A stretch of DNA of 64,000 nucleotides from assembly GCA_002803225.1 (NCBI GenBank), contig NXFV01001227.1, positions 1 through 64,000 on the forward strand, read 5' to 3'. This document shows positions 1 to 64,000 of the stretch, piece after piece; within the stretch, counting starts at the first letter, position 1, and every line of letters begins with the position of its first letter. Below the pieces are notes generated by a model. It saw only the letters and a program-made list of their open reading frames with translations. It was not told the origin of the DNA and searched no databases. Origin of the DNA: Gamarada debralockiae (lineage: Eukaryota; Ascomycota; Leotiomycetes; Helotiales; Hyphodiscaceae). Position numbers and translations under genes: made by a program.

Positions 1-908
1 ATGAAATCTAGATATTTTAAAATTATAATTGATTTAACTTACATGGTAATTCATATATTGAGTTTGAAGTACTATTCGAATATAAAATGCTGAAGGATTG
101 TAGCGTTAAAAAGGTTGACTTTTGGTGGGGTTTCGGTAAAATCGGACAAAATAAGTACTAATGTCCCACGAATTAGTGCACCCACTGGTGACACCTGGTA
201 TAAGGTTAACTAATGCCGAAGTCTCGAGAGATAATTGACTGCATACATACCTCCTGATACCAGAACATACTTCATCTTGGCGCTCGGGCAGGAGAGGTTG
301 AGCAAAAATCGATAACAGATGAAGTTTTTGTGCCTTTGATCATCCCGCGGCGCGCTAGGAAAAAAAAAACTTCAGGGTAGTTAGTGTCATTTCATGTCAC
401 GTGTGATAACGATAAGCATGGACAATACGTCGGCTTCCGAGCGAAGGCCTTTATAAAAGCTTCGCTCGACCTTGGACTTTGCTTGAGGGATCCTCTCAAA
501 TCACAGTAGCCTTTACGTAAGATCTCGTGATATGGAAGTCACTTTTTTTATGCCCCAAAGAAATTACCTAAGACATGTTATCTAACCTCTGCATCCATCG
601 ACTTTGGCCTCAAAACGCCAACATTGCTCGTTTACTCGCGAGAGCAAGACCCTCCATCGTCTGGACCCGAGAAAGCTCACCACCTTGCTTCCTTCTAGGA
701 TCAGCTCCTCGGCGTCACGCCGCTCACATTGTTTTGGCGTCCAATTCACCCTCAGCTCACTGTGAAACAACCTGATCTTTATCTACCTCCGTCATCCTCT
801 GTTGACCCATCATCATCAATGCACCGCACCGCGAATGCACCAAGATGGGCGTACGAACATGCGATGAAGGCCAGTTAACTCTACTACAACTCATTTACAT
901 CCAAATCC
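1..908. other. 5' flank without a recognisable gene
   Basis: AT-rich at the left edge, then ordinary composition. The short open frames at 575-775 on both strands have no recognisable motif or codon bias. I see no gene here. The stretch may hold the promoter and lost 5' end of the zinc-finger pseudogene that follows. Confidence 0.5.
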
Positions 909-3146
909 TTGAAAGCTGATCGGCCGTTTCACAGGCTTTTCAAGGGGGGAAACAACCCCCGGTACCGAAGGCACCAGGTCCCCACCGCGGTCTGGCATCA
1001 AGCGACGTTGTGGGAAGGCGCACACCGGAGAAAAACCCAAGAAGAAGGCCAAGTTCTCCTGTTCGGCGACGGGCTGTATGGGGAGTACGAATCGGAGGCT
1101 ACGAGGCACAAGCACATCACATTTAAGCACCGTACGTTGAAGTACATACGTTGTATCGAGGATTGCGGCGAGCTGTTCTCGTCGAAAAAGGACCGGAAGA
1201 ATCACATTAGCGATGTTCATGGGGGACCAATATACTATTGTCCTGCGAAGGACTGCGATAAACAGTTCAACTTAAGGATGCGAAACTTAATCACATCTCG
1301 GCGAAGCACCCAGGTCTGAAATATATCCGATGTATCAAGGCTGATTCTCTCGACTGCGGCGAACTCTTTAGCTTAAGGAAAGAGATGCTACACCATAGTA
1401 CCTCTGCACACGAAATCTATCATTGTCCTGTTGAGAACTGCGATAAATACTTTGGCTCGTCGGGTGGGAAAGATTATCATCTTCAGACGAAACACGCGGA
1501 ATTCAGACGCTTTCAATGCCGTGCGAAGGATTGTCAGAAGCTTTTTCAGACAGCAAGAGACAGGAACGACCACTTCGCCTCCACGCATAATGAGACAAGA
1601 CAACGCTGGCCTTGTCGCGCCGAGGGCTGCGACAAAGTCTACAGCGCCAAGGGGAGCAGAGATAAACATATCAAACAGGAGCACGCGGGCTTGGGGCACC
1701 TTCAATGTTGTGAGAATTGCTGCGATGAGCTCTTATGGTCGAAGGAAGAGACGGAGTCTCACCTCATCATAACACATGGAAAGACGACATATTCATGCCG
1801 CGTCGAAGGCTGCGGTGAGAGGTTTTTCTCGACAGATGCAGAGAGGTATCACTTCAGGAAAGTCCACCTGAAGTTGAAATACAACTGCCCTGTCAAAAAT
1901 TGCGACAAGCAATGCAAATCAAAGACGTGAAAGTGGAGACACGTCAGGGCTATTCACGAAGGTGTTGAGATCTACAATTGTCTTGAGCATACATGCGGCG
2001 AGCGCTTCTGCCAGAGGCAAGAGATGAGGGAACACTTGGCAACGATGCACAAGAAGCCGCTGATCGACTGTTCTGAGAGCGACTGCGATAAACAGTTCGC
2101 CTCAGAATGGGCAATGCAGAGGCATGTCAAATCCGACCACTTGCGCATTAGGTTCGATTGCCTTCTCCAGGATTGCACTAGGTACTTCAACTCCGAGTCC
2201 GCAAGGTCTTTCCACGAGAAGACTGATCACGAGGGTAGAAGATATGATTGCTTCTACCTTGACTGCAACAAGCAGTTTACTCGGAAAAGCGACATGCGGA
2301 TCCATGTCGACTCCTTCCACCTCGGCAAAAGATACGAGTGCCCCCTTGACGACTGCGACCGTCAGTTCATGCAGGAGGTCTATGTCAAGGAGCATCTCCA
2401 GCGTGTACATCCTGGGAGGGAATTGGACGGCCGTGGGGAACTGACAATTCCCTTGTCCTTTGGCGGATCAGGAAGATTGCGAGAAGCTATTCGTCACGGT
2501 CAGGTTAGCAACACGGCATGCCAATGTCGCTCACTCGGGGACCTTCCCGTGCCCATATACCGACGAAATCGGCTGTGAAAGGATGTTCGCCACAAAGGCG
2601 CAAGCGGATACTCACGGACGAAATGCACATGTACGATATCTTTGCAGCGTTCCGATGTGCGAGAATGCGATTATGGGACGATCCGTCCTATCAACAGAAA
2701 TCGCTCGGCATATGGAGCTGCATGAGAGATTCAGGCACTTTGCTGGGATGTCTGCGCGACCTGAGCCAGTCAAGGTTCTTCCGCGCGAGACACGCAGAGA
2801 AGAGAGTTACACAAACTCTAACATGAGAGCGATGTTATTGGGCATCTACGAAAGTGGACTTGGCCAGGAAGACAAGAACGTCAACGATGAACATCAAGGA
2901 TGTCGGGACAATGGGCCAGAGGATGAAGACAGTCGCCACGACTCGGAGCACGATGGGGATGGGAACGATGACCAGTATGCATGCGGAGAAGCCACCGACG
3001 TGATATGCAACCTCGAGGTCGAACACCTTCCTCTGTGTTCTGCTACGTTCGTCAATGAGATTGTGAATGTTGATGCACAGAGGAGCTCGCTGATGGAAAG
3101 AAACCAGAAGGTTTTGAAGCGTGAGTACAGTAGAACCTCGATATAA
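909..3146 (+). pseudogene. Decayed tandem C2H2 zinc-finger gene (TFIIIA-like fingers)
   Basis: An array of C2H2 fingers of the C-X4-C-X12-H-X3-5-H type, with cores such as CPVENCDKYF, CRAEGCDKVY and CPLDDCDRQF, followed by an acidic, Asp/Glu-rich tail at about 2830-3000. It would probably have been a nucleic-acid-binding nuclear protein. The frame is broken. A one-base loss near 1272 shifts the frame; the finger resumes in another frame as KDAKLNHISAKH. A TGA at 1928-1930 interrupts otherwise continuous finger sequence (an Arg CGA to TGA change would explain it). A second shift lies at about 2425-2447, after which the frame resumes as QFPCPLADQEDCEKLF. No ATG opens the first fragment, whose first codon at 909 is TTG. 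The final open frame stops inside the MITE at 3128-3299, so the native C-terminus is lost. Some breaks could be unrecognised introns, but none has good splice sites. Confidence 0.72.
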
Positions 3147-3299
3147 GAACACGATCGGGACCCGAAAATCATAAGAATATAGTCAGGTATTCTTATATCA
3201 AGGTCCCATGACTTAGAAAATCAAGAAACGGGGCCCAAGAATCTATTCTTATTAATCAGGTATTCTTATGTAGAGGATTCTTATATCGAGGTTCTACTG
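3128..3299. mobile_element. MITE with pogo/Fot1-type inverted repeats and TA duplication
   Basis: The left end CAGTAGAACCTCGATATAAG and the right end CTTATATCGAGGTTCTACTG are perfect inverted repeats, flanked by TA at 3126-3127 and 3300-3301. Total length is 172 bp with no coding capacity. CAGTAGAACCTC termini and TA duplications are typical of pogo-like Tc1/mariner elements in ascomycetes. It lies at the 3' end of the zinc-finger pseudogene and supplies that gene's last codons and stop. Confidence 0.88.
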
Positions 3300-3301
3300 T
3301 A

Positions 3302-4655
3302 AGTAAGTACTTTCCACCGCAGTCAGACCAAATACACCTAATGCTAGCAATAACATAGAAGCCCGGTCTTTCCAATTACCCTTTAGATACTCAAGCTTTG
3401 GATTTGGCCTTAGGGTAAGAGGGTCGTTGGTGTCTGGAGCACCTATGCCTTTTAGTGGAGTATGGGGAGAGAGTGGTCAAACGTTGTATAACTAAGGAAT
3501 AAGGCGATATTCCGCTACTGGGTGAGTGTATTCTTTCCTAAGATATAGGAAGTTGCAGGGCAGATTCGCCTAGAGTTCTTCCTCAAACATAAGTGTGCGG
3601 AGTAAGATAAAAAGTTATTTTTATTTCATAAGACTAGAAATAAGAATAGTTTGCTTCTTGAAAGTCGCGCCCAGGCTATTCCTACTACCTGACACAACAA
3701 CGAGCACAGTTTTGCTCAAGCAAATTTTCTGGGAGCTGTAGCCTCCTTTCTTATGCTCAATGACAAGAGATTAGGGACCAAGTGTTGTAATATTCGTCTT
3801 GCCAGGATTCGTAAGCGTCTTATAGTACTACTGGGTCTTAATATTCCTGCTCCTGGACCATTTTATACCGGTGCTTGTACTTTGTCTTTTTGTTTGCTTC
3901 TGAAGCCCCCTTTACAATACAATTGACCATGAGGTAATTACCGGGTGTGAGCCTGGCGAGATTATGACTCCTGCCCAGCGCTACTCGGTGAAGTCCGAAG
4001 TGAATACTCCTCCACCGCAAACCAATTTGAAATCTGCAAAGGTTGCTCACTAGCATCCAGAATCAACTTTAACAAACATACTTTGTTCGACAGTCATGCA
4101 AATCATAACTGACATTCGCCACATGAGCGGTTTGAATAACCCAGAGCCCGATCTCCAGGTATTGCTATGTGATGCGAATAGACAGAGACACATATTGCAC
4201 TCGCATCTATGAATTTACAAAAATAGTGGGCGAGAGTGAAAGGGTAAAGAGCCGTAGAGTCCCGGGGCGAGCTGTCAGTTGAGATACTTGGTGTATCGTC
4301 TGAAGGACACCTTCGACTTCTTCCATACCGGAAAGCCAAGCACGGAGGTAGAACGTTTCTATCATGCTATCGCATGGTTATATGTTGCTAGAAAGACATT
4401 TTCCAGCAACTGGGACGAGCGGACGAAATGGTGATCGTGCAGCCCAGTACGAAGAAAACATCATCGGCCGGCCTCTTGCAAAACTCGTCCCTCGAGATAA
4501 ACGAGGATGAAATATTGACCGACGACGACAAAAACTTCGATGGCAACATTACCATTGCCACCTTTCCATTCAGGAGCCACTGTGAGGGAGAAGTAAACCC
4601 ACCAAGCATGAATGCTACATTTCACAAATTTCAGGTTATTAATCTCAAGAAGATT
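3302..4655. other. Intergenic, no gene seen
   Basis: Stop-rich on both strands. The frames at 3838-4056, 4103-4339 and 4388-4609 show no domain motif. Probably the decayed remainder of the zinc-finger locus plus the 3' flank of the P450 gene. Confidence 0.5.
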
Positions 4656-6980
4656 CTAGGCAATCTTTTCCTCGCCCCTCTTTACCAATTTCACAGCAAT
4701 CTTTCCTTTCTTATGCTGCATAGTCAAGTGATGTCTCATACCGTCTCTCAATACGACCTTCATTCTCACGGCTGCCGTGTCCCATATCTGTTTCTTCCTC
4801 TCAGCACCCATCACGCTTAATGCTTCATCGTCGGCAAAATCCTCGACGTCAAGTTCAAGACTGTACGTTTTGAGAAGCACTGCCAATACAGCGAGAAGCT
4901 CTACTTGTGCAAACCGACGGCCAATGCACCTCCTGTGCCCAGTGGAGAATGGGATGTATGATCCTGGAAATGGTCGAAACAGCGCGGCGGAGGTATCATT
5001 GCTCAACACCTCGGCTTGCTGTTTCGCACCTGTCTCATTACTGTTCAAGTGCCTCGTCAATGGCGAAGAGGCCCTAACTTCAGAAGACCCTAAGGAGGTT
5101 TCCTTGAACCATCTTTGTGGTCGAAACTCATCGAGATCATCTGTCTTCCCTTTTGGCGCGAGGCCTGAGGGCCAATATTTTGGATTTCGATGAGCACTGC
5201 TCACAACAATCTGAAACGCCGTATTTCCAGGAACAGTGAACTCAAAGTCACTGCTGAAAACGGTCTGTGGATCATCGACTCGAGTACCCTTAGGAATAAT
5301 ATTCGTCGGTGCATATAAACGCAAAACTGCTATCATGTGAACATCTCGCAGCATCATCTTTCACCGTACGAATTACCTTCATTAATGGTAGCCCCCAATG
5401 TACCATCGAACGTCTTTTCCATATCAGTGTACAGATTCCAAGAGCTTGGTGGACGTTCACCAAAGATCTCATCGAGATCAGATTGTAACCGGCGCTGCCA
5501 AGTGGGATTGATGGCTAATTCAACCAGGGCGGCAATAAGAGCAGTACCTGTTGTCTCATGTCCTGCAATGAGCATTACGAACATATTACTTAGAATAGCT
5601 TTCTCGGTGAACACTTCCTCATCCTCGGGCATGAGTTCTTCCTTCTCTGTATTCCGGGCCGATTGATGCCGTACTTTAGAGCCAATGAGGGCGCCTGATT
5701 GTACAATTACTCAAGTGTGTTGGAATTTTGGGGAGAGATATTGTACTCATAATGTCAACCTGGGATTTGAAGTCCGAATCACTGCCTCTGTTTTGCAACT
5801 CACGTTCTTTCTCTTTCATGAGCTCTTTCAAGTATCCGACGCATTCATGGTGGCTGTTTAGTACGAAGTTAGCTCTGAGGAGACAGATGCTCTGATTGGA
5901 AACCGCCCTTCGTTTTATTCCATGCTTTTGGATAGGTTTTCTGTTCAAAATTGAGTTGAATGGGTAACTTACGCCGTGCGCAGGAGTTTTGCATAGCCGA
6001 GTGGTACAATCCCTAACTCGATGAGTCGATTCCAAGTTCGAAGTGCACAATGTGGAGAGCCACTTACGAAGAAGCCAATCTGGAAAGATCAAAATGTGGA
6101 ACAGATGAGTTATCGCACTCTGCAAGGCCTGACGATAGCTCATTACATGCCCAGGGCCAATCTTGTCAACACCAGTAGCATGGCTCAATGGGTCCACAGC
6201 CTTTTTCCATGTAGGCCAAGGAAGATGGACTCCGAAACCCGCCTTGTTAATCACATGAAAGGGGAGGGTCATTGTATCTTCCCTCAACGTCTCAATATAT
6301 CTCGCTCCTCCAACTTGAGCTTCACGCCACGATTGAAGCATAGCTTCAGTTTGCGCAAGAGATTCTTCCCAGACCGTCTTTACGTTCATTTCTGAGAAGG
6401 CTGGAGCGACTACTTTTTGATGAGCCCGCCAGGATGCGCCTTCACTTGTCACCAGACTCGGCCCAAATCTTGGAAATGAAAGCCTTATTAGTTTCTTTTC
6501 GAGAAAGATGAGATGTATTCTTACAGATCTAGGAAGACATAAGATTCAATCGGCTTGACGAAATCCCACCTCCGACTCGCTACTTCAGTGATGACTTTCG
6601 GATCACAGGTCGAGAAGATGATGCCTCCGGGGGCGACGACCATGATGGTATCGCTTCCGAGACGAGCGAATGGCTCATGACCCATGTTCCATGACCAGTA
6701 GGGGTCGAGAAAACTTAGGTTGGTTAGTTTCTGGCTTAGAGTTTGCGGCAAGATGATCTTACTCGAGCCATGGATAAGTCCAGCCTTTTGGCAGTTTTCG
6801 AAGCGCCGGGATGAATGCTTTGTAGCAAAAGTACCAGAAAGGGGTAGCGGTATAAAGTGGTACTATAACATATGGGAGTTTGATTGTTTTTGCTGTCTTG
6901 ATGTTGCGACGTAGCGACAAGTACCGTTCCGCAGCGTAGAAACACAAGCCGAGACAAGGTATTAATTGCAATGGAATCAT
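4656..6980 (-). CDS. Cytochrome P450 monooxygenase
   Basis: A haem-thiolate monooxygenase, expected to be anchored in the ER by a hydrophobic N-terminus (MIPLQLIPCLGLCFYAAERY). Hand-derived exons: 6980-6763, 6713-6525, 6468-6068, 6012-5973, 5853-5747, 5694-5377, 5326-4656, giving about 647 aa. Every junction restores a P450 motif: WDFVKP upstream of the C-helix, the I-helix AGHETTG, the K-helix EVLR (re-formed across the 50-bp intron 5327-5376) and the haem loop FSTGHRRCIGRRF with the cysteine ligand. The introns are 49-119 bp. The protein is longer than a usual 500-550 aa P450 because of a low-similarity insert between the PERF-like region (FRPQRWF) and the haem loop. Substrate is unknown. 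The next gene on the same strand encodes a thioesterase-like protein, so a shared lipid or secondary pathway is possible but unproven. Confidence 0.9.
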
Positions 6981-7486
6981 AATGATTTCGAGTACCTCAA
7001 TCTAGAACACTCATAGTATGGAGTACTGTGTAGGTATAATTGGATCCAAATCAAATGGACTTCAAGAGGCATTAAATTAACAAGGAGTCAAGGGATGGCG
7101 GATAGGGCCCTGGAGGAATTGCAGTTTGAGAATGTAGATGTTTCAAAAGTACCAGGCAGAGACATTGAGACAGCTGAAAGGCGTTGACGGACCGCGCTGA
7201 AGTGGCCCGGCTAAACCTTACTAGCCATATATCGCTGAAATAGGAATCCAAATATCCACCAAAGCTGTCAACTGTGGAGGCTTGGCGCAGATACCTTGTC
7301 TGTGGCAGCGAGTCATTTTATTGGCTTGATGCGTCGAATGCAGCCACATTGGGGCGGCGCAATAGTGGCCAATCCCTCCCAAAAGTAGAAGTGCACAAAA
7401 GAAATTCCGACCACGGCCTGAAATGCATGTTTCATTGTCATTGCATTTTCCTACAGTATTATTGCAGAGGCCTCGGAACTCAGTGG
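6981..7486. other. Spacer between the thioesterase and P450 genes
   Basis: About 500 bp holding the P450 promoter and the 3' end of the thioesterase-like gene. The frame at 7274-7654 is antisense to that gene. I see no separate gene. Confidence 0.6.
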
Positions 7487-8607
7487 CTACAACACCGCCC
7501 CTTTCTTAAAGTCCTCCTTTTGGCCTCGAGAGTTCCGGGCAATCATCAAACAAGAATGCGTACTACTCGCAACCAACTCACCCTTCTCACTGTACAACTT
7601 CACCTCCATGTCGAACCTCCCATCTTTACACTCATTCATGACGGTTCGCTGTAGCAACCACTCCTCTCCCTTCGGATCCCTCCTAATATCCATTGACAGG
7701 CAAATAGTTGGAAATGCCCACTTCATGATGCCCTTAAGTCCACTCTTCTCGTAGTTCAGGGGAATATCTGGAATCTGTTTTCTGTCAGTGAGACTCTCCT
7801 GAATCAGGCTTTCTATTCGGAGATGGAGCAAGGAGGGCCAGAAGAGCCACGTACCAAATCCGCAATGAAGCCCAAGTGGGAATACTCGAAGCTGTCGTTG
7901 TCGTCGTCAAGCTTCACCCACATGTCCCTTCTGTTCTGCCCCACAGCTGGTGACCAGAGCGGATTCGGCCCTCCTTTGGGGACGTAAGAGCGCACTTTGG
8001 AGCTCGTTGGACTCAGGTTAAAGAACATGCTATCTATCCATCTCACACACTCTTTTTCCTTGTCCGGCAATCGAATGGCTGGAGGTGGTATGCTGTGGCC
8101 CTTTACATTTAGATTCCCAAGCGTGACGAGGGCAATTATACTCGGCCCAGCAGATGGAGCGTCTGAGGGTCTGAGCTCAACTTGGATCACTGAATGCTTT
8201 TTTCCGAGTTTGATGTCGGTGATTGACACACTGAAGGCGCCTTGAGGAAGGGGAGATAGATACTGGATGTGTATGTGTACCACATCCGGTTGATTTATGC
8301 CGGGATGTTTGGAAGATGTGTATTTCTGGCTTGTGAATATGATGACTGCTGCGCAGAGACCTCCATGGGTAACAAACCCAAGATCTCCTGAGTTTGAGCC
8401 AGTTAGCTACAGGTTGAAAGCTGGTTCAGGAGTTGGGTTCTTGCCTGGCGTACACCAATCGCGAGGTGCAAATCCTGTGAAACAATTATCTCTTCCCTCA
8501 ACGGCTTTTGTGGCTATAGCTTGAGGGAATGGGGTGGTAGGATAGCTGAGGGGACGCCAGTCGGGTGTCACTTCTGGGTGGCTGTTGGGGAGGTGTGCGT
8601 TTGCCAT
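7487..8607 (-). CDS. Thioesterase-like (acyl-CoA thioesterase fold) protein
   Basis: Hand-derived exons 8607-8445, 8387-7855 and 7774-7487 give about 327 aa, starting at the ATG of MANAHLPNS. The order of motifs fits the fungal thioesterase-like double-hotdog family: DWCTPG, then THGGLCAAV (the conserved HGG turn), then VHIHIQYLSPLPQG with a first hotdog strand set, and a C-terminal half with WLLQRTVMNECKDGRFDMEV and GELVASSTHSCLMI. It probably hydrolyses or binds acyl thioesters; the substrate is not visible. The first intron (8388-8444) appears to use a GC donor (GCAAGA). The second (7775-7854) is a normal GT-AG intron. It is transcribed in the same direction as the P450 gene downstream. 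Confidence 0.78.
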
Positions 8608-8781
8608 GACTCTTTGTGTTAAGCGGTCGACCCGAAGGAATATTGAAGATGGGTGGAAGAAAAGTCCTGAAATTCGAACATCTAGAACCACAAGAAAAAA
8701 AGCAAATGATTTCCTGAAACCAACAGAGGCAAGAGTTTCTGTTCATATCTTATCAAACCCGTAAGTGATTATCACATGTTA

Positions 8782-9219
8782 GAGTTGGCGCCACCACACA
8801 CGACCCACCCAACCATTTCACGCCAAAAGGAACCCTTTTCACTTAGTTATAAATCCACAACACAACAATATCAAATAACAAGAATTCATTCTGTTATTAA
8901 AATTTACTTTGTCTATCTTTTGTACAATTTAAAATTTTAATCAAATAGAAAATAGAAAAAAGTTATTTGTAGTTGATTTTTAAGGTAAGGTAAAATCACT
9001 TAGTTTACATGTACAAATCTTAGATTTTGTATAACTTTTGAATAAACTTATATAGGAAACTATCAATTTCAAATAAAAATTTAAATCTTTTAATTACAAG
9101 TAATAAGAAGTAAAGTTAAATTTATAAGTTCAAATTTATAAAGTTTTATTTTAAAATTGGTTTAATTTTTTTTAATTGTAAAAAGATGTGTGGTGGGCCA
9201 TGTGTGGTAGCCCCAACTC
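8782..9219. mobile_element. MITE with GAGTTGG...CCAACTC termini and TTA duplication
   Basis: The left end GAGTTGGCGCCACCACACAC and right end GTGTGGTAGCCCCAACTC are imperfect inverted repeats (the left GCGCC pairs with the right GGGGC, and CACCACACAC with GTGTGGTAG). TTA lies at both edges (8779-8781, 9220-9222). The 438-bp interior is very AT-rich and non-coding. The ends match those of the larger element at 33269-34827, so this looks like a non-autonomous or deleted member of that family. A 3-bp TTA duplication suggests a PIF/Harbinger relative. Confidence 0.75.
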
Positions 9220-9408
9220 TTACTACTCTAAATGGGGGGCTTACAGTAGTCCTTGCGTGTTTATTTATATCCGAGTGTCCATACCTTCTCGAAGAGCAAT
9301 AACACACAAAAATTCCCATGTTTGTCATTACGTTTCTTCTTCGGACCCACTACAGCATTGCCACATACCCGCGGCTTTACTACCGGTTACTTGATCCGGA
9401 GTAGTGCC

Positions 9409-9536
9409 TTGGCAGTTGTCTCCACTTACGGTTACCGCGAGGCTCTAGACGCCGAAGTTAGCAAATTTTTTGGCAGTTGTCTCCATTTACAGGTACTGCG
9501 AAGCTCTAGACGCCTAGCAAAATTTTTGGCAGTTTT
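9409..9536. repeat. Short direct tandem repeat, about 60-bp period, two and a bit copies
   Basis: TTGGCAGTTGTCTCCA recurs at 9409 and 9470, and a partial TTGGCAG recurs at 9526. The shared interior includes GGCTCTAGACGCC / AGCTCTAGACGCC and GCAAATTTTT / GCAAAATTTTT. Non-coding. The rest of 9220-9869 shows no gene and includes the 3' flank of the WSC gene. Confidence 0.8.
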
Positions 9537-9869
9537 TACGTAATCACTACGCATTTGAGCTTGGCAAAGAAACGTTTAGAAGCAGTAATGGGATAATTCG
9601 AATAGCAGACAAATTTGTATGCAAAATCATTGATATGGCCGTTTGTAAGTTTGATAAACTCCGCGGGTGAGAAAGATTGAATACGAAAACATCACGAATG
9701 CAGACAACGAAGTATCTTCAACCACATCAAAACACTCGAAATGATCCGAATAAGAAAGAAGCAATTATTTTTTAATGATTTATGGCAGCCAGCTAAGTAC
9801 TAACTAATGACCGAGACAATTGCCATCATTACCACTGAGGGCCTTCATTCTTCCTCCGAATTACAAATA

Positions 9870-12413
9870 TCAAAGGACAGCCAAACCGCCCGCAACCACA
9901 ATCACAACACTCAAAAGGAAATTGGAGCTTGTTTTATAACTAAAGCTAGATGCAGCACTGGCTTGAATTGGAGTTGGCGAGGACAGACTTGGTGGGTGAG
10001 TTGTCGTGGCTCCGGATGCCTCGGAAGTGGCGGCCGCGGAAGGTACAACGGTCGCCGGAACGGAGGACTGAGCTGCAGGCGGAGCAGCAGGAGGCACGGG
10101 AACAGAGGGTGCGGCTGGAACTGAAGGTGCAACTGATTTCTGAGGCGTCGGGGTTGGAATTGCTGCAGGGGTAACTGAAGCACCTTCCTTAGTCTGCTCT
10201 GGAGGAGGTTGCGATGGTGGCGTTGGCGGCGCAATAGTCTGCACTGGTGGAGGCGTTGAAGTTTCTGGACAGTAAGTTGTGTAAGAAGTAATGGTCTCTG
10301 TTGTGACGTGACTAGTGCAGGGATGCTGTGGTGGGCAGGAGGTGACGGTGTACGTGGTGGTAATGCAAATTGTTGACGTTATGGTAACGCTGCCTGAGTG
10401 ATGTTTGCTCGTGTATGGCGGGGGCGACGTAGGTGGAGAAGAGGTAGGCGGAACTGTTGTGGTCGTGCAGGGCGTAATAGTCGTCGTGGGAGGAGGTGGC
10501 GGGCGGGTATAGGATGAGTGACTTTTGGACGATTTTGTATGAGAATGATAATTTGATGACTCAGTTGACGTTGTTGAGATTGAGGTCGGTGGCAGTGAGT
10601 GGGATTTCGACGATTCAGACTTCGTGTGTGAATGACTCTCTGAAGACTTAGTATGGGAATGATGCTCTTCCGAAGACGTAGTACATGGTGTTGATGTAGG
10701 AGGAGGCGAGTGGGTATAAGATGAATAAGAATGACTCTCTGTGGACTTGCTGGAATGGCTCTTCGAAGTTGATGGGGAGCTCGTTGGCGATGTCGGGGTC
10801 ACACTGCTTGTAGGGCTTGTGGGCGTAACACTTGACGTCGGACTCGTGGGTGACACAGTTGAGGTAGGGCTAGTCGGGGACACAGTTGATGTTGGACTAG
10901 TTGTAGATATCGTTGACTGCCCAATAAGCTAGAGTTAGCATTGATTCTATACATTTGAGAGCTACTAAATTTGATTAGGGTTGCTGCTTAGGAGGTCGAC
11001 CGGTCGACATATTTCCCGGCTTCCAACACAATCTGAGTAGGAACAAAAGTGAAAATACGAACTGTTGGACTGGTCGGGAACACAGTTGATGTAGGACTCG
11101 TAGTCGGACTAGTCGGAGACACTGTTGACTATTTAACATGTTGGAGTCAGTATTATTTATTCTAAGGAAAACTGAGATGCGGATATGACTCCTGAGCTAC
11201 GGTGTATATTTGGGAGGGAAAATATATCTCGCGGCTCCAGAGACAGCCTGATCCAGCAAGACGGAAATTGAAAATACCAACCGTAGGACTGGTGGGAGAT
11301 ACGGTTGACGTCGGGCTTGTAGGTGTAACACTGGACGTCGAACTCGTAGTTGACTGCCCAAGATCCCAAAGTCAGCATATACTTCAAATATTCCAGAATG
11401 GTAGGGAAGATCGAGAAGCTGCGAGGCATGTTTGGGAGCTCAACTAAGTCTCGCAGCGTCCGCAGTGAAATAGAGTGAAAGAAAACAGAGCACGTACAGT
11501 CGGACTGGTCGGAGGCACTGTTGATGTGGGGCTTGTTGGTGTAACTGAGCTCGTTGGGGAAGTGGTTGAAGTTGGACTCGTCGGAGAGACTGTTGACGTG
11601 GGGCTTGTCGGCGGTACTGAACTGGTTGGGGACGTGGTTGACTGTTCAGGAGCTCAACGTCAGCATCACTTATTCCAGGAGTCTTTCACGATAGTGGATA
11701 TAGTTCAGGAGCATCAAGACATATTTGGGAACCCAACTATATCTCGCAGCTTCCGATAGGGAGGGAAAGAAAAAGAGAACACGCACAGTCGGACTGGTAG
11801 GGGGCACTGTCGACGTGGGGCTTGTCGATGTAACTGAGCTCGTTGGGGACGTTATCGACGTCGGAGAGACTGTTGACGTGGGGCTTGTCGTAACTGAGCT
11901 CGTTGGGGATGTGGTCGACGTCGGAGAGACTGTCGAGGATGTGCTTGAGCTCGAACTCGAACTTGTTGATGACATGCTGGAACTCGAGCTTGCGCTTGAA
12001 CAGACCCCCTCCTCATAAATGCTCAAGGCATGATATCCACCGCAAGTCTCAGTAGTGTTTCCGTAGCAGGCGGTATTACAGTAGAATGGGTTCGCCGGCT
12101 GAGCGCCATCCTGGATTGCACTGTCGCAAAGACACATATACCCAAACTCGGTACCAGAATAGATGTAGGTAGGGTTAGCAGCCAGGCATGCGGCCTGACA
12201 ATTCTCAATTGTGGTGTCTGCTGATATAGAAGGAACCTCTGTGTATCGAAGTATAGGGTTGGTGAGATTCTCATCAAGATAACATCCAAGATATGTCCAG
12301 GATCCTGAGCAAGTTGTGCTACCACCTTGTGGAGCTGGAAGCGCAGAAACGATGGAAGGAAGAAGACTGAGGCCAACGATGGCAACAGCCTTCCACAGGC
12401 TTGATGGAGCCAT
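9870..12413 (-). CDS. WSC-domain, Ser/Thr/Pro-rich cell-surface protein, probably GPI-anchored
   Basis: Exons 12413-11787, 11641-11498, 11353-11282, 11128-11063 and 10916-9870 give about 651 aa; all introns are phase 0. Starting at the ATG of MAPSSLWKAV, residues 1 to about 24 form a signal peptide. A cysteine-rich WSC domain follows (YLGCYLD, NCQAACLA, FGYMCLCDS, CYGNTTETCGG). Next come Ser runs, long TSPTS-type repeats spread over five exons, a His/Ser-rich region, a Cys-containing segment near TVTSCPPQHPC, and a C-terminal hydrophobic tail (FLLSVVIVVAGGLAVL) preceded by small residues, as in GPI signals. WSC domains bind glycans in cell-wall sensors and secreted enzymes. The O-glycosylated stalk suggests a wall-spanning or adhesin-like role. 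A transmembrane sensor is less likely because no charged cytoplasmic tail follows. Confidence 0.82.
10917..11786 (-). repeat. Tandemly duplicated exon-intron units of the WSC gene
   Basis: The four introns (11642-11786, 11354-11497, 11129-11281, 10917-11062) are similar in length and share sequence, for example the (T)TTGGGA...CTCGC block and the AAGTCAGCA-like block near the acceptor. Each exon between them starts with Ser-Thr and ends with PTSPT followed by a GT donor. The coding minisatellite was therefore copied together with its intron. Confidence 0.75.
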
Positions 12414-13376
12414 TAAAAGACTGAATATTCGAACCAAAACGAATGTATGGGAGCGAACGGCAATTTCTTCGCCAAATACGATGAAAAACAGAAAAAAGGA
12501 CAGGGACCTACTGTTATAAAGATTGATTACGAGACTGGGCAGCAAAGTTATGCACATTGTGGAAATAGGGCAAGCAAGCCAAGGCAGCAAGAATAATTCC
12601 GGGGACAACAGAAATTCATGCGGCAGCTTCACGGCAGGTGTTGGGCTGAGCCCCATGTTCCCTCATGGGCTGTGATAGGGCCAGTGAGAATATTGGAGGC
12701 TGCCAGGCCTGCAGCACGCAAGTGGCTGTTTTTACTACACGAGAGTCAAAAGCACTGAAGATGGACTGATGTTACCCCGTATCCGGTCTGCTCGGTAGCG
12801 ATGCCATGAAGACGATGTGGTGATGGCGAGAGGGGATCTTTCCATGGATTAAGTGCCAAGATCTAAGTGCTGGGGTACCTTTATATTTTTGGAAGTCGAG
12901 GCGATTTGAGAAGAGACAGAAGAAAATTTATGCAAGATTTCGGTTGTCTCGTCTGATCTTTGATTCGGCGGCTTCGCGAGTCAATACTTTCGTGCCTTGC
13001 ATGCTGAGCCCTGTCCCAACCCCGCAAATTGCTTACATCCTAGAATCCGGGATTTTTATAGGGCTAGATGCAAATACGTTTACCCCGCGCCAGGGGGTAG
13101 ATAGTGGCTATATTGAAGAAACCCCTTTTGGGAGGAAGGCTTTATGGCGTTTGTGCAATACGAGATCAGGTCCAGATCACGGACCGTTCGGCGCGCCTTC
13201 GAGCTGAATTGTGACTGTTGTGATTGAGTAATAGGACTCCCAAACCGTGATTGTTATACGATATGTATTGTGTGAGGATCGTATTGAACTTGGCCAGAAT
13301 TCAGGCCATGATGGAGTGTTAAACTTTGAATGTACGTCGTCAGGGAAGAGAGAAAGTTTGGACCGAGCACCAGATA
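12414..13376. other. Promoter side of the WSC gene, no other gene seen
   Basis: Immediately upstream of the WSC start codon. The frames at 12944-13207 and 13177-13392 have no recognisable motif. I see no conserved gene; it probably holds the WSC promoter and 5' UTR. Confidence 0.5.
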
Positions 13377-13679
13377 CAAAGGCCGCGGTCAAAAGTCTTG
13401 CAACTACAGGGTATTCGGAGCCTGTAATGTCGCAATATGCCCTGTAACGCCCTGTTAATCCAGGCTAGGGTGCCAGTACAGTAAGCTCCCTGTAGATGAT
13501 TGAGTAGTGGACTCAGTCATTAGATCTGAGCGCGGGCTGTCCAATCGCTTCAGGGAGAATCACGCGGATTTTACAGGGACTCCAGCCTAAATTACAAGGC
13601 CATATACAGTAGGGCTGGCTTGCTTGGTGATTACAGGCTAAACATCCCGTAGTTGCAAGACTTTTGACCGCGGCCTTCG
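13377..13679. mobile_element. 303-bp TIR element with TA duplication
   Basis: The left end AAGGCCGCGGTCAAAAGTCT (from 13379) and the right end AGACTTTTGACCGCGGCCTT are inverted over more than 30 bp, continuing into TGCAACTAC. TA lies at 13375-13376 and 13680-13681. The interior carries short CCTGTAA/TTACAGG fold-back motifs. Non-coding MITE. Confidence 0.82.
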
Positions 13680-13818
13680 TACTACTGTTTACAGTTTGGT
13701 CTGTGCCAGCCTGGGACCCCCCTGATTCTCTACAACTTTTCGGCCAGATACATTGTAGACTTTCCATGCTTCACTATCACGCGGCACGGCTCGGCTAATG
13801 TGTCGGAGGAGACTTGTA

Positions 13819-14003
13819 CTTTCGTACAGGCCCAAACAATCACACCTTTTGTGTCTGTGCACCTCTCGAAGTTCTACTGCAGCAGGGGAAACTAACCAAT
13901 AGAGTATCAGCATTTTACTGCATTTTACCCTAACAGGTTTACTTGTAAACAGCTCGTAGAAGCACAGACAGAAAAGGTGTGATTGTTTAGGCCTGTACGA
14001 AAG
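13819..14003. mobile_element. 185-bp fold-back MITE with long inverted arms
   Basis: The left arm starts CTTTCGTACAGGCCCAAACA and the right arm ends TGTTTAGGCCTGTACGAAAG. The arms extend about 45 bp, through CAATCACACCTTTT and TGTCTGTGC, with few mismatches, leaving a short loop. TA is present on both sides (13817-13818, 14004-14005). Confidence 0.85.
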
Positions 14004-14051
14004 TATTCACTATCTTCGTACTCTTCTCGCAAATCTTCTCTTGCGAGGATA

Positions 14052-14292
14052 CGAAAGATTCGGTTCACATGTCCTGGCCCTTGCTAATTTCAGCTAGCTG
14101 GCATAGCAACAGCGACCGCTGAAACTTCAGGCTCTTGAGGCCTATTCAACAGGGCACCCAGCCTGTAATCTCCACTGTAATCTAAATTCCTCAGAACCTG
14201 CCACCTGTAATCAGTTGCTAGGCGACAACACCTCAACGCCGCGACCAGGGTCTCTCTCTAGCAAGGATCAGGACTTTTGAACCGATCCTTCG
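14052..14292. mobile_element. 241-bp TIR element related to the one at 13377
   Basis: The left end CGAAAGATTCGGTTCACATG and the right end, read in reverse complement, CGAAGGATCGGTTCAAAAGT, pair over about 30 bp through TCCTG..CCTTGCTA. TA lies at 14050-14051 and 14293-14294. The right end resembles that of the 13377 element (ACTTTTGA-CCG..CCTTCG), so the two may belong to one family. Confidence 0.72.
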
Positions 14293-14363
14293 TATAGCAA
14301 AAGTATTTCCTTAGAAAGGCATCCCTTCAGAATAAATTTTATTTTTTTTATTTTTTTTTAAAA

Positions 14364-14385
14364 ATATATATATATATATATATAT
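14364..14385. repeat. AT dinucleotide microsatellite
   Basis: Eleven AT units preceded by T-rich and A-rich runs, about 25 bp upstream of the GNAT start codon. Confidence 0.95.
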
Positions 14386-14409
14386 TTAATACTGTGAAAT
14401 ATATTGAAC

Positions 14410-14949
14410 ATGGAAGGCCTTAAGGAAGTCACCGTTCGACGAGCAACAGCAGACGATGCGACATGGATCGTAGACCTGTCCGCACGAGTTCAAGAAAGCC
14501 TCACAACCTCTGGAAGTCTTCAGACAATTGGGCCATTGCAGCTATCAATGGTAGGAATATCGATCCGGGGAAGCTATTCCTATCTTCTTCAAAAGGAGGG
14601 TTTGCGTATTGGCAGCGTTTTTGTGGAACCACTGGATCGGTCTTATTCAAATACCCAGACAATTCAATATGTCAGTTGGGGAGTAGAAAATCTACCAGGA
14701 CCGCTGTGGTATCTGCAGAGCCTCATTATCGAACCAAACGAACAAGGCAAGGGCTATGGACTAAGGTTCCTGGATGGCATCAGACGCTTGATGAATGAAC
14801 AATGTGGGACCATTGTCCTTGATTGTTGGGCTGGGAATTTCAAGCTGCGCGAATTCTACGAAAGGGCTGGTTTCATTCACCATGGAAACTTCCCTGAGTA
14901 TGATTATGAGATATCCGTCTACTTTCACACACTGGGAAGGTCTCCTTGA
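14410..14949 (+). CDS. GNAT-family N-acetyltransferase
   Basis: One exon, 179 aa. I use the first ATG at 14410 (MEGLKEVTVRRATADD); the open frame begins at a TTG two codons earlier. The N-terminus has the usual beta-strand plus RRATADDATWIVDL opening. The acetyl-CoA loop is NEQGKGYGLRFLDGI (the Q/R-x-x-G-x-G/A signature), and the C-terminal strand and helix are LDCWAGNFKLREFYERAGF, the typical 'N..a..fYek.GF' motif of GNAT enzymes. It transfers an acetyl group to an unknown amine and is probably cytosolic. It is of the prokaryote-like small-molecule GNAT kind, and the lack of introns is compatible with, but does not show, horizontal transfer. Confidence 0.82.
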   Translation: MEGLKEVTVRRATADDATWIVDLSARVQESLTTSGSLQTIGPLQLSMVGISIRGSYSYLLQKEGLRIGSVFVEPLDRSYSNTQTIQYVSWGVENLPGPLWYLQSLIIEPNEQGKGYGLRFLDGIRRLMNEQCGTIVLDCWAGNFKLREFYERAGFIHHGNFPEYDYEISVYFHTLGRSP

Positions 14950-16280
14950 ACCAGGGCTCACTGTACCCCAAATCGCCGGGCTATCAGCCATCTCTTTGAG
15001 TTTTGACTCAGAAGGTCGAAGAGGATTGATCTGGAAAGTTTTTTTTTTTATGCACAGGATGAAGGAATTTCTGCAACGAAGGGGTGCTGCGAATTTCATA
15101 ACCAAGTGAATCTGTATCGGTAGGTTTCTCGGCCTCGATCTTAATTTCATTCAGGGACTGATGGAAAGCTCTCTCAAGATCCCCTTGGACACGCGTGATA
15201 TCTCGCCTGTTAGTATCCAAGCGACATCACGTATCAATCTGAGCACGTTGCTCGACTGCACTGCACCTTCGCACCGACAACAGCCGCGTCTCTCTACACG
15301 CCTCCTCAAAAGGTCTCGCTGTCATCGGAATTCTCACAGTTATATAAGGAAGAATAACCAAAATCCATCAAAAAGTAGTCCAAAATACTCTCATTTCGCC
15401 TTCCTCATTTCTGATCTGCTTCACAAGCAAGAAACAACAAACGTTGTTTACAGACACTCAACTCCCGCCACCGACTTACGAACTTGGGAGCTGACTTTGC
15501 CCGTTTCTGCCTTCCAACATTTCAGCTTTACAAAAGCAACGAATTGCAATCAAACTTCAGCCACTAACTGAACTGTGTCGGTTCACCGACATCGACACTT
15601 CCAAGACCTAGCAACGATGATCTACAAGATGACACGACAACCTTGTTCTGTCAATCTCCAAATTTACGCCTTTCGATACTCGAATCTGATACCAAGAATT
15701 ACTAAGTCTTGGGGGTCACAACCCTCCTACGCAACAGTAAGTCCATTCCTATTCCCCAAAGTGAGAGGGTAAGATGAGAGCAAGACTTCAGCTTATCTTT
15801 TGCCCCTTTTGCAATGTTTAGCTCTCGCCGCCCAACTTTCACACTTTCGCTTACCGGTACACGTCCTACCAACAGCACCACCATCACAAACAATTCAAAG
15901 ACTTTGAAATAGTTTTTGTTTCTGTTTTGAGATTCAACTACGAATGGATTCTTCTATTCAAACGTAGCAAGCTGCAGTAGCCCGAAAGCCCCTATCCAAC
16001 TCCAAACGTAAGGTCCAGAAAGTATATACTCCAGATACCATAACGCCTCGCCCTCACCACCAAAGCATCGCCATAGCAAAGCATCATCGTGCTTTGTACA
16101 TTCATTCATCTGCCATTCCATGCTGATAACAAAAGGAAAGCTGCTAAAGACTGACTCCTCGTTCCTTCATACGATTCATCCGCGCTCCTGTACAGGTATT
16201 TAGTTTTGTTCGTTCATGCCATCTCCACAATCCACTCCCCTTTGTTTCCAAGAACAGGATCCAACTCATACATATGAGAA
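14950..16280. other. Intergenic, no gene seen
   Basis: C/T-rich stretches and unrelated short frames (15161-15571, 15575-15772, 14761-15150) without domain motifs. It probably holds the 3' UTRs of the GNAT and NIMA genes, which converge here. I cannot exclude a small untranslated transcript. Confidence 0.5.
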
Positions 16281-18587
16281 TCAAACTCGTCGCAAAGGAG
16301 CGCGATTCCGAACCAAGAATGGAGAAGGCATCTCATCCTTCTCTGGGTCCCAAACAACTGGCTCCCCCTTCTCAGCTGCTTTCTCCGCCATACGTGCTGT
16401 GAAAGCTCGGCCCTTGGGTTCAGGGCTCTTATTCCCATCTGAGACCTCAACTGCTCTGCCTCCAGCTCGCGCTTGCGCAAGCTCAACTAATGTCCTCCCC
16501 CTTGGAGCCAAATTGTTTGGTCCTCCGCTGTTCGCTTTCGCCATGTTGTTTTTGGCCGCTAGCTTGTTGAGATCCTCGCTCCCTGACCCTCCGTTCTTCT
16601 TCAGACTGCTCTTCCGTGTTGGTGATAGTGGTGCGTTCTCGTGACTGGTGAGGTTGGTTGATGATGGAATCTTCGATAGTCGTCGATTCGGGGAGGAACT
16701 TCGCTCTTTGGGAGCGGTGGCACTGGCTTGTGGTCGCAAATCGGGCGCACTTGACAAAGTGGGTAATGTTGGAGCTGTAGCCGCTTTACCTGCACCGAAG
16801 ATGTTCGGTTGGCTGCCCGCCTTCGTAAGTGGTGCTGTCTTTTGTGGAATCAGTGGTGGACGACCGCCGGCTGATTTGAATGGATTCTTCGCCGACTTCT
16901 GTCGAGTAGGTGAGGGAACGGGAGGAAGATCGTCATCTTCTTCTTCGGAGTCGGAATTTATGAGTGCAGGTTGCCATCGCGCTTCAGCTCCTGCTGCTGC
17001 GGCAAAGATGTTGCGCCCCGCGGATGGTGCTTTGGTGCCTCCGTTTCGTCGGGGTGAAAGAGAGAGTGAGGCGATGGAGATTGGCGACGGCTCGGCCATT
17101 TCGATGTCCATCGGTGTGCCGGCAGGTTGACCTGCGAACATGGTTTGAGCTCGCCCGAATGGGGTGCGTGTGCTTTTTTTGAGAGCTTTGGCTGGCTCGG
17201 GTGATTCGATGGAAAGATCAGTAAGGTCTGTGGAGGAGAGGAAATCATCGTCGCCACTGGTACCGACTGATGACAGTGGGATGTCGTTTGCGCCTTGAGA
17301 TCCAGAAAATTCCTTTGCAGATACTGCGCTTTGTGTACTTGACCGTTTTTGCAATTCGGCCTCAACCCTTTCTTTAACTTCTTGGTCGAACTTCTTTTGC
17401 AATCGCTCAATCTCGATTTGGACGAGGCGATTTATTTCAAGCTGTGCTTTAACTTCCCATTCCCTTCGTAAAGAGCTCTCCATTTGTGCTTTCTCTGAAT
17501 CCATCCGCCGTATCTTTTCTTCGGCTTCTCGTAGTCGTTGCGCAGCGACATCTTCCTTGGTCTTGAGCACCCGTCCGAGCTCGACTACTTCCTTCTCCTT
17601 CCTCATTAACTTAACAACAGGTAGATTCAGTAGCGTCGCAGTATCCGGCCGTCGATCAGGGTTAACCTTGAGACAGTCCTTGATAACAGCATTAAGTTCT
17701 GGCGAGTAGACAGTGGGTAACGGCGAGATTTTCCCTTCCTTAATCTTTTGAACCAATTGGAAATGCGACTTGGCATTGAATGGTGGCTCTCTAGAGCAGA
17801 GTTCGTAGATAATGCATCCCAGTGACCATATATCCGACTTGAGTGTGTATCGTTCTGCGGCGCAGATCTCTGGCGACATGTAGAAGGGTGTGCCGACGTA
17901 TGTGGACGCGAAGTCATGCGATTGCATAATCTTGGAAAGACCAAAGTCTCCAAGCTTGACTGAGTTATCTTCTCCCAAGAACACTGTGCCCATGTTAGAT
18001 TGTGGCAATTAAGAGGAATCAAGAGGACTTACCATTTTCTGGCTTCAAGTCACGATGTAGGATCATAACACCGCCCGCAGGTTGTCGCGGTTTCGCAGAA
18101 TTGCCCAACCCCATAACATTGCTCCCAACCTCGGGGGGATCAATGCCATAATGACACCTGTACAACGCCGTAACCAATTGGGAGAACATGCTCCACACGA
18201 AGCCCTCTTCAGCATATTGATTCTTAGCCTGGAGATCCTTAATGACGCGCCCAAGATCCCCATTGCCACAGTATTCCATGTACAGATGTAGGTCTTGAGT
18301 CGACTTCAAGTGCTCTCGATGGTAGTATCCGACGATGTTTGGGTGACGAAGGGAGGACAGGATCGCGAATTCGGCATGGAGTTGTTCCCTCTCTTTCTGC
18401 GACATGCGCACATAGTTGATTTCCTTGCGACACAAGACCTGGCCATCTTGCTTTCTGCGCACCTTTCTAATAACCCCAAAAGAGCCATGGCCTTCCATTT
18501 TAATTAGTGGCTGTCTGTGTCTGGCGCATGCGCATTGAGCAACTCACCGATCTTCTCCAACACCTCGTATTTCTCTCCTTCAGACAT
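16281..18587 (-). CDS. nimA: NIMA-type serine/threonine protein kinase (G2/M)
   Basis: Exons 18587-18548, 18491-18033 and 17983-16281 give about 733 aa, close to known NIMA kinases. Splicing restores KIGHGSFGVIRKV (Gly loop) and LKPENVFLGEDN across the introns. The kinase domain fills the first 300 or so residues: catalytic Lys in LCRKEINYV, HRDLKPEN catalytic loop, DFGLSK magnesium motif, GTPFYMSPE activation segment and DIWSLGCIIYEL. A long coiled coil follows (KTKEDVAAQRLREAEEKIRR), then a Ser/Pro-rich tail with many SP/TP sites ending in MPSPFLVRNRAP, which resembles the C-terminal part of NIMA. NIMA promotes mitotic entry and chromosome condensation. Divergently transcribed from the TYW3 gene. 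Confidence 0.93.
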
Positions 18588-19039
18588 GGTTTCCGTGGTC
18601 GTTGTATTCGAATTGCTAATTTATATTTGTTAGTAAAAGATCGCGACAGCCAAGGCCATGAGCGAACGTTATGGCCTGCTGTGTTCGTGGTGTCGGATTG
18701 AGTGGTCGTTGAGGTCTAAAATGTATCTTTGATGCGTTCTTCCGTGTTTTCGCTCCTTTGTGTGATTCTCGGCTGCGTTGCGAGGGCAACCATCGCGACC
18801 CGAACATGGACCTCAATTCGACCACTCAGAACAACGAATGACTCGATATTCGAGGTGTTAAGCTGGAAAACAAATCATTTTTGACAACAAATTCAAATCC
18901 TGTCATGAATTCGAGATTGTGAATTCCAGCCAATCGGATTGATTTGGAGTCAGATCAAACCGAATTTTCAAGGTTGCGGTTGAAATTTTCGTTCTCTTAA
19001 CTGCTCTGTGCCAGTCGCCAAGGAAAATCTTTCTTCACA
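18588..19039. promoter_or_regulatory. Bidirectional promoter between nimA and the TYW3 gene
   Basis: 452 bp separate the two start codons, so both promoters and 5' leaders must fit here. No TATA box stands out. Frames inside it lack motifs. Confidence 0.6.
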
Positions 19040-20090
19040 ATGGCACCTTCAACAGATCCTCTTCCTCAATCATTTATCTCCAAAAAGCGGAAGATATTAG
19101 AGCAGTTGGCCGTTCCCGTATCAGAGTACGACGACTTATCACCAAAAGGCTCAATCGACGAAGGAATCCGAGACCTAATCGATGAGATCAATCAGATTGA
19201 GGGTTGCGTGACCACCAGTAGCTGCGCTGGGAGGATCAGTGTCTTTGTGGAAGGAAAGAAAACCAGAGAAGAAGCAGATGGCGATGAAATTGAGGATGAC
19301 CAGGACGATGGCGAGATGCAGACCAGAACAGGCGTTGGAGGAAAGGGAGGAGGCGGGAGATGGCTTTACGTTTCTCATAGCCCCTTTGATTGGAGAGAGC
19401 ATGAAAACAATCTAGCCAAGTTCTTTGGTATGCATAGGAGATCATCGGAGCTGCAACGTGCTCTGGTGTGTGGTGAACCCGGATGGGAAAGATGGGTGCA
19501 CTTCAAATTTGAGCCGATGGTGAGTTTAGTATCTAATCCTTACCCGCACTTGGGGAGCCAATTCGTTGACTCTATGTTCGAAGATTCTCCATATTTTTAC
19601 CGCTTCCCTCGAGCAAGCCCAGGTGGTACTCTCCGCAGCTCTTCAAGCGGGCTTTCGTGAAAGCGGCGCCCTGAACCTGGTGTCATCCACAAGCGGGCAA
19701 GCAACGCCGATGGTAGGTGTTAGATCTATGGGTCTTGCACTTGAGTCAATCATAGGAATTGGACAGGGCGAGGCGAGAGTACCAACCTGCACTGCGTCGG
19801 AGGAGAGCCTTGAATGCTTAGTTGACATTGCGAATGAGAGATTCAAGGAGAACACGAAGCGGATAGAGAGGTTTCGGAGTCTGTTGAAGAAGTTAAGCAT
19901 TGATGATCCCGGTGAGGTGAAGAGAAAGGGTCAAAATGGAGAGGAATGGGAAGATCCACAGGTTAGGAGAGAAAGGAAAAGAGCAGAGGGATTGATGAGG
20001 AGTCAGCAGATGAAGGACAGCAGGCCGCCAGAGTGCTCTGGCGATGTCCGAGAGGCACCTGATTTACAATTGTTAGATCAAAATACATGA
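19040..20090 (+). CDS. tRNA wybutosine-synthesising protein 3 (TYW3 family)
   Basis: Exons 19040-19519 and 19584-20090, 328 aa. The 64-bp intron has a GTGAGT donor and a CGAAG acceptor, joining FEPM to ILHIFTASL. The N-terminal half has FISKKRKIL and the family signature TTSSCAGRISVF, then SHSPFDWREH and WVHFKFEPM. The C-terminal half has AGFRESGALNL and MVGVRSMGLALESII, as expected for TYW3. The enzyme methylates N4 of the wybutosine intermediate at position 37 of tRNA-Phe, using S-adenosylmethionine. A Glu/Asp-rich insert (residues about 75-95) and a Gly run interrupt the domain, as in other filamentous fungi. The last 40 or so residues are poorly conserved. Confidence 0.9.
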
Positions 20091-21058
20091 TGGTCAATGG
20101 TAACAAAAACGTACAAGCACAAATCCCGCTGAGCCCACAGTATTGAGCGTGGCATTTTTTCTCGTCAATACCTCTACGTTTGATAGAGGTGCCTTCGAAC
20201 TGTTTAAAAACTCGGTTCACAGCGCTAAGAGCAAGATTCCATGGGCAGGCAAACTGCTGGCCAGGCAAGTTTAGATTCACTGTTCCGACGGCTTGCATAC
20301 GTTCCTCTAATAGCAACCGCAGCTATTAGTTGACTTATAAAGACATGGTACAGGCTCTGACTCAAGACCATGCTGAAAATTCCAACAACGAGGAGAAGTC
20401 AAAATGCCTTCCCATGCCATACGAGCAGTCCTTCCCTTCAAGCACCATTTCTTCAAACCAAACAAGCTCAAGAGCATCACTCCGCCAATCTTGCAGTTGA
20501 AAACATATGCAGATGTAGGTGCAAGGCCTCAAGTGGTTTAATCGATAATGTTAGTACTGTCGACAGCTATTAAAATGTTTCACGATAACTCTGACAACAA
20601 GAAGTAACATGACGGCTTGCCTGCTGATAGATAATGTCTGCACTGATAGAATCACAAAAGTGGTTAGATCAACGAAAACTGCTCCATGCGAATGGTAGTG
20701 GAAGAAGCAGAGCAGACCGTCGAGTTAAATAGATCTCGGCCTTGGCGTCTGAGAACGCGATTCGATGCTCGTGGGACAACATCTTATCGATTAAGAAGCT
20801 GAATCGCAGGGGCGATTTCTAAAGACATTCAGCGCAGCATTAGCACGACGAAATACGTACATGTATATTTAGACACGTGAAGCCCACTGAACTATACTTC
20901 AAGCAATGCCGAAGCCCTACTCGATCTATCATGTCCATTCCATGGCATCTACATTCAACTCGACCAAACAGATGAGTGTTTCCTGATTGATGATGATGGA
21001 TTCATGTATGCCTTCTATTAATACGTATTCCTACAAACCCAATACCCGGTTATGCCCT
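20091..21058. other. Intergenic, no gene seen
   Basis: Between two convergent genes (TYW3 plus strand, MIC19 minus strand). The frames at 19963-20316 and 20370-20573 carry no motif. It probably holds 3' UTRs. Confidence 0.55.
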
Positions 21059-21688
21059 CTATCTCACGATCTTCTCCACCCAAACGCCCTCCATTTTTCG
21101 GACCTCTTCCTTGAACTTCTCAACCTCCTTGTAGCAATCGAGTGGTCTCCTGTCGTTTTCTCTTAAACACCTGATCACCTCATTCTTCGCCTTCTCAACA
21201 CCTTCATCGATATCCGTTAACTTCTTCCGCTGCTCTAGTTTCTTCCTTAGCTCCTTGACATCGTTCTGCACGCTCTCCCTTCCTAAATCTCTCAATGCAT
21301 CGCCTGCAGACTTTCCCTTCTGCACTGCGGAGTCCTCGGCCGCGGAGATCTTTGCTGACAGCTCTTCGAAGTCTTTGGATGCTTGCTCTTGTAGGCGTTT
21401 GAGTTCGCTGTTCACGCGGGATTGGATGTGTAGTTCGAGGGTTTTGGCACGGGTTGAATCGCTCTATAAGAATCACTAATTAGCAAAATGCAAAATTGAC
21501 AATAAAACGACAATGCATACCTCTGTGCTTGATTGCAGGGAATCAATCAATTCCTGCGAAAACCGGACGGGAGATTCGCTCGGCGCAAGTCAGTTGCTGA
21601 GCAAAGACGGAATGTAATTGAGGATGAAATACCTGGTCCAGACTTGCGATTGAGGCGCAGAGGCCGGTTTCGAGGAGCCGGATCCCAT
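21059..21688 (-). CDS. mic19: MICOS complex subunit MIC19 (fungal DUF1690 family)
   Basis: Exons 21688-21633, 21578-21521 and 21463-21059 give 172 aa, the usual length. It starts MGSGSSKPASAP; the Gly at position 2 fits the N-myristoylation consensus seen in this family. Splicing restores the conserved ESPVRFSQELIDSLQSS and SDSTRAKTLELHIQSRV. The centre is a coiled coil (LKRLQEQASKDFEEL, VKELRKKLEQRKKL). The C-terminus has CLRENDRRPLDCYKEVEKFK, a short twin-cysteine (CX10C) CHCH-like region. MIC19 works in the mitochondrial contact site complex at cristae junctions. Confidence 0.88.
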
Positions 21689-23103
21689 TTTGAAGGGTGT
21701 GGGGAGTTTCAATGGCTGGTCTTATGCTTTCCCATTCGGACCTCTGGAAATTTGAGGTGATGCCGAAGCTGGAATTGCTGACTAAATTCACGTGAGAAGC
21801 AGGTTTGAGGCAGCAGGATGTTGCCTCAGGATGAAGGCGTCATCCCAACTCCGGTCAAACTTTCATCCCTCACCCCCACTTTCCCCTTTTGTGGTTTGAC
21901 CTCCTTCATTGTTTCAAAACATGTGCGTCGCTTTGGCTACAGGTTCATTTTGCCTCTTCGAGCATCTTCCCGACTGTACATATGACCCTCAGATAATACA
22001 GAGAAAAGCGACGTCAGCCGTCACAAATTGAATCACTTCACAGCAATGACTGGACTTTCAAGAATCTGCAACTTTCGCAACTCAAAGTCTCGTGATTTTC
22101 AATGATCATCGCCTCAGCCTATCAGAAGTTCCCCGCGTATTTACCCCTGGATCGATCAAGACCGTTTCAAACAGTCGACCAGTCATATCCGAGATCCTTC
22201 ACCACGCCAAGGGCTTTCGAGATTCGCGCTTGTAAACGCCACTTCCTCACGCTTCACTCAACTCCAACCGTTTCTCCTTTTCCCCCTGACGTGACCAGAA
22301 ATCCAGCCTCAACGGGTCAATCCCGAGGGTATGACAAGCCAAGACTTCTGGTCTGGGACATAGTGGCCCGTCCAACATGTTGCCGATAGGCTGTGATAGC
22401 TTCCCGCACGGTAAAGGCACTGAGGGTCTACCCCTTGCGCCAAGTTGATGAAAGGGAGATGCATTCCTTGGGTACGGAAGTGGAACTCACATCTTCAAAA
22501 CCTTCACTCTCTGTATAACTTCACTTCCCTCTTTCATTTATTGTGCTGCTGTGTCACCGTTGGCCATCGAGTCCTTGTGTTTGTCTTAGACCCGAAGTCG
22601 AGTACTTCATACATTCACAGACATTCTGCTGCGCAGTACTAAATTATAGATTCCTCACGGATACGAAGAGACGTGCGATCGATCGAACATCTCTATTGAA
22701 TCATTCATTTCGAACAGTCGTTGGTATTGAGGTCATCGCGCTCAATAGCATAAATTTCGCCGACCACACACGAACCCCACCATCAAGCTCCAACGACAAT
22801 ACATTCTTTTATCAACCGGAATACCAAACGTCCTGGCGACAATACATTCGCTGTACCCTCTGTGGATATTTCACATCTACCACACTCCTTGACCTCGACA
22901 AGCAACCGAAATATAATGTCCTTTGTCTTCAAATATCTTTCATTGTTCCTCGACAGAGAACAATAGCACACGGTGGAACGATCGTTAAATATCTTCACGA
23001 CCCGAAGGTAAGTTCGATATTCAAACGTTTACTCTGTCGAATATTCCAGCAATACATTCTTGACATTAGCTTACACTGCGTATAGATTTATTTACATCTT
23101 CAC
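21689..23103. promoter_or_regulatory. Long intergenic region upstream of the ferric reductase
   Basis: 1.4 kb with C/T-rich tracts and several short upstream open frames (22102-22389, 22445-22642, 22543-23085), none with a recognisable domain. It must hold the divergent MIC19 and reductase promoters and perhaps a long leader for the reductase. I did not find a convincing GATA-factor iron element by eye. Confidence 0.45.
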
Positions 23104-25041
23104 ATGTCTCGAGACCTTGATACGAAGCAACGAATTACGAACGCGATGGCAATTCTAAATTGGAGAGATGGAGACATAGACCGCCGCCATCTGGCGGCGA
23201 GAACGACAGCTACGACCTCCGTGAACCAGACGTCTACGAGTCAAACAGCGATGCCGAGCGCAAGCATAGCCGCATATGCTACAGGATTGACGGGGGTGAA
23301 CCAAGACATGAACAATCTTTTCAAAAGGATTCTATGGTGGAGTTTGGGCGTGCTGGCCATGCTCATACTTGTTTTCAGGATCGGAGAGAGGATAAAACAC
23401 CACTGGAGACATCTTGCCGCGATGAACGTATCCGGTGAAGCGCAAGCATATTGGAGGAAGAATCAATCAAGTTGGTGGAGAGTCAAGAAACACATCCTCT
23501 ATGCACCTCTGGGAAAGAAGCGACACAACAGAGAGATTCGGCTCTCATCAGCCATGAACATGGGAACGCTTCCGTCAAGATTTCATACCATCCTCCTGTG
23601 CGCATACGTTTTGAGCAATTTGGTGTACTGTGCAGCCCTGAATTACACGAGGCTTGACAAGTATTCAGTTGCTGCGGAGCTGAGAGGGAGATCGGGGGTC
23701 CTCGCAGTTGTTAACATGATCGCATTGGTCATATTCGCAGGCCGAAATAATCCTCTGATTACTCTGTTGCAGATCAGCTTCGATACCTACAACCTCCTCC
23801 ACCGTTGGATGGGACGAATCATTGTACTGGAGTCAATCATTCACACACTTGCCTGGGCATATGTCAAGCACGCAGCTACTGGATGGTCCGGTGTTGGTTC
23901 AATGATCGCCTCGACTCCTTTCATCTCATGGGGAACAGTTGGCAGTTCAGCAATGGCCCTGATACTCATCTTGTCTTTCTCTCCCGTCAGGCATGCTTTC
24001 TATGAGACATTCCTCAATGTCCATATAATTCTGGCATTCACGGCCATAATTGCTGTCTACATTCATATTCACCTGGCGAAGCTTCCTCAAGAGCCTTACA
24101 TCCAGGCCGTTATTCTTCTGTGGCTCGCAGATCGTGTCGCGCGGATGTGCCGAATCTTGTACTGCAACTGGTCTCGGAAAGGATGGACGAGCGCTAGTGT
24201 TACAGTTCTTCCAGGAGGTGCCACCCGAGTCACGATGCATCTCCCAAAGCATCTCAACATCAAACCCGGAACCCACGCCTACCTTAGATTTGCGACTCTG
24301 AACGCATGGGAATCACACCCTTTCTCTATCGCCTGGGTAGACCACCGACCATCAAACCCAACTCTCCCAAGCAATGAAAAGGACTTTGAATCCTACACCG
24401 AATCCGCCGTGGTCCCAAAGACGATCGACCCATCCAAGACAACAACCGACGTCTCCTTCATCATCCATTCCCAAACCGGGCTTACAAAACGCCTCTTCGA
24501 CAAAGCCAATCTTTGCAGCCCTCGAACGCTCACTCTCAGAGCTGCGCTCGAAGGTCCTTACGCGGGCCACCACTCCCTCAACTCCTATGGTCACGCAGTC
24601 CTCTTCGCCGGCTCCAGCGGAATCACGCACCAGATCCCCTATGTACGACATCTCATCCAAGGCTTCAACGACAAGACAATCGCTACCCGGAAAATATGCC
24701 TCGTGTGGGTCGTTCGCGATGCGGAACATCTGGAATGGGTACGGCCTTGGATGGACCTCATACTCCGCATGCCGGGCCGGCGTGACATCCTCATGATCAA
24801 GCTTTTCGTCACAAGGCCGAAGAACCCTAGGGAGATACATTCTCCTAGCGCGACCGTGCAGATGTTTCCTGGAAGACCGAATATCAAGCTCATTCTGAAC
24901 AACGAGGTCAAGGAGCAACTTGGCGCTATGTGCGTTACTGTGTGTGGGCCTGGTGGTTTGGCTGACAATGTGAGGGAGGCGGTTAGGGATGTGCAGGAGC
25001 AGGGAGTGGTGGATTTCATCGAGGAATCATTTACTTGGTGA
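23104..25041 (+). CDS. Ferric reductase, transmembrane component (FRE/NOX-like)
   Basis: Single exon, 645 aa, starting at ATG 23104. A membrane flavocytochrome that moves electrons from NADPH through FAD and two haems to reduce iron (or copper) outside the cell. In order: a Thr/Ser-rich lumenal N-terminus, a first TM (LWWSLGVLAMLILVF), then a ferric-reductase core of about five more TMs. Paired haem histidines lie in LLHRWMGRIIVLESIIHTLAW and in YETFLNVHIILAF..YIHIH. The FAD motif is HPFSIAW. The NADPH sites are LFAGSSGITHQIPYV and, near the C-terminus, CGPGGLADNV. It is complete and of normal length. It has no clustered siderophore or multicopper oxidase gene in the window. Confidence 0.93.
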   Translation: MSRDLDTKQRITNAMAILNWRDGDIDRRHLAARTTATTSVNQTSTSQTAMPSASIAAYATGLTGVNQDMNNLFKRILWWSLGVLAMLILVFRIGERIKHHWRHLAAMNVSGEAQAYWRKNQSSWWRVKKHILYAPLGKKRHNREIRLSSAMNMGTLPSRFHTILLCAYVLSNLVYCAALNYTRLDKYSVAAELRGRSGVLAVVNMIALVIFAGRNNPLITLLQISFDTYNLLHRWMGRIIVLESIIHTLAWAYVKHAATGWSGVGSMIASTPFISWGTVGSSAMALILILSFSPVRHAFYETFLNVHIILAFTAIIAVYIHIHLAKLPQEPYIQAVILLWLADRVARMCRILYCNWSRKGWTSASVTVLPGGATRVTMHLPKHLNIKPGTHAYLRFATLNAWESHPFSIAWVDHRPSNPTLPSNEKDFESYTESAVVPKTIDPSKTTTDVSFIIHSQTGLTKRLFDKANLCSPRTLTLRAALEGPYAGHHSLNSYGHAVLFAGSSGITHQIPYVRHLIQGFNDKTIATRKICLVWVVRDAEHLEWVRPWMDLILRMPGRRDILMIKLFVTRPKNPREIHSPSATVQMFPGRPNIKLILNNEVKEQLGAMCVTVCGPGGLADNVREAVRDVQEQGVVDFIEESFTW

Positions 25042-25669
25042 TCAGCCAGCCACAAGTGGAGAGTAAGGATGGAGCATTTCTTGAGCTTGGATTGAATAGA
25101 TTTGAGTATTTACAGCGTGCATTGTAGAAGAGACTTGTATATACCATCATTGGGCGGAGTTGCATTGGAAGGAGAGTTCAAATTCATCACCTTCACACTA
25201 CATATCGATCTGATTTTTGATTCGTGATATGCTGTACGTGATCGACGTGTGCTCTTGAACCGCTCCTGCCATCACTGATTGATCAGAACATTGGTAACAA
25301 ATCGAATCCTAAACCGCTTGTGCCGTCCGCAAAATTCATCTTCTCTTTCATTTACCCTTGACCCAAAGTCATATGTGATCTCTGTGGGGAGATTTGGTAG
25401 CTGGACCCCGCTAAAAATGCGCCTTCCCTGCCCCGCAACTTGTTAAAAACTTCGGAGACAATAGCGGCAGCGGCACTGAGTAATTTTTTAGCATGACTCA
25501 ACTACCAATTCTCAATAAACATTGAACCTTCCCGCCCTTTACAAAGACTCTTTGTTATATTTGAAGGACCTCAACGGATGTTCCTGAACCTCACTACAAG
25601 GATCTGAAAAAGCAATTGTGCCATTGACATCACAAAAACTTCTGAAACGTTACCCCACTATCGGTCAAC
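25042..25669. promoter_or_regulatory. Spacer and promoter of the isopropylmalate synthase gene
   Basis: 628 bp between two genes transcribed in the same direction. It contains the reductase 3' UTR and the promoter of the next gene. No coding signal. Confidence 0.55.
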
Positions 25670-27775
25670 ATGCCTATGTAAGAGGCCCTTTGCGCCTCTT
25701 GCTTTGGGGACACAAGTACTGACGCTTTGGATACTAGGCTCAAGGATCCCTCGAAGAAATACAAACGCTTCCCTCCTCTCAAGCTCGAGAACCGACAATG
25801 GCCCAGCAAAACCCTTGACAAGCCACCGCGATGGCTCGCGACCGATTTGCGCGATGGCAACCAGAGTTTAGTCGACCCTATGGTACACTTTGTCCCAGTC
25901 CCCCAGATCTGCAGAAGCTAACAAAAGGCCACCGCAGGACGGCGAGCAAAAATGGAAATATTTCAAGATGTTAGTCGAGCTCGGATACAAAGAAATCGAA
26001 ATCTCGTTCCCCTCAGCCTCACAAACCGATTTCGACTTCACCCGCCGCCTCGTCGAGGCACCCAGCGCAGTTCCAGATGATGTTTGGCTCCAGGTTCTCT
26101 CTCCTTGTAGAGAAGAGTTCATCAAGCGAACGGTTGAGTCTCTGAAAGGCGCAAAAAAGGCCCTCCTCCACATATACCTTGCGACGAGCGAATGTTTTCA
26201 GCGGATAGTGTTTGATATGAGCGAGGAAGAGGAATTAGAATTGGCAGTCAAGTGCACGAAATACGCGCGTTCGATCACAAAAGACGATCCCGCGCAAGCA
26301 GGCACCGAATGGGCATTTGAATTTAGTCCGGAGACGTTCTCGGATTCTAGACCAGAATTCGTGATTAAGATCTGTGAAGCGGTCAAGGAAGCATGGGGCC
26401 CTTCGGTCGAGAATCCGATTATTTTTAATCTCCCAGCTACAGTAGAGATGTCTACGCCGAACGTTTATGCAGATCAAATCGAGTATTTCTGCAGAAATAT
26501 TACGGAGAGGGAGAAGATTTGCGTTTCTCTTCATCCGCATAATGATCGTGGATGCGCGGTTGCGGCAGCGGAGTTGGCTCAGATGGCGGGTGCGGATCGA
26601 GTTGAGGGATGTCTTTTTGGGAATGGAGAGAGAACGGGAAATGTGGATCTCGTTACCTTGGCATTGAACCTTTACACGCAGGGTATTCATCCTAATATCG
26701 ACTTCTCGGATCTCAACAGAGTTATCGATGTTGTGGAGGTCAGCAACAAGATTCCTGTTCATCCTCGAGCGCCTTATGGTGGTCAGCTTGTTGTCTGCGC
26801 GTTCAGCGGTTCTCATCAAGATGCTATCAAGAAGGGCTTCCAGTTACGGCAGAAGGACGGTGCTACGGCTGAAGATCCTTGGGTTATGCCATATCTCCCT
26901 CTCGATCCTCAGGACATTGGCCGAACCTACGAAGCCATCATCCGGGTCAACTCGCAGAGTGGAAAGGGAGGAGCAGCCTGGATCATCCTTCGTAACCTCG
27001 AGCTCGACCTTCCTCGTGGCCTCCAAGTTGCATTCAGCAAGGTCGTTCAACGAAGAGCAGATCAAGTTGGCCGCGAGCTCCTCTCCAACGAAATCTCGGA
27101 ACTTTTTGAGCAGACCTATTTCCTCAGGGAGAACCCACGCTTTACCCTCGTCGATTACAGCATCTCTACAGATCGCTCAGCCTCGCCTGCTCCTCCTGTA
27201 CCTGGTAAGACTCAAGACACTAAGAACCTCAAGCGAAGATTTGAGGGTGTGATTTCTATTGATGGGAGAGAGCATGAGTTGAAGGGTATGGGTAATGGGC
27301 CAATTTCATCCCTTGCTAATGCCTTGCGCTCAGTGGGCATTGATCTTGACGTTGCGGACTACAAGGAACATGCTATTGGAGGAGGCAGAGATGTCAAGGC
27401 CGCGAGCTACATTGAGTGTACAGCTGCGGGTAGCAATCAGAAGGTTTGGGGTGTGGGTGTTCATGAGGATGTGGTGCAGAGTTCTTTGATTGCGCTTTTG
27501 AGCGCTGCTAGCAACGTAAGTCCATTCTCAAAGTCCCTTCCCTTCTAAACCACATAAACTTCTCAATACTGATATTAGCAAAACAGTTCGTAGCAAGCAG
27601 ACCCAACTCACCCCTCCTCCTCAGAAGCAAACACGGCTCAGCTCCCAGCCAAGATTTAGATTTGAACGGCAGCCCAAAAACCAACGGAAGTCTCTCAATC
27701 CCTAAACCAAGCGTCGCGCCGAGAAGCGGACCAGATGCAGTGGCCGTTTTGGAAGCGAAGGTAAATGGGATGTAA
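25670..27775 (+). CDS. leu4: 2-isopropylmalate synthase (leucine biosynthesis)
   Basis: Exons 25670-25677, 25738-25882, 25938-27515 and 27587-27775 give 639 aa. The first exon codes only for MPM (two codons and two bases). Condenses acetyl-CoA with 2-oxoisovalerate, the first committed step to leucine. The TIM-barrel start is [16 protein letters not shown] (the 'RDG.Q' catalytic and metal motif), followed by [30 protein letters not shown] carries the metal-binding histidines, and [17 protein letters not shown] is the signature 2 motif. The C-terminal LeuA dimer/regulatory domain begins near FTLVDYSI and includes [16 protein letters not shown], the region that senses leucine. The protein ends with a Ser/Pro-rich tail from the last exon. 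No clear N-terminal mitochondrial presequence is visible. Confidence 0.95.
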
Positions 27776-28624
27776 ATTGATGCCCTGTGCTGGGGAACAA
27801 AGGGCCGACCCGCTGAGGGGTCCTTGGAGGGGTAGTTTGAGGCTTTAGGTTTACTTTTACGATTTGCTTTGCACTTGGTACGACCTAGTTCGGGTGTCAA
27901 AAGTGATTAAAATTGATAGTAGCGTTGATGACCTCATTAATTGAGAATAAGTACCATTTTGATGGATTTTTGGTGGTATGAAGTCAGTTTGTGTGACTCT
28001 GGTATTGTGGACATGTGAAGATGCATCTGACTTACAAAGTCAACAGCCCGAAAGGCTCACCAGCACTACGTTCCATTTGAGAACCTTGTGATTAAGAGGG
28101 AAACACGTTCAATCTACCTCAGCAATTCGCCTAGATATTGATGACCTTCAGGCATTCAAAGCTTTTTTCAAGGTTACAAGCCTTGCGCATCTCGGTCACG
28201 TGAACTTTTAGGAAATTACAGCGCCCTAAAATTGCGACTACGGAAGCCCACGACATCAAAGCGTCTTCTGAAGAATCCCTTTTTGAAGTTTCCTCAAGAA
28301 AACCCATAAATTCGGTTGATACAATTCACAATTCTTGACATTCATTTGCCTCTCTGAAAGGGCAGCAAGACTTTATCTCCTTGGGCGATTCAGGATCTGC
28401 ACAGCCGTCTTGCGTTTTCTTTGGAGCCTTGGACGCGATCTTTTAACTTCGTCAAAAAGAGAAATCAACACAAACCCGCCCTTTACAATCCTCCACCCTC
28501 GACCTATCACCGTCTCACTTTCAACTGACATCCTCCACCGCACACACAAATACCACCCGTCGAACACACATTCACATTTCTCAACCATAGCAAAGACGTA
28601 CGCACGGGTGCGTGAGCCGCCATC
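27776..28624. promoter_or_regulatory. Spacer and promoter of the importin beta gene
   Basis: 849 bp with no coding signal. C-rich pyrimidine tracts just before the importin start (28490-28560) look like a 5' leader. Confidence 0.55.
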
Positions 28625-31600
28625 ATGGACGTCAATCAAGTGTTGCTGAACACATTTTCTGCTGGTAAAACTCCCTCCTCTCTGTGCCCAGGCTAAGGCC
28701 ACCAGATGGCAAGAACTTAGACACTGATTCTCTACAGATGCCACTATTCGAGGTGCTGCAGAACAGCAGCTTACAACCGCGGCGGAGACCAACTTTGTAC
28801 GTTCCTTCCCCTTTGACCGCATCTCCCGCCTCGCACCCAACATCTCCTGCTAACTCTCCCATCTAGTCACAATACCTCGTCACCTTAGTCCAAGAACTCG
28901 CAAATGAGGGAGCACAAGGACCCGTTCGAGCAGCCGCTGGTATTGCCCTGAAGAACGCCTTCACCGCACGAGAATACGCTCGCCTCGCCGAATTACAACA
29001 GAAGTGGCTTCAGCAAGATGAACAAACCAAGAAGCGCGTCAAGGACCTTACACTTCAAGCCCTCGCCTCCAACAATTCACAAGCTGGTCAAGCTGCCGCG
29101 CAAGTGGTCGCCTCGATAGCTGGTATTGAACTGCCACGCGATCAATGGCCAGAGCTTATGCCAAGCTTGGTGCGCAATGTTGGAGAAGGCGGAGATCACC
29201 TGAAGCAAGCTTCCCTCACAACCATTGGCTTCATCTGCGAGTCTCAAGATGCGGAGCTCAGAAACAGCCTCACACAGCACTCCAACGCCATTTTGACTGC
29301 GGTTGTTCAAGGTGCGCGCAAGGAAGAGGAGAATCTCGAGGTTCGTTTGGCAGCCATATCTGCGCTTGGCGACTCGCTGGAGTTCGTGGATAGCAACTTT
29401 AAGAATGAAGGCGAGCGGAACTATATCATGCAGGTTATCTGCGAGGCTACACAGGCTTCGGATTCGCGGATACAGCAGGGTGCTTTTGGTTGTCTTAACA
29501 GAATCATGGCGCTTTACTACGATTTGATGCGCTTCTATATGGAGAAGGCTCTCTTTGGTCTTACGATTATGGGCATGAAGAGCGATGAGGAAGATGTTGC
29601 TAAGCTGGCTGTGGAATTCTGGAGCACAGTTTGCGAGGAAGAAATCGCTATTGAGGATGACAACGCACAGGTATGTGTTGGATTAATACTACAGCCAATG
29701 AAGTTGCTAAGCGCGCACAGGTTGAGAGAACCGACCAGATGCGACCATTCTACCATTTCTGCCAAGTTGCGACTCCTGAGGTTGTCCCAGTTCTGTTGAT
29801 GCTCCTTACAAAGCAAGACGAGGATGCTGGTGATGAGGAATACAACATCTCTCGCGCTGCATACCAATGTCTTCAACTTTACGCGCAAGCTGTCCGCCAA
29901 TTAGTTATCCAACCTGTCTTGACCTTCGTTGAGGCCAACTTGCGCTCCGAGGATTGGCACAGCCGGGATGCTGCAGTCTCTGCCTTTGGCGCTATCATGG
30001 AAGGACCCGAGGAAACCACACTTGAGCCCATCGTGAAGCAAGCTCTTCCAGTCATCATTGGCATGATGAACGATAAGGTCATTCACGTCAAGGACTCCAC
30101 TGCATACGCCCTTGGTCGCATTACCGAGGCATGCTCGGAGGCTATCGACCCTTCTGTGCACCTTCCGCAATTGATCGGCTCTTTGTTCGAGGGTTTGATC
30201 AGCAGCCCCAAGATGGCCGGATCATGCTGCTGGGCTTTGATGAACCTCGCTGAGCGTTTCTCCGGAGACATTGGCTGCCAAGAAAACCCCCTGTCGCCTC
30301 ACTTCAACGAGTCCATCTCCCGCCTTCTTCAAGTCACCGAGAGAGCTGACGCCGATAACCAACTCCGAACTGCCGCCTATGAAGTCCTCAACACCTTCGT
30401 CCAGAACGCTGCCAATGACAGCTTGCCCGCTGTCGCATCACTTTCAGATGTCATTATCAAGCGTTTGGAAGGCACTATTCCTCTTCAGTCTCAAGTCGTC
30501 AGCGTTGAAGACAAGATAACTCTAGAGGAGATGCAGACCAGTTTGTGCACTGTCCTTTTGGCCATTATCCAACGTCTCGAGAAGGAAATCACACCTCAAG
30601 CCAACCGCATCATGACCGTCTTGTTGCAGATCCTCAACACTGCTGGCCCCAAGTCCAGTGTCCCCGATGCAGTCTTCGCAACTGTCAGCGGCTTGGCCAA
30701 TGCCTTGGAAGATGGCTTTGCCACCTACATGGAGGCTTTCGCTCCATTCCTTTACAATGCGCTCGGCAACCAAGAGGAGCCCAGCTTGTGCTCGATGGCC
30801 ATTGGTCTCGTCAGCGACATCACCCGCTCTATGGGCCCGCCTTGCCAGCCATACTGCGATACATTTATGAACTATCTACTAAACAACTTGAGGGTATGTT
30901 TGCGCGTGAAGCGGGTCTTAAAGCCCTTTTAGACCTGTTGAAAAAAACTCCTATCGATGTTATCGTGGACCTCCGCTTACATAAATCACAGAGTACGGCT
31001 CTCGCCAATCAATTCAAGCCCGCTATTCTTCAATGCTTTGGAGATATTGCTGGTGCCATCGGTGGTCATTTCGAGACCTACCTATCGGTTGTCGCTCAAG
31101 TTCTTCAACAGGCTGCTGGTGTTCAGGCGAGCCCTGATGGGTCATATGAGATGTTCGACTATGTCATCTCATTGCGTGAGGGTATCATGGATGCTTGGGG
31201 TGGAATCATTGGTGCTATGAAATCTGGAGACAAGAGTGAGTCAATCATCTCCGATGAAACGGATGCCACTAACCGCGCAATAGCGCACTTGCTTCAACCT
31301 TACGTCGAGTCTATCTTCTCGTTGTTGAACATCGTCTGGCTTGACCAGAACAGAAGCGATGCTCTCATGCGCTCGTCAATGGGTGTCATTGGGTAAGTTC
31401 GGTCCCTAGTCCTCGAAGTATCAAGCTAACGACAGTAGTGATCTTGCCGATGCTTTCCCCAACGGCGAATTCCAAGGTTTCTATCGCCAAGAATGGCTCA
31501 CTGCAATGATCAAGGACACCCGCCAAAACCGTGAATTCTCTCCCCGAACCATCGAGACCGCACGCTGGGCCCGCGAACAAGTCAAGCGTCAGATTGGCGG

Positions 31601-31625
31601 CACACACGGCAACCTCCAAACCTGA
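28625..31625 (+). CDS. kap95: Importin subunit beta-1 (karyopherin beta)
   Basis: Seven exons: 28625-28664, 28738-28796, 28867-29670, 29721-30893, 30992-31235, 31284-31392 and 31439-31625, giving 871 aa, the normal size. The protein is a superhelix of about 19 HEAT repeats. The importin-beta N-terminal domain is present (DATIRGAAEQQL, then VTLVQELANEG and AGIALKNAFTAR). Conserved stretches include EEIAIEDDNAQ, an acidic loop; CCWALMNLAERF; and SEDWHSRDAAVSAFGAIMEGP, typical of Kap95. It carries importin-alpha cargo through the nuclear pore and binds RanGTP. All introns are 48-98 bp with normal ends, and splicing restores GDKTHLLQPYVESIFSLLN. Confidence 0.95.
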
Positions 31626-33268
31626 TCGCCCCCTTCCCTCATTCTTCTCTCACATGCGTCAAAGACATACGTACCATACTTTTAATGTCCGTCTCTTAGG
31701 CTCCGGCGCAATCATCCACACCTACACATAGAGCCCTGGTCTTCATTCAATACTTCTTTCTGTCTGTTACTTCTACATTTTTTGCGGCTGGTCAACAAAA
31801 GAGGGTCTTGTCCTCGGCCAAGCCTGCTATTCGGTGGCGATACTTTCGATTGCGCCACAAGCCCTTTTAATGCAAATCCTGAACCCCTTATGCGAGCAAG
31901 CGATGCGAATAAAATGATAGATCGGAATTCTCGGCGAAGTCGACTGCGAATTATATCCGGATATCCTATGACAGAGTTATCAGCACATCCAACACGAACA
32001 ACACGACCCAGCACAGCAACACAACACTTTGTATAAAAGCCCCCACGACCCCTGAATATCGAACCGCGCCGCGCCAATACCCCCGTTTACGTCACTTTTA
32101 TTTTTGATTTTCTATGCGAAGGGTTGGGAAAGAAAGAAGAATGGAGTTGGAGGAGGTTACGTCACCTAGAAATTCATGTATCTCGCCTGGAAAGGATGGG
32201 AAAAGTTCTGTATGAGGCCAACAATGTACGCCGTCTGGGCCGTTGTGTGGTCGGTGACTGATGAGAAATAGAGTCAAGTTTTGGAGAACGAGGGATTGAT
32301 GGGTGGGTGGATGGTGGAGGAAGTTGATGTCAACGAAAGCAAATCTTGTGGAGGGCTTCAAGTGGGGTTATACATAAGATAGCTTCTCGGATAGGAGAGT
32401 GTAGGGGACATACGAGGTGCAGGTTGATGGAAAAAGGATAAATTGCGCTAGCTAGTCGCTATGTGCCCCCTGATAGGAAGATGAATGAAATGCGAATCCC
32501 CCTAACACCATACCCTATTGTGATGTGCAATGTAGAACGAAGCCCAAGGTGCTGATGAGCCCAGAGCCCGTGTCTGTCTTTGTGTCAAAGATAGGAGCGC
32601 CTACACTACTTCGTCTATAACCTTCTGTGCACATTGTTATTCTAGCACTAGCAACAAGTCAATGATTTGAAGAACGGCAATATGAGAAAGGGGAGTGCAG
32701 AAGTTCCTGTCTCTGTCTCCTTTCCCAGAACCACAAACCCCTTGCCTTGTCATTGTCTCTCCGTGTGAACACGCTCTTCAGTCCCTTATCCTTTTCAATC
32801 TGAAACCAGGTGGCACAATAACAAAGCGACAGTCGCGACTGAATACTATCTCGACAACAGGAAAACGACAAGTCTAGTCAAGACGTTGTGAAGTTGGATA
32901 ATCTGTTGCCTAGATCCGGACCTGAACTTTCTCTTCCTGACACACTGTGCATGTCATAGTGTGCCTCATAGTGTAACGCATAGATTTGGTCTGCAAACTC
33001 AGCCTAGTAGTCTTGAAATTATTATTCTGAACGCTCTTCCGGGGATTATTACTACTGTATGTTGGTGCTACTATCACAGCAGCAATGCTGTCTTGTGTCC
33101 CTCTTCGTAGTTCCTAAGACAATGATGTTGGCTTTTCAGTGATATTCCGTTAGTTCTACAGTAGGAAGTGTGCTATATATATGTGGAAGTCCTTATTCGC
33201 CACCTAGTGTGACTTATACCGAAAATGCTAGTTATACTTATTTGCCATTGCATTTGTCACTTATATAA
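31626..33268. other. Intergenic, no gene seen
   Basis: Importin 3' flank, then unremarkable sequence. The frames at 31712-32077, 32098-32361 and 32659-32877 have no motif. Sequence becomes AT-rich and stop-dense toward 33000, entering the transposon island. Confidence 0.5.
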
Positions 33269-34827
33269 GAGTCGGGGCCACCACGCACGGCACCTAAGCG
33301 AAATCCATGAAATTAACCCTCTAACTTATACAACTCACTATAATTCTAATTCTAATTATTTTGACTCCAAATAAAAGATATATATTAGTTAATAGTAGCT
33401 AATCCTCGTACTTTAATTATATCTTCAATTTTGCAAGTCAATTGCTTTACATAGTGCCGAAAGTCACATGGATCAACCTAGTCCCATAGCTTTTATAGCT
33501 CCCTATATATGTCCTCCTTATTTTTTAGCACATAAGGCAATTCCTTTAGCTCTATTTTATCTAGCGCTATATCTTCTCTATTAGGTTTAGATATGGCAAA
33601 GAAGAAGACTAGTTAAACCCACGAATACTATGCTACTATACTCCCCCCGGTCCAATTCGTAGTAACAAGGGTTTGACCAGATATACGGTCTGATTAGCCT
33701 GAACACCGTATATCAGGAAATGTTCGCGGGTTTTTCAGAAACTCGTCCAACTATCTTGTCTAAATACCACCCGATCACGGTATTCTGAGGCCAGATTGCA
33801 CATCGAAAGTACCGTGATCGCACCCTAGCACTACGAATTGGACCGGGGGCGGTATAGTATAGCCTAGGTAATCAAGCCTTTCTATAATATACCTTCGATC
33901 TATCTTCTATAAAGATATACTCTGGCCTTAGCTAATTAAACAAAGGGGAAACAACAGGTTTGAGGACTTGCTGAAGATAGGCTTTAAAGCAAATTCCCTT
34001 ACGATTAAGGAACTTCTCTATAAAGACTAATTCTAACTTATAGTCCTAGCCTATAGCCCCCCAAATCATGACTAAAAACCTCCCTAACTAATATATTAAC
34101 CAAATACAATATATATAGCATTTTTTGTCTATATGTTATATAATCCAAATCCTTCTATACTTCCTAACCTCAAATATAGTCTTATCTAACTAATAACCCT
34201 TCTCTAATCACCTCTAAGCCTACTATTAGTTCTGTGTGCTACTTAGTCTAATATTCTCTACTACTTATGTTCGAACGCGAACCTTAATCATTTCTTGGCT
34301 TATTTGCGCAATATAAAGGGTCTTTGGCATGTGATACAGCGTTAGTAGCCTACGCAAGGCAAATCTCAACGAATAGTTCGTATAGAGGCTTAAATACCTA
34401 GCTGTCCTCTAACCTACTCGAAGGATAATTAACGTATAGCCCAATCTTTTGAAATATAACGAATACAGTAGCGAATCTCTTTCATAGTCATTATATGTGG
34501 CTTCAGGGCTTTCTTTTATAGTCACGTTTCCTCGTTTCTTGTCATAGAATACATCAAATCATTTGTCGAGAGAGGGAGGTCTTTAACATGATCTCTTGTT
34601 ACGAATTTCCATTACGATATAAACTGCGTATAACTTTCTGTATAAGAGTGGGCCATTCGCCATGACCCTTCTGTGGAGGGGAGCTAAAGATAATAGTATT
34701 GTCTATTTTGAATTGTAAGGTAAAAGAGTTTGTAGTTGATTTAGTAGGTAAATTAGAAAAGCGGGCCTTGAAATTCAACGCATTAACGCGCCTCACTTAA
34801 GTGGGCCGTGTGTGGTGGCCCCGACTC
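33269..34827. mobile_element. Decayed 1.56-kb TIR element, same family as the MITE at 8782
   Basis: The left end GAGTCGGGGCCACCACGCAC and the right end GTGTGGTGGCCCCGACTC are inverted repeats that also match the ends of the 8782-9219 MITE. The interior is AT-rich and full of TA/CTA, consistent with RIP-like decay; no transposase frame survives. The flanks are TAA on the left and TTA on the right, not identical, so the duplication is imperfect. It is interrupted by another MITE (33641-33852), and its right end abuts a LINE relic. Confidence 0.68.
33641..33852. mobile_element. Stowaway-like MITE nested in the larger element
   Basis: The left end CTCCCCCCGGTCCAATTCGT and the right end ACGAATTGGACCGGGGGCGG are inverted with few mismatches, flanked by TA (33639-33640, 33853-33854). 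It is 212 bp. CTCCC...-type ends with TA duplication match the Stowaway/Tc1-mariner pattern. The interior has CACGGTATTC / GTACCGTGAT-like secondary fold-back pieces. It is GC-richer than the AT-rich host element, suggesting later insertion. Confidence 0.85.
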
Positions 34828-34830
34828 TTA

Positions 34831-36200
34831 CTAGAATCTCTAACAGATATCCTAGATCCCAAAGTCCTAGAAGCCCTGCCTTGTATGATGTCTTCGAACA
34901 AAGTACGCGATCTTCGAGCCCGACTTGACACCGCAAGAGCGCTAACGCCCAGGAAGCGCAACAACCCAATATGGTCGAGGGTCAAGAGGGTTGCACTCTC
35001 TTGTCTGATACTGTTCGGCACAGATCTTGCATGCCGTTTGATTCTTGAACTGCATCTGCATGTGTCTGTACTCTTTGCAGTTGTAGCATCGCTCAGAGCG
35101 CGCCCGCCGGACGAACTCCTGGGCGCCGGCTCCACACCCTCCAAAAATTGCCACATTCTCTCTCAGTATTCGCTGGGCTGCTTCTCTTGAGGAGAGGTAC
35201 ACTACTAGTGATCCGGTTGTTCGCTCAGATGGTTTGCTGATCCAGTGGATTTTCTTCGTAGTTGCCTTCGCCCTTCTCTGCTGTTCTCTTCGCTGAACTT
35301 CTCTAGGACGTCCTCCCGTAAAGTCCACCCATCCCTATTCTCTTTCACGACGTCTGCCTTAAAGACATTGTCACACTTGATAGGAAACCAGGTCTCCCCT
35401 ATGACACGCTCCCAGTGCTGACACCTCCAGCCATCGTGGGTTGGCCCTAGCTGTCTTGCATTGCTCCTCTGATGTCATGACCAGTTCCACTTTATTTCCC
35501 GCCCTGCTCTTGATGTGCTGCACGGAGATGCCCTTGGTTTGTTCCCCAGCTGCCAACGCCTTATTGATATTTTCCTTGACTGCCAATAATGGCGCCCCTT
35601 TGATACCATTTCGCTCTTGGACTCTGTCGAGGTCAATCACCATTGCCTTATCCTCGTCTTGGGAGATCGCTTGACCAGTGGTTGGCAGCTGACTCGAAGA
35701 ACTCGATCCGGATGGCAGCGACGGCCAGATGCTCGTAGTAAAGACTCACAGACGGTCTGCTACGGCTTAGAGATGCTTGGATCTCATTGATGCCCTCCCT
35801 GACCGCCGTGAGCTGTCCCTTGACCTCCTCTCTCCATACGCGCAATGGGTCATCGCTCTCCTCGTATTTCCGCTGCAGATCATCGATTTTACGACCTAGG
35901 TCCTCAATCGTTTTGTATTGTGTCTGGATAATCCGACGCTGCTCTTCGTTTTGAGTCGCGAGCTTGAGAATCGCGTCGTTCAATGTTGTAAGCAACGTCA
36001 TAACTTCACGCCCGGTTGATGTTAGTTTCGCAGCTTGCACGAGTCCTGCTGGCTCCTGCGACCCTTTATTCGTTCGTTCTCCATCTTGCTTCGATTGAAA
36101 AAGAGTCCTTGCAACTTTGCTTTATCGTTAGGCACAAAAGTCGGCTCAAAAGGTTTTAGTTTGGTAACGCGTTCGGCTTTTGATGTTGTCGGTTGGAGAC
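34831..36200 (-). pseudogene. Relic of a non-LTR retrotransposon (LINE) ORF1 / gag-like protein
   Basis: Read right to left, broken frames cover 36040-35648, 35643-35371 and 35328-34942. The order is a coiled-coil N-terminus (IIQTQYKTIEDLGRKIDDL, LQRKYEES), a middle domain (VQHIKSRAGNKVELVM, WLEVSALG), then FVRRARSERCYNCKEYRHMQ and CKICAEQYQTREC, a pair of Cys-rich zinc knuckles as in Tad1-like LINE ORF1. At least two frame shifts and a stop near 35350 break it, and there is another shift near 36100. The ORF2 part (endonuclease, reverse transcriptase) that should follow is absent; the sequence ends at the TIR of the neighbouring element at 34827. Confidence 0.68.
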
Positions 36201-37315
36201 GCGATACCTCAGGAAGTTCCGACGAACTCGCATCGCTTACGATGTCCTCATTCCTCTACTTCTTATCCTCCTATCTTTCCTACTTTTCCAATATTCAATA
36301 GGTTCCTCTGGGTTAGATTTCGAGCGTTTTTCCCGTCCATCCGTCTGTACTTGTTACGGTCCGTGGGTGTTACGGTACTGTAAGGAGCACAGTGCCCTCA
36401 TCTGCACAGTACCGCGGGTATTACGGCACCGTATTTGGCACAGTACCATAAGGGGCACAATACCGTACATAATTTTAGTCGGTTGCGTCACGAGCGACTC
36501 CGGGCGATGGAAACCATCCACATCTTGAAGGGGAGTTGGGTATTGATAGGGATCATCTGGAGCCGGTTATAGTTATAGTTCTTTAATTGTGTTGGCTCAG
36601 GTGAATCCAATGGAAATCTAGAAGTTTGTGTCAATTGGGATTGGGTTAATTTGTCTCTTTGTGACCTGCACGGATCACCCATGCTGACTAGGGCTACGGA
36701 GAGATTGCGTGCAGGAGAGGATGGCTACCCAGCTCACTTTAGTAGCCTGAACAACGGCTCCTCATGTGTTTGACTTCTCGCTTTTGGCTAATTACACTTG
36801 ATCCGACTAACCTATATATATCATTTTCGTCAAGTTGTGACGACGATGCTCAAGGAGCCCAAACAAGCTCCCAGGGGTCCCAGCTATGTAGACCATAGAT
36901 TTCTTGATTTTGACTACTCAAACACAACGCTTGTCAAAATACTGAGGGATCGGCTTGAATCGAGATTTTCGAAATTTCAGCTAGGTCGATACCCATGTTA
37001 CCATGTCAGTTGGCGGGATTGTGTGGAGTAAACAGCATTCGACTGACGAGTTAAGACTTCAGCTATTGATGCTTATATAAACAATTGGAACGAATAGGCA
37101 GCCGTAGGCTCCAATACTAAAAGCTAGGTAGAAATGGTACTCGTGATAGATGAATCAACCATGCAACTCATCATGTGACTCATACCAACCAACCAACAAC
37201 CCAGGAGTCCAAAAATCTAGGCCTAGAGATTCTCAGTCATCGCACATGCATACGGAGATGAGGCCTAGGAATTTGAGTTTCGGCCCTACGGTGGTGGAAA
37301 TATACTCCAATTCCT
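36201..37315. other. Intergenic with short low-complexity repeats, no gene seen
   Basis: At about 36350-36470 short units of the kind TACGGTACTGTA / CACAGTACCG / CACCGTATT recur in direct and inverted order. The rest, including the frame at 36798-37031, has no recognisable motif. Confidence 0.5.
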
Positions 37316-39490
37316 TCATGCGATCGTTACAACCTGCCTTGAAGCCCCTTCGAAGAAATCGCCAGCCTTGACATATAGGCTCGTCCATTTATTACTGCCA
37401 GAGCATCTTATGGGCACACTAGGATACCATGGGTGCCGTGAAAACATCCCTATCCGTTTGTACGAGCCCCCTTTCGGCTCTTGCTTCAATATAATCCCAC
37501 ATGAAGCCAACTTTGTCCTTAATATTTCGAGACAATAGACAGGAGTCCCTGATGGGAGAAACTCAGAGCTTCTACAATCTGAAATATCAGTGTCTGGACA
37601 AAAGATCATTGAGAAATATCTTCTGTCCAGCCTGCAGCAAAGAGTTCCGACAGCTTTGTTCTTAAGTATCGAAAGCTTCGCGGTAACTAAAGGACCAGAA
37701 ATTGTGATACGACCTTCAGTACAACGACCAAAGGGGTCGGTTCCCGAAGGAAAATAGCTCACGTCCATGACTTCCGCCAGCTGATTTGAGTATCTGGTAT
37801 TGAAATAGATGTTCCCATCTAACGACGCCCAAGACCAAGTTGGAGCTCTGTAACTCGTTGAACGAATCCCCAAACACCAATCATCCGGGGTGGCTTCGAG
37901 CTTCTGGTGATCCATCTCCGCCTTCCCAACATACCAAAGTAAGTGATATGGTAGATCGCGTTCCCAGATGCCAGCCAAATACCTACAATCTTTGAATCTT
38001 GCCATTCTCTGGGCTAAGCCAGAGAGTGCAGGTAGTTTATCTGACTGGAATGAGAGATCTAAGCCAGAATATGCTCTAACAACTGGTTCCCAAGGCTCAT
38101 AGTTCGTGGTATCCCGGACATAGCAGGAACTTGCCGCAAGCCTTATAGCATCGTTAAACATTACTTTTTGGATACCGAGGAGACGGTAATTCCTATCTTC
38201 TTCCAAACACTCGCACCTCCTTCGAGTCCGGCACTCCCACATGATTTCATCACACATGTAATCGATCGTTCTCGCGGCTAGAACACGTTCCTGGAGTGTC
38301 CACGCCCTGCTAAGCAAAGGGTTGAAACTAGCTATCGAGTTGTTTTTGCCTAGCTCTTTGAACTGGTACCCGTAGTATAGTCTTGCGTAGATATCGTTCT
38401 CACAATCTACGAGCCACGGCACAATAAGATCGATATCCTTGGTTTGGCGACTAGTCCCGTGTCTATCGTTGAACAATCCCCCATCTCCATCCTTCGAATG
38501 AGTTGCACATATAGTGAGATATGAGTTCTCATATATTTGAGCCATCTGTCCAGATTGAACTTCCCATTCGATTGGATCATCTTGTACAATGCACAATGAG
38601 TCGATCCAGATAAACTGAAAGCCGAGTCTTCGAGTAACTGTTATAGCGTCCCGATAGGTCTGGCTAAGATTCTCCCACTTGATCCCTTGTTGGTGATCTT
38701 TAAGATTCCGCAATGTGGTTAGTGCTCGGGACGGACCAGATCCCCAACAATGACTTAGAGTCAGATATGTCCCCAAGTGTCCTTGGGAGTCGTAGAGTCT
38801 GACATTATCACCCCTGACATCGACAAGTCTCGAAGGTAGGATGGAAATTCGACTCTGGGGGCAATTCTTATGCTGAGAGGAGCACTCATCCATCCAAGAC
38901 TTGATTGATTTGAAACAATCATCACTGTCTGAGAATCTTGGCACATCTGAGTAACACCCAACGTCCATTATCCAAGAGAATGAAGCTATTCATATTTAGC
39001 TGAAGCTATTATAAACTGAAGAGAAGGTAATACTAGACTTTGCATATAACTGCACAATGTTGGAGTGTCTTGCATCCACTCCTTCGAGATAGAGGAAGGC
39101 TAATTTTGGAAGTCTTTCGGATTTCTTTGACTGGGAGTTCTCCGCTGTCCCAGGTATGACTCCAATAATGACTTTCAAGTTGTTTGCTTCTATTGTGATA
39201 TAGCCAGTGCAAACCTCCTCGTGGCACTGGCATTTCTTCGTGACTGCGTGCCGCTGTATCCCAGTGAGGCCTTTCGTTAGTCGGAAGTGGATGATTGTTC
39301 TCATAAGAACAGAACAATTCGTACAACCTTTTTCACTGCCTCTGGATATACTCCACATATAGGTGGATAGCCACCAACTCTGTTCAGAGAGAGATTTCTC
39401 CTGGAGATTACGGCAATTGTCACAGACTCCATTTCGGATGGTGATCGTTTGATTTCGCTTCTCATTGTAATCCTTGATATTAAAAGACAT
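37316..39490 (-). CDS. Heterokaryon-incompatibility (HET) domain protein
   Basis: Two long frames, 39490-38996 and 38968-37316, probably one gene joined by an intron at about 38970-39060. I could not fix the donor; the best acceptor is the AG near 38988. The N-terminal part has paired cysteines (CDNCRNL, CTNCSVL), as is common before HET domains. The HET domain follows with its three blocks: YLTLSHCWG, then RRLGFQFIWIDSLCIVQDD..EW..QSGQMAQIYENS, and LLSRAWTLQERVLAARTI. The rest (PTWSWASLDG) is the usual poorly conserved HET C-terminus. HET proteins trigger cell death after fusion of incompatible hyphae, though most paralogues are untested. About 710 aa in total if joined. It is divergent from the MFS transporter gene. 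Confidence 0.85.
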
Positions 39491-40588
39491 AGCTTTTCCC
39501 TTTTCATTGGCCGTGTGACTGTGAAAATGTGGTTTTCGAGTGAGTTCCTGCTGCTTGATGGTGATGGTTGATTGAAAAAAAGTAGGATTTAAGCGAGACG
39601 GGATCTGGGGCGGGAAATCGGTTAGGCAAAGCCTGGAAGCACGTGATAAAATAAAACATTCTTGTGTACTAGAGTCACGTGATGACTGGTGTCACCGCTA
39701 TATAATGACGCAGTTATTCTCCATCTTACTTTGCGGGCTATGTATGTACAATTACCAGGCACAAATATAACATAATGGCTAAGCCTCTAATCACGTGTAC
39801 ACGAAAAGTGGAACAGCCGCAAGGAAGCTAAAATAGAATCTGTGCTTTTAGGGCGGGAAACAAGGGCACAGCCTTAACTGGGTTTCGAGGAAGCTAATAT
39901 CAGGCCATCGGTGGAGTCAAAATACTGTAGCTCCTCGATGGCATGCTCAGGATTACTCGCCGATAGTTTATACAAGTTTCTTGGCACTCAGAACGCCAAG
40001 GCGGCATCCGCTTATACCCGCATCGTTAGTGGTGGCATTTAGTGTCCAGGGCGCCATTCCATCTGCGAGAGCATTTTCCCATGCAACCTTCATCTTCTTC
40101 CTCTCCTCCGGATCCTCGGTCTATGGTTATCGTCGATGTCCATTTTCCATGTGAGTCCACACATTTGTTACACAATAGCAATCTCTCAAGTACAAGTCCT
40201 TTATGCAACGGGTTGCACCGAGGCTTTGAGATATCCGGCAAATTCTGAAACCTGAGCCCCCTGCTGTTGCTGCCGCCATATCACTTAGAATGATGCGCTC
40301 CAACGAGGGACGCAGGGAAATGCTTCCCATCTCCAAACTCCAAAAAGAGTCGCAGATAGTTCCAAATACAGTGCTCCATGGACTAGAACCCCAGGCGCCA
40401 TGCAGCGGGCTTTGTACTCAATCGTGAGCCTCGGAGGGAGGGTTCGCAGATGGCCACTTCCATAGGCGACGTATCTATATACGAGGGCCACATCCCCTCA
40501 TCAATACCTTCACGTCGCCTCCATCAGTTCTCTCCTCTGCTTTCCTTTGACCTCTCGTATTACCACGCTCCACTCCTTTATACCCACT
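39491..40588. promoter_or_regulatory. Divergent promoter region of the HET and MFS genes
   Basis: 1.1 kb between the two start codons. The frames at 40026-40241 and 40285-40491 have no motif. CACGTGA-type palindromic pieces (CACGTGATAA at 39640, TCACGTGATG at 39674, TCACGTGTAC at 39791) occur three times within 160 bp and could be bHLH/E-box sites. Confidence 0.5.
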
Positions 40589-42482
40589 ATGTCCATCAAG
40601 AACCACAACCACGACCTGTGTAAGTCCGGTACTCCTAATGAAATCGAGGAGATCGAAGTCATCCGCACCATTTCACGCGTCCCCGGGTACCCCAACTACT
40701 ATGAAAAGGAAGGCATACGAACTGAAGGCGATGGAGTGGATCATAGTCATTACAACGCGGTCAGTCCTCCCCAATCCTGTCCATTCTTCCCTGCTAGTTT
40801 GGCTTGATATCAAACCTGACCAGCACTAGCGATCTATCGGATTCATTATGACAGTGTTAGGCTGTTCCTTCGCCTTGACCGGGTCTCAGATAGCCCCCCT
40901 CCTCTACCTCACTCTTGGTACCACAATCGCCGTTGAGCTACATGCAACGGCGCTAACGTTTTGGATGTTTACCGCCATCATCGTAGCTATGGGCGCTCTG
41001 GCACCCTTTGTTGGCCCACTAGCAGATCTGATTGGCCGCAAGACTATCATTCTTGTGGGTCTTGTCTTCTCTATTAGTGGCGGCATTATCTGTGCTGCTA
41101 CGCCAACTGCGGCAGGTTTCATCGCCGGCCAGTGTATTCTTGGCTTTGGCGCCGTCATCCAAGAACTCCTGGCCATCGCCGTTGTCGTAGAGATTGTCCC
41201 CACCTCGAAACGCAGTCTGTATGCTGCATTGGTACTTTGTGCCATCCTCCCCTGGTCTCCCGGCACACTCTATGCGAACTGGCTGGCTGATTACAGCTGG
41301 CGATGGATTGGTTGCATCGTGGCTATCTGGAATATGCTGACCTTGGCCATCATTGCCTTCTTCTATCGTCCCCCTCCTAGAGTGAATTCGCTCGGACTGT
41401 CTCGAAAGGAAATGTTGGGTCGGATCGACTTCGTTGGAGGAATTCTCATCACAATGGGATTGGTCTTCTTCCTAGTCGGGCTCAATTGGGGCGGACAGGA
41501 TTACCCATGGCGGTCAGCTCACGTCCTCTCGTTTCTCCTCATAGGCTCCTGCTTCATGATAGGCTTTGGCCTCTGGGAACTTTTCGGCGCTCGCTATCCC
41601 CTTTTCCCTCGTAGGATGATTCCTGCGCCTAGGCCATTCTTCTGCTTGCTTTTTGTCATCTTTGCAGCCGGTATCAACTATGTCCCGCTGGTCGTGTTCT
41701 GGCCGATCGAATCCATTAGCGTGTTTGGGTCGGACCACCACCAAACTGGAATTAATGCCCTCCCTATCGCAACATGTATTTTGGGGGGTGCGATCTTGTC
41801 AGCTCTCCTCATTGGGGCGTTCAAAAATTACGTCACGCTAATCATGACCTGCTTTTGTGTGATGCAAGTAGTCGGTAAGTCGCCCATCATCGAGCAATTT
41901 GATCATTTTACCGTTTTCAGGCCGTGGGCTCATTGATTATTAGCATCTGCTTGTCTCACAATCATCAACCCTCAAGACATCCGCACAGCTTGGCCTCCTA
42001 TCGTGCTGGCCTTGATTGGGGTTGGCGGGGTGCTCGTTCCCAACCAAGTCATCATAACTGTCATCATTCCCGACGACCTCATTGCGTCAGTGACAGCACT
42101 GACGGTGGGTTTGCGATCGCAGGCTCAGGTGATTGGACTGGCCATCTTCTATAACCGCTTTGTGCACGAGGTGACCCAAAATGCCTATAAGGAGGTGGTG
42201 CCAGCCATGCTTGCCGTCGGAGTCTACAATCCAACCGTGATCGAGGACTTGGTGACTAGCCTCACTGCCGTACCCTTCTACCAATACGCGCCCTTGATCC
42301 CCGAGCTCAACATTACAGCCAATTACGAGCTCGTCAAAGAGGCCACCATTCAATGCTTCTCGCAGTCCTTTGTTCTCGTCTATTACATTACGATTCCGTT
42401 CGGGGTCGCGGCTTGTATTGCGGCAGCTTTTATGGGAGATGTATCAAAGTATATCGATAATCATGTTGCCATTGGGCTTTAG
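40589..42482 (+). CDS. Major facilitator transporter, TRI12 / siderophore-type family
   Basis: Exons 40589-40759, 40830-41874 and 41944-42482 give 584 aa. About 14 membrane segments, which is the size and topology of the TRI12 group (fungal efflux pumps for toxins or siderophores). MFS signature A is GPLADLIGRKTIILVG, and the later conserved motif is SWRWIGCIVAIWNM. The first exon codes for a hydrophilic cytosolic tail (EIEVIRTISRVPGYPNYYEKEG). The second intron (41875-41943, GTAAGT) joins MQVV to ASACLTIINPQ and skips an in-frame TGA. Substrate unknown. It sits 2.2 kb left of the first UstYa gene and could export the product of that cluster. Confidence 0.87.
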
Positions 42483-43472
42483 AAGACTAGGGACAAGTCT
42501 ATAATCTGGGGTTCTGGAGCTGTCCCTGGACGAGATGACTGGCTGTAAGAATCTTTCGAATAATTTTAAATGAAATCACTAGATCCGGCTGAGTCTGTCC
42601 CAAATGTAGCAACAGGCTCCATTGCGGTTCAATACGGTATATAGGACTACAATGAGATTTAGGGTTAAATAGTAACATAGCGTGATTAAAGCACAATTTA
42701 GACTGCTTCACGCGATCTTTCCGTTTCACCTCGGAACCGAGACACTTCCCAACCCTGGTGCTCATATGACCTTGCGCCCCTTTGCTAAGGCTGGCTCAGC
42801 TTCGGCTCAGGTCTGATCAGTTATCTCACCTGAGATTGACTCTTAAGGAGGGTGTCTACCAAGCCAAGGGTCTCAAATCGATGACCACTATATATTCACA
42901 ACCTCTGCCAGTCAGAACTCATCCCCGAATAGTTGACCCCGTCTACGTGTCTATGTTAAAGTACTTACATACAGGGACGTTATCTGGTCGTACTTTAGTC
43001 GTTCCCTTACATCATTCTAATTATAGTATTGAGAAGCGGCGGGGATCGGCAGAGAGCCGCATCGAACGCCCCATAATTTCAATAGCAAGAGAATCGCACC
43101 CGAACTAAAGGGTTTAACCTTAAACAAACCGTTTTATAATTTACTCGTAAAAGAATTATAATAAACGTTCTTAATTATTGTAAAATTATAACTTTATTTA
43201 AATATATAGTACTTTATAAATTTTTTTTCAAAATAGATTTATTTTGTTATATAAAGATGCGCTCTAAAACAAGCTTTTGAATTGTCCTTGTCTTAACTAC
43301 TAAGTCCAAATATTCATCACGTGATAGGATATATAAGCGATGTCTTCGTATCTCTTACTGCCTGACGCTGAAGTATATATTTTTCTTTATAATATGTCCT
43401 TGGTACAAGGCTGAAACTTTGCAAGGACATGCGCTTCAGTTTATACGAAATAGCGTGATGAGTATCCATGAC
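42483..43472. other. Intergenic, AT-rich in part
   Basis: 42483-43120 shows no gene. 43130-43260 is strongly AT-rich with TTTATAATTTAC and AAATATATAG-like sequence, which resembles RIP-decayed transposon remains without a recognisable end. Confidence 0.5.
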
Positions 43473-43929
43473 TCACCTCTCCAACAAGCTCTCCCTATAC
43501 GGACCTAGAACCTCTGGTAAACCTATGGCTAAGCGGCGAACTCGTTCCATGCCCTGGAACCGTCTAATAAACGAGCGCAATGTCGATCCAAAAGGATAAT
43601 CGACTTCGGATGGATAAAAAAAAAGTAGAGCATGTCGCGTCCAAATTGAAGAATGTTGAAAAGGATCCTTGAAGACGTGTACGTCCAGAAGATACATGTA
43701 TCTCAGAGTCTCCAAGGCCAGGATTAACTGGGTGGGAAATCTTGCATGATTCTTGACAAGTGAGCTGCAGCGCAGGCTTTCGTGCTTGGAATGTCCAGCC
43801 GTATACAAGATGATCCTAAATTTCAACAATACGCCCTTTGGATTGCTCTTCGTCTTCAATTGCAAACTGCCATATCACGAAGCGGATATCGTAGGGCAGG
43901 TCTGGAAATTTGTGAAATGTCGACCCCAT
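43473..43929 (-). pseudogene. Broken 2EXR-domain gene
   Basis: An ATG at 43929 opens MGSTFHKFPDLPYDIRFVIW, the beginning of the fungal 2EXR domain (F..LP.e.R..IW). That frame meets a TAG after KGRIVEI (about 43815), yet continues beyond it with ALQLTCQESCKI, like the 2EXR 'CrESR' block. The family-like 3' part (YPSEVDYPFGS, FQGMERVRRLAIGLP) is in a different frame, open from 43865 to 43473. Hence at least one stop and one frame shift. An intron could remove one of them, but I see no good donor. Function of 2EXR proteins is unknown. Confidence 0.55.
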
Positions 43930-44664
43930 GTTTGGTCGCGGCGTCTTTTGGACGTTACAGGTTTTCTTGTCAAAAAGCCAGAAAGAGGAACAAAGTTATA
44001 GTTGAAATAGGTCTTGCGATATGAGGTCCCTTTTCTTCTGTCTAGGCAACATCCGCCAGGGAAATCGCTTGGACGATTAACCCTGTTCCCTTGTTTATGC
44101 CGGACCTTAGACCAAAAAGGACGGTAGGATAAAATCAGCAAAAATTCTTAATTCTTAATTCTGAATGATCTTTGGACAAGTTATTAAGACAAAAGACGAC
44201 TGTCTTATTGGGCAGTGTCAGGAATTGCTTATATAATCGGCACCTCAGTAGAGTGAACAATCTAACCTACGCTACAACGACTTGATGACTTTCCACTGCC
44301 AAGACCTAAAACCCTGACAGGCAGGAACGATATGAAACGCATGATGCGGTCGCGAAAGTTGGTCCTCCACCCTCCTTGCTTTACTTTTATTTCTGTAACC
44401 ATTTCGAGTATGGCCCCCTGTGAATTCATTGCAACCCCCCCGAATTCTGGCATGGGGTATGATCAGGCGTGAGATTGTGGACTCATTCGATGTTATCAAT
44501 GAGGATTGGTGAACTGGAATTCAAAATCATTCAAGGTTTCTACCCGGACCGACCATACGAATGCGGATCCAGTGATTGGCAGGTTAGTACTTACTAAAGG
44601 TAGCTGATGGTTATTGTTTTAGGTCTAGGAAGTTAATTGAAACGTAGGGACGTAAACTTGGTTT
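43930..44664. other. Intergenic, no gene seen
   Basis: The frame at 44262-44499 has no motif. This is the 3' flank of the first UstYa gene and the promoter side of the 2EXR relic. Confidence 0.5.
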
Positions 44665-45740
44665 CTATACTACACTATCTCCAATTCTTTGACCCTCTTG
44701 TGGTCGTAATGGGTCCTCTACTTTAGTATGAAATTCAAACTTTCTTAATCTATGTTCAACCGCCCACTCTTGAATTTTCTCGAAGTTACGACAGGTATGG
44801 GTTACTTCGGCATACACGCGTGCTCCTGGGTTCTTGTGCCAGTCTTCCCACCTCCAATAATGTGTGCTAATGTCCGAGTGGCAAGTAATGAGTTGCCGGA
44901 TCGAGTCGACACAGTGTTCTGGGTTCAGTCAGTCAAACGAACTTAGACATTATTTCTAGGTCTAATAAAAGACGAAAATAGAACCATACCTAAGTGTTCC
45001 ATACTTATTTCTCTTAGATGATTACCATCCCACATCGTCCAGTTGTAACGTTCGGGGTATAGAGCTCGACGGACGATGTTCTAATCTAGGTTAAAGCACG
45101 GAGCAAAAGAAAATAAGATGACGTTGTAACTTACCAGGCAGTGGAGTTGGTGGAAAACATCTAACATAACAATATAATTATCCTCATCGCCAGGGACTGG
45201 AACAGTCCAGTTTGTGAGTTGTGCTGCGTCGGAACGATGAATTTTGTTGATTCCGGCTAAAAAATTATGAGCAGTTAGACATATAATGAACAAGAGCGAT
45301 AAAAGAGCCAAAATTGAAAGTACTCACCTTTATACAAGTCTTCCCAAGCTAGATCAGTGCTATCATCTGGGAGTCCGCCTTCTTTCGGGGGCATGTAAGG
45401 AGTGCGTGGGCTCCGTTGAGCCTGGAAGGTGACGGTCTTGTACTCCACAACGCCATTTGCAGGAGCTGTTTTGCCGTTAGCAAAGCATCTGAATGAAGAG
45501 TAGAAACATCGAAGCATTACAAAACAAAGCCAGAGTGGGATCTCGCGGAAACATTAGATACCAAAACAACGCCAACACAAGAACCGCATTGACTAGGTAT
45601 AATATGAGGAAATGTCCATTTCGGGTAGTCCAAGAACGCCACGACTTGTTCTTTTTTGTAGGATCTGCTCTCTGAGAGTATTCTTTCTGCTCCGGACACA
45701 GCAGTGCCTCTGTCGACTGCACATCATCCGGGTCATCCAT
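44665..45740 (-). CDS. UstYa-family (DUF3328) oxidase-like protein 1
   Basis: Five exons: 45740-45521, 45465-45328, 45256-45135, 45080-44990 and 44918-44665, giving 274 aa. Type II membrane topology: about 40 polar residues, then one TM (FLILYLVNAVLVLALFWYLM). The lumenal domain starts SPANGVVEYKTVTF. Both UstYa metal-type motifs are present: FHQLHC (exon 3) and EHCVDSIRQLITC, re-formed across the exon 4/5 junction. The 71-bp intron 44919-44989 is supported by that motif. UstYa proteins catalyse oxidative cyclisation or chlorination and similar steps on fungal RiPPs such as ustiloxin and on cyclochlorotine. Orientation and gene structure match the next UstYa gene upstream (46806-48014), so the two are paralogues. 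Confidence 0.88.
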
Positions 45741-46805
45741 CCTTGCAACAAATACTCGATTTGATTTGGATATTAGGAGAAGAGCACTCGAGGAAGAAGT
45801 TTCTATGACGCAGATTTATTTGAAGAACGACGAGAGCGGTGACAGCAAAAATTGGTATTACCTTCGCGTGAGCACCTTAGCGTAAATGTATGTATCTTAT
45901 CAAGTCGAGAAGGTCTCATTCACCATTGCTGGCAAATCATTTGTAATGATGGCCGCTTTAAGAACATGTCAAGTGAACAATGACACCTATAGACATGCTT
46001 TGTGGAGCTTTTGGAACTTATCCGGGATGACGGAAAGTGCGAGAAATCACAGTGGGGCATGAGTCAGTTAGTAATCTCTTATTTTAAGAGGAAATTGCGG
46101 GGCATTTACTCTAAAAGGAAATTGTACACGAGGTATTTTGCGGCATGAGGAGCGGTGAGCTATGGGGGAAAATTAGGCATCGGTTTAAGCTTTGTGATTT
46201 CAATTCTGAGATGAGGATAAGCTGAAGGAGGTCAGGGGCAAATGAGGGGCAAGTGGGGTGGGAGCTTCGGAATTCTTCTACGTCGACTATACCGATATTA
46301 GGGCCGAGCTTTAAGCTGAGCTTGCAGTAGTAACGTAAAGTAAGGCTTAGATAGATAGGCTATTGAGAGTAGTCGCCTGATAGGCTTTTCCAAATATATT
46401 GCTACATAGTACGTATAGCACTGCCTAGTACTACATCGGCTTGAGATATCGTCACCGACTTTACTGTACCCACGGAGAGTTGACCGAGACGGGCAGGATT
46501 CGAAGGAGCTAGCGCCTTTACTACTGCTGACATACAGGTAAGCTGAGTACTACATAGTCCTTTGCTTTCACATCATTCGCGAGGCATCATTGCTTATCTT
46601 ACTAAAAAAATACGCCTACTAGCCTTAGTTATGAAGATAACTATAGTTATAGGTTAATGGTAATTACCGTTTGGCGGAGCAAGACCAGTCCTCGTATCTC
46701 CAATTATTACTATTCGTTGGGCACTTCTGCCTCGGATGAAAACATCTAACATGCATTTGGAGACAAATCTTATTTGATATTAAACAAGTCCAATCATAGG
46801 ATCTG
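45741..46805. promoter_or_regulatory. Spacer between UstYa genes 1 and 2
   Basis: About 1.1 kb, AT-rich in places, no coding signal. Contains the promoter of UstYa gene 1 and the 3' UTR of UstYa gene 2. Confidence 0.5.
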
Positions 46806-48014
46806 CTACTGCCTAGCTTGGTTTGAATGCTTGTTGTCCTGCATTTTCACCCAAGCTGGTTCTGCCATCTGCTTTGCTCCTTCTGGTTTCCTTAGATGAG
46901 CATAGCTTTCGGGTCGATTTGCGTGCTCTTGATTCCACTCTATGAGAGCTTCATAGTCTCGACATTTGTGCTGGGTATTGAAGTCGGCCGACAGCCTTGG
47001 ATATCCTTCGACCCATACACCGGTGATTAATGTGACATCTGCGCTGCACATAACTACCTGACGCAATATATCGACACAATGATCTGTTAAGAGAGACACC
47101 TTAGCATAAAAAATATCATTTACCGAGTTATATTATATGTAACGACTTTGTAAAAGAACGTACCTAAGTGTAGTCGCAATAGTTGCTCGCCATCAGTGAA
47201 TGCCTGCACAGTATCTTCGTAGTACTCCCTGTATGTATATTGCCTCAGAAAATTCTATGGCTTAATTCAGTATGTGGTTTCCAAAGGCTCCAAAAGGATG
47301 TTTCATTTCAACTTACTACGCAATGCATCTGGTGAAACATTTCAAGTCCAGCAACATATCCGCCCCCAGTTTCTTCTGGGAACTTCACAGCATACTCCAA
47401 ATTCTCAGTCTTGTTGATCCGGTGCATAACGTCCTCATCCACGGCAAAGTTACCGCCTATAACAAAATTTATTAGAACAAGCCCGTAGTTGAAGTGAATA
47501 GTGGTTGATTACCATGAATCAGACGGTCCCATGCTTCTTCCAGTTCAGGCCGAGGTGTGCCTTTGTAGACATTTTTCAGATCAAATGTAGCTTCGAATTC
47601 ATACGTCTTGTACTTGATAGCATCAAGAGCAGGTGCTTTTATTAATTAGCTTTAGAAAATCAATACAATTGAGAGTGACAAACAGTAGGTGGACACTTTC
47701 TCATTGCAATGAGCATCAAAGTGCCTATTTTCCTCCCTTGCATATTCCAGGGTCGCCGTGGACTGCAATTTGGCAACGTGGGCAGATATGAAAAGAACGA
47801 TGGCCACTGCAAGAACCGCGAAGTTGATTGCAAACACCCATAGATGTGAAATTCTTGCAACGTCTCGTCGCAGATAATGAAATTTAGCCAGAGTTTGACC
47901 GTTCTGAGTTAGGAGGGTAGTTGAAGATGCATTGCCATCGGATTGCTCTTTGAATTCCTGGTCCTCCAGGTCAGTTGTCTCGACAGGTTGATATTCCGCA
48001 TTTTGAATAGCCAT
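46806..48014 (-). CDS. UstYa-family (DUF3328) oxidase-like protein 2
   Basis: Five exons: 48014-47684, 47635-47513, 47456-47317, 47254-47164 and 47083-46806, giving 320 aa. I use the ATG at 48014 (MAIQNAEYQPVETTD); the frame runs open upstream but without an ATG. One TM (LWVFAINFAVLAVAIVLFI) follows a polar tail of about 60 residues. Splicing restores STYSPALDAIKYKTYEF. The motifs are FHQMHCV in exon 3 and DHCVDILRQVVMC in exon 5. Exon 4 is 91 nt, exactly as in UstYa gene 1, and the intron phases agree, showing common descent. It is divergent from the RiPP precursor gene, with 674 bp between start codons. Confidence 0.88.
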
Positions 48015-48688
48015 GTTGAGAAGGCCATACAATTCGGTAGAAAAAGGTGGACAGAACTTCGCTATAGAATATGAAGTGTACAGTACTTCGTTTGTACGAA
48101 TGTGAAGTTTTTTTTCCACCTTTCCGCATATTATTGTACCTCACCGTGGCAATGCCGGATGCTCAATAAGCCGTCTAAGCCGTTCTGGCGGCTTGTGCCC
48201 GACAGCAAAGCTAGACATGGGTTCTGCTGATTACAGTGAATATGCATATTATTAGTCTGAGAATATATCCGCTAAGTTCTAGAATGATTGCGCTAATGTT
48301 CTTGCTAATTAGTCACTTCAAGGGTTGCAAGGGATTAAGTGGACAATTATTTCCTTTTCGAGGCATGCAAAGACTTAGCAGGTTCCCAGGGGCGCGGATG
48401 GCGAACAGATGCTAACTTATGCCCCGATTTGGAGTAAGAGCCGAGGCTTAGAGCGGATGCATAGCAGCTATACTTTTTAGAACGCACGAGACTCAGGTTC
48501 TGGGGTTGCGAAAACCATCTTGGACTTTCGTTGAATCTTACCAATTCCCTGATATATAACACCAACCTTTCATTGCCGCAGGATAACCCGTCCAGCAACA
48601 ACGAACGAAAAACTCTGTTTCAACGCTGGAAATTTTGAATACTAATTGGAGTCAATCTCTAAGTCACCATCCACTGTCAAACAACAAA
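48015..48688. promoter_or_regulatory. Bidirectional promoter of UstYa gene 2 and the precursor gene
   Basis: 674 bp between divergent start codons. The two genes probably share regulation. The frame at 48347-48601 has no motif. Confidence 0.55.
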
Positions 48689-49044
48689 ATGAAGATCCTC
48701 AAATTCGCCGCATGCGCCACTTTGGCTGCGGCCATTTCTGCAGTTGCCATACCTGTCACATTTGGAAATGTTCGTGGTCCTAAAATATTTTCATATTTGA
48801 ATACAATGTTTCCTACTATAGTTTTGATGTTTAATTCTTACAGTGAAAGCTTACCGTTGACTTATGATAGATTGAAAAGGTGGAGACAAGCTTGCTCAAA
48901 CGCTCTCCTATTGAGTCCGACTTCTATGACAAGGACGAGAAACGTTCTCCCATTGAGTCCGACTTCTACGACAAGGACGAGAAACGCACTCCCATCGAAT
49001 CCGACTTCTACGACAAGGACGAGAAGCGTTCTGTTCTTGAGTAA
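48689..49044 (+). CDS. Secreted RiPP precursor with three Lys-Arg-bounded repeats (dikaritin-like)
   Basis: Proposed exons 48689-48769 and 48871-49044, 84 aa. Exon 1 is a signal peptide (MKILKFAACATLAAAISAVA). Exon 2 reads EKVETSLLKR and then three units of [S/T]PIESDFYDKDE, each followed by Lys-Arg, ending SVLE. Lys-Arg is the Kex2 site used to cut fungal RiPP precursors such as UstA. Each unit has one Phe-Tyr pair, and Tyr is the usual crosslinked residue in dikaritins. The intron is the least certain part: donor GTTCGT, acceptor ATGATAG, and a small middle exon is possible. The Lys-Arg frame itself is supported by six synonymous third-position differences among the repeats against one replacement (Ser/Thr). 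An alternative frame, open from 48635, reads the repeats as SPTSTTRTRN and is rejected. Confidence 0.75.
48898..49029 (+). repeat. Three tandem 42-bp core repeats plus a terminal Lys-Arg
   Basis: Units at 48898-48939, 48940-48981 and 48982-49023, each coding KR[S/T]PIESDFYDKDE, then KR at 49024-49029. The copies differ at Arg (CGC/CGT/CGC), Pro (CCT/CCC/CCC), Tyr (TAT/TAC/TAC), Ile (ATT/ATT/ATC), Glu (GAG/GAG/GAA), the following Lys (AAA/AAA/AAG) and Ser/Ser/Thr. Confidence 0.95.
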
Positions 49045-49708
49045 AAATGCCATGTTAGACCATCACACAGTACAAAGAGACAGAAATTAGGTTTTGGGGG
49101 ATTATGCAATCATGGGCAGTGCAGTGTTCTCTTAAGCCTTTCTTCTCAATTTTTGTACTATTAGAAGGATGAAACGAACCTAAAGTACGGATGGACTATG
49201 GGATTAAAGCCAATGAAAGAAAATTCCCGATTCTAGCAATTCAAGCACATGTGTATTTGAGTCATCTCTTCAGCTATGATTGGCGGAAATATGAGTGATC
49301 CAGGAGCTGAACTTTGAAACCTTCCGCTAAGCGTCGTATTTACATTCTCAGCACTAGGCTGAGGGCCCACAGGTTATGTTTGTCATAGCTCAAAGAATTC
49401 ATTATTAACAGAATTATTTATCTTCTTCATTGCATTAGTATGGAGGCGAATTTCTCAGCGGTGAGCCAAAATCAGAGCTTATGATGCGAGCTGACACTAC
49501 ACTGTAATCGAAAAAGAGAGTTCCGCTTACTAATTTTGGTAGTAAAAACAGCGTTGGAGCTAGGCTTGACCAGGCCCGCTAGACAGATTCCAACGACACA
49601 TAGGATTTTGTCCGTTTTTGCGCTCCCTTGTCTGTTAATTGTTTACTCCTCTATCTCTTTCAACCTCAGTCTACTTTTGACGTTGATCAACGGAAGAAAT
49701 TCACGGGC
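49045..49708. other. Spacer between the precursor and UstYa gene 3
   Basis: About 660 bp, no coding signal. The open frame reaching back to 49628 starts at TTG, so it is leader or promoter of UstYa gene 3. Confidence 0.55.
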
Positions 49709-50562
49709 ATGATGATTGGGAACAATTCGTTGCAGAATTCCAGTCACGACGAGGGAGAATATCTGATAGAGGACAAAGATATCGAAAAACATGTTCTACC
49801 GCCCTCTCGAATATACCACAAAATAAAGGCTCATTCTGTAATCGAATCCTGCAGTTTTATTCTTTCAATTCTATTGTGTGTTCTATTATTGTTAAACTTG
49901 GTTGTCATGTTCAACAACTCGAAATGCGACCCCGGAGAAACAATTTACACCAAATATCACAAGGATACGAGATACATGACTCTTGACCATCAATACGATC
50001 ACCTCTGGGATGAGTTGTCGTCAAGTAATAGGGGGGTGATACAATTTTCTGCTGCTACTAACGGCAGTGATGCAGACGTCGCAGGGCTTAGCATGTAAGT
50101 ACGAATTCAATTCTCCTTAGAAATTTTTATTCTGCAGCACAAAAATATCATATTACTGAAAACTTAAAAGGCTAAATATAAACACCAAGGTTCCATCAGC
50201 TCCACTGTTTGTCTTCATTTCGGAAAGCACTTCAGGACGCGTATGAAGGAAAAGAAGTTGCATTTGATAATACCGAGAACAAGCACTGGCCGCACTGCTT
50301 GGATTATTTGCGAATGGTATTCAATTATATTTCATGACATTATAATAATGCTATCGGAGCTCATGCTGATTACCTGGAGTAGACCATCCTTTGCTTTGCA
50401 GACGATACTCTTGAACGACCTGTAATCAAGAATGGGACAGTAACGGACACAATCAACGGACAAGATGACATTCGCCGCTGTAATTCAGTTGAACGACTTT
50501 ACGATCTCGTCGAAACAAAAGGGCTACATCCGTTTCGAGACTCTCAGCCTCATACCGTATAG
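49709..50562 (+). CDS. UstYa-family (DUF3328) oxidase-like protein 3
   Basis: Three exons: 49709-50094, 50190-50316 and 50383-50562, giving 230 aa, starting at ATG 49709 (MMIGNNSLQNSS). One TM (FILSILLCVLLLLNLVVMF) follows about 55 polar residues. The 95-bp intron restores MFHQLHCLSSFRKAL, the first motif, and exon 2 carries KHWPHCLDYLRM, the second. Exon 3 continues TILCFADDTLERP, the usual UstYa block, and RRCNSVERLYDL. Its exon pattern and sequence differ from UstYa genes 1 and 2, so it is a more distant family member. It is 0.7 kb downstream of the precursor on the same strand. Expected in the ER/Golgi lumen. Confidence 0.87.
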
Positions 50563-52773
50563 AGGTTACAGGTGCACTTAGGAGCAGTGGTATTGTTTAT
50601 AAGCCATGATTAAGTCTTGGACCAAGAATGGAAAGTCAGACGCCTGTTGATCTTCATTTGGTACAGCTCGTAAATCGTTGCTGTAAGCTGGGGATGTCGT
50701 GTGACGGGTATTTAGACTTGAACTTGGAGAACTTGTGGATGTGCACATTGCCTGTGGTGTAGTAGAAGAGGAATGAAAAGTATGCTTGGTCCAGGGGGTG
50801 GGGTGGGGATACGTCTTTGGGAGACTGCGAGGAAAGTAAATATGAGTGTCATTTCAAGGTTACCGCTACTCTTTAACATGGCTTTAAGGCGGGCTCTCCT
50901 TTCCCAAAGAAATTTTTTTTTAATTACCTTACAATACGAGTTTCGCTTTAGAAGACGATATGGCTGAAGACCGCTATTCCTATGCAAGTTGAAAAGGTGA
51001 GAACGGGAGAAGTGCTTCTCCCGGGTTCATAGTTCCAACTGAAGTTTGGGGCCTTGGGCTACCCCGATTCGGCAGCTGCTTTTCATATTTCTCAACTCTT
51101 GAGGCAACTGTAGTTTTATTTTTAATTGAGCCCTCTAACTCTGCCCTAGGCAACCAAACACGGGTTTTGAGATGGCAATGACAGATGCACTCCAGCAAGA
51201 TCTCACTGCCGAGGAATAATCTCCCGGTCCCAACAATGCAATTCTAGTTGACTTATTTGGTTGTGACTCTCAGACATCCACATTACGAAAGATCGCAATC
51301 GTTCAGCAGTTGGGGAAATAACCTTGATTACTGTAAAGAGCAATGTGACCTGGCACTCGCCACAAAGCTGAAATGTTCCAGCGATATTGTTCGCATTGCT
51401 CAACTTCTTTACGATTCTGAGAACACAAGGGAATCAAAGATAAAGGGTGAGTGCTGCACATACTTTGAATGAAGACATCAGTAATGGTCTTATCTACCCC
51501 ATGGATGTGGTTGTTTGGCCTAGCTTGATAATGTTTGTTAGTCAGAGTAGAGATTTCGAGGACGTTTTGACAGGAAGACAGATGATTCTGACGGTGGACT
51601 TGACGTATTGTTGGCAGCCGAATTCAGCAACATGAGGGCGTTGGCTGTGGTGCATTTGAAGTTGGAGAAATTGTTCAATGCGTGTAATATTGAGAGGATA
51701 TCAGGAATGCTTTTTTTTGGTTTTGGGGGGGGGGGGACCCGAACTTGGCAGAAGAGTCTCCACATTCCATTACACATCGTTCTTGCGTTCACAAAGGAAA
51801 AAGTATGTATTTACAGTAGGTAATATGTCCATTACCGATGCTTCGCAGTCAGCTCTGGCTACCAGGATGGATCAAAGAAACGATTCAGAAATTGGCACCC
51901 CACTTTTCCAGGGTTAGATAACGTGTCTAATAAACAGTTTGAAAAGAAGTCAGGAAAGTAATGCTTGACGAAAGCACCGAAGTGCAAAGGTCTAGCGATA
52001 GAAGAGTGCCAGATCGAGAATTTACACTAATGAAGGGACCGGCTCGTCCCCATCAAGCAGATGTTTGTAAAACTCAGCCAAGGGATCGAAGAGATGGTGC
52101 CTCAATGTTCATCAATACACGTCCTTGTTCCGTGGCACACCTCCCTTCCAATGCAGTAAAAACCGGAAATTCCCCAGATAGCACAGACCTCCAGCCAAAA
52201 ACACAGAATCCGCGTAGCCGCAGTCGCAACAAAGACGGGGTAAAGTTACTCCCCGTCTAGGCATCAGCATGACCATGGCGGAAATTACCCAGCCCTACAT
52301 CCGCATTCACCCCTGCAGTCCAACCTCGCTTACAAGATTGCGGTGAAGTATGAGATAGAGTTAAAATTGACGTCCACTTCGCCTGAGTAAAGGACGCTGC
52401 AGCGCTTGTAGTGAGAAGAAGCTCACATGTGAGGGGAAAGAGTTCTGGAAAGTACTGGACTAGGTGACAAGCCCCAGTCTCCAGTGCTCCGAGAAGCAGA
52501 GCTTGAAAATTATTGTGATCATATATGTTGTTTTCAACGATCAGTCTGCGCAGTAAATGTTGGTGTTCAATAGGACGTCGGCAATTGGCTGTTTCGCGCA
52601 GTCTCCGACACCGCTCCATCTCACTGCATCGTCAATCACAGACCGTGTCGATGAACTTTCAATACTCAGGACCCGCAGTGTTGATTCAAGGCAACTCAGA
52701 CACTATTATTTTTGCTCAGCTTTCTAAGCTTTGCGAGGTGTATCGAGATATGTTCGAAGTACGATAGCCCTAG
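50563..52773. other. Accessory intergenic region, no gene recognised
   Basis: Several open frames (50712-50987, 51248-51472, 51608-51823, 51961-52260, and 52257-52619 on the minus strand) lack domain motifs and conserved residues that I recognise. A run of 12 G lies at about 51726-51737. It may hold decayed gene remains. Confidence 0.4.
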
Positions 52774-54496
52774 TTGAAAATGACAGACGCAAGTTCATTC
52801 CAAGACGATCTTCCAACACGTTCGTTCAAGTCCAATAATGGCTGCGACTTCTGCACTCTCGTGTGGGCAATCACATGGGACAGAGATGTGAAATATGAAA
52901 CTGAAACCTTGTACGCGCTGAGCGTGCTTTGGGGCACTCCAGAAGAGAGATTCCAGTCTCAGGTTCTGGTAATTCGTCACCAGTGTAACTTCTCACTCCT
53001 ATTTGTGAGCGTTGACTTTGCCTTAATTGATAGTGGTTCATTGGTTGATTTTCTTCTCGTAGTGGCACAGGTTCGCTGACATGGTGAGACTCCGATGGGA
53101 AGTTTAATAGAGAGCATCATCAAAGTTTGACGAGCACTACGTCCTTCTCTACGGAGAGCAACCTCATTCTCTGCCGAAATTGGTACGAAACTTGCAAAGC
53201 AGAACGCAAGGGCTGCTATCTTCAAACTGGCACCGACTATCGGGCTCCCAACCCGATTGTTAGATCTTGAGACTTCACAAGATGTTGTCCGACTTTGTCT
53301 CGGTAAAAATCTTCTCGATCAGCCTTCCTATATGATTTTAAGTCACTGCTGGGGCAAGTCGGGACTTGATGGGGAGTTTAAGATGCTAACAAATTCCACT
53401 TTGGGATCTCTCATGAGTGGAATCTCAATACAAAATCCAAGTCACACTTTTCAGGAAGCCATATTCGTCACCGGGAGCTTAGGAAGTAGATATCTATGGA
53501 TTGATGCCTTGTGTATCATCCAAGGAAATGCGGAGGACTGGGAGAGAGAAAGCGCTTCAATGACGATAGTTTATGAGTTTTCTCAGCTCAACATAGCAGC
53601 GTCGGCGGCAAGCAAGGGAGTGAGGGGTATTTTCAGGATCCTGATCTCATCCGAACTGTCAAAGTCAACATCGCGATGGATGTCTCAAATTCACGAGGTA
53701 TGGCCGCTCTCTGTAGTCCAAACTGGCTTCACCTTACGGCTCAGATACAAAGTTCCCCACTTGCTCAACGGGTATGGGTTTTTCAAGAAACTTACCTGGT
53801 CGCACGGACTCTGTATTTCACAGGCACTCATATTTGGTGGGGTGTGTACAACATATGTGCTGCGAGACGTTTCCTCGAGAACTTCTCTGCAAAGGGTGGA
53901 GGCCAACAATTCCAAGCTCGAAAGAAGGCAATCATGGGGGTTATGAACCACTGATACAATATAGTCAACCTCTTTTCAAAAGGTTGTCTCATCTTCGAGT
54001 CTGACAAGCTTGTATCATTATCCGGTGTAGCAAAACATTATGCTCAGCTGTACAAAATGATAGGAGACTATCTCGCGGATCGGTGAGACCGTACCTTATT
54101 GATGAAATTTGTTGGGTTCCAGAAGGCTGTTATCGTTCAAGTAGACATCACCCTATCCCAACTTGGTCATGGGCTTCGGTCATCCCCATGGAAGACTATA
54201 AAGACAAATTAAACAATGACAACTTCGGTAGTGTCACTCACTGTTATTTGAGACACCAGAGAAGTCAACTCCAACTCCGTGCCAAAGTTCTCGGATCAGA
54301 GGTAAAAGGGGTCCATGAACCCTATGGACCAGTACAAGGAGGTTTCATACGGCTGAAGAGTAAAGCTCTAATCCACTGGACCCTTGGCGACATGACAATG
54401 GACCAACCGAGCCATAATATCTTCATGCCAAGATGTTCTCTTGGATTTTGCCATAGGAAGAAAACCCTTCTGACGCAGTGTAACAGCTACAGGTAG
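52774..54496 (+). pseudogene. Decayed HET-domain gene
   Basis: Pieces of one HET protein lie in order but in shifting frames. CDFCTLVW (52774-53079) is the usual Cys-rich start. 53257-53946 carries YMILSHCWGKSG, SLGSRYLWIDALCIIQ..DWERESASM and IYEF-like sequence. From about 53690 the signal moves to another frame with SPLAQRVWVFQETYLVARTLYFTG (the third HET block). From 54083 another frame has RPYLIDEICWVPEG and PIPTWSWASV. Introns could explain one of these changes but not all. There is a stop soon after the first piece. Probably non-functional. Confidence 0.68.
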
Positions 54497-55440
54497 CTGG
54501 AGGGCAACAGGAGGAGTCACAATATATTAGAGAAATAGCTGTAGGGGAAAAGAGATAGTAATGGTTGTATTCCTGACCATTCGTACTATCTGATTTCCGA
54601 AAATACTCAAGCTTACCCTTCTTCAAGTAGAGTTGGCAAGCCTTACTTATACTTCACATAGCAGCTGTACTAGCAGCTGACTCTGATTCCGAGCCCTCCG
54701 GGCTCCTGCAGGCTGGGATTACCCCTCCATGATCTGCATAGCCTAGCCTGTTCCTTCAGGGCCTAGGGTTCTATTACTCGCAGAAGTAGCACTGTTTCTC
54801 CTGCGACTTAAGATGGATCTAATTAAGTTAGAAGGCTCCAATTAAGAGGCTCTCGGTATTGCTGCTTGGTGATAGAGAGGTTTCAAGAGGGACTGAGTTG
54901 TATCGACGCATTGATTTCGCACAGATGCATGATGGATATCTGGACTATTTGGAGGGAAAAGAGGGAACTATAACAGTCAAAAAGTAGGATAGGTTATGGT
55001 GCTACGAGATGAGAGGACCGAGTAAATTTGGCAATTTGCAAGAGAGCTCCTGGTGGATGTTGGCTCCTAGCAGCCCAAGTCTATGTACAGACGAGACTTT
55101 TGACGAGGAATCCCTAGGACTTAACCAGCAAGGCACGCCAGAGTATATTCTCAGACTAAAGTTTTGTAGGGAAATAGAACTGGTTGGACATGCAAATGTT
55201 TCCATTCACCCTCAAAAATGGTTGATTTTACGCAGTGTAACAATCATGAACAATGTTCATCATGGCCGTGTTGTTTAAAAATTCGAAAACAATCGTACGG
55301 TGCGTACATATATGAAGCTTCCGACTAGGTAGCCACTACTGAGAAAGGCCAATTCGAGTATAACTGCTGGATAGAGACAGCGATTTATTACCTACTTGAT
55401 TGGTTCTCATGGTTTACTAAGACGAGATTGCAGGCTTCCT
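54497..55440. other. Flank between the HET relic and the transposase relic
   Basis: 54640-54800 has a short, GC-variable stretch with CCCTCCGGGCTCCTGCAGG. The frame at 55009-55278 ends in a region that might be the C-terminus of the HET gene, but I cannot support this. No other gene seen. Confidence 0.4.
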
Positions 55441-56160
55441 CCGCGAGGTCTTTAATGTAGACGTATACCAGCAGTCTATTTCTAAGGCTTTAGCTCGAAT
55501 TAAGATTACAAGGAAGAAGCTGAAGGTAGAGGCGGTACAACGGGATGAAGAGCTCAGGACATAATATCCGGATTGTTTACAAACTTTGCTGTAGAGCAGT
55601 TAGTATTCATTGACGAGTCAGGGAGTGATACACGTACTAGGAACCAGAAATATAGTTGGTTAGCTAAGGAGCAGAGTGCTAGGTATAAGAGGTGGTTAGC
55701 AAGTAGAGAGAGAGTATCAGTTCTCCCTGCATATACGTTGGAGGGTTATATTGCCCGTTTGACCTTCTCAAGGACTTGAACTGTAAAGATTTTTGAGAGG
55801 TTCATACATGATGAATTGCTTCTTATTTGTAATACCTACCCCTGGTCTTGATCTGTGATAGTCATGGATAATGCCTCTGTCCACTATATACTCCTTGATC
55901 AACTAGAAATAGCTTACAAATTAAGGGGAGTATAGTTGCTACTTTTGCCCCCCTACTCCCTTAATTTCAACCCAATCGAGGAGTTCTTTAACGACCTCAA
56001 AGCCTTTATTCGGCGTCACTACCGCAAGCAGAGGAATCACTTCCCTGATTATCAGTCATTGCTCGAATGGGCGGTCCTTCAAGTTAGTACTAGTCCCGCA
56101 GTAGAGGCAAGAGCATGGGCTCACTTCCAGAATGCCGGAGTCCCTGGGCCAGATATTTAA
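55441..56160 (+). pseudogene. Tc1/mariner-type (DDE) transposase relic
   Basis: Consecutive pieces in changing frames: IKITRKKLKVEAVQRDEEL (end of the DNA-binding part, 55496-55560), then LVFIDESGSDTRTRNQKYSW (first catalytic Asp), VIVMDNASVH (second Asp, about 55860) and PPYSLNFNPIEEFFNDLK (Glu, about 55965). The last piece ends at a natural-looking stop at 56160. Stops after EELRT, SRT and near 55935 break the frame. This is the IS630/Tc1-type DDE_3 domain of fungal elements. The terminal inverted repeats were not located. Confidence 0.8.
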
Positions 56161-57277
56161 TATAGGAAACACGGCAAAGCAGTCTGGCAGGGGGGAGGGA
56201 GGGCATGGCACCTGAATATCCACTGCTCAAGACATTATTAGATGTAAGCGTGGACAGGGAAATGATGTCTCCATACAAGAAGCAATTTCGGGCAGTAGTT
56301 AACAGTAACAAGAGTCATAGCTTGAGATATAGCGCAATGGCACTAAAGTAACAAGCAATGTCGAGAATGGCTAACTGCTGTTTCGACTGGGTATTGTGGA
56401 GAGGTAGACGGGGCTAAAAGACTTCCTAGGGAGATTTTCTAGACTATTTTTGACCAAATGCTTACTTGCAGACTTGGAGAGGTTAGGAGTATTATCTTGG
56501 AAGAATGATTGCGCCGCCTTGTACAGATAGTGATGCAGATGAGGGATAAGGATGGGTTATACCTGCTGAGGTTAAGATTGATTATCTAGAGTATTTAATG
56601 GCCTAACTTTGAGGAAGTACGGCTCAATGACAATTTTGAGGGAGGTATTGGGCCCAATCTTTCAAGTCTCTGTGGGTGGTTGTAAAATCATGTGACCTGC
56701 GATAAAATGGGGGAAGTTTGGGACACTAGTACTAGGTGACAGCGAGACAGTTATATGACATAATATGGTCCGGAATACATATATATAGTGTTCTCTTGGC
56801 TTTCCATAGGAATTCTCGAAAAGTTTATCAATAATACTTTTAACTAAAGGAGAAGCAGCAGCGAAGGAGAAAAGAACTAAGAGCGAGAGGTGTGGATGCG
56901 GGACAGAACATTCCAGAATGAATTGGGGAAAAAATCAACGCTGGCGCAAGGGAGCACCCTGAGGACAGAAGCTAACGTGAAAAGCTAATTAGAGCATTCC
57001 GCTAAGGGTATTGCGTGGGAATATATAAATCTGGCTGCGGACGCCGTTTTGGTAGGGCTACGTAGTTGTGACTTCGAAAGATGTTCAGCGAACGGGAACT
57101 TAGTGATATAAAGATCATAGAAGTTCCCAGATCTTTGAGCTTTATACTTCACAACCTTCAAACAAAAATCCCAGGCCAACGGCAAATCATAGCGAACAAA
57201 GAGCAATGGGGACTAAACAATCCAAACCCTTGCACAAAAGTCTTCCACCATACCAGCGCCAAAAATGTTTCGACGTC
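56161..57277. other. Transposon flank, no gene seen
   Basis: Stop-dense. The first 700 bp may be the 3' part of the Tc1/mariner relic. No end repeats found by eye. Confidence 0.45.
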
Positions 57278-57818
57278 TCAACTAGCGAACCGCCGCTTCT
57301 CGCCATACGGGCACAAAACGCGGGTGGGTAGAATCATCTCCTGGAAGATCCAGCTTCGGTTGAAGAAGGATTGCCATAATAGCTGGAGGTATGCCTCATA
57401 GTCGAGCTCGGCCACTTTCCACACCACCTTTGAATCTGGTATTACAATCGGGGCTCCGAAAGACGAACCCGTCGTTCGGATCACTGCCGTTTTGAGGGAC
57501 TCTAAGATAGGCTATTGCACCGTTTAACTTGCTGTAGATATCCTTCATGAGAGGAATCTGCGTCACCTTTTCCTCGTCGTCCTTATGATTGTTGCAAACC
57601 GCATCTGCCCAAAGAGAAAGGCCTTCACCTCGACAATAAATCTCAGTGGTATTGTTGATGACCGATGCGAAAAAAGTACGGAGAACTCGTGCCAGGTTGG
57701 TGGTTAAGAGGAGACGCTGGCCGTTACATGCTATGGATGAATCATCTCTGGTTTGCCCCATAGGTAGGAGAGTGAGATAAAAGGAGGTGGATTTATCAAG
57801 GAAATGGTTCATTGTCAC
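57278..57818 (-). pseudogene. Fragment of a second HET-domain gene
   Basis: 57818-57396 reads LSLWADAVCNNHKDDEEKVTQ..LMKDIYSKLNGAIAYL, which is HET block 2 (compare IWIDAICINQ). The frame then shifts, and 57484-57278 reads LLWQSFFNRSWIFQEMILP, block 3. The preceding 5' part (block 1, LSYCWG-like) and the C-terminus are missing. A frameshift near 57440 and the absent ends mark it as a relic. Confidence 0.65.
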
Positions 57819-59074
57819 GATTACCGTGGCATCTTCATGAAGTCTCCCTCAAAGATGAAGCTTTGATAAGACAGATTTCTTGGGTGTCTTTCTTCAAATG
57901 TTGTTACTCGAAGGTGGATAAGTCAAAACATGATTGAAGTTGCCCAGGATTCCGTTCTCTATTGCGATTCACAGGAGGCGAATCCTGGCGTCGTCTCTGG
58001 GACCTCCCCCAGAGGGTTTTCCCAAATTGGCCGCCATCGGTTATGGTGCGTGATATTTGAATCCCTTTTCCAAGATTGTATGAGTTGGACAAATGCTGAA
58101 GTTTCTTGTTCGACAGTTCTGTTAGCCATAATTGTCTTAGAGGCCTTGATGCGCAGAGTGAGAACTTATATGGCTTCGTAAAAAAGAGGCTGCCAATAAT
58201 AAAGGCGGATGTACTACTACAGCCACAAAACTTTTCTGCGACAGAAAAAGCAATCTGCCCGCCTCTTTCATTCGAAGTGATAGTGTCAGGCGCCTTGAAA
58301 TATACCAAGCAATTATTAGATCTCTTGTAAAACTTTGAAGGGCGCTATGCATGCTGAACATGCCGTCTTACTAATGAAGAGGACTTCCGTTTTACCCCTT
58401 GGATAATTACTAAAATTAACTATGAGATTCTTTCAAAGAGCGACTGTTGCTGCTGGTCATGATACGAAACATCACACAAGATGTGATATCCTCTGCATAT
58501 ACACGCCACAGCTGAAACATTACTGTCCTTACAAGCCGACGTAATATCTTTATGATACCCCCTAAATTCTGAAGCAATGCTCGTGTGCACAAGCAGCTAA
58601 GCAAACTTCCCACTTGCAGGCTCAAGACGTTTAATCTGCTTGATCAGCAGTACTGTCTTCAAACAGAGGTTCCATATTGCGTCAATCGCTGACCCCAATG
58701 AAGGTTGTGGAGTCGAGGCACTTGCACTTCTACGACCTCTTAAATTCTACCATATAGCGAATGGAATTGAAGAACTTATTGAATTGTGGTATATGTTATG
58801 AGCTAAGTCTGTCCATTCTCGTGTCAAGGGCGAGATCCAGACATATGTAGTAGCAAGTATCCATCCGCCATCGACATCCATCATGAAAAATATGTGTAGC
58901 AAATACTCTCTCTTCCTTCCGATCTCTTCCCTTCGTAAATAGCCATGTGCATCGTAAGCAAGATATGTCGTCCGTCCAATCCAGAATCGTACTCAAACTC
59001 AAACATCATACTCGTCCATCCAGCAACATACACTCGTATGCCTCCCTCTCACTGATGGTCTTGACAATAAGCAA
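57819..59074. other. Intergenic, no gene seen
   Basis: The frames at 57904-58308 and 58137-58361 have no motif. Right half is the 3' flank of the rec8 gene. Confidence 0.5.
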
Positions 59075-61568
59075 TCAAGCCAGAACACCAATCCTAATCT
59101 CCCTAAACGGCTCCATCACCTCATCAACATCCTGCTCAACCCAAACTCTAGTCTTCGTCGCAAGACTCAAAACATGGTAGAAAGCCTGCGCAGCCACCAT
59201 TGCCGAGTTCTGCTTCGGATCAAACAGCTCCTCGAAGGTAACGAACTTCTCGTTCTGTCCAACCCCACCACCGCCAAGCTCGTCAAAATCATCACCACCA
59301 AGTTCATCACCGGTCCTCTCGGAAATCGTGTTTCGTACGTATTCGAAGAAGTTGCCCGATTCGCGGTCCAAAGCATCCTTGACCCATTCGGAAGAAGCGG
59401 CTGTCTGCGTATCAACTTGTGCGGCAGGACCAAAGATCTCGAATTCAAATTCAGCTTGGCTGGAACTCACAGCTCGTCCTTGCGATTCACCGCGCTTTGA
59501 ACGTGCAATCTCTGATTCAACATCGTTGTCTGATCGTCCATACATAACCATGTCATCCATCTGCGAAGAGAATTGCTCCAGCTCGCCGGGGATGTTGGAG
59601 CCGCGACCAACAAGGGGGGAAGCAGATCTCATACGTCTGCCAACGGAGCCTGGGAGCATAGCACTACCGGCACGACCACCTTGGATGGATGAAGAAGTTC
59701 CTCGTTGGTGGGAGTGAAGGGAGGCGGAGACATTCCAGGGCATAAGGGCCGATGAAGGGTGGTCGGCTAGTGCACTGGGAGCTTCTCTGCCAATCTCAAC
59801 GCCGTTGCTTGAGTCGTGCATAACAATCTCATCGTCGAAATTTCCCCGGCCGACCTCTTCCTCGAATCTAAACATATCATCTTGGCGGGCACGCTTAGAA
59901 GCTGAAGAGTGCTCTTCCTCAATATCGATAGGAGAGCCGCGCTTGGTTCCTTTCTTGCCCTTGATCTTGGCTCCAGGGATAGGCTTTCCGGTGATCTTGG
60001 CCAAGAGGGAAGCGCCGGAGAACATAGTGAGCGGAGATGGGAGTTTGGAAGAGCCGATGCCTTGACCTACGCCGTTCAGACCGTTGCCGAGAACCCAAGC
60101 TTCAGCGTTCTTCTTGGCTTGAGCAGCTTCCTTCTTCCGAGCATGCGCGATAGAGGCGGTCGCCATGTGGGCCAAGTAATCCTTCTGCCAGACGATGAGA
60201 TCGGCGTTGCGGAGCTCCGTGGTATTGTCCTTAGCCAGTTGCTTCTTCTGTTTAGGCTTGCGACGCTTGGCTGGAGCTTCTGCGGTATCTGAGGACGGTT
60301 CTTGCGACAAGACTTTATCTTCTTCTTCGAAGAGCAGAGGGTTGGGTCTGTCGGAGCCACCGAGGCCACCAGCCATCATGGGGAAAGGTTCAGCTTCAGG
60401 AAGCATCTGAATATCGTCATCGCCGTAGATCAGACCAAAATATCCTTCGCCATTGAGAGTGGGGAAGGTTCGGCCAGCGGCAGAATCTTCATGTTCTTTG
60501 CGAACTCTTCCACTGGCTGCGGAGTCGCTCTCCAAACGGCCTTGACCGGGAGGAAAGACGCTGGGTGCACGACGGGCCTCGCGCTCATTGACATCGATAT
60601 CGCGTATCATACCATCAGCGTCGAATTCGAAGATCATATCGTCTTGATAGAGATTGCCTTCCTCATCATCGAAGAGACCGCGAGCTGTGCCGCTGAATGC
60701 CCTTTGAACTGAGGATCCGCCAAATGGGTCGTCGAGAGGAAGTCGGTAAGCTCCTGCGTCCGTGCTTGAAGATGGGAGGTTGATGCCAAGAGCAGAGCTA
60801 GCGTGAGAGGAGACGGAACCGCTGCGATGACGAATTGACATCATAGATTGGGAGGAACGCTGCGAGTTGCGAAAAGGCTCTATCTCGAGGTTCGACAAGT
60901 CGAAGTCGAGAGCTGGGAGCGCCATGTCGGGGAGGAAAGCAGGATCATCCATGAGCATAAGCTGATCGGGACTACGACGCGTCAGTCATGTCCCGCCATG
61001 GCGTGAGGGTGTTCTTACCGAGCTTTCGCAGCGGAGTAATCAAGGTTGTTGTTCCTAGCTACCTTCAAGAGATCTCTCATCTTCAGCTGGGCAGCCTGGG
61101 CGTCGGAAAGAACGTAGCCACACTGCTGGTCGTAGACTCTGGAGACGCCGTAGCTTTGTACGATCAGCCTTGTTTTCGAATTCGGGAAGAGGAGCTTACA
61201 GGAGGTTGCTTTGGAGTCTCAAGGCCATTGGCGCCTCTGGTTGTATGATGGCCTCGCAGGCCTTCTTCACGTTGACGTCGAGAATGGCTTTCTTGTTAAC
61301 CTTCTTCGTGTTTGACTTCGCGCCGAGGGTGGCGACGAGCCTGAACAAGAATTGTTGTTAGCCATGAGCTTCGAACCAGCTTCAAGGGAGGAAAGTTGCT
61401 GGGTTCTCCTCTAGCAAACTTTGACGCGTCGTAGAGTCGAGAAGGAGAGCGAGAACTCACCAAACCGTCGCGACGCCATACTTGCGACTCGTCAGGACTG
61501 CAAAGAATTAGCACTCCAATCCCCTGTGTCAAAATGGAACGAAACTCACTCTCGTGACTGTAGAACAT
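59075..61568 (-). CDS. rec8: Meiotic cohesin subunit Rec8 (kleisin)
   Basis: Exons 61568-61550, 61497-61461, 61340-61200, 61153-61019 and 60971-59075 give about 742 aa. The N-terminal Rad21/Rec8 domain is MFYSHEILTSRKYGVATVW, then VATLGAKS, AILDVNVKKACEAI and GVSRVYDQQCGYVLSDAQ. It is closer to Rec8 (YSH..LT.RKYGVATVW) than to Rad21 (LAKVWL). A long acidic, Ser-rich middle with basic stretches (KRRKPKQKKQ) is followed by the C-terminal winged helix (AMVAAQAFYHVLSLATK), which closes the cohesin ring on SMC1. Rec8 replaces Rad21 in meiosis and protects centromeric cohesion. The first two exons are unusually short (19 and 37 nt), but the joins are unambiguous. Confidence 0.9.
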
Positions 61569-62373
61569 CTTTGAACTCTAGGCGCGTTCAGCGCGACTTC
61601 CTTATCAGGAGTGACGAGGCTGAACCGAAGACTTTCCAATGCTTGATGAAGTTCGAGGATCGACAGGCGCTGAGGAACGTAGGGTATTATATTCAGACAG
61701 TATTTGAAGACTGGGTGGTACAGAGGTATCGTTAAGGGGTTTGATGATGAGAATCGGAAGGAGTTTGTAGGAAATTGAAGTTGAGCTTTGCGATTGCGAG
61801 AGCCATGTGTAGTCGGAAGAGGCGCACGTGACAATTTCCAGATCTGGACCACCTCACCTGCCTTAATCATCTCAATCTTGACGAAACACCTCATAGCTTA
61901 TTATTACTTGGTACGTAGGAACAGAAAGAGATCACAGGCGGGGTGCGAAGCTTAGAGAGACGTGCGACTGGCACAAAAATTCAAGGGATGATTTCACACG
62001 GTAGATTTGAGAGATGTTTGACATGTAAAGAGATCTTATTGTAGAGAGCGACCGCCTGCCATCTCGCAGGGACCTCGAAAAATCTAGCTCCCAGTATGCA
62101 TGAGCTGTTACCTGAACGCCATACCATGTCCAATGCTCCGGTCAAATACAAGAAGCCACTCTATGTATACTTCTCCATGCAGTGAATGCAAATGCGAGTA
62201 CCACTCTAACCAGTAAAGCCCAATCCTATTGTAGGAACATGCACCGCTGAAGAACATAACGCCCAGGTTGTGCAAGAATCGAATCCTACTTTGTTGCCTG
62301 TATACCATTCCAGCTATTATACTCCATTCCCGCCCCAATATTCGTAACTTCGTAACAGCATCCCACCTCCACT
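61569..62373. promoter_or_regulatory. rec8 promoter and FLC 3' flank
   Basis: About 800 bp with no coding signal. The frames at 61529-61894 and 62108-62338 have no motif. Confidence 0.55.
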
Positions 62374-64000
62374 CTATTTAGCATAAGACACTCTTTGGCT
62401 TGCAAAGGCTTGTTGCTGCTCTCTCGTTGGTGTCGATGGTCTCAAAGATGTATGTGAAGCGGATTGTCGCACAAACGGTGGTTTTGTCATCGAGTTCATC
62501 GTCATCGAGTTGTGAGCTGTATTTTGTCCGCTTACTGCCCGCGATGGTGTACCAAACGGAGAATCTGCTCTCGTAATATCATCCTCTCTCCAATTCTGGA
62601 AGTCGCGGGAGCTCCAACTTGCTCTATGGACTCGCGCGCCATATGGGACGTTGCCAGAGATTGAGTAATGGCTGCGCATGCTATTGGCTCTGCTGTTCCG
62701 ATTGACAAGAGAGAACTGAGACTGAGAGGCTGGATTCTCCATGTCTGGAACGAAATCGATATCCTCATCTTCAATCTTGGGCGCTCGGCGAACAGAATTG
62801 ACACTGAAGTATGGCTCCTTTGGCTCTTCTGGCTCTGGAGGTGGAGGTGGCGGCAGATCGGTAGCCTTCCTCTCGATAGTGTTGAAGTACTTCATTCGGA
62901 TACTCTCCAAGTTGTGAGGCTTGAATTCCTCGCGGTTTCGAGTGAGCGACATATAACTCGAGAAGGCGCCCAAGAAGATTAAGATCAGGAGCGCAATGAC
63001 CATGAATCCCTGGATGACGATGATGACGATGCCAAGAACAGTGGCAATGACTCTCCCCAAATTGTACTGAGGCAAGAACGAAATGGAAAGACCGGCTGTT
63101 GCGATCTTGCTGATTCCGAGTATGTAGACTGCCAGTGCTGTGTTACGAGCTCCCTCGAAAGGATTGATGGAGATGATGGCAATGAATGCAATAATCTCCC
63201 ACACTAAAATACCAATGACCTGTGCAGTTGGGCTGCCACGAGCTCCGCCAATGAAGCAAGCTCGCACAAATTGATAGACAACCCAAAAAGTGAAGAACCA
63301 CCAACGAGTGCGTCGGAATCGAGCGAACAACCAGCCAAAGCGTTTGACATAATTTTCGTCATCGTGGACGCTTTGTCTCTCTGCGTCATTGCCAACGAAA
63401 TCGATCCGGAAAAATGAGACTGTTCCAGCAGACTTCGTCTTGTCCTGCTCCTCAGCCATGGAGCTCTCTCGCACAGTAGTGTACCAAGGGATGACCTTCA
63501 TAATCTTCTTCCGTTGGAAATGGATTCGATCAGATTTTGACTCGTACTTTCCGAATTTCACTCGGTAGAAGCAGGCATAAAATGAGACTCCAAAGGCGCC
63601 GACGAAGAAGATCAAGAACACAATCACTGCGATCGCGAGAACTCCGCCCTTTCCTCCATATGAAAACTGGAATAGAGTCAAAGTCATCATCATGAAGAAT
63701 GCGATAAACATTGCTCTGAGGACGATAAGTCCAGTGAAGCCCAACCAGTGACTTCTGAACAATGCGAGGCGATCCTGCTTAATCCATTTCATTGAGCTAA
63801 AAGCCTCAAGAGACCACTTCAAGGCCGCGGTAGCTCCGATGAGAATGGCAATCAGAATCAGGAACCACAAGAATCCAGTCAAGAAAGCATCTGCAACTGG
63901 AATTTGCACGTCCGAAAGCGTACCAGCAAAGCCTGACCAGTTGCCAGGGATTGGAAGGCCGGGAGAGACAGGCAAACCAGCCCAAGCAAATTCTCTCGCT
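62374..64000 (-). CDS. Flavin carrier / TRP-like ion channel family protein, 5' end outside the window
   Basis: At least 542 codons; the frame runs open past the right edge, so the N-terminus (signal peptide and ML-like lipid-binding domain in this family) is missing. What is seen is the membrane part: about eight to nine TM helices from FLWFLILIAILIGA to VIALLILIFLGAFSSYMSL, with conserved RMFIAFF-like and RTRWWFFTFWVV, INPFEGARN and QGFMVIALL segments. The C-terminal cytosolic tail has a Pro run (LPPPPPPEPEEP) and is Ser-rich. FLC proteins affect ER FAD transport, calcium and cell-wall integrity in yeast; fission yeast Pkd2 and Trp1322 are related. No intron is visible in this part. Confidence 0.85.
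   Translation of the reverse strand, partial: AREFAWAGLPVSPGLPIPGNWSGFAGTLSDVQIPVADAFLTGFLWFLILIAILIGATAALKWSLEAFSSMKWIKQDRLALFRSHWLGFTGLIVLRAMFIAFFMMMTLTLFQFSYGGKGGVLAIAVIVFLIFFVGAFGVSFYACFYRVKFGKYESKSDRIHFQRKKIMKVIPWYTTVRESSMAEEQDKTKSAGTVSFFRIDFVGNDAERQSVHDDENYVKRFGWLFARFRRTRWWFFTFWVVYQFVRACFIGGARGSPTAQVIGILVWEIIAFIAIISINPFEGARNTALAVYILGISKIATAGLSISFLPQYNLGRVIATVLGIVIIVIQGFMVIALLILIFLGAFSSYMSLTRNREEFKPHNLESIRMKYFNTIERKATDLPPPPPPEPEEPKEPYFSVNSVRRAPKIEDEDIDFVPDMENPASQSQFSLVNRNSRANSMRSHYSISGNVPYGARVHRASWSSRDFQNWREDDITRADSPFGTPSRAVSGQNTAHNSMTMNSMTKPPFVRQSASHTSLRPSTPTREQQQAFASQRVSYAK

Follow-up and report, generated by a model that had tools for sequence, protein, structure and literature searches.

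Among the described fungal systems closest to the locus analysed here is that of asperipin-2a from Aspergillus flavus (aprA, aprY, aprT, aprR), a small cluster in which a KEX2-type repeat precursor and a UstYa-family oxidase likewise occur without a tyrosinase, which includes a transporter (here a candidate member), and whose core also contains FY (PMC6514808). According to the same account, asperipin-2a has one UstYa enzyme and a reductase, whereas here three UstYa genes and, in the ORFs scanned, no reductase were found; its core, FYYTGY in an 8-aa unit (PMC7329392), is otherwise unlike the [S/T]PIESDFYDKDE found here in a 14-aa unit. The epichloecyclins of Epichloe (gigA) are likewise described as products of a Kex2-site repeat precursor with a DUF3328 gene in a four-gene cluster, and their core, like the one here, has Ile ahead of an internal Tyr (PMC9233826, PMC7317419); the gigA cluster, however, includes a kexin gene of its own, a single DUF3328 gene and repeats of 27 aa, while no kexin gene was found at the present cluster. 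Ustiloxin B and phomopsin share the signal-peptide repeat precursor and several UstYa genes (two and five, respectively; PMC7329392), but their cyclisation needs a tyrosinase (PMC7329392), their repeats carry EDYXI (PMC6339444), and the ustiloxin pathway is described with further enzymes beyond precursor, UstYa and tyrosinase (PMC7329392, PMC6514808). Victorin of Cochliobolus victoriae also derives from a multi-core, probably Kex2-processed precursor, but differs in being chlorinated and in having a ring that links an internal Leu with the C-terminal Phe (PMC9233826).

Within the window, i.e. the whole 64-kb stretch of Gamarada debralockiae DNA that was analysed, the following features were modelled:

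40589..42482, plus strand: MFS transporter gene, TRI12 type, a span without modelled introns (PF06609, PF07690)
44665..45740, minus strand: UstYa gene A, 274 aa, 5 exons, motifs HQLHC and HLEHC (PF11807, E 4.1e-46)
46806..48014, minus strand: UstYa gene B, 320 aa, 5 exons, motifs HQMHC and HLDHC (PF11807, E 1.5e-59)
48689..49044, plus strand: precursor gene, 84 aa (spliced model, repeat codon test, hydropathy, TRF)
48689-48769, plus strand: precursor exon 1 (spliced model)
48770..48870, plus strand: predicted precursor intron, 101 nt, poor donor GTTCGT, acceptor GATAG (spliced model)
48871-49044, plus strand: precursor exon 2 (spliced model)
48904..49029, plus strand: three 42-nt repeat units, SPIESDFYDKDEKR (copies 1 and 2) and TPIESDFYDKDEKR (copy 3) (TRF, spliced model)
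49709..50562, plus strand: UstYa gene C, 230 aa, 3 exons, motifs HQLHC and HWPHC (PF11807, E 6.6e-19, residues 115-210)

We consider it probable that this locus is a small, compact, asperipin-like RiPP cluster of the UstYa (dikaritin-like) type. An earlier note on this DNA had proposed such a cluster, and this, with the repeat precursor taken as KEX2-type and modified by UstYa enzymes, stands as the best reading; its likeness to the named clusters had been overstated, in that these were said to combine exactly the two gene types, whereas ustiloxin and phomopsin need a tyrosinase and asperipin-2a has a transporter and a reductase (PMC7329392, PMC6514808). The limits given there, 44665..50562, are exact, being the last stop-codon bases of gene A (minus strand) and gene C (plus strand), and the spliced models reproduce its gene set of one precursor between two minus-strand and one plus-strand UstYa genes. 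Each of the four genes could be modelled as open over its full length. The direct neighbours of the precursor gene are UstYa genes, one on each side, with three DUF3328 genes within 4 kb and 674 bp between the precursor gene and the divergent gene B; this adjacency agrees with the published peak of DUF3328 counts directly next to genes for KEX2-processed repeat proteins (KEPs; PMC7329392).

As the earlier note had called, the three enzymes all match PF11807 and carry both HxxHC motifs, a motif described as binding a pair of coppers in CctR, also a DUF3328 enzyme (PMC12435403). A hydrophobic stretch is present in each; gene C gave the weakest of the three Pfam matches, and the first intron of gene A is the least certain placement (7 in-frame choices). 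That a single UstYa gene had recently been duplicated in tandem was rejected, since A shares only 29% identity with B and 23% with C (the two comparisons made). The Protein Data Bank yielded no credible relative (SDC1, E 0.24; AsbF, E 0.0088 with a three-row profile, taken as chance). When A, B and C were compared by tblastn with the UstYa regions fetched from the genome, only distant paralogs were detected, with A matching best at one region (L026, about 46-53% in pieces), where no repeat gene was found.

The precursor consists of a signal peptide (MKILKFAACATLAAAISAVA), called from hydropathy and the AVA context, a short pro-region ending in LLKR, three units of [S/T]PIESDFYDKDE-KR and the tail SVLE, so that four KR sites flank three units; the signal-peptide gene with three Lys-Arg-bounded repeats withstood closer modelling. 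The splice was placed at 48770-48870, where one is required by the change of frame and by stops further upstream; the splice-site scan gave no donor above threshold in this gene. Unspliced, exon 1 continues in another open frame, 48587-49087, which was rejected since the repeat copies differ there by non-silent changes only (0/11 silent). A protein-database search with the precursor gave no match, which is uninformative because the same database, one that probably lacks fungi, returned nothing for UstYa B either, although many members of that family are known.

The 42-nt array (3.2 copies, TRF score 214) is under constraint in the precursor frame: 12/14 codon differences between repeat copies are silent, against 0/11 in each other frame, and six of the seven sites varying between copies are third codon positions (P 0.007). 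The sole amino-acid difference among copies is one Ser/Thr change, the rest being silent. The core is very acidic and contains Tyr, Phe and Ile once each. In a scan for KR-bounded repeated peptides this was the only precursor gene in the window, and the same scan gave no match in 280,340 shuffled bases, a single-base shuffle being a mild control. Neither the core unit nor its pieces occurred in open full texts, supplementary tables lying outside the search, in keeping with the earlier remark that the unit belongs to no recognised product.

While gene content, frames, motifs and repeat constraint are read from the DNA, expression, cleavage, each chemical step and the biological role are what we infer. 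The precursor would enter the secretory pathway, where Kex2 would cleave after each KR and a carboxypeptidase would trim the KR, yielding three dodecapeptides that are almost identical. The peptide would then be oxidised in the lumen by the three UstYa enzymes, which are membrane-anchored and, by analogy, would act as dimeric binuclear copper oxidases. The most likely reaction couples the side chain of the peptide's sole Tyr (position 8) with an sp3 carbon in a different residue. Because the three enzymes are unlike one another, more than one oxidation is likely. An ustiloxin- or phomopsin-type product was rejected, the core having no EDYXI pattern and the contig no tyrosinase match.

The TRI12-type MFS protein may export the product, and its gene, which ends 2.2 kb from the cluster, is a candidate cluster member; ORF 40830-41933 matched PF06609 (E 3.8e-20) and PF07690 (E 1.4e-17), and ORF 41937-42479 matched PF06609 under the cut-off (E 0.0021). 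The older five-gene definition of dikaritin clusters includes a tyrosinase, a methyltransferase, and a transporter or peptidase (PMC12048977). Here, none of the 24 PF00264 tyrosinase matches in the genome lies on the cluster's contig, and no methyltransferase, peptidase or NmrA-type reductase was detected in the ORFs scanned around the cluster (32/36 ORFs of >=110 aa from 31.5 to 62 kb, the remaining 4 being frames of the cluster itself, and 13 shorter ones beside it, with small exons covered in part). These negatives, the poor precursor donor and the very acidic core without EDYXI count against the RiPP reading, as does the description of DUF3328 genes in polyketide and nonribosomal clusters too (PMC12048977). 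In its favour, a kexin-type P-domain has one match in the genome (C647).

The repeat protein might instead be processed by KEX2 to unmodified linear, pheromone-like signalling peptides, with the adjacent UstYa genes serving another product. In the published catalogue of 7878 KEPs, 22% lie beside DUF3328 genes, counted within the 15 nearest genes, which leaves 78% (100 minus 22%) with no such gene there (PMC7329392), a point for linear peptides. These are also favoured by the X-Pro dipeptide (SP or TP) that opens 3/3 units, a STE13 signature tied mainly to Ascomycota alpha pheromones across 250 secretomes and reported to be lacking in the precursors of epichloecyclins and in those of the ustiloxin type (PMC6339444), and by the one DPPIV-type match in the genome, although that family also matches 5/14 control genomes and is therefore not STE13-specific. 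The X-Pro, however, is a single dipeptide, not the repeated run often seen, and may have become fixed by chance in a unit that was only later multiplied. With three exceptions, KEPs catalogued with a mating-factor or pheromone annotation lack DUF3328 neighbours (PMC7329392), whereas here UstYa genes flank both sides, and the precursor has no Pfam match, hence no MF_alpha domain. We regard linear peptides as an improbable outcome.

It is more improbable still that chance alone placed the repeat gene, which would perhaps be silent or decaying, next to the UstYa genes in a variable region. HET genes do lie on both sides of the cluster (37319-38989, 53131-53943 and 57399-57848), the precursor donor site is poor, and GC is low over the cluster (0.417-0.434 for the 2-kb bins, four in all, that cover 44001-52000), a value matched by the bins at 8001 and 32001. 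Against this, the four open models are full length and the repeat copies have diverged almost only silently. The TpA/ApT ratio serves as an index of repeat-induced mutation; at 0.83 across the cluster, inside the 0.49-1.02 spanned by the rest of the window, it gives no marked sign of such mutation.

The probable RiPP cluster is of a type already known and common in fungi; the unit itself is absent from the full texts searched. Tyr is catalogued in 65.6% of the repeats of DUF3328-linked KEPs vs 38.2% of others (PMC7329392), and a 2022 review gives only five reported peptides of the class (PMC10512285), as against the thousands of precursors predicted. At least three further repeat genes of the same plan lie near UstYa genes elsewhere in the genome, in 3/20 other UstYa regions fetched. 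This count was drawn from 8 scan rows, leaving out the window gene, a region at the same place (L009), a second frame at L013 and two L020 rows that are one Lys/Glu-rich, not precursor-like ORF in two frames; as the scan requires two similar units in one open frame, split, diverged and single-core precursors escape it. Pieces of these sister repeats had no occurrence in the full texts searched. The earlier note was silent on the nearby transporter, the X-Pro unit starts, the sister genes and the thousands of catalogued clusters.

A hybrid route, which we consider unlikely, would have X-Pro trimmed by a STE13/DPPIV-type peptidase before UstYa closes a ring from Ile, or a neighbour, to Tyr-6, the order described for epichloecyclins, with Ile first and a ring to the internal Tyr. 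Such clipping would erase the sole difference between copies and leave three identical decapeptides, IESDFYDKDE, with Ile first; if true, it would pair pheromone-style trimming with UstYa cyclisation, a combination reported as absent from the cyclic-peptide precursors known at the time of the survey PMC6339444. Being clean, with four or five genes and a core in which Tyr, Phe and Ile each occur once, the cluster offers a convenient test of UstYa sites of action and of why three such enzymes are kept; given the X-Pro start, mass alone would show whether the N terminus is trimmed. The computed [M+2H]2+ values are 722.809 for linear SPIESDFYDKDE (721.802 after loss of 2 H), 729.817 for linear TPIESDFYDKDE (728.809 after loss of 2 H) and 630.767 for linear IESDFYDKDE (629.759 after loss of 2 H).

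The cluster lies at 44665-50562 of the window (C581 bases 1-64000 of an assembly of 54.3 Mb in 1112 contigs) and holds, on intron models built by hand, four genes in the order A, B, precursor, C, with 674 bp separating the divergent B and precursor:

44665-50562 cluster, minus strand: UstYa (DUF3328) gene A, 274 aa, PF11807 E 4.1e-46
44665-50562 cluster, minus strand: UstYa gene B, 320 aa, PF11807 E 1.5e-59
44665-50562 cluster, plus strand: repeat-peptide precursor, 84 aa
44665-50562 cluster, plus strand: UstYa gene C, 230 aa, PF11807 E 6.6e-19

These models agree with the earlier note, which had placed the precursor between two minus-strand and one plus-strand UstYa genes, all with both HxxHC-type motifs; exactly two such motifs were counted in each of A, B and C. 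Each enzyme also has a single strongly hydrophobic 19-residue stretch on its N-terminal side, and in the alignment both motifs are conserved, together with two further Cys residues, one lying 10 residues beyond the Cys of the second motif and the other later still. Because B and C are only 29% and 23% identical to A, recent tandem duplication of the UstYa genes was rejected. The precursor and enzymes that mark a dikaritin (UstYa-type fungal RiPP) are both present.

The precursor begins with MKILKFAACATLAAAISAVA, a predicted secretion signal of normal appearance by hydropathy, followed by a short pro-region ending in Lys-Arg (KR), two copies of SPIESDFYDKDE-KR, one of TPIESDFYDKDE-KR and the tail SVLE. 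The three 42-nt copies vary at seven sites, six of them third codon positions (P 0.007 against random-position expectation). Taken together, the three copy pairs show 14 differing codons in the KR frame, 12 of them silent, and 11 in each other frame, none of them silent. This is direct evidence for translation in the KR frame. The reading frame requires an intron between the signal peptide and the repeats; its donor, GTTCGT, is poor and makes this the least secure part of the model. A second open frame (48587-49087, plus strand) runs unspliced across signal-peptide exon, intron and repeats; the copies differ there solely by non-silent changes.

PF11807 has 67 matches in the genome (exon pieces counted apart) across 27 contigs including C581. 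Together with the introns and the HET genes, this abundance of UstYa matches suggests a filamentous fungus. A scan for similar KR-bounded peptides was run on the window, on shuffled bases and on 20 other UstYa regions, located on 16 of the 26 remaining PF11807-bearing contigs. The precursor was the sole match in the window, 280,340 shuffled bases gave none, and three of the 20 regions yielded one further precursor-like gene each:

C497:4003-4503 (L013:4003-4503): five KR-bounded units, approximately TNIYPSVGFKGDPDEKV, and a signal-peptide-like start; several UstYa matches on the contig
C1048:24206-24823 (L017:206-823): KR-bounded, alternating hydrophobic units NENVIWIILAYDE and NENIILAFLAYADE; flanked by UstYa matches
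C993:57723-58403 (L021:3723-4403): KR-bounded, two alternating unit types, one containing DEDLDNVICLK, with Cys; UstYa matches nearby

The C497 gene is likely another RiPP precursor. With the window's gene, these three finds bring the repeat-plus-UstYa loci of the genome to at least four, and their cores are unlike one another; the repeat exon of the window's precursor matches only itself in the genome. A dense UstYa array at C304:62629-74320 (L010, L011; 10 matches in 12 kb, exon pieces counted apart) showed no repeat precursor by the same scan.

UstYa-type repeat-precursor clusters are an already known kind. One survey gives 7878 KEX2-processed repeat proteins (KEPs) in 1345 of 1461 strains, with DUF3328 genes near 22% and 2560 lacking a homolog (PMC7329392), and nine dikaritin clusters are reported for Venturia inaequalis (PMC9632046); an unrecognised core is therefore a common case. 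The unit was described earlier as unfamiliar, and it was indeed not found in open full texts, a scope outside which supplementary tables and most subscription papers fall.

KEP-type precursors are cleaved by Kex2 in the Golgi and the peptides oxidised by UstYa enzymes (PMC7329392, PMC6514808); CctR, a DUF3328 enzyme, forms a membrane-associated homodimer in which the HxxHC pair of each monomer binds two coppers, and it requires O2 (PMC12435403); and three UstYa homologs are involved in phomopsin cyclisation and desaturation (PMC10512285). By analogy, Kex2 would cut the precursor and the UstYa enzymes would oxidise the released peptides, with the unit's single Tyr the likely cross-link partner and Ile-3 or Phe-7 the most plausible counterpart. 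A kexin-type P-domain has one genome match (one of 14 control genomes also matches), as does a DPPIV-type domain, in a 953-aa open frame (five of 14 controls).

Older definitions of dikaritins include a tyrosinase and a methyltransferase. Tyrosinase has 24 matches genome-wide and none on C581, and no methyltransferase, peptidase or reductase occurred among the ORFs scanned at 31.5-62 kb (32 of 36 of at least 110 aa, the other four being the cluster's own frames, plus 13 shorter ones beside the cluster; 47 of 104 of at least 110 aa across the entire window). With no tyrosinase match on C581, the closest working model is asperipin-2a, a system in which a bicyclic product is attributed to a single UstYa enzyme.

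Every unit starts with Ser-Pro or Thr-Pro directly after KR. In a survey of 250 secretomes, X-Pro or X-Ala following a Kex2 site is the STE13-type trimming signature, generally dedicated to Ascomycota alpha pheromones and absent from the then-known toxic cyclic-peptide and epichloecyclin precursors (PMC6339444). Trimming would remove the sole variable residue and turn every copy into IESDFYDKDE, which, if made, would resemble the Ile-first, Tyr-internal order given for epichloecyclins (PMC9233826). There is some precedent for mixing pheromone-type and DUF3328-linked features: among 76 homologs of putative basidiomycete pheromones, 17 have DUF3328 neighbours (PMC7329392). We consider trimming improbable, because a single Pro predating the unit duplication would explain the X-Pro start equally well.

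Other genes were found around the cluster:

40589-42482, plus strand: TRI12-type MFS transporter, ending 2.2 kb from gene A; a possible member of the cluster
37319-38989, 53131-53943 and 57399-57848: HET-domain genes, on both flanks

A P450 fragment about 39 kb away was left out of the cluster. Just past gene C, a 76-aa ORF (51203-51433, minus strand) resembles Erv1/Alr (thiol oxidase) weakly, at E 0.0032 and below the Pfam cut-off; this match is probably due to chance.
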